Below, piece by piece: positions 1 through 33,577 of a stretch of DNA of 33,577 nt. Both the position numbers and the translations under genes were made by a program. A model generated the notes under the pieces. It ran no database searches. It was not told where the DNA came from and worked only from the letters and a program-made list of their open reading frames with translations. The stretch comes from a virus. Within the stretch, counting starts at the first letter, position 1; each line of letters opens with the position of its first letter. The DNA lies in the IMG/VR virus record IMGVR_UViG_3300047998_000025, positions 1 to 33,577 of that record. One strand, 5' to 3'.

Positions 1-122
1 CTGAGTCTGCTGTACTGGCATGGGTACACGAGTCAGTCGATCAGGACGCTACTGAGGCGGCACTAACAGCCAACATCGAAGCACAGAAGAACCCTGTGTC
101 TGCTGATGGTATGCCTTGGTAA
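1..122 (+). CDS. C-terminal end of an unidentified late gene (partial)
   Basis: The frame is open from the window edge to a TAA at 120-122 and encodes about 39 residues ending in SADGMPW. The peptide is acidic and probably helical (AVLAWVHESVDQDATEAAL). The stop shares one base with the ATG of the next gene (TAATG), the translational-coupling arrangement used throughout this genome, which supports a real coding end. It lies just before the lysis cassette. The right edge of the window cuts a fibre gene on the same strand, so this may be the end of a fibre or fibre-associated gene, but no family was recognised. Confidence 0.6.
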   Translation, partial: ESAVLAWVHESVDQDATEAALTANIEAQKNPVSADGMPW

Positions 123-484
123 TGCCTGAGATTGATGACAACACCAGAGTAGCTATACCGCTAAGGAACTTAGTTGCTCTTGGTGCTGGCATCGTTATGG
201 CTACTACTGCTTACGTAACTCTTGACACTCGTATCATCTCTATTGAACACGGTCAGGAAATACAGAACATGAACATACTGGAAAACTCTGCGTTTGTTCG
301 TGAGTGGCCTCTAGGTCTACGTGGTGCGTTACCAGATGATCTTATACAGAACGCTAAGATTATGGCTCTGGAAGAACGCAACATAGAGATACACGAGTTA
401 CGTAGGCAGTTAAATAAAGTAGAAGTAGAGATAGGTAAACTGAATGCACAGGTGACTGTAGATCACCAAAGCGGTAAGGAATAG
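122..484 (+). CDS. Membrane-anchored coiled-coil protein of the lysis cassette
   Basis: The 120-residue product starts at ATG 122, overlapping the preceding stop; a TTG six bases upstream is an unlikely start. Residues about 12-33 form one hydrophobic membrane segment (LVALGAGIVMATTAYVTL). A segment with WPLG and GALPDD follows, then a charged heptad-like helix rich in Glu, Lys and Leu. I recall a similar WPRG...GxLPDD pattern in small conserved proteins of marine phages, but not a function. One N-terminal anchor, a long coiled coil and a place directly before XhlA-like and holin genes make an inner-membrane spanin or other lysis accessory plausible. That is inference from topology and context; no outer-membrane spanin lipoprotein was seen. 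Confidence 0.7.
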   Translation: MPEIDDNTRVAIPLRNLVALGAGIVMATTAYVTLDTRIISIEHGQEIQNMNILENSAFVREWPLGLRGALPDDLIQNAKIMALEERNIEIHELRRQLNKVEVEIGKLNAQVTVDHQSGKE

Positions 485-486
485 TC

Positions 487-684
487 ATGTCAGATCTAGA
501 GCAAGCATTAAGTCGGTTAGAAGCTCATGAGCGTGAGTGTAGTATTCGTTATGAAATGATTCAGATGCAACTGGACGCACACAATCAACGCTTTGACAAA
601 CTAGAGAAGATGATGACAGGTGGCTTTGCCTCTATTGCTATTATCGTGACTATGGCTATTGCTATCTTGGAGTTTGCTAGATGA
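487..684 (+). CDS. XhlA-like haemolysin/lysis accessory protein
   Basis: This 65-residue protein has an amphipathic coiled-coil N-terminus (SRLEAHERECSIRYEMIQMQ, then FDKLEKMM) and a C-terminal membrane segment at about 47-63 (FASIAIIVTMAIAILEF). That architecture and length match the XhlA family, small proteins that act with a holin in host lysis. A weak GGA ribosome site precedes the ATG. The stop overlaps the holin start by four bases (ATGA), so the two are probably translated together. The family call rests on topology, the coiled-coil pattern and the holin neighbour. Confidence 0.7.
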   Translation: MSDLEQALSRLEAHERECSIRYEMIQMQLDAHNQRFDKLEKMMTGGFASIAIIVTMAIAILEFAR

Positions 685-1025
685 TACAGGCTTTGATTGG
701 CCCTATTGTTAATCTTGTTGGTGGACACCTTCAACGTAAGTCTGAAGAGAAAAAGGCTGTTCATGAAGCTAAGATGGTAGCTATACAGCAGGACGGTAAC
801 TGGGAAAACATCCATGCAAACAACGCAGCCAACTCATGGAAAGACGAATGGTTTACTATTTTGTTTTCAGTCCCGTGTGTACTTGCATTCTTTCCGTCTA
901 TGGTTCCTGTAGTAATGGACGGGTTTGCTGCGTTAAATTCTATGCCTGAGTGGTACAAAGGTTTTCTAGGCGCTGCTGTGGCAGCATCGTTTGGCCTACG
1001 TGGTCTGGCTAACTGGAAGAAATAA
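681..1025 (+). CDS. Holin, gene-transfer-agent 3-TM type
   Basis: This 114-residue protein resembles the GTA_holin_3TM family. It has a short hydrophobic N-terminus (LIGPIVNLVGGHL), a charged linker with KKAVHEAKM and NWENIHANNAANSWKDEW, and two C-terminal membrane segments (about 54-76 and 92-108). The Trp-rich stretch just before the second membrane segment and the final GLRGLANWKK fit the family. Holins assemble in the inner membrane and open it at a set time. Here the holin sits with the XhlA-like gene, while the peptidoglycan-cutting M15 enzyme is far away at 23.4 kb. The start overlaps the XhlA-like stop. Confidence 0.75.
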   Translation: MIQALIGPIVNLVGGHLQRKSEEKKAVHEAKMVAIQQDGNWENIHANNAANSWKDEWFTILFSVPCVLAFFPSMVPVVMDGFAALNSMPEWYKGFLGAAVAASFGLRGLANWKK

Positions 1026-1027
1026 TT

Positions 1028-4000
1028 ATGGCTGAACGTGGTTGGTTTAAAAATAGTGAGTTTAGTCCCGACCAGTGGATGGAGCTTCTTAATAATTACT
1101 TGCGTGTTTATTACGAAGATCAAGATTCAGACGACATGGACAGGGTTTACCGTGGTCAAGAAGCGCAAGCATTAACTCGTTTATTTAACGACTATGCAAA
1201 CGGTAAAGCAACTGTTGACGATCTTGTTGCTTTTGAAATTGATTTTCTTAGTGACGTAGACGGTGTTACTGAATGGTGGGATCAAACTGTTTCTATTGCA
1301 GAAGCAGATAGAATTATTGAAACCCTAGAAACTAATCCAGCAGAACTTGCAAACATACCCGCACCTACAGGAACAAAAACAAGCGAGTACGTAGAAAACG
1401 GTGCATTAACATTTGCTGGTGCTACCCCTACTACACCTATTGCAACAGTCGGTAATAACCAAGTTGTCTTGCGAGGCGGCGCTGGCGTTACTGTTAAAAC
1501 AAAAGATATTTTAGATGCTGGTGGTCAAGTTTTTGGTGAAGGCGGCATTCTAGATGCTGTAATTCCTTACATTCCCGGAATATCGCTACCTAACTGGATG
1601 CCTACTGCTGGTGTAATCTTTTTACCTTCAGTCGGTAAAGCTATAGAAAACATTAGTAATATTATTTCTGAAACAGATATTACTGGTGCTATTGAAGAAG
1701 GCGATATTGGCGAAATACTAAACGACATTGGCTCTATTATTGTTGGTGCTGGCGGAGAACTTGTTAGTGAAGTAGAAGGACAAATAAACAAAATTCTTGG
1801 TCAAATCCAAGGAGCGGTAGCAGATCCTACTCAAGCAGGTACAATTATTGGTGGTATTTTAGCTGGAAGTTTTCCTTCAGGAATACCTGATTGGTTAGGC
1901 GGCATTCTTGCAGAAAACGTAGGAAGTGCTGTTTATGGTGCCGCTCGGAATGTTTTAGTAAATTCAGGTACGGCAACAGAAGAACAACTGCCACTTACTC
2001 AAGAAACACCAGAACAAGACCCGGCCCTTATGTTTACTCACAGGGGTGATAACTACTTTGTTAACAGCGAATCAAACGAATACTTTCAACTAGAAGAAGA
2101 TGCAGAGTTAGAGTTTGATGTAGATGGCCTTTACTCAAGAGCAGACCTAGAAGAGACGGGATTAGAAACATTAGAGTCTGGCACGTATCAGTCACTGCTA
2201 GATGAGTACTCTTTTTATGCGCTTACAGAAGATATATATCAGTATCCTATTAAAGAGCTAGTAAAGCGGTTTGAAGAGGAAGGGGGTATTATGCCCGGAG
2301 ACTTTGAGCTAATGGATGACGAGTCTCAGTACGACTTTTTTATTAATGAGTTTTTTGACCCAACCCCTACTAGGCAAGCGCCTATTGTTACTGACCCCGA
2401 CCCTGATCCTGACCCTGATCCTGACCCTGATCCCGATCCTGACCCCGATCCTGATCCTGATGATAATGATGATGATACAACAACAACGGGCGAAGATGAC
2501 GAAGATACAACTGGAGAAGACGCTGACGAAACTGTAGGTTTTACAGAAGAAGAACAGTCCTTTATACGTGGTTTGTTTGCTGACATTATTGGCAATGCTT
2601 CTTTAGCAACAACAGCAGACATTGCAACAGGTGTTACTCAAGTTCTTATTGACTCCGGTATTATTGATGCTGAAGGCAATGTTATTAGACCTGACCTTCA
2701 GGGGTCGATTATTACTGCCCTAACAAATGTCGGCATTCTTAATGAAGACGGTCAGTTTATTCAACAAGCAATTCCTGACATTCAAACCGAAGTTCTTGCA
2801 GCTTTAACTACCGCTGGCATTTTAGACGAAGAAGGTAACGTGATTCGTCAAGAAGCTGTTGATGTAGAGGGTGGAGTTACTTCTGCCCTGCAAGCTCTTG
2901 GGGTTGTTGACGCTAATGGACAACTAAACCTAGACGTAAGCGATAGTGTTTTACTTACCTTGCAGAATGCAGGAATTGTTGACGCTGACGGAAACGTTAT
3001 TGAGCAGGATCTTACAGACCAGTTTGTAACAACACTACAACAAGCAGGCGTAATAGACGAAGAAGGCGCTGCATTACTGGCAACTTCAGAAGACCTTTCT
3101 AGCTTACGAGATGAACTAATTGCTTCTGGTGTTATTGGCGAAGACGTAACTGTTGCGTCTCAAGCAGATTTAGACAACCTAGTTACTGCTTTAACTGAGT
3201 CTGGCTTGCTAGGTGAAGACACAATCTTTGCCACTACTGGCGACATTAGCAGTCTTCGTGATGATCTTGTTGCCGCAGGTTTAATAGGCGAAGGAGCAGA
3301 TGTAGCTACAGCAACAGACCTTGCTAACTTACGCAGTGAGTTGGTCGCTATAGGCTTAATAGGCGAAGGCGCTGTAAGCGTTGATCAAACTGTACGTACC
3401 GCGTTATCAGAGTTTGGATTTACTGATGCACAGTTAGACCAGATAGCGGGCGCAATAGACATACCTGCTGGCTTGTCAGGCGAAGACATTACTCAGTTGT
3501 TTGCAGACGCAGACCTTTCTACAGCAACAAATGTTACTGATGCAGTAACTACAATTACAGACGCAATTAGTAATCTTGACGTTGATACGACTGTACGTAC
3601 AGCCCTGTCAGAGTTTGCGTTTACTGATGCACAGCTTGATCAAATATCTGGTGCGATCGACATACCTGCGAATTTGTCAGGCGAAGAAATTAGTCAGTTA
3701 TTTACAGATGCAGGTCTTGCAACAGCAACAAATGTTACCGATGCTGTAAATGCAATCAATCTATCGTTAAGCAATCTTGGATTTGCTACGCCAGATAATG
3801 TTAGAGACATTCTATCTAACTACGCTTTTAGTGAAGCTCAGATAAATCAAATTGTTAGTGCTATGCCAGCGGGCTTAGAGCTTACTGATATTGGCACTTT
3901 GATTGACACGGCCTTAACGGGCGTTGCTACCTTCGAAGGATTAGAAACAGCAACCACCACAATTACTGATGCTATCTCAGGTTTAAACTTTGCTACAGAT

Positions 4001-4573
4001 GAAGGCGTACGCACAGCATTAACAGAGTTTAACTTTACTGAAAGTCAGCTAAATCAAATAGCGGCTTTAATGCCTGACACGTTAACTCAAAACGAATTGA
4101 CGTTAGCTCTTAATGCCTCGCTAGAAAATGTCCCAACAAATGCAAGTATGGACGAGGCGTTCCTGTCTATAACAAACAGTCTAGCTACAGGCTTTGATGC
4201 CATAACAGGCGAAGATGGTGTTCTTGAGCGTCAAGACGTTATGTTGAATGCCATCACGGGACTAGGAGAAGGACAGGAAGATCTTCTTAGAGGGCAAGAA
4301 GACATACTAACAGGCGTTGGTGAAGAAAGCCAAAGGCTAGAAGATATTATTATGTCTAGCACTGGGTTGCTTGCTGCAATTGGTGCAGGTGGTCTTGGCG
4401 GTGGCGCTCCTGCTAGACCTAGCGCACAACCATATAAAGGTTATTTAGAAAAATTAGACTATGCGCCGGGCATGGTTGAGGCTTTGCCACAACAAAAAGT
4501 AGACTACAACAAAGAAGTTGATAGGCTTTTAACTATGGGAATGGGCGGTAAAAAACCGGGAATGCTTGTATGA
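1028..4573 (+). CDS. Large repeat-rich virion or tail-associated protein of unknown function
   Basis: The 1181-residue product was not recognised. Residues 1-110 are mixed and acidic. About 110-325 are Gly/Ile-rich and hydrophobic (for example GTIIGGILAGSFPSGIPDWL). About 330-455 are acidic and aromatic. An (Asp-Pro)11 linker plus an Asp/Thr/Glu-rich stretch follows. The C-terminal 650 residues are three kinds of repeat: units ending in GI(I/L)D.(E/D)GN.I, units of the type SLRDEL(I/V)A.G(V/L)IGE, and units of about 67 residues starting TVRTALSEF.FTDAQLDQI. The C-terminus has a Gly-rich segment and a basic tail. The stop overlaps the tail tube A start (ATGA), and the lysis cassette is immediately upstream. 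Its position just before tail tube genes suggests a structural part, but tape measure, fibre or ejection roles cannot be separated. The D.(D/E)GN.I loops resemble calcium-binding loops; that is speculative. Confidence 0.7.
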   Translation: MAERGWFKNSEFSPDQWMELLNNYLRVYYEDQDSDDMDRVYRGQEAQALTRLFNDYANGKATVDDLVAFEIDFLSDVDGVTEWWDQTVSIAEADRIIETLETNPAELANIPAPTGTKTSEYVENGALTFAGATPTTPIATVGNNQVVLRGGAGVTVKTKDILDAGGQVFGEGGILDAVIPYIPGISLPNWMPTAGVIFLPSVGKAIENISNIISETDITGAIEEGDIGEILNDIGSIIVGAGGELVSEVEGQINKILGQIQGAVADPTQAGTIIGGILAGSFPSGIPDWLGGILAENVGSAVYGAARNVLVNSGTATEEQLPLTQETPEQDPALMFTHRGDNYFVNSESNEYFQLEEDAELEFDVDGLYSRADLEETGLETLESGTYQSLLDEYSFYALTEDIYQYPIKELVKRFEEEGGIMPGDFELMDDESQYDFFINEFFDPTPTRQAPIVTDPDPDPDPDPDPDPDPDPDPDPDDNDDDTTTTGEDDEDTTGEDADETVGFTEEEQSFIRGLFADIIGNASLATTADIATGVTQVLIDSGIIDAEGNVIRPDLQGSIITALTNVGILNEDGQFIQQAIPDIQTEVLAALTTAGILDEEGNVIRQEAVDVEGGVTSALQALGVVDANGQLNLDVSDSVLLTLQNAGIVDADGNVIEQDLTDQFVTTLQQAGVIDEEGAALLATSEDLSSLRDELIASGVIGEDVTVASQADLDNLVTALTESGLLGEDTIFATTGDISSLRDDLVAAGLIGEGADVATATDLANLRSELVAIGLIGEGAVSVDQTVRTALSEFGFTDAQLDQIAGAIDIPAGLSGEDITQLFADADLSTATNVTDAVTTITDAISNLDVDTTVRTALSEFAFTDAQLDQISGAIDIPANLSGEEISQLFTDAGLATATNVTDAVNAINLSLSNLGFATPDNVRDILSNYAFSEAQINQIVSAMPAGLELTDIGTLIDTALTGVATFEGLETATTTITDAISGLNFATDEGVRTALTEFNFTESQLNQIAALMPDTLTQNELTLALNASLENVPTNASMDEAFLSITNSLATGFDAITGEDGVLERQDVMLNAITGLGEGQEDLLRGQEDILTGVGEESQRLEDIIMSSTGLLAAIGAGGLGGGAPARPSAQPYKGYLEKLDYAPGMVEALPQQKVDYNKEVDRLLTMGMGGKKPGMLV
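2393..2458 (+). repeat. Asp-Pro codon repeat (DP x11)
   Basis: Eleven consecutive Asp-Pro dipeptides are encoded by alternating GAC/GAT and CCC/CCT codons, then by Asp- and Thr-rich codons to about 2490. At DNA level it is an imperfect 6/12-bp tandem repeat inside the 1181-residue gene. It should form a stiff, extended, acidic linker between the hydrophobic N-terminal half and the repeat-rich C-terminal half. Slippage could change its length between strains in six-base steps without a frameshift. Confidence 0.85.
3389..3790 (+). repeat. Two 201-bp in-frame tandem repeats in the large repeat protein
   Basis: The sequence ACTGTACGTAC at 3389 recurs at 3590, an offset of 201 bp (67 codons). The units encode near-identical segments: TVRTALSEF, FTDAQLDQI, GAIDIPA, LSGE(D/E)I, QLF.DA and ATNVTDAV occur in both. 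More diverged relatives follow (about 3790-3980 and 4005 onward: FSEAQINQIVSAMPAGL, FTESQLNQIAALMPDTL). This is a record of internal duplication followed by divergence along the protein. Confidence 0.8.
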
Positions 4574-5217
4574 CATATTTAAATTTAGTTAATAACGTAC
4601 TTCGTCGTCTTCGTGAAGAAGAAGTAACGTCTGTCCAAAGCAACACATATTCTAAAATGGCAGGAGACTTTGTTAATGACGCAAAGCGTATTGTAGAAGA
4701 TGCTTGGGATTGGTCTGCGTTGCGTACTACTTTAACAATTACTACTACTGATGACATTTTTAATTATGTATTAACAGGTAGTCAAAACAGAATTAAAGAA
4801 CTGAATGTTATTAACGACACATCTAATTTAATTATGGAGTATCGTCCTGCTAAGTTTTTTGATAAGCAGTATTTAATAGAAGATATAATTAAAGGGCCGC
4901 CTAAGTTTTTTACTTACAACGGTGTTAACAGTGCTGGTGATACTCAGATTGATGTTTATCCAAAGCCCGATGGTGTGTACACGCTTAGGTTTAACTGTGT
5001 GCAACGTAGTGCTGATTTGTCTGCTGATACTGATGATTTGTTAGTACCTGCTATGCCTGTAATGCACTTAGCTATTGCTTTTTTAGCGCGTGAACGTGGT
5101 GAAACAGGTGGTACGTCTGCTCCTGAATACTTTTCTATTGCTGATAAATACTTGTCTGACGCTATTGCTTTAGACGCCCAAAAGCACCCAGAAGAAGTAA
5201 TCTTCTACACGCCGTGA
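4570..5217 (+). CDS. Tail tubular protein A-like (T7 gp11 type)
   Basis: The 215-residue protein begins MTYLNLVNNVLRRLREEEV with SVQSNTYSKMAGDFVNDAKR and EDAWDWSAL following. This N-terminal helix pattern is typical of the gp11/adaptor-like gatekeeper proteins of T7-like phages, which form the ring between portal and nozzle; T7 gp11 is 196 residues. The start overlaps the upstream stop by four bases, and the tail tube B-like gene follows after 7 bp, the conserved 11-12 order. Codon use is AT-rich in third positions (Phe almost always TTT), unlike the capsid gene. The call rests on the N-terminal pattern, length and gene order. Confidence 0.8.
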   Translation: MTYLNLVNNVLRRLREEEVTSVQSNTYSKMAGDFVNDAKRIVEDAWDWSALRTTLTITTTDDIFNYVLTGSQNRIKELNVINDTSNLIMEYRPAKFFDKQYLIEDIIKGPPKFFTYNGVNSAGDTQIDVYPKPDGVYTLRFNCVQRSADLSADTDDLLVPAMPVMHLAIAFLARERGETGGTSAPEYFSIADKYLSDAIALDAQKHPEEVIFYTP

Positions 5218-5224
5218 GGTAGCT

Positions 5225-6751
5225 ATGGCTCAACAATTACAAAGCATTAATCTTGTAGCTCCTGCCTTTAAAGGAATCAACACAGAAGATTCTCCGCTGG
5301 CACAAGATCCGTCGTTTGCTGATGTTGCTGACAATGCAGTTATTGACAAGCGTGGACGTATTGCGTCTCGTAAAGGTTACAGTGTTATCACAACAAACAA
5401 GACTGAGTTAGGTACTGCAAAGATTAGAGCAATCAAGGAGTTTGAAGATAACGCTGGTAACACCAAAGTATTTTCTGTAGGTAACAACAAGATACTTAGC
5501 GGCACAACTACGTTAGCTGATGAAACTCCCGGCAGTTATACAATTACTCAAGACAACTGGAAGATGGTTAACTTCAATGACAAGATTTATTTCTTTCAGC
5601 GAAGTAACGAACCACTTGTTTATGATGCTGTAGGAGGCGCTGTAGTGACTCTGAGCAGCGTTTCTGGTGCTGCTGGTGTAACCAGTGCTATATATGGTAA
5701 CGAAGTTCTAGCGGCTTATGGACGGCTTTGGGTAGCTGATATAAACAATGATAAGTCTACTGTTTACTGGTCTGATTTATTAATAGGTCATGATTGGTCA
5801 GGCGGTACTAGCGGATCTATTAACTTAGCTAAGGTATGGCCTGATGGCTACGACGAGATTGTTGCGTTGGCTGCACACAACGGACTATTAATTATTTTTG
5901 GTAAGCACAGCATTGTTGTGTACCAAGGAGCTGAAGCACCAGCAACAATGGCGTTAGCAGATACAGTATCAGGGGTAGGCTGTGTTGACAGAGATACTGT
6001 ACAATATACAGGTACTGACGTGTTGTTCTTGTCACATACTGGACTAAAAAGTTTTGGTAGAACAATACAAGAAAAGTCAATGCCTATTACAAGTCTTTCT
6101 AACACAATTACAAAAGACATTATTGGATTGCTTCAAAATGAGACTGAGTTTTATCGTTCAGTGTATAGCCCAGAAGAAGGTTTTTACCTGTTGACTTTTA
6201 CAGCTCAAGACACAACTTACTGTTTTGACGTTCGAGGAACACTAGAGAATGGTGCGTATCGTGTAACACGTTGGCCCGGTACAGGCTTTACAGCTTACGG
6301 TAGAAAAAACGATGGGACTTTATTAATTGGTAACGATGAAGGTATAGGCAGCTACTCAGGATATAGAGACAACGGGGAGAAGTATCGCTTTAAGTACTAC
6401 AGTCCCGGTCTAACCTTTGGTGATCCTTCACGTCTTAAGATACTTAAAAAACTACGCCCTACTATTGTAGGTGCTAACAGTGCCATTATGTTTCTTAAAT
6501 GGGCGTATGACTTTGGTACGTTTTTTCAAACTTCAGAGTTTACTGTTGGCAACCAAGTAACAGGTTACTTTAACGAAGACGAGTACAATAGTACAGCAGA
6601 ATTTACAGGTGGTGATTTAACGTCACGACGTGGAATAAACACTACCGGAGGCGGTGGAGTTATAACAATAGGGTTGGAAGCAGACATAGACGGTTCGGGT
6701 TTGTCTCTCCAAGAGATTAACGTATTAGCACTAATGGGTAAAGTACTATGA
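5225..6751 (+). CDS. Tail tubular protein B-like (T7 gp12 type nozzle)
   Basis: The 508-residue product has the N-terminus seen in tail-nozzle proteins of this type (INTEDSPLAQDPSFADVADN, then RGRIASRKGYSV). It continues with beta-propeller-like segments containing RLWVADINNDKSTVYWSDLL and GLLIIFGKHSIVVYQGAE. T7 gp12 is longer, about 790 residues, so this is a compact version. It would form the tip of the short tail, binding tube A and contacting the host surface. GAGG six bases before the ATG is the ribosome site, and the stop overlaps the next gene (ATGA). Nozzle identity is also supported by direct adjacency to the gp11-like gene. Confidence 0.78.
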   Translation: MAQQLQSINLVAPAFKGINTEDSPLAQDPSFADVADNAVIDKRGRIASRKGYSVITTNKTELGTAKIRAIKEFEDNAGNTKVFSVGNNKILSGTTTLADETPGSYTITQDNWKMVNFNDKIYFFQRSNEPLVYDAVGGAVVTLSSVSGAAGVTSAIYGNEVLAAYGRLWVADINNDKSTVYWSDLLIGHDWSGGTSGSINLAKVWPDGYDEIVALAAHNGLLIIFGKHSIVVYQGAEAPATMALADTVSGVGCVDRDTVQYTGTDVLFLSHTGLKSFGRTIQEKSMPITSLSNTITKDIIGLLQNETEFYRSVYSPEEGFYLLTFTAQDTTYCFDVRGTLENGAYRVTRWPGTGFTAYGRKNDGTLLIGNDEGIGSYSGYRDNGEKYRFKYYSPGLTFGDPSRLKILKKLRPTIVGANSAIMFLKWAYDFGTFFQTSEFTVGNQVTGYFNEDEYNSTAEFTGGDLTSRRGINTTGGGGVITIGLEADIDGSGLSLQEINVLALMGKVL

Positions 6752-6981
6752 GTAACTATACGAAGACCACTGACTTTGCCGCTAAAGACAGTCTACCTTC
6801 CGGTGACAGCGGTAAAATCATTAAAGGCGCTGAGTTTGAAACAGAATTTGACGCTATATCTACAGCTATCGCTACAAAAGCAAACACAGAGTCACCGACT
6901 TTTACAGGCACAGTAACAATTCCTGCATTGACTTTTACAGGTACGCTGTCTACAGGAACTATTGATGGAGGTACATACTAA
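6748..6981 (+). CDS. Short fibre-like virion protein
   Basis: This is a 77-residue protein. Residues 1-48 (MSNYTKTTDFAAKDSLPSGD, then KIIKGAEFETEFDAISTAI) look like the capsid- or tail-binding N-terminal domain of many marine podovirus fibres. Residues 50-77 are fibre-like beta repeats (SPTFTGTVTIPALTFTGTL), and the protein ends in TIDGGTY. It stops where a fibre normally goes on to a receptor-binding part, so it is either a small adaptor or a fibre base. The same C-terminal IDGGTY ends the stalk protein at 30645-32318. It overlaps both neighbours (ATGA at the start, TAATG at the end). Recognition is from general familiarity with such phages. Confidence 0.7.
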   Translation: MSNYTKTTDFAAKDSLPSGDSGKIIKGAEFETEFDAISTAIATKANTESPTFTGTVTIPALTFTGTLSTGTIDGGTY

Positions 6982-7967
6982 TGGATGACGATATTATCGA
7001 CACAGATGCAATCATGGGTATGGCTGGAGGTGGCGGTAACGGCTTCTTTGATTTTTTAGGGGGCCTTGCTGACTATGCAACCCAGCCCGGTGTTTTGCTC
7101 CCCGGCATTCTTGGCGGCCTTCTTACTGGCGAGGCTTATGGGCGGTTAAGCGATATAGGGCAAGAGGCTTTATTAGGGTTTACTAAAGACGGCGTAAAAA
7201 TTCCGGGAGCTTTAGACCTTGCACAAACCCAGCTAGAGCAAACTCAGTTTAAACCGTTTACAGTAACAACAGCCACTGGTGCTGGCTTCGGTACTAAGGT
7301 TGATCCTATTACTGGAGCGGTTACAACAACCATGGGTCTATCTCCTAACGAGCTAGCAATGCAAAGAAACCTGATGAGCGGCGCTAGCGGGTTCTTTACA
7401 GGCGCTACGCAAGATCCTTCTGTTCGCGAAGAAGAGCTGTACGGACAAATTAGAGATGCTACTATGGCTGATGAGCGAGCGGCTCGTCTTGGTTTAGAGG
7501 AGCGTTTAGCGGCTCAGGGTAGGCTTGGTGTTAAAACAGCACAGTTCGGTGGTACACCTGAGCAGTTAGCTATGGAGCGAGCGCAACAACAGGCTATGGC
7601 GCAAGCAAGACTTGGTGCGGCACAGCAGGCACGTCAAGAACAAGTTCAGCAAGCAGCTCTTGGTCAGCAGTTCCTTGGCGCTGGTTACGTACCACAACAA
7701 CAACTTCTTGCGGCTACTCAGCCTTCACAGCAGTTGGCGGCGCTACAACAGCAAGCACAGCTACAAGGTGCTGGGTTGTTTGGCGAAGCGGCTATGTCTG
7801 GATTAGAAGCAAGACTGATTGCAGAACAAGCACGGGCAAACTTGCTAGGTCAAATGGGAACAGGCTTGTTAAGTGGTGCATTTACGCCACAGCAAACATC
7901 GCCAACCGCATCGCTTGTAGGTGATATGGTAAGGCAGTTTGGCGGTTTATTTAATCAAGGAGGTTAG
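6981..7967 (+). CDS. Putative internal virion/DNA-ejection protein 1
   Basis: The 328-residue protein has a Gly-rich hydrophobic N-terminus (GNGFFDFLGGLADYA and LLPGILGGLLTGEAYG), then a long Ala/Gln/Arg-rich helical region (residues about 150-290, such as AQQQAMAQARLGAAQQARQE) and a Gly-rich end. Hydrophobic plus alanine/glutamine-rich helical composition is characteristic of podovirus ejection proteins that leave the capsid and line a channel through the envelope. Its position after the tail tubes and short fibre, as first of three such genes, matches T7 genes 13-16. No direct homology was recognised. The gene ends in AGGAGG, which serves as ribosome site for the next gene. Confidence 0.65.
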   Translation: MDDDIIDTDAIMGMAGGGGNGFFDFLGGLADYATQPGVLLPGILGGLLTGEAYGRLSDIGQEALLGFTKDGVKIPGALDLAQTQLEQTQFKPFTVTTATGAGFGTKVDPITGAVTTTMGLSPNELAMQRNLMSGASGFFTGATQDPSVREEELYGQIRDATMADERAARLGLEERLAAQGRLGVKTAQFGGTPEQLAMERAQQQAMAQARLGAAQQARQEQVQQAALGQQFLGAGYVPQQQLLAATQPSQQLAALQQQAQLQGAGLFGEAAMSGLEARLIAEQARANLLGQMGTGLLSGAFTPQQTSPTASLVGDMVRQFGGLFNQGG

Positions 7968-7969
7968 TA

Positions 7970-8890
7970 ATGGCTAAGTTTTCACAAGCATTCTTACAGG
8001 GTCTGTTACAGCCTTCCTATCAACAGGGATTGTTTACTGCGTCACAGCAGGCGGCACAACTTCCTGCGCAGCTTCAGCAGCAAAAACAAGTACAACAACA
8101 AAAAATGACTATAGATCAAGCCATTGCTTCAGGCAATAAAGGGATTCAAGAAAACGATCCTGTTGCTTTATCTAGAGCTGCTCAGATGTTAAGACAAGCA
8201 GGAAAGATAAATGAATCTATTCGTTTTGCACAAGCTGCTGCAAAAGCTAAAGAGTTTCAAGACAAACGTAGTGCTGAACAAACAAGATCTGCTGGTATTG
8301 TATCTAGACTGCAGCAGTTAGAACAGCCTGAAGTAGCGGCTCTTGTTAAGGATAATATTCTCACTCCTTCTAAAGGCGCTGATATAATTTTTGGTCTTGT
8401 TTCAAAAGAACGTAAAAATAAAATACCTCCTGAAATGTCAAAGAAACTTGGCGAGTTAGCTCAGACTGACGAAAATGCTAAGATGGTTTTAGAAGACATT
8501 ACTGAAAATGACTCACGAGATGCTATTAGCCGTGCGTATACGTTTTTAAATGACTATGAAAAAGAAGATAAGCCTGAAGAGCCTAAAGATTACAGTCTAA
8601 CTAAAGCTGAAGAAAAAGTCTACAAGGATTTGTTAAAAGAAAACAAAGAGGAATTGAAGCAGTTACTTCCAACAGAACCGGGACGGCTTTGGGGAACTAA
8701 TACGATAGACTATCAGCAGCGTGTTGTTTTTGACGAGGCTGAAAGAATAAGAACAAGCAACCCAAGTCTAAGTAAGTTGCAAGCATTAACGCAAGCCTTT
8801 AGTGAATACGGTCGTCCTGAACAAACATCTCCTGTTGAACAGGCATCCCCTGTTGGGCAAGGTGAGTGGTCTATTACAAAGAGAGGCTAA
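7970..8890 (+). CDS. Putative internal virion/DNA-ejection protein 2
   Basis: The 306-residue product begins MAKFSQAFLQGLLQPSYQQG and has an extended Gln/Ala-rich helix (AAQLPAQLQQQKQVQQQ), a central helical part with Ala-rich repeats, and a charged Lys/Glu-rich segment (EDKPEEPKDYSLTKAEEKVY). The tail repeats the short motif (E)QTSPVEQ, then QASPVGQ. A strong AGGAGG site lies 6 bases upstream. The sequence gives no enzymatic motif. Its place between ejection-type proteins and its composition support an internal virion role by inference. Confidence 0.62.
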   Translation: MAKFSQAFLQGLLQPSYQQGLFTASQQAAQLPAQLQQQKQVQQQKMTIDQAIASGNKGIQENDPVALSRAAQMLRQAGKINESIRFAQAAAKAKEFQDKRSAEQTRSAGIVSRLQQLEQPEVAALVKDNILTPSKGADIIFGLVSKERKNKIPPEMSKKLGELAQTDENAKMVLEDITENDSRDAISRAYTFLNDYEKEDKPEEPKDYSLTKAEEKVYKDLLKENKEELKQLLPTEPGRLWGTNTIDYQQRVVFDEAERIRTSNPSLSKLQALTQAFSEYGRPEQTSPVEQASPVGQGEWSITKRG

Positions 8891-8892
8891 TT

Positions 8893-11622
8893 ATGCCAGT
8901 AACTGTTGTTACATCACCAGATGGGGCAGAATACGAAGTAAACCATCCAGAAACAGCTACGGATGAAGAGATTCTTGCGTATGCTCGTCAAGAGTTTGGT
9001 AAACCTGCTATTGAAGATGAGCAAAATGCTTCTGCTAGAGAGCAGTTTATGTATGCCTTTGATAAAGAAGGCAACCTTACTACATACGCTGGCGACATAC
9101 TAGAATCTAAGTTTCCATTAGGTGCTATTAGCTTTGACTTTTCTGAGGGTTTTCAATACTTATCACCAACAGAGCGTTACGGTGAAGAGTTTATGGAAGC
9201 CACTCCTGAACAGCGTCGTGAAATTATCATGCAACGTCGTGAAGAACAGTTAGGCATAGACTACGGCGAAGACTTTAGAGAAGACGCTGAAGGCATGGCT
9301 GCTACATTAGGACAAGTTGCTAAGGCTGTTGCTGACCCGGCTGCTGCGTTGATTCCTGTAGGTCGAGGTTACAAAGCAATAGCGGCAACTTCTGGTGGTC
9401 TTGGCGCTACGTATGAAGTTCTTGAAGACGTTGCTGAAAACAAACCGATTGATGTTAAAGAAGCAGCTCTTACTGGAGCCGTTAGTGCTGTAGGTGTTCC
9501 TGTTACTATAGCAGGCGCTAGGACAGTTGCTAACATAGTACAAGATAAGGTTGCTAACAAGGCATTTAACAATGCTCAAAAAGTAATCAACGAAAAAGCC
9601 GCTCAAGGTTATGTGGTTAAAGACATGCCTAAAGTTCTTGAAGAGGCTGGCGTAGATATGGTTAAGCTAGCTTCGGCTCAGTCAAAGTTAGGTAAGAAAC
9701 TAACCGTACCTGCCTTTGCAGATGCAGCAGAAATAGCGGCTAATCAAGCGATTACTAGAGACAGCGCAGTAACACGTACTATAAGTAAAGGTTTAGATAA
9801 GTATTTAGGCACGTTGTCTACACGTGTTCGTAACATATCAGAGCCTGTGTTTGGTAGACTCCGTAAGTTTGAGTACAACATACACGTTAACACACAAAAC
9901 AAACTAAACGCTGTGAAGCCTTTCATCGAAATGCTAGGCAAAACAGACCCTAAGTTTAAACAGCGCATTGCACGAACATTGTTTAACGGTAACTTTGATG
10001 CTGCTGAAGGATTGATGAGAGTATCTAACCCGGAGTTGTTACCTCAGTTTTCTGCTGTAAAGGGGCTACTAGAATCTACAGCTAATGAGTTGGTAGAGTC
10101 TGGTCATTCTTTAACCAAGCTTGATAACTACTTTCCTAGAAAGGTAAACGATCTTGAAGGATTGTTAGAGTCTTTAGGCACAAAGAAAAAGTCTTCTGTT
10201 GAGAAAGCACTGCAGAAGTATGCACAAACAAAAGGATTCTCAAGTGTTGCTGAAGTTCCTCCTGAAGAGCGAGCAGAAGTTGTGGATCTTGTTATGCGTG
10301 GTTACAAGCAGACAACAGATGGGGGTAAGCCTAGATTCTTAAAGCCGCGAACGATTGAACAAGTTTCTCCTGAGCACATGAAGTACTACGCAACTCCTGA
10401 AGAATCAATACAGTCTTATCTACGTGGTGCTGTTAACGATATTGAAAGACGTAAGTTTTTTGGCAGGTCAGTTAACGAAGACATGGCAGGTAGATTCAAC
10501 ACCGATTCATCAATAGGTCGTTTTATTGCTGACGAATTAGATGCAGGTAACATACCTTCTGAAAAACAAGATGAACTTAGGGACTTGTTGCAGGCTCGCT
10601 TTGTAGGCGGTGAAACAGCTACTGGTGGTGTGTTGGGCGGTGTTAGAGACTTAGGCTACATGGGTACGATTGCTAACCCAATCTCTGCTTTGACTCAGCT
10701 TGGTGATTTAGGTATTACGTCTGCCTTGAAGGGTCTTGGTCCTACTTTTAGATCTATGTTCGGAGCTAAAGAAGCGAAGCTTATTGACATTGGTTTAGAT
10801 GATGTAATCTCAAAAGAACTTTCAGAAGCTAGAGTATCGTCAAGAGCTTTAAATAGTTTGTTAAAAGCATCTGGGTTTAAAAGAGTGGACAGGCTTACAA
10901 AAGAAACGTTTATCAATGCCTCTTTGAAAAGAGCTAGAGCGTTAGCGCGTACAGAGAAGGGTCAACAAGAGTTACGTAAGAACTGGGGTAATGTCTTTGG
11001 AGATGAGTTTGAGTCTCTTGTAGACGATCTTAACTCTAAGGTCATGTCAGATAATGTTAAGTTCTACTTGTTTAACGAGCTATCTGGTGTGCAGCCTATA
11101 ACGCTAAGTGAAATGCCTGAAGCGTACTTAACCAGCCCCAACGGTCGTGTATTTTACATGCTTAAATCTTTTACTCTAAAACTTTACGACGTTGTTAGAA
11201 ACAATATCGTTAAAGAGTACAAGCAAGGAAATAAGATGAAGGCTGTTAAAAACGCAGCGTTACTTGCTGGATACTTTACTGCTGCTAATACAGGCGTAGG
11301 TGTAACAAAAGACTTATTACTAGGAAGAGACGTTAGACCTGAAGACCTTCCTAGCAGATCTTTGTGGGCTTTACTTGGCGGTTTTGGTATCAATCAATAT
11401 GTGTCTGAAAGATACCTATCTAGAGGTGACATGAAAGGAGCGTTGTTTAATACTTTTGCTCCTGCTACTCCTGTTATTGATGCTGCTTTTAAGTTAGGAA
11501 CGGAACTGCCCAAAGAAGATCCAAATATTGAAACAACTTTGAAGGCAGTCCCGCTTGTAGGTCCAATTGTTTATAACTGGTTCGGTGGCGGTGCTGAAAA
11601 GTTCAACGAACGCTTAGATTAA
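8893..11622 (+). CDS. Large internal virion/DNA-ejection protein 3
   Basis: The 909-residue product starts at ATG 8893 with GAGAGG six bases upstream; a GTG at 8866 would overlap the previous gene and lacks a site. The N-terminus (VTVVTSPDGAEYEVNHPETA, then DEEILAYARQEFG) has the 'PDG...V.HP..ATDEEILAYA' pattern I know from phage ejection proteins. Residues about 140-225 are Ala/Val-rich and hydrophobic, and the rest is mostly long helices. It is the largest and last of the ejection trio, in the position of T7 gp16. T7 gp16 carries a transglycosylase domain; no such motif was seen here. The stop overlaps the convergent RNR stop at TTAA 11619-11622. Confidence 0.72.
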   Translation: MPVTVVTSPDGAEYEVNHPETATDEEILAYARQEFGKPAIEDEQNASAREQFMYAFDKEGNLTTYAGDILESKFPLGAISFDFSEGFQYLSPTERYGEEFMEATPEQRREIIMQRREEQLGIDYGEDFREDAEGMAATLGQVAKAVADPAAALIPVGRGYKAIAATSGGLGATYEVLEDVAENKPIDVKEAALTGAVSAVGVPVTIAGARTVANIVQDKVANKAFNNAQKVINEKAAQGYVVKDMPKVLEEAGVDMVKLASAQSKLGKKLTVPAFADAAEIAANQAITRDSAVTRTISKGLDKYLGTLSTRVRNISEPVFGRLRKFEYNIHVNTQNKLNAVKPFIEMLGKTDPKFKQRIARTLFNGNFDAAEGLMRVSNPELLPQFSAVKGLLESTANELVESGHSLTKLDNYFPRKVNDLEGLLESLGTKKKSSVEKALQKYAQTKGFSSVAEVPPEERAEVVDLVMRGYKQTTDGGKPRFLKPRTIEQVSPEHMKYYATPEESIQSYLRGAVNDIERRKFFGRSVNEDMAGRFNTDSSIGRFIADELDAGNIPSEKQDELRDLLQARFVGGETATGGVLGGVRDLGYMGTIANPISALTQLGDLGITSALKGLGPTFRSMFGAKEAKLIDIGLDDVISKELSEARVSSRALNSLLKASGFKRVDRLTKETFINASLKRARALARTEKGQQELRKNWGNVFGDEFESLVDDLNSKVMSDNVKFYLFNELSGVQPITLSEMPEAYLTSPNGRVFYMLKSFTLKLYDVVRNNIVKEYKQGNKMKAVKNAALLAGYFTAANTGVGVTKDLLLGRDVRPEDLPSRSLWALLGGFGINQYVSERYLSRGDMKGALFNTFAPATPVIDAAFKLGTELPKEDPNIETTLKAVPLVGPIVYNWFGGGAEKFNERLD

Positions 11623-13490
11623 ATCTCGCAGTTGTTACCAGTACAGGCTAGCGTCTGTGACCCTTCAGTCATGTCAGAGTTTTCAGAGATGTTCCACTCA
11701 ATCGTCTCTGGAAACTCTTCCTTCAACTTATCATAAGTCTCTAAGTCAATAGGCTCATAAGGTGCTTGTTGATAGGTATGCTCTGAGTAAGGCAAGAATG
11801 ATATACCACTGATCTTGTCGAACTTGTTATACAACCACTGACCTACCTCAAGAAACTCATCGTCACGATAGTAACAAGTCATTGACGGTTTGTGTTCGCA
11901 CCAGTAGTCCTGATAAATCTCCCATAGTTCTAACTGTTCCATAGCACCCATCTCAGAGGCCACTACAGCTCCGTCAGGAGACTTTATAGGGAAGCTGAAT
12001 ACCTTGGTACTGGGTGACATTACATCGTCCTCTACAGGGATTCCTGCAGCTTCTAGGACTTGGCAGAGGGGGTCTCTTGAGTCTGCTCTAACTCGTCTAA
12101 TGTATTGATCTGAGTATCTAGGGTGGATGCCAGAAGCAGAATCAACCAACTGACTAACAGTACCGGAAGGTTTAACAGCAGTGATGGCAGTGCTAATATT
12201 AATACCAAGCTTAGTAGCCCATTCCTTATTAGTGTTAATCGCCTCTTCCTTGAGGGTATTAAGCCACGTCTTAAGTTTCTCACGATCTTCTCTCCCTGAC
12301 AACATGGGGTGATCCATGATGCCTGTCAAGCTAACGCCTAGTAACGCTTCCTCTTCAGTGTTCTTCTGCCATACCTTACGAAGGTAACGAAAGTCTGTCA
12401 AGGTAGCCTGTAAAGTTCCAAGGATAGCCGCAGTACGTACTTTTCGTTGCAAGTCTGAGAGCGTATCGGTTGCCCTGACAACAACTTCCGATAGATTGCA
12501 GAACTGGTTTGGTCGTAGGATAATCTCGCTACATGGATTAGTTCCAAAATCATAGGTAGCATCTCGTCGCTCGTTCTTTGCAGCTTGCTTTTGACTTGCG
12601 ACTCTAGAGAACATACCTCGCTCTCCTGATCGGGACTCGTATAAACTTTTCCACTCATTTAGGAATGCCTCAAAGTCTGGCTTTTCAGTATAACATGCGC
12701 TGTTGTTGGCTAGTCCCCGTTGAGGATTATCTTGCCACCACTGGCCTGACTTGCATCGTCGGAGTCTATCGTCAGTGAGGTTAGACAGACTGATGAGAGC
12801 GGACCTGCGTACACCGCCGACGACGACGATCTGTGCAATCTTACAGCACAAATCATGACATTCGATGGAGCTAAGTTTACGTCCAGCAGCTTCCCGAAAG
12901 ACGCTGACTGTGAAGTTGAACAGATCGACAAGAGGCTCTGGACCAGATGCTCTACCTCCGAAGGTCTTAAGGGTTGCCCCTGCAGGTCGTACTCCAGATA
13001 CGTCCCATTTTGGAAGTTGACCTGAATAGAGCAAGCTAACAAGTTCCCGGTAAGCTTTAGCCCATCCAATTTTGCTGTCGGCGACGTGTATAACTGAATC
13101 GGTATCATGAAATTCCTCTGCTACTTCTGGTAGTTTAGATACGTATTGTCGTTCAACAGAGTAGCCTACACCTGTACCGCACATAAGTACGTACATCATC
13201 TCATCGAACGCTTTAGGGTGGTCAATAGGTAGGTAGCTACAGTTGAAGCCAGCTACGTTGTCACGGTCAAGAGCGTCACCAGCAGTCATCAACGCTCTCA
13301 TGCTAGGCATAACACCCATGTCATGAATGTCTGCAAAGATACCGTTAGCTTGTTCTAGTGTTAGCTTACCCTTCTCAATCCAGAAGTTTAAGTAACGGTC
13401 AATTGTTTCTTCCCAAGTCTCACGGCGCTGCTCCTCTGGTAGGTAACGTGCGTAGCGTGACTTGTGAATGTATTGTTGATATGCGTCCAT
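11619..13490 (-). CDS. nrdJ: Adenosylcobalamin-dependent (class II) ribonucleotide reductase
   Basis: The 623-residue enzyme reduces ribonucleotides to deoxyribonucleotides, supplying DNA precursors without oxygen or a separate radical subunit. Visible motifs are GFNCSYLPID (Cys84), VVGGVRRSALISL (224-236), NPCSEI (Asn318, Cys320, Glu322), FCNLSEV (Cys331), AVKPSGTVSQLVDSASGIHP (438-457) and a C-terminal CTGNNC (Cys616/Cys621). By analogy with the Lactobacillus leichmannii enzyme, Cys84 and Cys331 form the substrate-reducing disulfide (the 11-residue Cys320-Cys331 spacing matches Cys408-Cys419). Cys320 is the thiyl radical site, and the C-terminal CX4C pair shuttles electrons. Length fits the monomeric B12 type. 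It is the last gene of the minus-strand operon, and its ATG overlaps the DUF3310 stop by one base. Activity would depend on host cobalamin and thioredoxin-type reductant. Confidence 0.93.
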   Translation of the reverse strand: MDAYQQYIHKSRYARYLPEEQRRETWEETIDRYLNFWIEKGKLTLEQANGIFADIHDMGVMPSMRALMTAGDALDRDNVAGFNCSYLPIDHPKAFDEMMYVLMCGTGVGYSVERQYVSKLPEVAEEFHDTDSVIHVADSKIGWAKAYRELVSLLYSGQLPKWDVSGVRPAGATLKTFGGRASGPEPLVDLFNFTVSVFREAAGRKLSSIECHDLCCKIAQIVVVGGVRRSALISLSNLTDDRLRRCKSGQWWQDNPQRGLANNSACYTEKPDFEAFLNEWKSLYESRSGERGMFSRVASQKQAAKNERRDATYDFGTNPCSEIILRPNQFCNLSEVVVRATDTLSDLQRKVRTAAILGTLQATLTDFRYLRKVWQKNTEEEALLGVSLTGIMDHPMLSGREDREKLKTWLNTLKEEAINTNKEWATKLGINISTAITAVKPSGTVSQLVDSASGIHPRYSDQYIRRVRADSRDPLCQVLEAAGIPVEDDVMSPSTKVFSFPIKSPDGAVVASEMGAMEQLELWEIYQDYWCEHKPSMTCYYRDDEFLEVGQWLYNKFDKISGISFLPYSEHTYQQAPYEPIDLETYDKLKEEFPETIEWNISENSDMTEGSQTLACTGNNCEI

Positions 13491-13732
13491 TAAGATTGCA
13501 CCTCTCTGTCTAGCAGTAATTGAATGTAGTGCATGGCTTTACGTAGATCCTCGACACCGTTCTTGTCACGCCATCGGGTTATGTACTTTACTACGTTAGC
13601 CTCACACCAATCAAGGTTATTGTCAATAATAAAATCGATAGGTTGAATGTTATAACGTGCGTAATGGTGTCCGCCCACTTGTCTTTTGCGGGCATCGTCC
13701 CACTGTTTAGGTGTTGCATTGTCAATACTCAT
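13490..13732 (-). CDS. DUF3310 protein
   Basis: The 80-residue protein has the full DUF3310 signature: KRQVGGHHYARYNIQPIDFI, NLDWCEANVVKYITRW and KNGVEDLRKAMHYIQLLLD. The family is widespread in phages and sometimes labelled nucleotide-kinase-like, but its function is not established. It sits between the metallophosphoesterase and ribonucleotide reductase genes and overlaps both (ATGA and TAATG). That suggests co-production with nucleotide-metabolism genes; a direct role there is inference. Confidence 0.88.
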   Translation of the reverse strand: MSIDNATPKQWDDARKRQVGGHHYARYNIQPIDFIIDNNLDWCEANVVKYITRWRDKNGVEDLRKAMHYIQLLLDREVQS

Positions 13733-14493
13733 CCATACTTCCTTTTAAGATAACTCATGCTAATAGGTAGCTCATCAAAGGAACCGTTGTCTACCTCGTT
13801 TAGCATCCATATTCCAGACCAGCTACCGTTCGTTTGAGGGTTTAAGTAGCCTTCACTGTGGTTGTAATATATACCAGCAAACAATCCAGTGATGTTACTA
13901 CCGTCTGCCTTACGTGCGTAGGCTATGTCTCTGTCTTGGACGTGTCCCATGATGCACGACATGAACTTCTTTTGCAACATGAGTTTTGCACAGGTGACTG
14001 GTCTGCCCATGACTCCGCTCGTGAAGTAGTGACAGTACGCGATGCCATCAATGATGATTGGTTGTAGAAAAGGGATAACCTCCCATCCTGCTTCTTCCAA
14101 TAAGAAATGATCATAGCTCATAAGTCCTTCTAGTTTTGGATCAGATTCAATAGCACGTTCGATCCGCTGTTCGTGGTTACCTAACAAGAATACCATCCGT
14201 GGTGTCCATGTCTTCTTCTTGTTACTACGCAAGCGTTCCTTCTCTGCTTCGATAGGCGCTAGGAAATGCTCCATAGCGTTCTGTCCTGCTTGTATGTCTC
14301 GTGTGTACCGCCGTCCTTCAAAGGACTTTTTACCTACGTCATAGCTACTGAGACTTTCCATGTCCCAGTGATCCCCCAGATGAATGATAACGTCAGGCTT
14401 TGTTGCGGCTGCATACTTACCAGCCCAGTACAAATGATCAACACTATTACCGGGCTTGACTTGCGTATCAGGTATTACTAGGTGTCTCGTCAT
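13729..14493 (-). CDS. Calcineurin-like metallophosphoesterase
   Basis: The 254-residue protein carries the metal-binding blocks of the family in order: a first Asp in VIPDTQV (Asp9), LGDHWDM (Asp41), LGNHEQR (Asn106, His107) and MGHVQD (His184). A further H at YCHYF (155) may also bind metal. Such enzymes hydrolyse phosphomono- or diesters. In phage replication operons the substrate may be nucleotides, nucleic acid ends or signalling nucleotides, but nothing here identifies it. It overlaps endonuclease I upstream and DUF3310 downstream by four bases each. Confidence 0.85.
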   Translation of the reverse strand: MTRHLVIPDTQVKPGNSVDHLYWAGKYAAATKPDVIIHLGDHWDMESLSSYDVGKKSFEGRRYTRDIQAGQNAMEHFLAPIEAEKERLRSNKKKTWTPRMVFLLGNHEQRIERAIESDPKLEGLMSYDHFLLEEAGWEVIPFLQPIIIDGIAYCHYFTSGVMGRPVTCAKLMLQKKFMSCIMGHVQDRDIAYARKADGSNITGLFAGIYYNHSEGYLNPQTNGSWSGIWMLNEVDNGSFDELPISMSYLKRKYG

Positions 14494-14897
14494 TGCTTTT
14501 TACTCCATCCGACAGGACAGGTTTCTGGTGTGTACCATGCGAAACCTTGCTTCTCTGCCCATTCTTGCATGGTGTATCGTGTCCCGTCAGCTCTACGTCT
14601 TGCTCCGGGCATTGCAGTTCTTGGGTTCTGGAAGACAAAGACCAGCTCCTCCTTCTCCCCAAGGCTGCTGTTAATGTCAACATATTTCCTCGCCTCTGCG
14701 CGGTCACGGAACCTCCCTTTAGCTTCAATATATATAGTAGAATGTATACTGTAATATACAAAGTCAGGCTCGTACGTCTTGACTTGGGTATATGTTAACT
14801 TACCAACATGGTACTCGCATCGTCTGAACTTCTGGTGAAGGTCATACTCGAACCAGCTATCGTACCCTTTAGGTATGTTACGCTTCGTTCTCTTCAC
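14490..14897 (-). CDS. Endonuclease I, Holliday-junction resolvase (T7 gp3-like)
   Basis: The family signature is clear: E17 in SWFEYDL, then YEPDF (Asp45) and IYIEAKGRF (Glu58, Lys60), matching T7 Glu20, Asp55, Glu65 and Lys67. FVFQNPRT (residues about 87-94) and a C-terminal WAEKQGFAWY also agree. The enzyme resolves branched DNA before packaging and helps break down host DNA. I chose the GTG at 14897 (135 residues, GGAAAG just upstream) because the first conserved block begins there and T7 gp3 is 149 residues. The frame stays open to an ATG at 14987, which would give 165 residues but overlap the exonuclease by 110 bp. The stop overlaps the metallophosphoesterase start. Confidence 0.85.
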   Translation of the reverse strand: MKRTKRNIPKGYDSWFEYDLHQKFRRCEYHVGKLTYTQVKTYEPDFVYYSIHSTIYIEAKGRFRDRAEARKYVDINSSLGEKEELVFVFQNPRTAMPGARRRADGTRYTMQEWAEKQGFAWYTPETCPVGWSKKQ

Positions 14898-15570
14898 TTG
14901 GTCTTTCCCATATCTGATTAGGTTCACGACGTAGCCAAAGCAGCCTAGCGTTCTCGATGACACGCTCTTCTGTCTCCAATAACTCAACGCACTTGTTGAA
15001 CATCTCTATCTCTGACAAACCTTCAAGGATCTTCTGAGACTTTTTCTCACCGATGCCGTGTACACCCATGATGTTATCAGCTCTATCGCCCATGATGATC
15101 TGACGATAAAAGAATAACAGTCCTTCCTCTTCAGTAACAGAAGACAGTTCACGCTTGTTAAAGTTGTAATGTCTGCACGGTACTTGTTTAAAGTCCTTAT
15201 CAAGACTGACGATGATGCTGTCAGGGATGGTGGTAGCGTCGATAGCAATCAAGTCATCAGCTTCCTCATCTTCTGATACAACAGCTTTCCAGTCTTCGAT
15301 CAGGTACTTACGTATAGCTTCAAGGTGTGCAGGTTTTTCTACGTCCTTACGGTTACCTTTGTAAGGCGCAGTCACAGCCACGTCGTTACGAAAGTTACCC
15401 TTGCCTGTTAGGTAGACACGGTAGTCTGGTTCGCCGTCTATCATGGTGTATAGATCGCTTACCAGATCAGACAAGAAACTGCCCGTAGTATAACAGGCAG
15501 TCTTGACTGACTCATCGTCGCACTTGAATGCACAACGATAAGCCACAATGTCACCGTCAATCAGGATCAC
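14878..15570 (-). CDS. 5'-3' exonuclease (FEN/T7 gp6-like)
   Basis: The 230-residue protein has N-terminal LIDGDIVAYR (Asp5, Asp7), the acidic core SEDEEADDLIA (99-109), SLDKDFKQVP (Asp124, Asp126), GDRADNIMGV (161-170) and a helix-hairpin-helix GIGEKKSQKIL. These are the metal sites and H3TH of the 5'-nuclease superfamily. T7 gp6 is 300 residues, so this is shorter. It would remove RNA primers, create single strands for concatemer formation and degrade host DNA with endonuclease I. The start overlaps SSB by four bases and the end overlaps endonuclease I. Confidence 0.88.
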   Translation of the reverse strand: MILIDGDIVAYRCAFKCDDESVKTACYTTGSFLSDLVSDLYTMIDGEPDYRVYLTGKGNFRNDVAVTAPYKGNRKDVEKPAHLEAIRKYLIEDWKAVVSEDEEADDLIAIDATTIPDSIIVSLDKDFKQVPCRHYNFNKRELSSVTEEEGLLFFYRQIIMGDRADNIMGVHGIGEKKSQKILEGLSEIEMFNKCVELLETEERVIENARLLWLRREPNQIWERPSEENEA

Positions 15571-15971
15571 AACGCTTCCGCTTCAGAGACTGAGTTGTCA
15601 GCGTATTCGATCAGGTTAGTAACCTTCATCTTGATCATGGATGGTGAACGTCCTGTACCAACAGACCAGTCATAGTATCCTACAACAGCGATAGCTTCAG
15701 ATCCGTTAGCGATAAGAACATCTTCAGGAATCTCAACACCGTTCTCATCTGTTAGACGCATAGGGTTGTTGCTCTTCATGGTGATAAAGAAGCCACGGTC
15801 ATCGCCCTTGTTGCTAGGTGCAATACCCATCTCTTCGATGGCCTCAACAGCTTTATCGCTGAGGTTACCAAGTTGTACTTGATACTTGTTACTGTACTTG
15901 TTGAGCTTGTTACGCTCACACCAGTAGACGGTACCGCGTACAGTGATGGGTGGTAGTTTGTTTGCAGACAT
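15567..15971 (-). CDS. Putative single-stranded DNA-binding protein
   Basis: The 134-residue protein looks like an OB-fold. It has strands such as ITVRGTVYWCERN and KYQVQLGNLSD, a loop with GDDRGFFITMKSNNPMRL, further strands (EAIAVVGYYDWS, SMIKMKVTNLIEYA) and a short acidic tail (SVSEAEAL). T7 gp2.5-type SSBs have this length class and use an acidic C-terminus to contact polymerase and primase-helicase; this tail is only weakly acidic. It lies between DNA polymerase and exonuclease, where SSB genes are common in such phages. AGGAG six bases before the ATG is strong, consistent with high production. The call rests on fold pattern and position. Confidence 0.75.
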   Translation of the reverse strand: MSANKLPPITVRGTVYWCERNKLNKYSNKYQVQLGNLSDKAVEAIEEMGIAPSNKGDDRGFFITMKSNNPMRLTDENGVEIPEDVLIANGSEAIAVVGYYDWSVGTGRSPSMIKMKVTNLIEYADNSVSEAEAL

Positions 15972-15981
15972 AAGTTTCTCC

Positions 15982-17634
15982 TTAATGTGTCTCTGCCCAA
16001 TTGTTACCTACTCTATACTCGCCGTCTAAGGGACACCGTAGGCTGAGTGTCTCACCGGCGATTCTGATTGCACGTACACCCATACGTCCGACTGTGTCAG
16101 CGTAGTGGGCAGGTGTTTCTATCTGCCATTCATCGTGTACGTTTGCTACAAATCTATGTGGTATGTTGCGTAGTTTATCTGACAAGTGTACCAAGGCTTG
16201 CTTCATAACGATAGCCCCAGCACCTTGTAGTAATGTATTCAGTGCGGCGTGTTCTGATCTGACTCTGAGCTTTCGTCCGTCGAGTCCAGTAAGGATGCCT
16301 GATGCAGCCTGTCCGTGAGTATCTCTTCTAACTCTTTCAAGAGACGGCGTGTTAGAAAGAAATGTTTCTTTAAGTCTGCGTCCAGTAACGCTATTTCCTC
16401 CAACGATAGCTCCGATCTTAGCATCTCCGGCTCCATACAGAAACGCATAAATGAATGTTTTCGCAAGAGGGCGGCTCTCAAGTTTAGCTGCTCGTTGATT
16501 AGCTGTATGAATATCGCCATTGAGTAGTTCATTAGTATAGTTCTCGTCGTCCATGTAGTGAGCCAACATACGTAACTCTAAACCGCTGGCGTCTATACCA
16601 ACCAACTTGTTACCTTCATCCACTGTCCAACATGAGCGGCACTCAGTACCGAACGGTGCAGACACTGCTGGTACTTGTGCCATGTTAGGTGATAGATGTG
16701 TCATACGTCCTGTCACAGCTCCGTTGGTAATGACTCTGCCATGTACTCTACCATCGTCCTTGACAGCTTTCAACCATGAATCTATCTGAGCTACTCGCTT
16801 CTGCAACATCATGTAACGTGCAACTGCTTTAGCTTCAGGAAGGTCTATACTGTCCAACACCTTCTCGTCAACGATGATGTTACCCTTCTCAGTCTTCTTG
16901 TCAAACTTAACACCAAGACCCTGTAGTCGCTCTGCAATTTGCTTACGTGAGCCGGGATTGAACACAGTCACCTTGTCCTTCAGACGCTTACCTGTCTTCT
17001 CAGAGATACGTTCTTCAACAATAGGTGGGAAGATAGCTTGTAACTCTGCTTCGATGTTGTTCATCTCAAACATAAGATCCATCATCAACTTCTCAGCGAA
17101 GGGTGTGTCTAGCTTGAAGCCGTTACGTTCTTGCTCAGTCACGGCCCAACCTACGTTGTGTTCAAGATCAATACACTCCTTCGAGAAACCTTCCTTGCGT
17201 AGCTGTAGTTCAAGCCACTTGTGTACACGCTCAGTCAGTTCAACGTCAGCGATACAGTACTCGATCATTTCGTCTGTTAGTCCACCGTCGTAGTCTGTAA
17301 AGTCGAGCTTGCCTGTTCCTCCAAGGATTGTTCCCCAGTTACGCAGTGAATGTCCCCCTTCTTGGCTTGGATTGTAGAGTCTGGAGAGGTATAAAGTATC
17401 CACAACAAGATGCCTAGGAATGCGTACGTCCCAAACACTATCGAGAACACGGCAATCAAATCCAATGAGATTATGTCCGATAACTTGTTCCGCTTCATGC
17501 AACACCTTCTTCAAAGACTCTGGTGTCGTATGTACTTGGGTGCTGTTCTTCACCTTCGTAACGGCACACCAGATCGTTGAGTGATCCAAAGTAGTTTCTA
17601 TATCCAAGTAACAGGTATTCATCGTATGTCTCAT
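15982..17634 (-). CDS. Family A DNA polymerase with 3'-5' exonuclease
   Basis: Numbering is from the ATG at 17634 (550 residues). Proofreading motifs are YLDIETT (Asp11, Glu13), GHNLIGFD (53-60) and YCIADVELT (126-134). Polymerase motif A is GIDASGLELR (Asp348); motif B is RPLAKTFIYAFLYGAG (Lys392, Tyr396, Tyr400); motif C is VHDEW (His500, Asp501, Glu502). Tyr396 aligns with E. coli Phe762, as in T7, where Tyr allows efficient ddNTP use. T7 gp5 is 704 residues; the stretch between exonuclease and motif A lacks room for the thioredoxin-binding loop, so processivity must work differently. ATG 17622 (MNTCYLDIETT) with GAGA upstream is an equally good start. It replicates the genome with the primase-helicase and SSB encoded beside it. 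Confidence 0.93.
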   Translation of the reverse strand: MRHTMNTCYLDIETTLDHSTIWCAVTKVKNSTQVHTTPESLKKVLHEAEQVIGHNLIGFDCRVLDSVWDVRIPRHLVVDTLYLSRLYNPSQEGGHSLRNWGTILGGTGKLDFTDYDGGLTDEMIEYCIADVELTERVHKWLELQLRKEGFSKECIDLEHNVGWAVTEQERNGFKLDTPFAEKLMMDLMFEMNNIEAELQAIFPPIVEERISEKTGKRLKDKVTVFNPGSRKQIAERLQGLGVKFDKKTEKGNIIVDEKVLDSIDLPEAKAVARYMMLQKRVAQIDSWLKAVKDDGRVHGRVITNGAVTGRMTHLSPNMAQVPAVSAPFGTECRSCWTVDEGNKLVGIDASGLELRMLAHYMDDENYTNELLNGDIHTANQRAAKLESRPLAKTFIYAFLYGAGDAKIGAIVGGNSVTGRRLKETFLSNTPSLERVRRDTHGQAASGILTGLDGRKLRVRSEHAALNTLLQGAGAIVMKQALVHLSDKLRNIPHRFVANVHDEWQIETPAHYADTVGRMGVRAIRIAGETLSLRCPLDGEYRVGNNWAETH

Positions 17635-17725
17635 TTAGTTCGTTACGTTCAGTCTTATGGTTAAACTTCTGGTAAGTCTCCATCAACTGTTCCTGTTCCA
17701 ATATCCAAGTCCCAATCTTGCTCAT
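17495..17725 (-). CDS. Possible overlapping small gene bridging zinc-finger and polymerase genes
   Basis: A 76-residue frame (MSKIGTWILEQEQLMETYQK at the start) overlaps the zinc-finger gene by 65 bp and the first 140 bp of the polymerase gene, in a third frame. AGGAG lies 10 bases before its ATG. Its beginning resembles the 'M.KIG.W..E.QE' opening of many very small T7-like phage proteins, and composition is ordinary (YDEYLLLGYRNYFGSLNDL). Without it there is a 26-bp gap before the polymerase. It could also be a chance frame; the overlap is long for a real phage gene. Confidence 0.4.
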   Translation of the reverse strand: MSKIGTWILEQEQLMETYQKFNHKTERNELNETYDEYLLLGYRNYFGSLNDLVCRYEGEEQHPSTYDTRVFEEGVA

Positions 17726-17903
17726 GGTGTATCATCTCCTCTATGTCTGCGAGTGTTCGTAGATCAGCACGGTCAATCACATCTCCGTCATCTAAACTAA
17801 CAGCGAAACATTTGTTGCACAAGTCTACAAACTCTTGGCTAACAGCGAATCGTCTTGTAGCTTCGTAGTCTGTTAGCTCTACGTCACACGCTATACATCT
17901 CAT
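17661..17903 (-). CDS. Small zinc-finger-like protein
   Basis: The 80-residue protein begins MRCIACDVELTDYEATRRFA and continues with LCNKCF: two CxxC pairs (Cys3/Cys6 and Cys28/Cys31) that should bind one zinc. The rest is acidic (DDGDVIDRADLRTLADIEEM). I recall a similar CxAC..ELTD.E.TR opening among conserved small T7-like phage proteins in replication operons; no function is known. Its ATG overlaps the upstream nuclease stop (ATGA). Confidence 0.72.
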   Translation of the reverse strand: MRCIACDVELTDYEATRRFAVSQEFVDLCNKCFAVSLDDGDVIDRADLRTLADIEEMIHHEQDWDLDIGTGTVDGDLPEV

Positions 17904-18397
17904 TCAATAAGTTCCTCTACCGGCGTCAGCTTGTACTGATCTAAAAAGTAGGCTGGTTTGTTTCTACCAAAAGGATCGCCCCAGTTTTCCTCTTGCACTA
18001 TCTCATCGTAAGTAGCATAACCTACTACACTATATTCAGGAAAGCTACCCACCACTAACAAATACAAATCACACTGGTCGTTCTTCTTGTGAGGCATAAC
18101 AATAAGTCTGCCTGTTCTGTACTTGGTGGTCTTCACATCGACAGTCTTACCTTTACATATCAAGTCATGTGTAGGTAGTTCGCTTGCTTGAAAGTCTGTC
18201 TCAATATCGTAGTACACATTGAGTATCTTTGCTGCTGCCATCTCAGAAGCAACGCCATCAACATCAATGCTCTTGTACGACGTAACTTCTAGTATGTCTG
18301 ATTTACCAAAGCCTTTCTCTCTAGCATTCTCGTAACGCATACGAGCGATAGACTCACAAACCTTCTGCTCATTCTTACCTAACTTATAAGATAGCAC
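17900..18397 (-). CDS. Putative PD-(D/E)XK nuclease-like protein
   Basis: The start chosen is GTG 18397 (165 residues), because GAGGAGAAGGA lies just before it; a GTG at 18412 would place that site inside the gene. Residues 48-60 (GVASEMAAAKILN, with Glu52), THDLI (Asp78) and TVDVKTTKY (Asp87, Lys89) give the E...D...(D/E)xK layout of the restriction-like nuclease fold, on helix-strand-strand secondary structure. The substrate is unknown; processing of replication intermediates or of host DNA is likely from its place between primase-helicase and polymerase. Endonuclease I elsewhere in the operon is a separate junction nuclease. The gene overlaps helicase by 14 bp. Confidence 0.65.
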   Translation of the reverse strand: MLSYKLGKNEQKVCESIARMRYENAREKGFGKSDILEVTSYKSIDVDGVASEMAAAKILNVYYDIETDFQASELPTHDLICKGKTVDVKTTKYRTGRLIVMPHKKNDQCDLYLLVVGSFPEYSVVGYATYDEIVQEENWGDPFGRNKPAYFLDQYKLTPVEELIE

Positions 18398-20003
18398 TGT
18401 CCTTCTCCTCACGCTGTGTTAATCGTCCAGTAGCTTCGTTGTAGAACACCTCACACGCCTTACCTGTCTTGCCAGTGTACCTATTCTTCAACACACGCAG
18501 CACGGTCGTGTTTCTGACAACAGCGTCGTCACTCTGGCTGTTACGTTCAGCACCAATGACCGCATCAGAGAGCTGTGCAATCGACGCAGAGCCACGTAAC
18601 ATACCAAGGCTAGTGACAGCACCATCCTCCAACTGCTTCCCTTCAGGGCGTCGTAGGTGGCTCACAAGGAACATACAAATACCCATCTCCTGTACGAACG
18701 TACGCAGCTTAGTCATGATCATGTCCAAGGCACGTCGTTCATCACCGTTGCTCTGGTCAGAGACAAGGATAGAAACGTGATCGAGTACGATATAACGTAC
18801 GCCTAGTACCTTGACGAAGTATCTCATACGGCCCAGTACGTTTTCTATCTCGTTACTACCGAAGTGTTCCCACAGATAGACACGGTTCTCATAGTCCATC
18901 GTATCGTACACAAGGTCAATGTCTTGGTCGTCGTACTCACAGTCAGGTAAGTGGATAGGCTTGTTCAGTTCAAGACCGACAAGCCCACGCATGGTACGCT
19001 CAGGTGTCTCTTCAAGAAACATCAGACCAAGGTTGTCTTCAGACTGCGCCATGATGGAGCTAACAATCTCACGTAGGAGAGTAGACTTACCTAGTCCAGA
19101 GCCAGCACAGATCGTCACCAGCTCCGCCGTGCGTATACCGTAGAGGTGTTTGTTCAGTCCCTCGAATGGGTACTGTACCTCTGCCTTGGTGAGTGGCTTC
19201 TTAATCAAATCACGTAGCTCACCAGCACCAACGATACCTTCAGGTGTGTAAGGCTGGGCAGACCAGAACACTTTGGTGTACATCTCCGCCTGATTGTTAA
19301 CAAGATAATCACACGCATCCTTGTAGCCGTTGACGTGCTTAACAATCCTCGCCTTGTTACCGAACAGATCAGCACACTCCTTCGCTGCCTTCTGTCCCGG
19401 CTCGTCAGCATCGAAACAAATAACAATGTTCTCGAAGCTGTTCAACCAATCATAAAAAAGGCGACAGTCCTTTGCCGCCGACGTTGCACCGTTACGGACA
19501 CTGACAACGGGATACTTACTACCTGTCATTTGGTGAGCCGCTAACGCATCATACTCACCTTCAACGATAGTCACATACTTACCACCTTCAGGGAACAAGT
19601 GTTGGCCATACATTCCTGCGTTCTTCCAATCTCCAACGATACTGAACCGCTTGTCAGGGTTACGAACCTTAGCAGCTATCGGCTTTGTTGGATCGTCAGG
19701 GTTGTAGTAACCGAATGTTGTAACTTCACCTTGCTTGAGTGCTGCGTACTTCTTCGCCGTCGTTCCTGTAATGAGACGGTCAGTAATCGTACGGTACTCC
19801 GCTGTGATTAACCGATGTTCTGTCTGACTGAACGATGGCTTTGGCGCATCGCTGATAGATCCTAGCTCTCTCACGTTATCCCTCGTTGCGGCTTTGGTGT
19901 ACTTGCTACAGTTAAAACAATAACTAGAGCCGTCCTCGTTGTACGATAACGCATCACTGCTACCGCAATCTGAACACGGTTGGTGCGTCTCAGTGAATGC
20001 CAT
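18384..20003 (-). CDS. Primase-helicase (T7 gp4-like)
   Basis: From ATG 20003 (539 residues; AGGA upstream) the domains are a zinc-binding primase domain (CSDC and CFNC: Cys10, 13, 29, 32), TOPRIM (VEGEYDAL 147-154, FDADEPG 197-203), and a DnaB-type helicase with Walker A GSGLGKST (301-308), Walker B YIVLDH (404-409), LVSHLRRPEGK (446-456) and GSASIAQLSDAVIG (471-484). T7 gp4 is 566 residues. It unwinds the fork and makes primers for the polymerase. An in-frame ATG at 20039 would extend it by 12 residues but collide more with the preceding small gene. Confidence 0.93.
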   Translation of the reverse strand: MAFTETHQPCSDCGSSDALSYNEDGSSYCFNCSKYTKAATRDNVRELGSISDAPKPSFSQTEHRLITAEYRTITDRLITGTTAKKYAALKQGEVTTFGYYNPDDPTKPIAAKVRNPDKRFSIVGDWKNAGMYGQHLFPEGGKYVTIVEGEYDALAAHQMTGSKYPVVSVRNGATSAAKDCRLFYDWLNSFENIVICFDADEPGQKAAKECADLFGNKARIVKHVNGYKDACDYLVNNQAEMYTKVFWSAQPYTPEGIVGAGELRDLIKKPLTKAEVQYPFEGLNKHLYGIRTAELVTICAGSGLGKSTLLREIVSSIMAQSEDNLGLMFLEETPERTMRGLVGLELNKPIHLPDCEYDDQDIDLVYDTMDYENRVYLWEHFGSNEIENVLGRMRYFVKVLGVRYIVLDHVSILVSDQSNGDERRALDMIMTKLRTFVQEMGICMFLVSHLRRPEGKQLEDGAVTSLGMLRGSASIAQLSDAVIGAERNSQSDDAVVRNTTVLRVLKNRYTGKTGKACEVFYNEATGRLTQREEKDSAIL

Positions 20004-20172
20004 AACGTCCTGCCCCCATGTCAGTGTAAAGCTCGTCAACTTCTTCGTCGTTCATTGCTTCTAACAAGTCAGTAAAGAAACCACCTGCGATGTTCATAGC
20101 TTCAATGAGAGTCAACGTCTCAAGCTGTCGTTCAACAAGCTCACTTACTTTCTGTTCTTTAGAGATACTCAT
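19990..20172 (-). CDS. Small hypothetical protein before primase-helicase
   Basis: The 60-residue product (MSISKEQKVSELVERQLETL, then a MNDEEVDELY end) is helical and acidic. AAGG lies 10 bases upstream, and the end overlaps the helicase start by 14 bp, so it may be coupled to helicase translation. No family was recognised. A 72-bp AT-rich gap separates it from the gene upstream, the longest break inside this operon. Confidence 0.62.
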   Translation of the reverse strand: MSISKEQKVSELVERQLETLTLIEAMNIAGGFFTDLLEAMNDEEVDELYTDMGAGRYGIH

Positions 20173-20230
20173 AGGTTAAATACCTTATAAGATAATATTT
20201 TTAAATTAAACTTTTCTGCTTTCTGTATAG

Positions 20231-20261
20231 ATTATAAACACAGCTCACAGTTCTTCGTCAA
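20231..20261 (-). promoter_or_regulatory. Candidate internal sigma70 promoter for replication genes
   Basis: Read on the minus strand, TTGACG (20261-20256) is followed after 19 bp by a perfect TATAAT (20236-20231). It lies at the end of a small gene and before the 60-residue gene and primase-helicase. The -10 box is perfect, but the spacing is two bases longer than ideal. The AT-rich gap that follows (20173-20244) fits a transcript start, so a middle promoter for replication genes is possible. Confidence 0.35.
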
Positions 20262-20427
20262 CAATGTGTTCAACAATTTTATCGTAGACGTGTTGATCAA
20301 TCATCTCAACCAGCTCGACACCGTACCACTTGACAGAGTCGAGGACGATCAAACCATCCTCGCTGGTAAACTCTACGGTAATGTCAACCAGTATTTCTAC
20401 GTCAAATAGATTACATTCACCCTTCAT
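20245..20427 (-). CDS. Very acidic small protein
   Basis: The 60-residue product has 16 Asp/Glu and only 3 Lys, no Arg (net about -13), with alternating hydrophobic strands (VEILVDITVEF, LIVLDSVKWYGVEL) and a final acidic helix. GAGG precedes the ATG, which overlaps the upstream stop (ATGA). No family was recognised. Small acidic early proteins of phages often bind host enzymes or mimic DNA, so an anti-host role is possible but unproven. Confidence 0.68.
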   Translation of the reverse strand: MKGECNLFDVEILVDITVEFTSEDGLIVLDSVKWYGVELVEMIDQHVYDKIVEHIVDEEL

Positions 20428-20585
20428 AAAACCTCACTTGTATGCTTGACAATTCTGTATCGTTTACCATTGTCCCGCTTTGTTTGCACGTAGTACTTCG
20501 CTTCGCCTACGTCGTCCGTTGTAAACACCTGCGACCATACATCGTCGTATAACTCAACTACATATATTGTATTAACACCAATCAT
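20424..20585 (-). CDS. 53-residue early protein
   Basis: This gene is short enough to be missed by a 60-residue cut-off. From ATG 20585 it encodes MIGVNTIYVVELYDDVWSQV, then VFTTDDVGEAKYYVQ, then a basic part (TKRDNGKRYRIVK), ending TSEVL. A strong AGGAG lies 7 bases upstream, and the TGA overlaps the next ATG (ATGA). The first half (strand, then DD..EA..Y helix) is a common small-phage-protein shape. No function is known. Confidence 0.75.
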   Translation of the reverse strand: MIGVNTIYVVELYDDVWSQVFTTDDVGEAKYYVQTKRDNGKRYRIVKHTSEVL

Positions 20586-20594
20586 GTCTCTCTC

Positions 20595-20783
20595 CTAATC
20601 AAACGTTAAAACAAAGTGGCCTTCTTCAGGCATGCTCGCATCGTCTACGCGGTAGGTAAAGTGTGTTATCTTCACTGCGTTGATAAGCTGCAAGTCATCC
20701 TCACCTCTACTGTAACAAACCTCTTGTTTCAAGTAACGATCATCCATGCGTAACAATGTTTCGATTAACTTTTGATATGTCAT
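20595..20783 (-). CDS. Small conserved-type phage protein
   Basis: The 62-residue product (MTYQKLIETLLRMDDRYLKQ, then EVCYSRGEDDLQL and a strand-rich end FVLTFD) resembles a short family in marine phages that opens MTY.EL...L..L....L...V.... AAGGAG precedes the ATG. The upstream HTH gene stops three bases earlier. No function is established. Confidence 0.7.
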   Translation of the reverse strand: MTYQKLIETLLRMDDRYLKQEVCYSRGEDDLQLINAVKITHFTYRVDDASMPEEGHFVLTFD

Positions 20784-20786
20784 GTC

Positions 20787-20960
20787 TCACTCCTTCGCGT
20801 CTATGAAACGCTGTAGCTTTCCCATCTCTTTAAGTTTCTTCAATGCGTCCCGCTCAATCTTCTGCACTGTTATGCGGTGCAGTCCTAACGCCTTCGCTAC
20901 TTCTTCCTGCGTCATGTGATAATCTGCTGGGCTGCCGTGGTACTTCCGTTTGTCTGCCAT
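20787..20960 (-). CDS. Tiny HTH protein resembling sigma70 region 4
   Basis: Also below a 60-residue cut-off: 57 residues from ATG 20960 (GAGG five bases upstream) to TGA 20789-20787. Residues 16-46 read MTQEEVAKALGLHRITVQKI, then ERDALKKLKEM. This is the 'L(T/S).EEVA..LG(L/V)(T/S)R..V..IE..AL.KL' pattern of sigma70 region 4, the part that binds the -35 element and the RNA polymerase beta flap. The other sigma regions are missing. The first 15 residues are basic (MADKRKYHGSPADYH). It sits in the early block of a phage with no RNA polymerase in view. It may steer host polymerase or act as a simple DNA-binding repressor or activator; both fit the motif. Confidence 0.78.
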   Translation of the reverse strand: MADKRKYHGSPADYHMTQEEVAKALGLHRITVQKIERDALKKLKEMGKLQRFIDAKE

Positions 20961-21185
20961 CTATGCCTCAAGTGTTGCCTGTCCTGTCACTTCGATATGT
21001 AACCACCCTATCCATGCAATGTAACTAGCTCCGCTGTATTCGTCTGCCGGTACGTATGCCGTGGACAATCTAAAGGTACCAGTGAAGTACAAGTCGATCA
21101 AGTGTCTGTCCGTCTCGATAACGAGTCCGTTATTGCCAAAGTCTGTCACGTATTTGTAGTACCGTTTAGCCGTTGTGATCTTCAT
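20961..21185 (-). CDS. Hypothetical early protein
   Basis: The 74-residue product begins MKITTAKRYYKYVTDFGNNG and is strand-rich (LVIETDRHLIDLYFTG, SYIAWIGWLHIEVTG). GGGAGG lies eight bases before the ATG, which overlaps the upstream stop (ATGA); its own TAG directly touches the HTH gene's ATG. No family or motif was recognised. Confidence 0.68.
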   Translation of the reverse strand: MKITTAKRYYKYVTDFGNNGLVIETDRHLIDLYFTGTFRLSTAYVPADEYSGASYIAWIGWLHIEVTGQATLEA

Positions 21186-21358
21186 CGCATCAACCTCCCT
21201 TGTTTGTTTAATTCTTTCATGCGTCTCTTGTAACGTGCGTTGCGCTTGCGTCGTCGTCGGTTGCGTGGATCATTCCAGCTCTCATAAGCCCAGCAAAGGC
21301 CAGCCCATACCGGCACGAAGCTAAACAAAATTGCAATGTCAAGTAGTGTAGGGTTCAT
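21182..21358 (-). CDS. Small membrane protein with basic tail
   Basis: From ATG 21358 (58 residues; GGAGG seven bases upstream) the protein has one N-terminal membrane segment (LLDIAILFSFVPVWAGLCWA), then a strongly basic tail (DPRNRRRRKRNARYKRRMKE). The upstream ATG at 21373 would place the ribosome site inside the gene, so it was rejected. A basic tail after one membrane span suggests N-out, C-in topology with contact to nucleic acid or acidic lipids; the role is unknown. Confidence 0.7.
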   Translation of the reverse strand: MNPTLLDIAILFSFVPVWAGLCWAYESWNDPRNRRRRKRNARYKRRMKELNKQGRLMR

Positions 21359-21360
21359 TA

Positions 21361-21558
21361 TCACGCCTCCCATGTTTGTTTCACGTCGTCTAAGCTTTTA
21401 CACCAAAGCCACACCTCTAAGCTGCCGCCGTTCATGTCACCAAGTGATAACTGTCCAGCCTTGTAAGCTTCCGTGTAGCTGTAATAGTCATTCTCCGATG
21501 TGTAAAGATCGCCGCCGTCTCTATCTATAATCGTGTAACCGAATGTTTCGTTATCCAT
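21361..21558 (-). CDS. Hypothetical early protein
   Basis: The 65-residue acidic protein begins MDNETFGYTIIDRDGGDLYT and continues YSYTEAYKAGQLSLGDMNGG, then SLEVWLWCKSLDDVKQTWEA. The beta-strand/helix mix and the central GGDLY and AYKAGQLSLGD motifs suggest a small alpha/beta fold. GAGG lies upstream, and the start shares a base with the previous stop (TAATG). Unrecognised. Confidence 0.68.
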   Translation of the reverse strand: MDNETFGYTIIDRDGGDLYTSENDYYSYTEAYKAGQLSLGDMNGGSLEVWLWCKSLDDVKQTWEA

Positions 21559-21863
21559 TATGCCACCTCATATGCGCTATAGAAAAATATTGATTGTAAT
21601 ACCGTGTCGTCTGACAGACAAACAGCTTTTGGGAACATCCCGTCATCTTCGAGTGCTTCGCTCATACCGTGCAAGTCTACCGTGTACACGTCATCGACTA
21701 GGTTTTCTCGTATGTGGTCTGCTATTGCGTAACGTCCTGAGACAAACTTGAGCCACCCTAGTTCCGTATCTGTGAGCCTGTATTGCTCCCCGTCCTCGAG
21801 CTGATAATGATAATTCTCAAAGTCACCATCTTGTGAACGTAAACTGTCGCTTGTATGTATCAT
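21558..21863 (-). CDS. Acidic early protein
   Basis: This 101-residue protein has 21 Asp/Glu against 6 Lys/Arg. Its middle (RLTDTELGWLKFVSGRYAIA, then DHIRENLVDD) looks helical and the ends look strand-like. It overlaps both neighbours by 1-4 bases. No family was recognised. With the other acidic proteins of this block it is a candidate for interfering with host proteins; that is inference from charge and early position. Confidence 0.68.
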   Translation of the reverse strand: MIHTSDSLRSQDGDFENYHYQLEDGEQYRLTDTELGWLKFVSGRYAIADHIRENLVDDVYTVDLHGMSEALEDDGMFPKAVCLSDDTVLQSIFFYSAYEVA

Positions 21864-22186
21864 GCCGCTACTTCCTCCGCTTCCTGTACTGCTTCCTCAA
21901 TAAACTCAACCCAAATGTGATAGGCGATCTGACACATCAACGTGTCAACTGATAGCGGCTTACCGTTCAAGTCCAACGCGGCTTCGCTTGCTCGCTCGTA
22001 TCTGTCCCAGTCCCACTGGCGGATGTAGTTAACAAAATCCCAAGCATGTGAGTAATAGATAACCTCTCGCCGTCCGTCTGCGTATTGGTGAATCAGATCG
22101 TAGCTTTCCTCGTCAAACTTTTCACAACTCCATTTAATTTCTTTTGCGATTGCTCTCGCTTCGTTTAAGTAATCTCCGTAGTTCAT
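21860..22186 (-). CDS. Acidic helical early protein
   Basis: The 108-residue protein begins MNYGDYLNEARAIAKEIKWS and contains YDLIHQYADGRREVIYYSHA followed by long amphipathic helices and an acidic end (EEAVQEAEEVAA). The 'DL.H..ADGR..VIYY..A' part recalls a small family in other phages, but I know no function. AAGGAG lies eight bases upstream, inside the short gap after the 52-residue gene. Confidence 0.7.
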   Translation of the reverse strand: MNYGDYLNEARAIAKEIKWSCEKFDEESYDLIHQYADGRREVIYYSHAWDFVNYIRQWDWDRYERASEAALDLNGKPLSVDTLMCQIAYHIWVEFIEEAVQEAEEVAA

Positions 22187-22198
22187 CGTTATTTCTCC

Positions 22199-22357
22199 TT
22201 AGTATCCTAACCATTCTAAAACTTCGTTTGATTTATAAACTGATTTGCTTCCTACTTCCTCTACAAACTCAGCCCAGTCTACGCCATGCGCTAACACCTC
22301 CGCCTTGGCTTGCTTTGCTGATACGTCGTATCCTTCCATTGCTTCGTCGTATGTCAT
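22199..22357 (-). CDS. First gene of the leftward operon, 52 residues
   Basis: Also below a 60-residue cut-off. From ATG 22357 it encodes MTYDEAMEGYDVSAKQAKAE, then VLAHGVDWAEFVEEVG, ending KSVYKSNEVLEWLGY. GGAG lies nine bases upstream. The C-terminal 'Y....VL.WLGY' ending is typical of very small phage proteins. It is the gene nearest the control region, so it should be among the first transcribed. Unknown function. Confidence 0.72.
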   Translation of the reverse strand: MTYDEAMEGYDVSAKQAKAEVLAHGVDWAEFVEEVGSKSVYKSNEVLEWLGY

Positions 22358-22555
22358 GTGGTGTATCTCCGTTGCGTTGTTGATGTGAGTAACTTTAGGC
22401 GAAGGTTTTGAGTATGTCTAATATTGATTTTAAATATTGTTTTCGAAAACCATTCACGAGATGAATAATGCCTGAACTGCTCACGTATAAAAGATCGCCT
22501 GCGCGCGTCTAACATGGTGACAACATAGAGTCAATACTGTTTATGCGTACAGTGT

Positions 22556-22588
22556 CTATGGTGTGGCTATGGTGTGTCTATAGGGTCC
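22556..22588 (+). repeat. Three 11-bp direct repeats
   Basis: CTATGGTGTGG, CTATGGTGTGT and CTATAGGGTCC start at 22556, 22567 and 22578, one helical turn apart. GTCTATG (22554-22560) also has its inverted partner CATAGAC at 22591-22597, and GTCTAT/ATAGAC (22576-22581 and 22592-22597) can form a hairpin with a 10-base loop. Such phased copies are typical of sites for an initiator or regulator. Confidence 0.6.
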
Positions 22589-22624
22589 CACATAGACTCT
22601 CACACCTCACCTTTGAAGATCTAC

Positions 22625-22650
22625 ATATGCGCATATAAAGATACCTTTAT
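22625..22650 (+). repeat. 12-bp palindrome followed by AT-rich inverted repeat
   Basis: ATATGCGCATAT (22625-22636) is a perfect palindrome. ATAAAG and CTTTAT (22635-22640, 22645-22650) form arms around a 4-base loop. The pair is AT-rich, next to the iterons and the G-run block. It may be a dimeric protein site or unwinding element. Confidence 0.55.
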
Positions 22651-22668
22651 GTTTGTCTGTACAGATCT

Positions 22669-22683
22669 GGGGCGGGGGAGGGG
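22669..22683 (+). other. G-run block (13 of 15 bases G)
   Basis: GGGG-C-GGGGG-A-GGGG is unlike the AT-rich surroundings. Three G-runs of four or more allow, at most, a two-layer or intermolecular quadruplex. It could pause polymerases or mark a replication start. Confidence 0.55.
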
Positions 22684-22863
22684 CTGTGTCTGTGTAAATT
22701 ATATATGTACCCACCTAGACACAAAAAAGAGTCAAATTAGACCCTAAAATAACCCCTAGTTATCTAACAAGAAACAATATATAAATCAATAACATGATCG
22801 GTTCAGAATCTGGACCGTGCTGGTACAGTTTAAAGGACAATACAGTCTTGTTAAAAATAATGC

Positions 22864-22892
22864 TTGACAAATCCCTAAAAGTATGGTACAAT
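22864..22892 (+). promoter_or_regulatory. Strong sigma70-type promoter for the rightward operon
   Basis: TTGACA (22864-22869), a 17-bp spacer and TACAAT (22887-22892) differ from consensus by one base. GTATGG precedes the -10 box, as in the promoter at 28228. Transcription should start near 22899 and read the terminase, endolysin and portal genes after a leader of about 120 bases. An A/T-rich tract lies upstream. Confidence 0.8.
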
Positions 22893-22908
22893 AAATAGTA
22901 TATTATGT

Positions 22909-23006
22909 CTTTAAAGATTCTTTACCGCGCTGAGTAAGATAAATTTTATATGATAATTATTAAATGTATGTCATATAAGCACGGTAACGAGACTTTAAAG
23001 AGTCTT
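22909..23006 (+). promoter_or_regulatory. Pair of 14-bp repeats in the leader, operator candidate
   Basis: CTTTAAAGATTCTT (22909-22922) and CTTTAAAGAGTCTT (22993-23006) differ by one base. They lie 84 bp apart, near eight helical turns. The first lies about 10 bases after the predicted start; the second sits just before the first gene's ribosome site, and AGACT/AGTCT around it can form a small hairpin. Repressor or antiterminator binding is possible. Confidence 0.5.
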
Positions 23007-23019
23007 ATAAGAGGTATGT

Positions 23020-23430
23020 ATGTCAGATGTTGATAATCCTCCTCGCCGAAAGCGTGGAAGACCGCGTAAAAGTGACGTTACAACAGTAAAAAAAGGTAAT
23101 CGCAACGCTGTTGGTCGCCCGAAGGGTGACGCTGCCGTCATTAACGAATACAAAGCACGTATGTTAGCGTCTCCAAAGTCCCGAAAGGTGTTAGACACTA
23201 TCTTTGACGCAGCTCTTGACCATGATCATAAGAATCAAGCAGCAGCGTGGAAGCTTGTTATGGACAGGATACTGCCCGTTGCAGCGTTTGAGAAGGATAT
23301 TGTTAAGGATGGTGGACGTAACGCCATTCAGATTAACATTAGTGGTGTTGGTACAGTAGATGTAAGTGAACCTACAACAGTTGCTACGTCTAGCGACATT
23401 ATAGAAGGCGAAGTAGTCGATGAATCTTAA
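23020..23430 (+). CDS. Probable small terminase subunit
   Basis: The 136-residue protein opens with an AT-hook-like basic stretch (PPRRKRGRPRKSD, residues 6-18, then NAVGRPKGD). A helical core follows (YKARMLASPKSRKVLDTIFD, then HKNQAAAWKLVMDRILPVAA), then a strand-rich acidic tail. Being first in the packaging operon, three genes before large terminase, with a DNA-binding N-terminus, fits the subunit that selects the packaging site. GAGG lies six bases upstream. The helical core matches my memory of small terminases of marine podoviruses, but no catalytic motif can confirm it. Confidence 0.65.
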   Translation: MSDVDNPPRRKRGRPRKSDVTTVKKGNRNAVGRPKGDAAVINEYKARMLASPKSRKVLDTIFDAALDHDHKNQAAAWKLVMDRILPVAAFEKDIVKDGGRNAIQINISGVGTVDVSEPTTVATSSDIIEGEVVDES

Positions 23431-23770
23431 ACATTTTGATCCTTCAGAGTTTAACTGTCAAGTCACTGGCACCAATAACATGGAGCGAGACTTTTTAGAG
23501 AAGATGGATGAGTTACGTGAGGCGTGTGGTTTTCCTTTCCAGATTACCAGTGGGTATCGACACCCTACTGAGCATCCGATAGAGGCTGAGAAAGACGTAC
23601 CCGGCACTCACGCGCAGGGCATCGCGGCGGATATAAGAATAACAAACGCCGTGTTTCGCCTTAAGATTGTAACGCATGCTATTCGTTTAGGATTTACAGG
23701 AATAGGAATTGCTTCTGACTTTGTACACGTTGATACGCGTGGTACAACGCCTGTTATGTGGACTTACTAA
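23420..23770 (+). CDS. Endolysin, M15-type peptidase
   Basis: The 116-residue product carries the Peptidase_M15_3 layout: QITSGYRHP (41-49), GTHAQGIAADI (His64, Asp71) and FVHVD (His103, Asp105). These are the zinc ligands and catalytic residues of D-Ala-D-Ala carboxypeptidase/L-Ala-D-Glu endopeptidase-like enzymes. It would cut peptidoglycan cross-links once the holin opens the membrane. No signal peptide or membrane segment is visible, so holin dependence is expected. It overlaps the previous gene by 11 bp and the next by one (TAATG). Confidence 0.88.
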   Translation: MNLKHFDPSEFNCQVTGTNNMERDFLEKMDELREACGFPFQITSGYRHPTEHPIEAEKDVPGTHAQGIAADIRITNAVFRLKIVTHAIRLGFTGIGIASDFVHVDTRGTTPVMWTY

Positions 23771-24123
23771 TGTTATACACAAAGAACAAAAACCTAACAG
23801 ATACTTCTACGCAAACAATTGTAGAAATACCTGCTGGTTACGTGGCTCACTGGAACATGGCATTCATAGCTAATCTACATAACTCCACCAATGACGTTAC
23901 GTTGTTTGTAGATAAGCCTAGCCCCACAACAGATGTGTATATCTACAACGGTACTAACATATCCTCGAAGGAAAACCTGTTGATTGACGGTAATGCCGTG
24001 TTTGTTTTACAGCCGGGAGACATTATTAAAGCGTCTAGTGGTAGTGCAGGCAACGTAGAGGTAGTTGTTACATTTGATTTGTTAGAAGCACCAGCGGTGT
24101 TTAATAACTTTAATGGATCTTAA
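23770..24123 (+). CDS. Beta-rich hypothetical protein before large terminase
   Basis: From ATG 23770 (117 residues, overlapping the endolysin stop) the sequence alternates strands (TIVEIPAGYVAHWNMAFIAN, DVTLFVDKP, NAVFVLQPGDIIKAS, NVEVVVTFDLLEAP). The 'VFVLQPGDIIKA' segment looks like a jelly-roll or cupin-type turn. A GTG at 23758 would add four residues. Similar beta-sandwich proteins in packaging operons are minor head or neck proteins, but no evidence beyond position and fold pattern was found. Confidence 0.62.
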   Translation: MLYTKNKNLTDTSTQTIVEIPAGYVAHWNMAFIANLHNSTNDVTLFVDKPSPTTDVYIYNGTNISSKENLLIDGNAVFVLQPGDIIKASSGSAGNVEVVVTFDLLEAPAVFNNFNGS

Positions 24124-25363
24124 TATAGAACTACTGCCTTGGCAGCAAGATGTTTGGGCAGATGAAACAAGATTTAAAATAGTAGCTGCTGGGCGACGTA
24201 CAGGTAAGTCTAGGTTAGCTGCGTGGATGTTAATTGTTAACGCACTACAGGCGGATAAAGGCCATGTATTTTACGTCGCACCTACTCAGGGACAAGCCAG
24301 AGACATTATGTGGCAAACCTTGCTTGAACTGGGCCACCCTGTTATCAGTAACAGCCATATTAATAATCTTCAAATTAAGCTTGTCAACGGTGCTACTATC
24401 AGCCTCAAAGGTGCCGACAGACCAGAGACAATGCGAGGTGTCAGCCTTAAGTTTCTAGTCATGGACGAATACGCTGACATGAAGCCAGAGGTGTTTGAGC
24501 AAATCTTGAGACCTGCACTTGCGGATCAAAAAGGATGTGCGATGTTCATTGGTACGCCAATGGGAAGGAACCACTTTTACGAACTTTACAAATATGCGGA
24601 GCTAGATGATGACCCTACGTACAAGGCTTGGCATTTTACATCTTACGATAATCCTTTATTGGATCCGTCAGAAATTGATATTGCGAAGAGAAGCATGTCG
24701 AGCTATGCGTTCCGTCAAGAATTTATGGCGTCGTTTGAAGCTCGTGGGTCAGAAATGTTTAAGGAAGATTGGGTTAACTTTAGTGAAGAAAAACCCGAAG
24801 TAGGAGATTATTACATTGCCGTTGACTTGGCTGGCTTTGAAGAAGTTAACAAAAAGAAGACAAAAAGTTCTAAGCTTGACGAGACAGCGATTGCCGTGGT
24901 TAAGGTCAGTGAGCATGGTTGGTATGTTGACAATATCATATACGGTCGATGGACACTTGACGAAACAGCAGCTAAGATATTTCAGGCCGTTAGAGATTAC
25001 CGTCCCGTGTCGGTTGGAATCGAAAGAGGTATTGCTAAACAGGCTGTAATGTCTCCTTTGATGGACATGCAAAAACGATACGGAATGTTTTTTAGAGTAG
25101 AAGAACTTACTCACGGAAATAAAAAGAAGACAGATCGTGTTATGTGGGCGTTGCAAGGACGGTTTGAGAATGGATACATAACGCTAAACAAAGGTGAGTG
25201 GAACAGTAGATTTTTAGATCAGCTCTTTCAGTTTCCTGATCCGTTAACCCACGATGATTTAATTGATGCTTTAGCGTACATAGATCAAGTAGCAAATGTA
25301 GCTTATAACTACGACTACGAAATAGAAGATCATCAAATCTTAGATGTAGTAGCAGGATACTAG
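24113..25363 (+). CDS. Large terminase subunit
   Basis: The 416-residue protein has the packaging ATPase motifs AAGRRTGKS (Walker A, 25-33) and FLVMDEYAD (Walker B, Asp118/Glu119) and an RNase-H-type nuclease with IAVDLAGFE (Asp238), VGIERG (Glu304) and THDDLIDAL (Asp381, Asp382, Asp385). It pumps DNA into the procapsid and cuts the concatemer. Its start overlaps the upstream gene by 11 bp and the portal gene follows after 22 bp. It is shorter than T7 gp19 (586 residues) and would partner the small subunit three genes upstream. Confidence 0.93.
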   Translation: MDLNIELLPWQQDVWADETRFKIVAAGRRTGKSRLAAWMLIVNALQADKGHVFYVAPTQGQARDIMWQTLLELGHPVISNSHINNLQIKLVNGATISLKGADRPETMRGVSLKFLVMDEYADMKPEVFEQILRPALADQKGCAMFIGTPMGRNHFYELYKYAELDDDPTYKAWHFTSYDNPLLDPSEIDIAKRSMSSYAFRQEFMASFEARGSEMFKEDWVNFSEEKPEVGDYYIAVDLAGFEEVNKKKTKSSKLDETAIAVVKVSEHGWYVDNIIYGRWTLDETAAKIFQAVRDYRPVSVGIERGIAKQAVMSPLMDMQKRYGMFFRVEELTHGNKKKTDRVMWALQGRFENGYITLNKGEWNSRFLDQLFQFPDPLTHDDLIDALAYIDQVANVAYNYDYEIEDHQILDVVAGY

Positions 25364-25385
25364 CCTCCGCAGGAGATGCAGAAAT

Positions 25386-27440
25386 ATGAATGACTTTTAC
25401 GAACAAGACCCCTTAATGATCCAAGAAGCTTTAGAGGATTGGGTTATAAATAAATGTGAAGATTGGAGGGATTACTACGAAAGTAACTATGAAAACAAAT
25501 TTGAAGAATACTATAGATTATGGCGTGGTCAATGGGATCCTGCTGACAGTGAGCGTCGGTCTGAGCGTTCCCGTATTATTTCTCCTGCACTTCAACAAGC
25601 AGTTGAGTCTAATGTAGCGGAACTAGAAGAGGCTACGTTTGGTCGTGGTAAGTGGTTTGATGTTAGCGATAACATGGGCGATACTGAAAAGCAAGACGTA
25701 CAGTTCCTTCGCAACAAGCTTACTGAAGACTTTGAAAACTGCATGGTACGTAAAGCCGTAGCAGAGTGCTTGATTAACTCAGCAGTCTTTGGTACAGGCG
25801 TTGGTGAAATAGTCATTGAAGAAATGAAAGAGATGGCTCCTGCTACCCAACCTATTATGGGTGGAGACTTACAAGCTGTAGGCGTTAACATTACTGATCG
25901 TGTTGTAGTTAAACTTAAACCTGTACTACCTCAAAACTTTTTGATTGATCCTGTAGCAACGTCTGTTGAAGACGCATTAGGTGTGGCTGTTGATGAGTTT
26001 GTCAGTATGCACCAAGTAGAACTTCTACAAGAACAAGGAGTGTACCGTGATGTATACGTTGGTCCTGCTGCTCCTGATACTGATTTAGAACCTGATCAAG
26101 ACATTACAATTTACAACGACGATAAAGTTCGTTTGACTAAGTACTATGGTCTTGTCCCACGAGAGCTTCTGAATGCCGCTACAAGCGACGATGAAGAAGA
26201 ACTGGTAGAAGATGAAGGGTCTGAATCAAAGTACGTAGAAGCCGTTGTAGTGATTGCTAACGGCGGCATACTTCTTAAAGCTGAAGCTAATCCTTACATG
26301 ATGACAGATCGTCCTGTTGTTGCGTTTCCTTGGGATGTAGTACCCGGACGTTTCTGGGGTCGTGGCGTATGTGAAAAAGGTTATAACAGTCAGAAAGCAC
26401 TTGACACTGAGCTACGTGCTCGTATTGACGCACTAAGTCTTACAATCCACCCAATGATGGCTATTGACGCCACACGTCTACCCCGTGGTGCTAAACCAGA
26501 AGTACGTCCCGGTAAGATGATCTTAACCAACGGAGACCCCCGTGAAGTACTTCAACCGTTTAACTTTGGTCAAGTCAATCAAATCACTTTTGCTCAAGCC
26601 GGAGCACTGCAGCAGATGGTACAGCAAGCAACAGGAGCAGTGGACTCAGCAGGAATTGCAGGTCAAGTTAATGGCGAGAGTACTGCCGCTGGCATTAGTA
26701 TGTCTCTTGGCGCTATTATTAAACGCCATAAACGCACACTAATTAACTTCCAGCAGTCTTTCCTTATTCCTTTTGTTAAGAAAGCTGCATACCGTTACAT
26801 GCAGTTTGATCCTGAAAACTACCCTGTTGCGGACTATAAGTTTAACGCGAGCAGTACGTTAGGTATTATTGCGCGTGAGTACGAAGTTACTCAGCTTGTA
26901 CAGCTTTTACAAACTATGGGTAAAGACTCACCATTGTACAACACGCTTATTCAATCTGTTGTTGACAATATGAACTTGTCTAACCGTGAAGAACTTCTTG
27001 CAGCCTTAGCTCAAGCTTCACAACCTAACCCTCAAGCACAACAAATGCAAATGCAAGCACAACAATTGCAGATGCAGTTCCAGCAATCACAAACTGCAGC
27101 ACTGTCTGCTCAAGCTCAGGAGTCACAAGCAAGAGCTACTAAGTTGGCTGCAGAGGCTCAAGCAGTACCTCAAGAACTTGAAATTGATAAGATCAACGCT
27201 GTTACTCGTAACCTACGTGAAGGTGACGCTGAAGATAAAGAGTTTGAACGCCGTATGAAAGTGGCTGATACTCTCCTCAAAGAAAAAGCACTACAAGGTA
27301 AAACAAATGCTAATAACGCAGAAAGAAATGCAAACGCTGCTAGACCAAGTCAACAACCACTTCCAAGGAACGTTCCAGCGCCTCAAAGTCCTAGAGAGCC
27401 AAGTGAGCCAACTGGAAACCAAGGTGGAGGAATTATCTAA
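25386..27440 (+). CDS. Portal protein
   Basis: The 684-residue product starts with an acidic helical N-terminus and SRIISPALQQAVESNVAELE. It has a central region typical of portals (VAFPWDVVPGRFWGRGVCEK, NSQKALDTELRARIDAL, a Gln/Ala-rich helix) and a Gln/Asn/Pro-rich C-terminal tail. Twelve copies form the DNA entry ring. Length and place between large terminase and scaffold/capsid fit podovirus portals. GGAG lies 10 bases upstream, and the stop shares a base with the next ATG (TAATG). The low-complexity tail is overlapped by a second frame (27307-27513). Confidence 0.88.
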   Translation: MNDFYEQDPLMIQEALEDWVINKCEDWRDYYESNYENKFEEYYRLWRGQWDPADSERRSERSRIISPALQQAVESNVAELEEATFGRGKWFDVSDNMGDTEKQDVQFLRNKLTEDFENCMVRKAVAECLINSAVFGTGVGEIVIEEMKEMAPATQPIMGGDLQAVGVNITDRVVVKLKPVLPQNFLIDPVATSVEDALGVAVDEFVSMHQVELLQEQGVYRDVYVGPAAPDTDLEPDQDITIYNDDKVRLTKYYGLVPRELLNAATSDDEEELVEDEGSESKYVEAVVVIANGGILLKAEANPYMMTDRPVVAFPWDVVPGRFWGRGVCEKGYNSQKALDTELRARIDALSLTIHPMMAIDATRLPRGAKPEVRPGKMILTNGDPREVLQPFNFGQVNQITFAQAGALQQMVQQATGAVDSAGIAGQVNGESTAAGISMSLGAIIKRHKRTLINFQQSFLIPFVKKAAYRYMQFDPENYPVADYKFNASSTLGIIAREYEVTQLVQLLQTMGKDSPLYNTLIQSVVDNMNLSNREELLAALAQASQPNPQAQQMQMQAQQLQMQFQQSQTAALSAQAQESQARATKLAAEAQAVPQELEIDKINAVTRNLREGDAEDKEFERRMKVADTLLKEKALQGKTNANNAERNANAARPSQQPLPRNVPAPQSPREPSEPTGNQGGGII

Positions 27441-27513
27441 TGCCAGCAAAGAAAGACCCAAGACTAGCACGAGCGGGCGTAAGCGGGTTCAACAAACCAA
27501 AACGGACGCCTAA
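27307..27513 (+). CDS. Possible overlapping coiled-coil gene in the portal tail
   Basis: A 68-residue frame, in another phase to the portal tail and to the next gene, encodes a textbook coiled coil (LKVLESQVSQLETKVEELSN) followed by a basic end (SKERPKTSTSGRKRVQQTK). AAGG lies eight bases before ATG 27307. The portal frame here is disordered and so tolerates overprinting. It may be a real small protein, or the heptads may be chance from a Gln/Pro-rich region. Confidence 0.42.
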   Translation: MLITQKEMQTLLDQVNNHFQGTFQRLKVLESQVSQLETKVEELSNASKERPKTSTSGRKRVQQTKTDA

Positions 27514-27724
27514 TCATCCAACTAAGTCTCATGTAGTTGTTGCTAAAGAAGGTGACAAAGTCAAGACTATTAGGTACGGACAACAAGGCGTTAGTGGTGC
27601 AGGTAAAAACCCTACTACTGCTAAAGAAAAAGCAAGACGTAAATCTTTTAAGGCACGTCACGCAAAGAACATAGCTAAAGGCAAAATGTCTGCGGCTTTT
27701 TGGGCAAATAAATCAAAATGGTAA
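27440..27724 (+). CDS. Small basic protein (DUF6321-like)
   Basis: The 94-residue, Lys/Arg-rich product (GVSGFNKPKRTPNHPTKSHV, then a KTIRYGQQG segment and RRKSFKARHAKNIAKGKMSA) matches the small basic protein I know from marine podoviruses and cyanophages (SGFN.PKRTPNHP.KSH.V, KSFKARHAKNI.KGKMSAA.WAN). The function is unknown; charge and its place between portal and capsid suggest association with packaged DNA or the head. It is translationally coupled to the portal gene. Confidence 0.8.
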   Translation: MPAKKDPRLARAGVSGFNKPKRTPNHPTKSHVVVAKEGDKVKTIRYGQQGVSGAGKNPTTAKEKARRKSFKARHAKNIAKGKMSAAFWANKSKW

Positions 27725-27734
27725 GGAGATTACT

Positions 27735-27848
27735 ATGCCAATGGTAAACGGAAAAAAGTACGCATACACAGCAGCAGGTAAGAAAAAAGCTAAAGCAGCC
27801 GCCAAAAAAACAGGAAAGAAGGTTAGTTATGGCTCGCGCAAAAAGTAG
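27735..27848 (+). CDS. 37-residue Lys-rich protein
   Basis: Below a 60-residue cut-off: ATG 27735 (AAGGAG upstream) to TAG 27846-27848. The product is MPMVNGKKYAYTAAGKKKAK then AAAKKTGKKVSYGSRKK, with 13 basic residues of 37. The opening MPMVNGKK.(Y/F).YT is one I know from small marine phage proteins. It overlaps the next gene by 20 bp. Histone-like DNA condensation in the capsid is possible. Confidence 0.75.
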   Translation: MPMVNGKKYAYTAAGKKKAKAAAKKTGKKVSYGSRKK

Positions 27849-27984
27849 TCCTAAACCTAAAAACAAAGCTCTTTACTCACGAGTCAAAGCAGAAGCTAAA
27901 AAGAAATACAAAGTTTGGCCTAGTGCGTATGCTTCAGGTTGGTTGACTAAAGAGTATAAAAAGCGTGGTGGAACCTATGAGTAA
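27829..27984 (+). CDS. 51-residue basic protein, KALYSRVK family
   Basis: Also below a 60-residue cut-off: ATG 27829 to TAA 27982-27984. KNKALYSRVKAEAKKKYKVW followed by PSAYASGWLTKEYKKRGG is a pattern I recognise from marine phages and giant viruses, where it is often attached to the domain encoded by the next gene (WFKEDWVDVKTGKPCGRKS). Here the two are separate, overlapping genes (8 bp). Confidence 0.78.
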   Translation: MARAKSSPKPKNKALYSRVKAEAKKKYKVWPSAYASGWLTKEYKKRGGTYE

Positions 27985-28231
27985 AACCAAAGGCGGTCTT
28001 ACTAAATGGTTTAAAGAGGATTGGGTGGACGTTAAAACGGGTAAGCCTTGTGGTCGTAAGTCAGCTACCAAGAGTAAACGTCCTTACCCTTCTTGTAGAC
28101 CTAAAGCGGTTGCAGCTAAGATGACCGCAGCAGAAAAAAAATCTTCTGCTAAACGCAAAACAGGACCGGCTAAAATTAAACACGCAGTAACAGCGTCAGG
28201 TCGTAGAAGAAAGTCTACAAAAAAGTCTTGA
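27977..28231 (+). CDS. Small basic Cys-containing protein (DUF5872-like)
   Basis: From ATG 27977 (84 residues) the product starts MSKTKGGLTKWFKEDWVDVK, then TGKPCGRKSATKSKRPYPSC, then RPKAVAAKM and a Lys/Arg-rich tail. The 'GGL..WF.E.WVD....CGR....YP.CRP' pattern matches DUF5872-type proteins. Two cysteines (25 and 40 by my count) may bind metal or form a disulfide. A GTG at 27965 was rejected because it overlaps the upstream gene further. Function unknown. Confidence 0.76.
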   Translation: MSKTKGGLTKWFKEDWVDVKTGKPCGRKSATKSKRPYPSCRPKAVAAKMTAAEKKSSAKRKTGPAKIKHAVTASGRRRKSTKKS

Positions 28232-28256
28232 CATTTAACAAAATGTATGGTATAAT
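28228..28256 (+). promoter_or_regulatory. Consensus sigma70 promoter for head genes
   Basis: TTGACA (28228-28233), 17 bp and TATAAT (28251-28256) are perfect consensus. The -35 begins inside the stop codon of the previous gene. GTATGG before the -10 matches the promoter at 22864. Transcription should begin near 28263 and give extra messenger for scaffold and capsid, up to the terminator at 30598. Confidence 0.85.
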
Positions 28257-28286
28257 ATAACTATACAGTAAACTTTAGAGGAAACT

Positions 28287-28541
28287 ATGACACCCGAGCT
28301 TGAAACATACTTTAACAATTACAATGAATTGTTTAATCATGAAGGTTTCAAACAACTCGTTAGCGAACTTTCCAACAACGCAACGCAGTTAGCTGATATT
28401 CAAACAGTAAAAGACCAAGAAGATTTATATTATCGTAAAGGTCAAGTAGCTGCTTTTGCAACTGTTATCAATCTACAAGGTACTATTGAAGCTGCTCGTG
28501 ATCAAGCAGAAGCAGAGGCTGAAGAACCCGTAGATGTATAA
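28287..28541 (+). CDS. Hypothetical protein before scaffold
   Basis: The 84-residue product (MTPELETYFNNYNELFNHEG, then a helical FKQLVSELSNNATQLADIQT and an acidic Ala/Glu end) is wholly helical. GAGG lies 6 bases upstream, right after the strong promoter. The pattern (LYYRKGQVAAFATVINLQGT) recalls small proteins near capsid genes in marine phages. Function unknown; it may be a head assembly helper. It overlaps the zinc-ribbon gene by 8 bp. Confidence 0.72.
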   Translation: MTPELETYFNNYNELFNHEGFKQLVSELSNNATQLADIQTVKDQEDLYYRKGQVAAFATVINLQGTIEAARDQAEAEAEEPVDV

Positions 28542-28743
28542 AGTATATGACTTTCGTTGTACTAACGGACACGTCTTTGAAGAATTTGTAAAGGATGGTA
28601 CTACAACCAGTAGGTGCGGTTGCGGCGCCAACGCTACAAAAATGGTATCTGCCCCGTCTTTCCACCTTAATGGTTCCGATGGTTCATTCCCCGGAGCGCA
28701 TATGAAATGGGTTAGGGAACACGAAAAAGCAGGTAAACAATAA
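28534..28743 (+). CDS. FmdB-like zinc-ribbon protein
   Basis: The 69-residue protein opens MYKVYDFRCTNGHVFEEFVK, then SRCGCGANATKMVSAPSFHL. This is the FmdB pattern: an aromatic strand, C.NGH.FE, and C.CG...TK..SAP. Three cysteines (9, 28, 30 by count) with His13 could bind zinc. FmdB-type domains were named for a putative regulator; in phages the role is unknown. It lies between the new promoter and scaffold genes. Confidence 0.8.
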   Translation: MYKVYDFRCTNGHVFEEFVKDGTTTSRCGCGANATKMVSAPSFHLNGSDGSFPGAHMKWVREHEKAGKQ

Positions 28744-28778
28744 CATCTCCATAATGATAACGATCACGGAGTTTAATT

Positions 28779-29579
28779 ATGTCTAGAGCAACGATTATAG
28801 ATCAAGCCCCTGAAGAAGGAAACGCTGATCAAATCGAGCAAAACGAAGTTAATGAGATTCAACAAGAAGTAGAAGTTGAGCAACCTCAAGCCCAAGAACC
28901 AAGCTTACCAGATAAGTACCAAGGTAAGTCGTTAGAAGAAGTTGTACAGATGCACCAAGAGGCTGAAAAGCTTTTAGGTCGTCAATCTTCTGAAGTGGGA
29001 GAGCTTCGTAAAGTTGTGGATGATTACATTAGTACTCAAACACAGCAAGCACCTCAACAGCAACACGTTGAGCCTGAAGACGATATTGACTATTTTACAG
29101 ATCCTCAAGCAGCCGTTAATCGTGCTATTGAGAACCATCCTAAAATTAGAGAAGCAGAGCAATACACTGAGCAGTACAAAAAGCAGTCGTCACTTGCAAC
29201 GCTTCAAGCTAAACATCCAGACATGCAGACAATTCTTAATGATCCTAAGTTTGCTGAATGGATTAAGGCATCTAAGATTAGGACTCAGTTGTTTGTAGCG
29301 GCTGACCAACAGTATGATGCTGACTCTGCTGACGAATTGTTTTCACTCTGGAAAGAACGTAAAACAGTTGCACAGCAAACTGCCAATGTTGAAAAACAGG
29401 CACGTAAGCAAACACTTAAGGCAGCTAATACAGGTAACGCACGAGGCAGTAGTGCAGGAACACGTAAAAAAGTATATCGCAGGTCCGACATTATTAAACT
29501 AATGAAAACAGACCCTGAGCGTTATCAAGCACTGTCAAACGAAATATTGACAGCTTACGCGGAGGGTCGGGTCAAGTAA
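28779..29579 (+). CDS. Scaffolding protein
   Basis: The 266-residue product is Gln/Glu-rich and acidic at the start (EVEVEQPQAQEP), with a conserved-type segment (DKYQGKSLEEVVQMHQEAEK), central helices (AIENHPKIREAEQYTEQYKK) and a basic C-terminus (ARGSSAGTRKKVYRRSDIIK, then LMKTDPERYQALS). A basic C-terminal helix that binds coat is typical of scaffolds. It precedes capsid by 17 bp. It would shape the procapsid and leave before or during packaging. Length and position match T7 gp9. Confidence 0.82.
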   Translation: MSRATIIDQAPEEGNADQIEQNEVNEIQQEVEVEQPQAQEPSLPDKYQGKSLEEVVQMHQEAEKLLGRQSSEVGELRKVVDDYISTQTQQAPQQQHVEPEDDIDYFTDPQAAVNRAIENHPKIREAEQYTEQYKKQSSLATLQAKHPDMQTILNDPKFAEWIKASKIRTQLFVAADQQYDADSADELFSLWKERKTVAQQTANVEKQARKQTLKAANTGNARGSSAGTRKKVYRRSDIIKLMKTDPERYQALSNEILTAYAEGRVK

Positions 29580-29596
29580 TCTAAAGGAGATTAATC

Positions 29597-30589
29597 ATGG
29601 CTGGCGAAACTTCCGGAACTTACTTCACAGCAAACGCTGTGGTAGACAAAACAGCAGCAGGTACTTTCATTCCAGAAATTTGGAGTGATGAGGTAATTGC
29701 TGCATATCAAAAGAACCTTAAGATGGCTCCTCTTGTTAAGCGCATTCAAATGGCTGGCAAGAAAGGTGATGTAATCCACATTCCTAAGCCTACTCGTGGT
29801 GCAGCTTCTGCTAAGGATGAGTCCACAGCAGTAACAATCCAAGCAAACCTTGAGTCAGAGTTGACTGTCACTGTTGATCGTCACTTCGAGTACTCACGTC
29901 TTATCGAAGACATTGTAGAAGTACAGGCGCTTAACAGCCTCCGTCAGTTCTACACTGAAGACGCTGGTTATCAGTTGGCTCTTAAGGTAGACACTGATCT
30001 TATCAATGCTGCTACTGGCTTTGGTGATGGTACTCGTACTCAGACTCCAGCTAACACTGGTGCTAACTGGGTTAACAGCAACAGCTATTACTTCAATGCC
30101 GCTGCCGGTCTTGCTGCTTATGCTGCTGACACTGTAACTTCAGGCGACAACTTTACTGACCTTGGTTTCCGTGAAGCTATCAAGCTGATGGACGACGCTG
30201 ACGTACCTATGGAAGGTCGTTGTGTTGTAGTACCACCTGCTGTACGTAAGTCTCTGATGGGTATCGACCGATACGTGTCTTCTGACTTTGTTGGTGGTCG
30301 TGGTGTTGAGTCAGGTCTTATCGGTAACCTTTACGGTGTAGACATTTACGTCTCAAGCAACGCTCCAGTAATCGAAGCAGCTGCTCAAAACAGTGCTTCT
30401 ACTTCTGACGTTCGTGGTTGTTTGTTCTTCCACGCTGACGCTCTTGTTATGGCAGAGCAGATGGCTGTACGTTCGCAGACTCAGTACAAGCAAGAGTACC
30501 TCTCTACTCTGTATACTGCAGACACTCTGTACGGTGTTGAAGTATACCGTCCAGAAGCAGGATTCATCCTCGCAGTTTGCGACGAGTAA
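29597..30589 (+). CDS. Major capsid protein
   Basis: The 330-residue protein (AAGTFIPEIWSDEVIAAYQK, then LVKRIQMAGKKGDVIHIPKP, then LTVTVDRHFEYSRLIEDIVE) has the HK97-fold podovirus pattern: IPE.WS.E, GD.IHIP, and a dimer-like LIEDI. AGGAG lies upstream. Codon use differs from its neighbours: Phe is TTC in about 9 of 12 cases and Tyr mostly TAC, whereas tail tube A uses TTT almost throughout. That is the bias of a highly translated gene. A terminator follows nine bases after the stop. Confidence 0.9.
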   Translation: MAGETSGTYFTANAVVDKTAAGTFIPEIWSDEVIAAYQKNLKMAPLVKRIQMAGKKGDVIHIPKPTRGAASAKDESTAVTIQANLESELTVTVDRHFEYSRLIEDIVEVQALNSLRQFYTEDAGYQLALKVDTDLINAATGFGDGTRTQTPANTGANWVNSNSYYFNAAAGLAAYAADTVTSGDNFTDLGFREAIKLMDDADVPMEGRCVVVPPAVRKSLMGIDRYVSSDFVGGRGVESGLIGNLYGVDIYVSSNAPVIEAAAQNSASTSDVRGCLFFHADALVMAEQMAVRSQTQYKQEYLSTLYTADTLYGVEVYRPEAGFILAVCDE

Positions 30590-30597
30590 GACCATTA

Positions 30598-30630
30598 GGG
30601 GGTCAGCAATGGCCCCTTTTCCTTTTCTTT
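30598..30630 (+). terminator. Rho-independent terminator after capsid gene
   Basis: GGGGTC (30599-30604), a six-base loop AGCAAT and GGCCCC (30611-30616) form a stem with one G-T wobble, followed by TTTTCCTTTTCTTT. It should stop most transcription after capsid, so the fibre genes downstream depend on readthrough. Confidence 0.85.
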
Positions 30631-30644
30631 AGTAGGAGTAGTTG

Positions 30645-32318
30645 ATGCCTCTTTTTCGTGGAACAGGCGGTTCTGGTGATGCGAGCACAGATGCTTACGC
30701 TTCAGAAGTAGCTACCAGTGCACAGACTGCCACTACTAAAGCAAACGAAGCTAGTGTTTCTGCAGCAGCAGCGGCAACTTCTGCTAGTAACGCAGCAGTC
30801 TCTGAAGCCTCTGTAGCGGCTGATGCAACAACAGCGTCTAACGCAGCATCTGCAGCACAAACAGCGCAAACTGCGGCAGAGACAGCTAAGACAGCGGCAG
30901 AGACAGCTAAGACCGCAGCAGAAACAGCTCAGACAGCAGCAGAGACAGCAAAAACTAATGCTGAAACTGCAGAGACTAATGCAGAGACCGCAGAGACTAA
31001 CGCTGCTGCTTCTGCTACGGCGGCTGCGTCTAGTGCAACCAGTGCTGCTGGATCAGCTACAACAGCCACAGCTCAAGCTACAACGGCTACGACTCAGGCT
31101 AGTGCAGCATCAACATCAGCCAGCAATGCTGCTACCAGTGAAAGCAATGCTTCTACTAGCGCAACTAACGCAGCAACTTCTGAAACGAATGCGTCTACAT
31201 CAGAAACTAACGCAGCAACGTCGGCTAGTAACGCAGCAACCAGTGCTACTAATGCAGCCAGTTCTGCTACGTCTGCATCAGGATCTGCTACGACTGCTAC
31301 AACGCAGGCAAGCGCAGCATCAACTAGTGCAAGCAATGCAGCAACTTCTGAGAGCAACGCTTCTACGTCAGCAACTAACGCTGCCTCTAGCGCCTCCTCA
31401 GCGTCCACTTCAGCCACAAACGCAGCTACTAGTGCTACTGCAGCACAAACTGCACAAACGGCTGCAGAGGCTGCTCAGACGGCTGCTGAGGCTGCTCAAG
31501 AAGCTATTGATGGTTTATATTTAGGTGCGTTGTCTTCTAACCCTACTGTTGATCTTAACGGCAACGCAGTAACTGTAGGTGACTGGTACTTTAATACTAC
31601 TGACAATAGTACAAGAATTTACGACGGAACTAACTGGGATTCAATTAATCCTAATCTTGTTAACGATTCTACACCACAGCTAGGCGGTGACTTAGACCTA
31701 AACAGCAACGACATTACGGGTACAGGTAACGTCAACATCACAGGTAACGTAGTACTTACAGGTACTGTTGATGGCCGTGACGTAGCAACAGATGGCGCCA
31801 AGCTAGATGGCATTGAAGCTAGTGCTACAGCAGACCAAACAGCCGCAGAGATACGCACACTGGTTGACTCTGCTACTGACTCTAACGTCTTTACTGACGC
31901 AGACCACAGTAAACTAGACGGTATAGAAACAGGTGCTACAGGCGACCAAACCAATGCTGAGATTAGAGCCGCAGTAGAAGCCGCAACAGACTCTAATGTT
32001 TTTACCGATGCAGACCACACAAAACTAAATGGTATTGAGGCCAGTGCGGACGTAACTGATACAGCTAACGTAACAGCGGCTGGCGCATTAATGGACTCAG
32101 AGGTTACTAACCTTGCACAGGTTAAAGCCTTTAGCTCTGCTGACTACGCTACTGCGGCACAAGGTACTAAGGCTGATACGGCACACGGCTGGGGCAACCA
32201 TGCTAGTGTTGGCTATCTAACTGGCAACCAAACGATTACCCTTACAGGAGCTGTTACAGGCTCTGGTACAACATCCATTGCAACTACACTGTCAACGATT
32301 GACGGGGGAACTTATTAA
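30645..32318 (+). CDS. Tail fibre stalk protein
   Basis: From ATG 30645 (557 residues; AGGAG eight bases upstream; a TTG at 30642 is less likely) the protein has residues 1-25 as a base, about 25-290 made almost only of Ala, Thr, Ser, Asn and Glu/Lys in heptad-like repeats (TAAETAKTAAETAK, then SASNAATSESNAST), and a GDWYFNTTDNSTRIYDGTNW segment at about 308-327. Tandem repeats of about 43 residues (TDSNVFTDADHSKLDGIE) come next, and the C-terminus is TLSTIDGGTY. This is a trimeric fibre shaft. The stop overlaps the next fibre gene by one base (TAATG), so stalk and tip may be two chains. It ends in IDGGTY, like the short fibre protein at 6748. Confidence 0.82.
   Translation: MPLFRGTGGSGDASTDAYASEVATSAQTATTKANEASVSAAAAATSASNAAVSEASVAADATTASNAASAAQTAQTAAETAKTAAETAKTAAETAQTAAETAKTNAETAETNAETAETNAAASATAAASSATSAAGSATTATAQATTATTQASAASTSASNAATSESNASTSATNAATSETNASTSETNAATSASNAATSATNAASSATSASGSATTATTQASAASTSASNAATSESNASTSATNAASSASSASTSATNAATSATAAQTAQTAAEAAQTAAEAAQEAIDGLYLGALSSNPTVDLNGNAVTVGDWYFNTTDNSTRIYDGTNWDSINPNLVNDSTPQLGGDLDLNSNDITGTGNVNITGNVVLTGTVDGRDVATDGAKLDGIEASATADQTAAEIRTLVDSATDSNVFTDADHSKLDGIETGATGDQTNAEIRAAVEAATDSNVFTDADHTKLNGIEASADVTDTANVTAAGALMDSEVTNLAQVKAFSSADYATAAQGTKADTAHGWGNHASVGYLTGNQTITLTGAVTGSGTTSIATTLSTIDGGTY
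30860..31515 (+). repeat. Ala/Thr/Ser-rich repeats in fibre shaft
   Basis: The DNA encodes AAETAKT-type repeats, then SxTNAAT(S/T)-type repeats. A 32-residue block at 31080-31175 recurs at 31290-31385 (offset 210 bp) with identical amino acids but different codons at 19 of 32 positions, including serine TCN/AGY switches. The repeat structure is held at protein level only. Confidence 0.75.
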
Positions 32319-33577
32319 TGACCACGATTAAACTTAAGAACGGCTCTGGCGCTCCTGCGGGTGGTGATCTTGTTCAAGGTGAACCCGCATTAGATCTGAC
32401 TAACAAGCGCCTGTATACAGAAAACGCAAGCGGCACTGTTATCGAAGTAGGCACTAATCCTACTAGCATTACTACTGGGGCTATAACCTCCACAGGCATC
32501 GACGTAACGGGGACAGTGACTGCTGATTCAGTTGTAGTTGGCGATACATCTTCTTCTTTTTCTGCTGTTTACGTTACATCGTCAGCTACTGGAGAATCTG
32601 AGCTACGCTTGGGTGACACTGATACTGACGCTGGCTCTGTATCGTACACAAACTCAGATGACACAATGACATTTAGAGCCGCCGCTGGCGCAAGAATGTC
32701 TTTAGACTCAGGTGGTCTTGACGTGTCTGGCACAGTGACTGCTGATGGTTTGACGTTAGGCTCAGAAGGCGACCAAATTAGCATTCCAACATCTGCTGGA
32801 TTTTCTGGTGTTATTACAACTGGAGACACTATTTTTGGAAATGCTTTTGAGTTTAAAAACGGCAATGGCATAGTTCTTGTATCTGACACAAATGATTCTG
32901 GAGCTACTGGTGGCGTTGATGCAACACTTATCGCACGAGGCAGTAGTGCAACAAAGACAGCTTTGTTTGATGTTAACGGCGACATTAGTTTCTACAATTC
33001 GGCTGGCACAAGTCAGTCTTTGTTCTGGGATGCTTCTGCGGAGTCGTTGGGTATCGGTACTAGCAGTCCGTCTTCAAAGCTTAGCGTTTCAAATGCAGGA
33101 GCAGGCGGATTAGAGATAAGTCCAAGTTACTCAGGCACAAGAAATTTATTAATAAACTATAACCGTTCAGCGTCTGCTTATACAGGCATTGATTTTGATG
33201 CGACAGATTATATTTTTTATGGTTCTGGCTCTGAACGCATGCGCATCGATTCCAGCGGCAACGTAGGTATCGGCACATCACCAACTGCCGTTTCTAACTA
33301 CAAAGTTTTACACGTACAAAGCAGTCATGCTTCTGCTGGTGGTTACATACGCTTACAAACAAATGCGGCGGCAGAATACGCTGACATTTATAACTTTAAC
33401 GATTCTTTGTATAAAGATGCAAATACGCAAATCTTTAGAAACAAAGGTGGCTCTACTGAGTACATGCGCATTGATGCTAGCGGCAACTTGCTGGTTGGTA
33501 CCACTAGCCAAATTGATGTTGGTAAAGTTTGTATTGACGCAGGAACAGGCAGTAATGGCTTAGTTGTTGATGTTGAC
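32318..33577 (+). CDS. Distal tail fibre protein (partial, runs off the window)
   Basis: The frame is open for 420 codons from ATG 32318 to the window edge. It opens MTTIKLKNGSGAPAGGDLVQ, then GEPALDLTNKRLYTENASG, the usual start of marine phage fibre tips. It continues with strand repeats including ERMRIDSSGNVGIGTSPTAV and EYMRIDASGNLLVGTT. Such repeats commonly lead to a C-terminal S74-type self-cleaving chaperone, which would lie beyond the edge. It is probably the receptor-binding part, assembled on the stalk encoded just upstream. Confidence 0.85.
   Translation, partial: MTTIKLKNGSGAPAGGDLVQGEPALDLTNKRLYTENASGTVIEVGTNPTSITTGAITSTGIDVTGTVTADSVVVGDTSSSFSAVYVTSSATGESELRLGDTDTDAGSVSYTNSDDTMTFRAAAGARMSLDSGGLDVSGTVTADGLTLGSEGDQISIPTSAGFSGVITTGDTIFGNAFEFKNGNGIVLVSDTNDSGATGGVDATLIARGSSATKTALFDVNGDISFYNSAGTSQSLFWDASAESLGIGTSSPSSKLSVSNAGAGGLEISPSYSGTRNLLINYNRSASAYTGIDFDATDYIFYGSGSERMRIDSSGNVGIGTSPTAVSNYKVLHVQSSHASAGGYIRLQTNAAAEYADIYNFNDSLYKDANTQIFRNKGGSTEYMRIDASGNLLVGTTSQIDVGKVCIDAGTGSNGLVVDVD

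Follow-up and report, generated by a model that had tools for sequence, protein, structure and literature searches.

A stand-alone protein resembling sigma70 region 4.2, encoded among the early genes of phages in which no RNA polymerase is found

What could a protein of 57 residues, resembling part of the promoter-recognizing end of a sigma70-family factor, be doing in a phage in which no RNA polymerase is found? The question is raised by a small gene on the 33,577-base stretch of DNA analysed here (the window), a complete IMG/VR virus record that is linear, lacks end repeats and probably represents an incomplete genome. A preliminary description had placed the gene at 20787–20960, and it lies exactly there, on the minus strand, which that description had omitted. 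The gene and its neighbours are as follows.

20787–20960, minus strand: gene for the 57-residue stand-alone sigma70 region 4.2-like protein (open reading frame list, Pfam, alignment-based model, dN/dS)
20961–21185, minus strand: 74-residue ORF without a known domain, immediately upstream of the gene (a neighbour kept in close relatives)
18384–20039, minus strand: primase-helicase, downstream of the gene on the same strand (a neighbour kept in relatives)

Reading from 20960 to 20787, the ORF encodes MADKRKYHGSPADYHMTQEEVAKALGLHRITVQKIERDALKKLKEMGKLQRFIDAKE. Its ATG abuts the stop codon of the upstream 74-residue ORF, and a Shine-Dalgarno-like GAGG lies a few bases 5' of the ATG. No convincing domain is found in the small ORFs of the leftward cluster around the gene, which is followed by the primase-helicase, DNA polymerase A, a 5'-3' exonuclease, an endonuclease and ribonucleotide reductase; terminase, portal and capsid are encoded rightward from about 23,020. 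In the relatives examined, the gene is likewise surrounded by early genes, the primase-helicase in most cases coming right after it. Where flanks are available, it is on the replication-gene strand and mostly between the primase-helicase and the non-coding region that separates the two gene directions. From this position we infer that the gene is expressed early.

Two further arrangements were seen among the relatives: in three family members (L162–L164) no marker genes of this phage group are seen around the gene, and in one relative (L070, 5507–5882) two diverged copies of the sigma4.2-like gene lie side by side, the end of one overlapping the start of the other. Elsewhere in the window, two tail-fibre-like ORFs (6748–6981 and 30642–32318) both end in IDGGTY just before the overlapping ATG of the next gene. 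A frameshift was considered for the ORF ending at 32318 and set aside; the arrangement looks like ordinary coupling, because the next ORF overlaps the stop codon and runs off the contig.

The 57-codon ORF is a real gene, and purifying selection on its family is strong: measured against the window copy, dN/dS is mostly 0.04–0.1, and for copies that are 81–89% identical in protein it is 0.05–0.11 at a dS of about 1. Close relatives (81–100% identical) occur at 14 loci in IMG/VR, and an alignment search of that database finds 178 stretches that encode relatives of the protein; from those fetched, a profile recovered 65 distinct relative sequences. The ORF is therefore more than a chance reading frame, given this selection and the number of stretches that encode it.

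The family has not surfaced among cultured phages. A tblastn search of these with three divergent members returned no family homologue, the sole match being a 219-residue ORF for a SigK-type sigma factor, hit at its C-terminus. The record that encodes it (L167, MT836863.1) is an unannotated "Bacteriophage sp." entry from human faeces, and probably comes from a bacterial scaffold wrongly labelled as phage, since the SigK-like ORF adjoins one that by eye looks ComM-like. Profile searches of the cultured relatives SIO1, HMO-2011, HTVC104P, HTVC115P, HTVC119P, P12053L, CRP-113, Syn5, MQM1 and ctYwJ313 found no family member; Sigma70_r4 (PF04545) gives one weak match among cultured relatives, in an annotated HNH endonuclease. 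Bacterial genomes searched with one family member gave a single partial match. No paper describing the family was found in a literature search, most subscription papers lying outside its coverage.

The resemblance to sigma70 region 4 that had been proposed for the protein was followed up, as had been suggested, with profile searches. Sigma70_r4 is the first Pfam match of the window protein (32 bits, E 9e-8, cut-off 24.1), and 53 of 54 relatives match it at E≤0.01 (best 6e-12). When family profiles are run against all PDB sequences, nearly all the matches are C-termini of sigma factors, mostly SigA/RpoD, with alignments that extend to the last residues of the primary sigma factors. NCBIfam likewise lists sigma models first: its sigma70-ECF model matches 54/54 relatives, although the window protein scores below that model's cut-off, a threshold meant for complete sigma factors, and RpoD_Cterm matches 40/54. 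The best PHROG overall is phrog_351, an RNA polymerase sigma factor (45/54 members).

An XRE or MarR match had been named beforehand as an outcome that would count against the sigma assignment, and on this point the result is divided: sigma profiles rank first, but HTH_3 (PF01381) also passes its cut-off, coming second for the window protein with 27.9 bits against 23, and matching 43/54 relatives (best 1e-7). The protein could on this basis be regarded as an XRE/Cro-like repressor whose sigma resemblance is superficial. We set that identity aside as second best and consider it quite improbable, as Sigma70_r4 exceeds HTH_3 both in the score of the window protein and in the number of members matched, and it is sigma factors that dominate the PDB lists and head those of NCBIfam. 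Judged by profiles, the protein is closer to sigma70 region 4 than to XRE or MarR, and its probable ancestor is the C-terminal part of a sigma70-family factor.

"Region 4" must, however, be narrowed to subregion 4.2, because only positions 19–50 of the 50 in the Sigma70_r4 profile are matched. With several relatives starting just four residues before the first methionine of the HTH, this partial match indicates that region 4.1 (H1 and H2) is absent throughout the family, while H3-turn-H4 and an H5-like tail are kept; the protein is not a complete Sigma70_r4 domain comprising 4.1 and 4.2. The alignment-based model, preferred over a single-sequence fold that gave one continuous helix, has helices at residues 18–25 (H3-like), 29–46 (the H4-like recognition helix) and 49–56 (H5-like), with a pLDDT of about 90 in the core and low confidence for residues 1–14. 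The top Foldseek entries for this model are largely sigma region 4 structures, none of them at E≤0.001, and the VIA-align Z of about 3.5 is weak in absolute terms, as expected for some 40 residues. Given these values, the modelled fold supports the sigma4 assignment without proving it.

The known sigma70-family region 4.2 with its H5 (PF04545; the C-termini of RpoD/SigA and SigK) gives the best profile matches and shares with the phage protein the H3-turn-H4 signature E(V/I)xxxLxxxR...V..IE..AL.KL(K/R) and the L-x-x-F of the tail, of which L49 is conserved in 49/54 relatives and F or Y52 also in 49/54. The phage protein differs in lacking regions 1–3 as well as 4.1, and in a tail that the alignment places three residues nearer than that of sigma factors. 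It also differs in the residues that, in E. coli numbering, read the -35 element, R584, E585 and R588 (PMC2613000): the equivalent of R584 is kept in 46/54 relatives, but those of E585 and R588 are each replaced in 50/54. The idea that the protein replaces host region 4 is not supported by this comparison, with region 4.1 absent and two of the -35-reading positions each retained in only 4/54.

Two other groups of proteins invite comparison. In the Tfx family (TIGR00721), too, a sigma4-like HTH serves in DNA-binding regulators that are not sigma factors, as it appears to do in this protein; 42/54 relatives match the Tfx model at E≤0.01, although that model is absent from the window protein's own matches. 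Tfx proteins are archaeal and have an additional domain beyond the HTH, whereas the phage protein is HTH only. Among phage proteins, a related HTH occurs in short ones (about 60–70 residues), represented by phrog_7061 ("HTH DNA binding protein"), phrog_11306 and phrog_11187, which match 17, 12 and 5 members, respectively; these matches are weaker and patchier.

Could the rest of a sigma factor be supplied by another gene? In Bacillus subtilis, SigO and RsoA constitute a two-subunit sigma factor with the regions divided between proteins. By analogy, the 57-residue protein could be the region 4 half of a split factor, another phage protein providing region 2. Besides this precedent for a free region 4, such an arrangement has in its favour that no RNA polymerase is found in the phage: as had been claimed, PF00940 detects no T7-type or single-subunit enzyme in the 33.6-kb record or in long relatives of up to 46 kb, while recovering the polymerase of Pelagibacter phage HTVC119P as a positive control (E 2e-112). 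Yet Sigma70_r2 (PF04542), with its controls positive, is also not found in the window or in eight long relatives, the neighbouring small ORFs have no convincing domain, and region 4.1 is missing. Region 2, to be expected of a functional sigma factor whether single or split, is found neither in the 57-residue protein nor elsewhere in the window and these eight relatives, and a split factor is very improbable. As read from the available sequence, the absence of RNA polymerase and of region 2 is strong without being absolute, because the window, like most relatives, may be only part of a genome.

If the protein is not a sigma factor subunit, does it nevertheless act at the phage's own promoters? 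The preliminary description had pointed to two nearly perfect sigma70 promoters in the window and proposed that the protein gives timed control of them. The promoters, and the region in which the first of them lies, are as follows.

22864–22892, plus strand: sigma70-type promoter, TTGACA-17-TACAAT with TGn, 11/12 consensus match, recurring in relatives
28228–28256, plus strand: sigma70-type promoter, TTGACA-17-TATAAT with TGn, perfect 12/12 consensus match
22716–23019: non-coding divergent region of about 300 bp, strongly conserved in an alignment of 15 relatives

The promoters themselves are borne out, both with a spacer of 17 and TGn, and both recurring in relatives. That at 22864 lies about 130 bp upstream of the ORF at 23020, which heads the terminase/structural operon; that at 28228 precedes the ORF at 28287 and the scaffold and capsid genes, and several relatives have it at the corresponding position. 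Because both are near-consensus with an extended -10, we would expect the host holoenzyme to need no help at either.

Their dependence on the gene is a different matter. Relatives informative on this point are the 17 in which the operon head and the primase are both present and the 57-residue gene is missing; all 17, which are not independent events, keep a promoter of at least 10/12 with TGn in front of the terminase operon. The same promoter, TTGACT-17-TATACT, is shared by L033, L040 and L056, which lack the gene, and by L108 and L116, which have it. TTGACA-17-TACAAT is common to relatives whose recognition helices read HRITVQK, TRAEVQQ, TETDVKR and TQTDVKR, and conversely L011 and L014 have TTGTGG in place of TTGACA as the -35 before the terminase operon, with the -10, the TGn and the HRITVQK helix unchanged. 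Since the promoter is kept in gene-less relatives and is constant across differing recognition helices, the gene, on this comparison, is neither required for these promoters nor co-varying with their -35, and the proposed timed control of them finds no support. With E585 and R588 unconserved, the same comparison argues that the protein has no role at the two consensus promoters as a replacement region 4 that reads the -35.

The divergent region at 22716–23019 separates the leftward early/replication genes from the rightward packaging/structural genes, and is highly similar among relatives with differing flanks. It is the most obvious place for candidate regulatory sites. A search for operators there yielded TTTAAAG(A/G) repeats, which over the window are not clearly enriched beyond chance, with 7 copies against an expected 3.8. 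About 63 bp upstream of the 22864 promoter there may be a second, weak one (TTCAGA-16-TACAGT with TGn), and the leader beyond the 22864 promoter (22908–23001) contains CTTTAAAG palindromes as well as an incomplete long inverted repeat (TTACCG ... CGGTAA), which could be a candidate operator or an RNA hairpin.

We consider it reasonably probable that the protein acts on its own as a DNA-binding regulator of the sigma4.2 type and is produced along with the early genes. According to this model, the C-terminus of a sigma70-family factor would have kept H3-turn-H4 and the H5-like tail while losing region 4.1. The resulting three-helix HTH would be expressed with the leftward early/replication genes and act as a small sequence-specific transcription regulator, either a repressor or an accessory activator, in a setting where the host RNA polymerase drives transcription of the phage or host genome. 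DNA binding and a regulatory role are what we infer for the protein. The same binding could serve another purpose, such as replication initiation or packaging, for example as an HTH of the small-terminase type; the gene is upstream of the primase-helicase, and one member has a weak match to a PHROG of terminase small subunits. This is improbable, given that the database matches of the family are overwhelmingly transcription factors and that the terminase operon is on the opposite strand.

A regulator that binds DNA may also possibly touch the polymerase directly: in sigma factors it is H5 that occupies the beta-flap hook (PMC2988021), and the L-x-x-F tail is similar to it. Taken further, and in line with the occupation of the beta-flap raised in the preliminary description, the protein could be a sigma4 mimic. 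Its H5-like tail would dock in the hook, and region 4 of the host sigma would face competition or be displaced, so that host promoters relying on a -35 lose strength and the phage's extended -10 promoters go on working. Such docking would agree with the conservation of L49 and F/Y52 and with the profile alignments that reach the very end of the primary sigma factors. It also has a functional parallel: AsiA of phage T4 blocks -35 recognition, TGn/-10 promoters are immune to it (PMC2988021), and the phage promoters described here have TGn. T4 and these phages share the use of small proteins in the absence of their own polymerase, and AsiA and MotA retarget the host enzyme at sigma region 4; they do so, however, by binding sigma70 region 4 or H5 (PMC2988021), while the 57-residue protein resembles region 4 itself. 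Docking is weakened by the loss of H1 and H2, which also contact the flap (PMC2988021), by the presence of extended -10 promoters in gene-less relatives too, and by the fact that an amphipathic C-terminal helix could equally serve dimerization or packing. We regard docking as unlikely, though it is the leading alternative. More doubtful still is its general form, in which a widespread family of polymerase-lacking phages would deploy a pared-down sigma4.2-H5 protein that docks on the flap, competes there with region 4 of the host sigma and shuts down -35-dependent host promoters, their own consensus extended -10 promoters being built to survive.

Stand-alone HTH regulators of sigma4 type are already known, and the family described here adds another. 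Should it bind DNA as a regulator, it would extend the list of small phage regulators and help annotation, which often misses genes of this length. Should it dock on the polymerase instead, nature would have supplied a minimal sigma4 mimic, and phages a novel means of commandeering the host enzyme. Related phages with and without the gene provide a natural contrast, which makes the question testable.

Follow-up and report, generated by a model that had tools for sequence, protein, structure and literature searches.

Left of a conserved G-run, in the gap between two divergent operons of what its sequence marks as an uncultured podovirus-like phage, lies a hypervariable patch that relatives swap for unrelated patches. 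Its anatomy, exchange and motif content describe a conserved yet unusually plastic region. We propose, with confidence evenly balanced, that this is a modular noncoding control region where host proteins would bind, coupling the early operon, and perhaps replication, to host regulators. More tentatively, the locus may trade ready-made site arrays for host master regulators (replication, SOS, iron, nitrogen/sigma54 and others) as plug-in modules, the host signal gating the infection or being subverted by it. We infer the binding of host proteins and the process controlled from sequence.

The gap between the two operons

The window, i.e. the whole stretch of DNA analysed, is the virus record IMGVR_UViG_3300047998_000025 (33,577 bases); such records are often fragments. 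Its leftward genes include ribonucleotide reductase, exonuclease, DNA polymerase and primase/helicase, its rightward ones large terminase, portal, major head protein and tail fibres. As noted in a preliminary description made from the letters, the region lies between divergent operons: a 662-bp gap (22358-23019), with the first leftward ORF on one side and the first rightward gene on the other, separates the leftward replication operon from the rightward terminase/capsid (packaging and structural) operon. Table 1 lists the features of the gap and its borders.

Megablast found no cultured phage with the same DNA. A distant-mode nucleotide search gave short matches only, 20/20 near the rightward promoter among the matches listed. 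Among cultured phages the TerS-like protein had no match, and the large terminase subunit (TerL) and the DNA polymerase matched only below 60% identity. Assigning a host through genome contigs was abandoned: the three loci that stand in MAGs fall into three different groups, are probably mis-binned and give no host.

The elements that had been pointed out in this gap are present, at unequal strength. Three 13-nt copies of the tandem repeat start at 22552, 22563 and 22574 (spacing 11 and 11), and when the gap was shuffled with dinucleotides preserved, one sequence in 1000 reached their three-copy score; the window thereby shows direct repeats in helical spacing, at least three of which are expected of an iteron-type origin. 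An inverted repeat surrounds them (22551-22560 against 22591-22600, 90%). The 12-bp palindrome ATATGCGCATAT (22625-22636) is weak: 57 of 2000 shuffles of the 130 bp have one. The AT-rich hairpin is a dyad at 22635-22650, whose motif TAAAGATAYCTTTA occurs 15 times in the array regions of relatives and 0 times elsewhere in the same loci. The G block, with 13 G in 15 positions, is the sole such block in the window and appears in 0 of 1000 shuffles; it may bear some likeness to a mitochondrial control element. Proteins presumably bind the iterons and the AT-rich dyad.

The recognisable module of the window is a LexA-like box adjoining a leftward promoter-like pair. The box has CTGT-N8-ACAG with agreeing interior and flanks, as does the consensus of the array hits described below; the whole window holds five CTGTN8ACAG words, and its gap one recognisable box. 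The DnaA box TTATCCACA, searched across the whole window, gave no hit, and TTATNCACA has one copy, at 23773, outside the gap. Known RNA families gave zero matches in the gap up to E = 1.

The TerS-like protein carries AT-hook-like motifs (KRGRPRK, GRPKG) at its start and has no PHROG match; three early ORFs near the gap, where a cognate initiator might be encoded, had none either. In the leader of its gene stand the dyads TCTTTAAAGA (22908-22917), CTTTAAAG (22993-23000) and TCTTATAAGA (23003-23012). Relatives have TTTAAA or TTATAA instead, with the symmetry kept and often in tandem, and the dyads are perhaps a phage operator or an RNA element. Further right, a perfect 12-of-12 sigma70 promoter at 28228 (+) lies just before the ORF at 28287, upstream of head genes.

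Table 1 Features of the gap and its borders, with window positions
Feature	Position	Strand	Evidence or remark
First leftward ORF (52 aa), bordering the gap on its left	22199-22357	-	Translation; under the 60-aa cut of the ORF list
Candidate leftward promoter: TTGACT (22534-22529), 17 bp, TAGACG (22511-22506), weak -10	22506-22534	-	Spacing shared by 10 sequences
LexA-like box CTGTTTATGCGTACAG	22537-22552		Interior varies in relatives, both half-sites kept
Three tandem repeats, 11-bp spacing	22552-22586	+	Shuffle test; similar arrays in a few relatives
box1, conserved, bounding the cassette on the left; direct repeat of box2	22584-22606	+	box2 matrix
Exchangeable cassette, here palindrome (22625-22636) and AT-rich dyad (22635-22650)	22607-22668		Comparison of relatives
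G-run GGGGCGGGGGAGGGG	22669-22683	+	Shuffles; GGGGGAGGGG exact in 121/165 rows
Spacer from G-run to AGAYACAAAAAAG, fixed length, sequence mostly variable, last 10 bases in box2	22684-22716		
box2 with A-tract GTACCCACCTAGACACAAAAAAGAGTCAAATTAGA	22707-22741	+	Column frequencies, 165 rows
Terminator-like hairpin, leftward, then T-run	22728-22745	-	Consensus scan: 1 found vs 0.5 expected
Strong sigma70 promoter, TTGACA-17-TACAAT, 11 of 12	22864-22892	+	Could drive the terminase operon
First rightward gene, putative small terminase subunit (TerS)	23020-23430	+	Position ahead of the large subunit; no family match
Large terminase subunit (TerL)	24113-25363	+	Follows the putative TerS gene

A conserved skeleton around an exchangeable cassette

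Relatives were fetched with TerL (80 loci kept), with the TerS-like protein (80) and with a G-run/A-tract pattern (119 stretches); regulator motifs were not used. Loci fetched by the pattern were selected with the G-run word GGGGGAGGGG, those fetched by TerL and TerS without it. With the AGAYACAAAA part of box2 as search anchor, the core was found in 222 loci among L002-L276 and the window, which gave 165 distinct sequences (rows) and 134 non-redundant representatives. These counts leave out 24 loci that lack this exact core although their TerS starts over 400 bp inside.

The relatives keep one arrangement upstream of TerS, running from box1 through the variable cassette and the G-run to the 33-bp spacer, box2 with its A-tract, the AT-rich stretch and the promoter. 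By column frequencies the G-run and the boxes are the most conserved parts, and AT content, 0.39 at the G-run, climbs to about 0.72 on its right. The spacer between the G-run and AGAYACAAAAAAG measures 32-34 bp in 139 of 165 rows. In 62 of 125 loci the box2 matrix scores box1 higher than the 99th percentile of controls (opposite strand: 9/125). A rightward promoter of at least 10 of 12 stands within 250 bp of the anchor in 92 of 130 relatives, against about 17 in shuffles.

Exchange of the cassette was assessed in sequences at least 97% identical over the 300 bp that run rightward from box2 (70 pairs among 151 sequences whose flanks were long enough). Cassettes were unrelated in 27 of the 70 pairs and the same in 21; for a control stretch of 75 bp, 300 bp away, the figures were 0 and 68. 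Four pairs with flanks less than 85% identical have a common cassette. The window and one relative (L082) encode identical TerS-like proteins and agree in their bases on both sides of the cassette, but differ inside it; the L082 cassette recurs, slightly changed, in L108 and L109, at a TerS identity of 85%.

The preliminary description had named two things that would tell against it: no skew change or replication start at the gap, and no conservation of the repeats. Locus, G-run and flanking boxes are conserved, whereas the iterons and palindrome are not (the 11-bp motif is found in 4/134 loci); the second point thus applies to the repeats but not to the locus with its skeleton, and we regard the swapping of the repeats as the actual result.

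A fixed core ahead of the terminase genes could also be a packaging site (cos or pac). The G-run would then be cut itself or lie next to the cut, box1 and box2 would bind the small terminase, and host proteins on the cassette would bend the DNA, as IHF does in lambda cos. Lying some 340 bp before the putative TerS gene, the locus is suitably placed for such a role, and the strong conservation and fixed spacing of G-run and boxes and the AT-hook-like RGRP motifs of putative TerS fit it as well. Near the cassette contig ends reach a higher density (12 of 52 left ends fall 300-600 bp ahead of TerS), but these ends (of contigs, not reads) scatter over some 300 bp with no stop at the G-run, and many contigs pass through. 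Assembly breakage at a hypervariable place would give the same picture, so that both breakage and genome ends fit. We regard a packaging site as improbable.

Host-regulator motifs in the arrays

We defined the array region as the 400 bp left of the G-run (51,014 bases) and compared it with the rest of the same 134 loci (896,231 bases). Sites of four kinds (DnaA boxes, LexA boxes, Fur half-sites, sigma54 sites) exceed their density in the rest 28- to 334-fold there: TTATCCACA, the DnaA box, occurs 85 times in arrays and 6 times in the rest, CTGTN8ACAG 32 and 20, TGAGAATCATT 19 and 1, TGANAATNATTNTCA 9 and 0, and TGGCAYN5TTGCW 47 and 4, counts that are not independent, the loci being related. 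Permuted versions of these five motifs average 0 to 1.1. We assume here the familiar consensus motifs of DnaA, LexA, Fur and sigma54. At least one of the four regulator kinds is found in 68 of 134 loci, compared with 16 of 1330 random 400-bp control segments; 65 loci are without any counted motif. At least two TTATCCACA copies stand in 27 of the loci, at least one LexA box in 26 and at least two in 5.

Bases beyond the searched words match the consensus in the arrays and not in the rest, namely the interior and flanks of LexA boxes, and G follows TGGCAY in 85% of array hits. This agreement, with the permuted-motif and same-locus controls, makes it highly improbable that we are looking at an ordinary promoter region with matches due to chance or base composition, even though the motifs are short, the loci related and the window's gap endowed with one recognisable box.

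Some of the 65 loci without a counted motif have other strong repeats; counted over all 134 loci, these are GTTCTNTTTTGGNAC (27 in arrays, 0 in the rest), AGTGTTACC (19 and 8) and CTTATATAAG (5 and 0). The array regions of L234 and L170 consist of many GTCTTATA-type words, akin to the dyads of the TerS leader. CytR was rejected as reader of the TTGCATTCTGC cassettes, its half-site being just 3.3-fold enriched and paired sites present in 2/134 loci. We make no claim for OxyR-like words (9 in arrays, 5 in the rest, yet permuted words reach 7) or IHF-like words (15 and 51, 5-fold). Words for CRP, ArgR, NrdR, TyrR, PurR, FNR, Cra, TrpR, MetJ, Zur, HexR, PsrA, NtrC, SlyA, PhoB, IscR, MntR and PdhR were found 0 times in array regions.

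Reverse searches of 2.9 million viral contigs had the motifs as sole starting point. Triple DnaA arrays were found in at least 118 loci, and at least 40 of those examined encode a relative of any of five proteins. Among the matches listed, these arrays lie 210-620 bp upstream of TerS in 28 of 32 loci placeable by TerS or TerL (a set that excludes two TerL matches at 23%) and reach relatives with TerL identities of 50-60%. Tandem LexA boxes occur in 107 loci, 51 of them with a relative of any of the five proteins and 41 with TerL or TerS. Tandem sigma54 sites occur in 27 loci, of which 11 have TerL matches and 16 no detected relationship. The seven with TerL identity of at least 73% all have their sites 289-585 bp upstream of TerS, pointing away from it; in the four with weaker TerL the sites are 1.7-5 kb off. 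Since arrays also occur in contigs without relationship, those of DnaA, LexA and sigma54 are not private to this group. Six viral contigs with no detected kinship (L583, L587, L593, L594, L596, L604) carry tandem near-perfect sigma54 sites.

Direction of the arrays and comparison with known systems

The sigma54 sites face the leftward operon at 41 of 47 positions; of the 20 loci where one direction prevails, 19 point leftward (P = 4e-5). A LexA-like box followed by leftward TTGACW-N17-TAGR, with a weak -10, occurs in 10 sequences, the window among them; overall, this pair is found leftward in 14 rows and rightward in 1. DnaA boxes are often 11-12, 22-23 or 33 bp apart, near multiples of 11 bp. 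Fixed strand, LexA-promoter pairing and DnaA phasing suggest action in cis. Within 250 bp left of the G-run, canonical sigma70 promoters (at least 10 of 12) are not above shuffle level in either direction. An R-loop formed by rightward transcription into the G-run was also considered and dropped, there being no excess of rightward promoters to its left.

Alternatively, the arrays could be inert on phage genes and serve as a decoy, many phage copies soaking up a host regulator (LexA, Fur, DnaA or sigma54) and so shifting host metabolism, repair or replication. Arrays with several near-consensus sites, mostly with no good promoter adjoining, would suit this, as would the occupation of one place by oppositely acting regulators and the sigma54 tandems in contigs without detected relationship (16/27 loci). 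A decoy, however, needs no fixed place, strand or helical phasing, all three of which are observed, and many loci have a single LexA box. We think it unlikely.

We also doubt, to a similar degree, that the locus is a replication origin proper, where the array would bind an initiator, usually DnaA and otherwise other proteins, and the AT-rich stretch right of box2 would unwind. Among the identified sites DnaA boxes are the commonest, their arrays extend to relatives at 50-60% TerL identity, and both their phasing and the climb in AT content would fit. The cumulative GC skew does reach its minimum at the gap, yet gene direction alone would yield it. The window is without TTATCCACA, iterons are not conserved (4/134 loci), and we know of no DNA-opening initiator role for LexA, Fur or sigma54. 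In E. coli, DnaA box and unwinding side have a defined arrangement, to which the box strand is opposite in most of the 134-locus set (24 to 5) and mixed among loci found by their DnaA arrays (19 vs 13).

'Replication origin or master switch', the preliminary suggestion, pointed in the right direction, and a transcription switch fits better than an origin, given the sigma54 orientation and the LexA-like box adjoining the leftward promoter-like pair. In the control region that we propose, the conserved skeleton consists of box1, the G-run, the spacer fixed at 33 bp, box2, the AT-rich stretch and the rightward promoter, and about half of the relatives have matches to host-regulator consensus (DnaA, LexA, Fur, sigma54) in the variable patch to the left of the G-run. 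Host proteins bound to the patch would work in cis, with leftward (early) transcription as their main target and the start of replication as a possible second one; swapping the patch would swap the host signal heard by the phage. Against this control-region reading stand the lack of a common sense of action of DnaA, LexA, Fur and sigma54 on one promoter, the 65/134 motif-free loci, a window cassette assigned to no regulator, the poor proposed -10, the few good sigma70 promoters by the arrays and the strand of the DnaA boxes, biased in the 134 loci (24 to 5) but mixed among loci found by their DnaA arrays (19 vs 13).

If host proteins do bind, one noncoding locus would tell, from metagenomes, which host signal a phage follows or subverts, and would provide a natural swap series for testing the evolution of regulatory input in bacterial viruses. 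Cassettes without a named protein may be a source of regulator sites from uncultured bacteria. At abstract level and with few subscription journals covered, a literature search found no report of exchangeable host-regulator arrays in phages.

Several known systems share part of this layout. The lambdoid cos site lies ahead of the terminase genes and has a G-rich conserved core with flanking boxes, in all of which our region is like it; unlike cos, the contigs examined show no fixed genome end and the arrays are exchangeable. Bacterial origins, in the accessible part of one account, have an unwinding system of DnaA-boxes, spacer and DnaA-trios with a GC-rich gap that averages 4 bp (PMC8287927). 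Some relatives similarly have tandem DnaA boxes adjoining a G-rich stretch; the window's gap, in contrast, is without DnaA boxes, and its G-run measures 15 bp. Promoter P1 of phage GIL01 is described, in the text available, as being under host LexA via SOS boxes (PMC4551915). Phage transcription would likewise be under the host SOS repressor here, judging from the LexA-like boxes, but GIL01 is temperate and uses one host regulator, whereas LexA-like boxes are one of several exchangeable kinds in our loci. Closest in layout, as far as the accessible text of two papers goes, is the polyomavirus noncoding control region, which stands between early and late genes and has variable host transcription-factor sites (PMC7762344, PMC9144386). 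The phage region has the same early/late position and a variable set of candidate host-factor sites; it belongs to a bacterial virus with no common descent and swaps whole patches for different regulators, and the likeness is thus one of layout.
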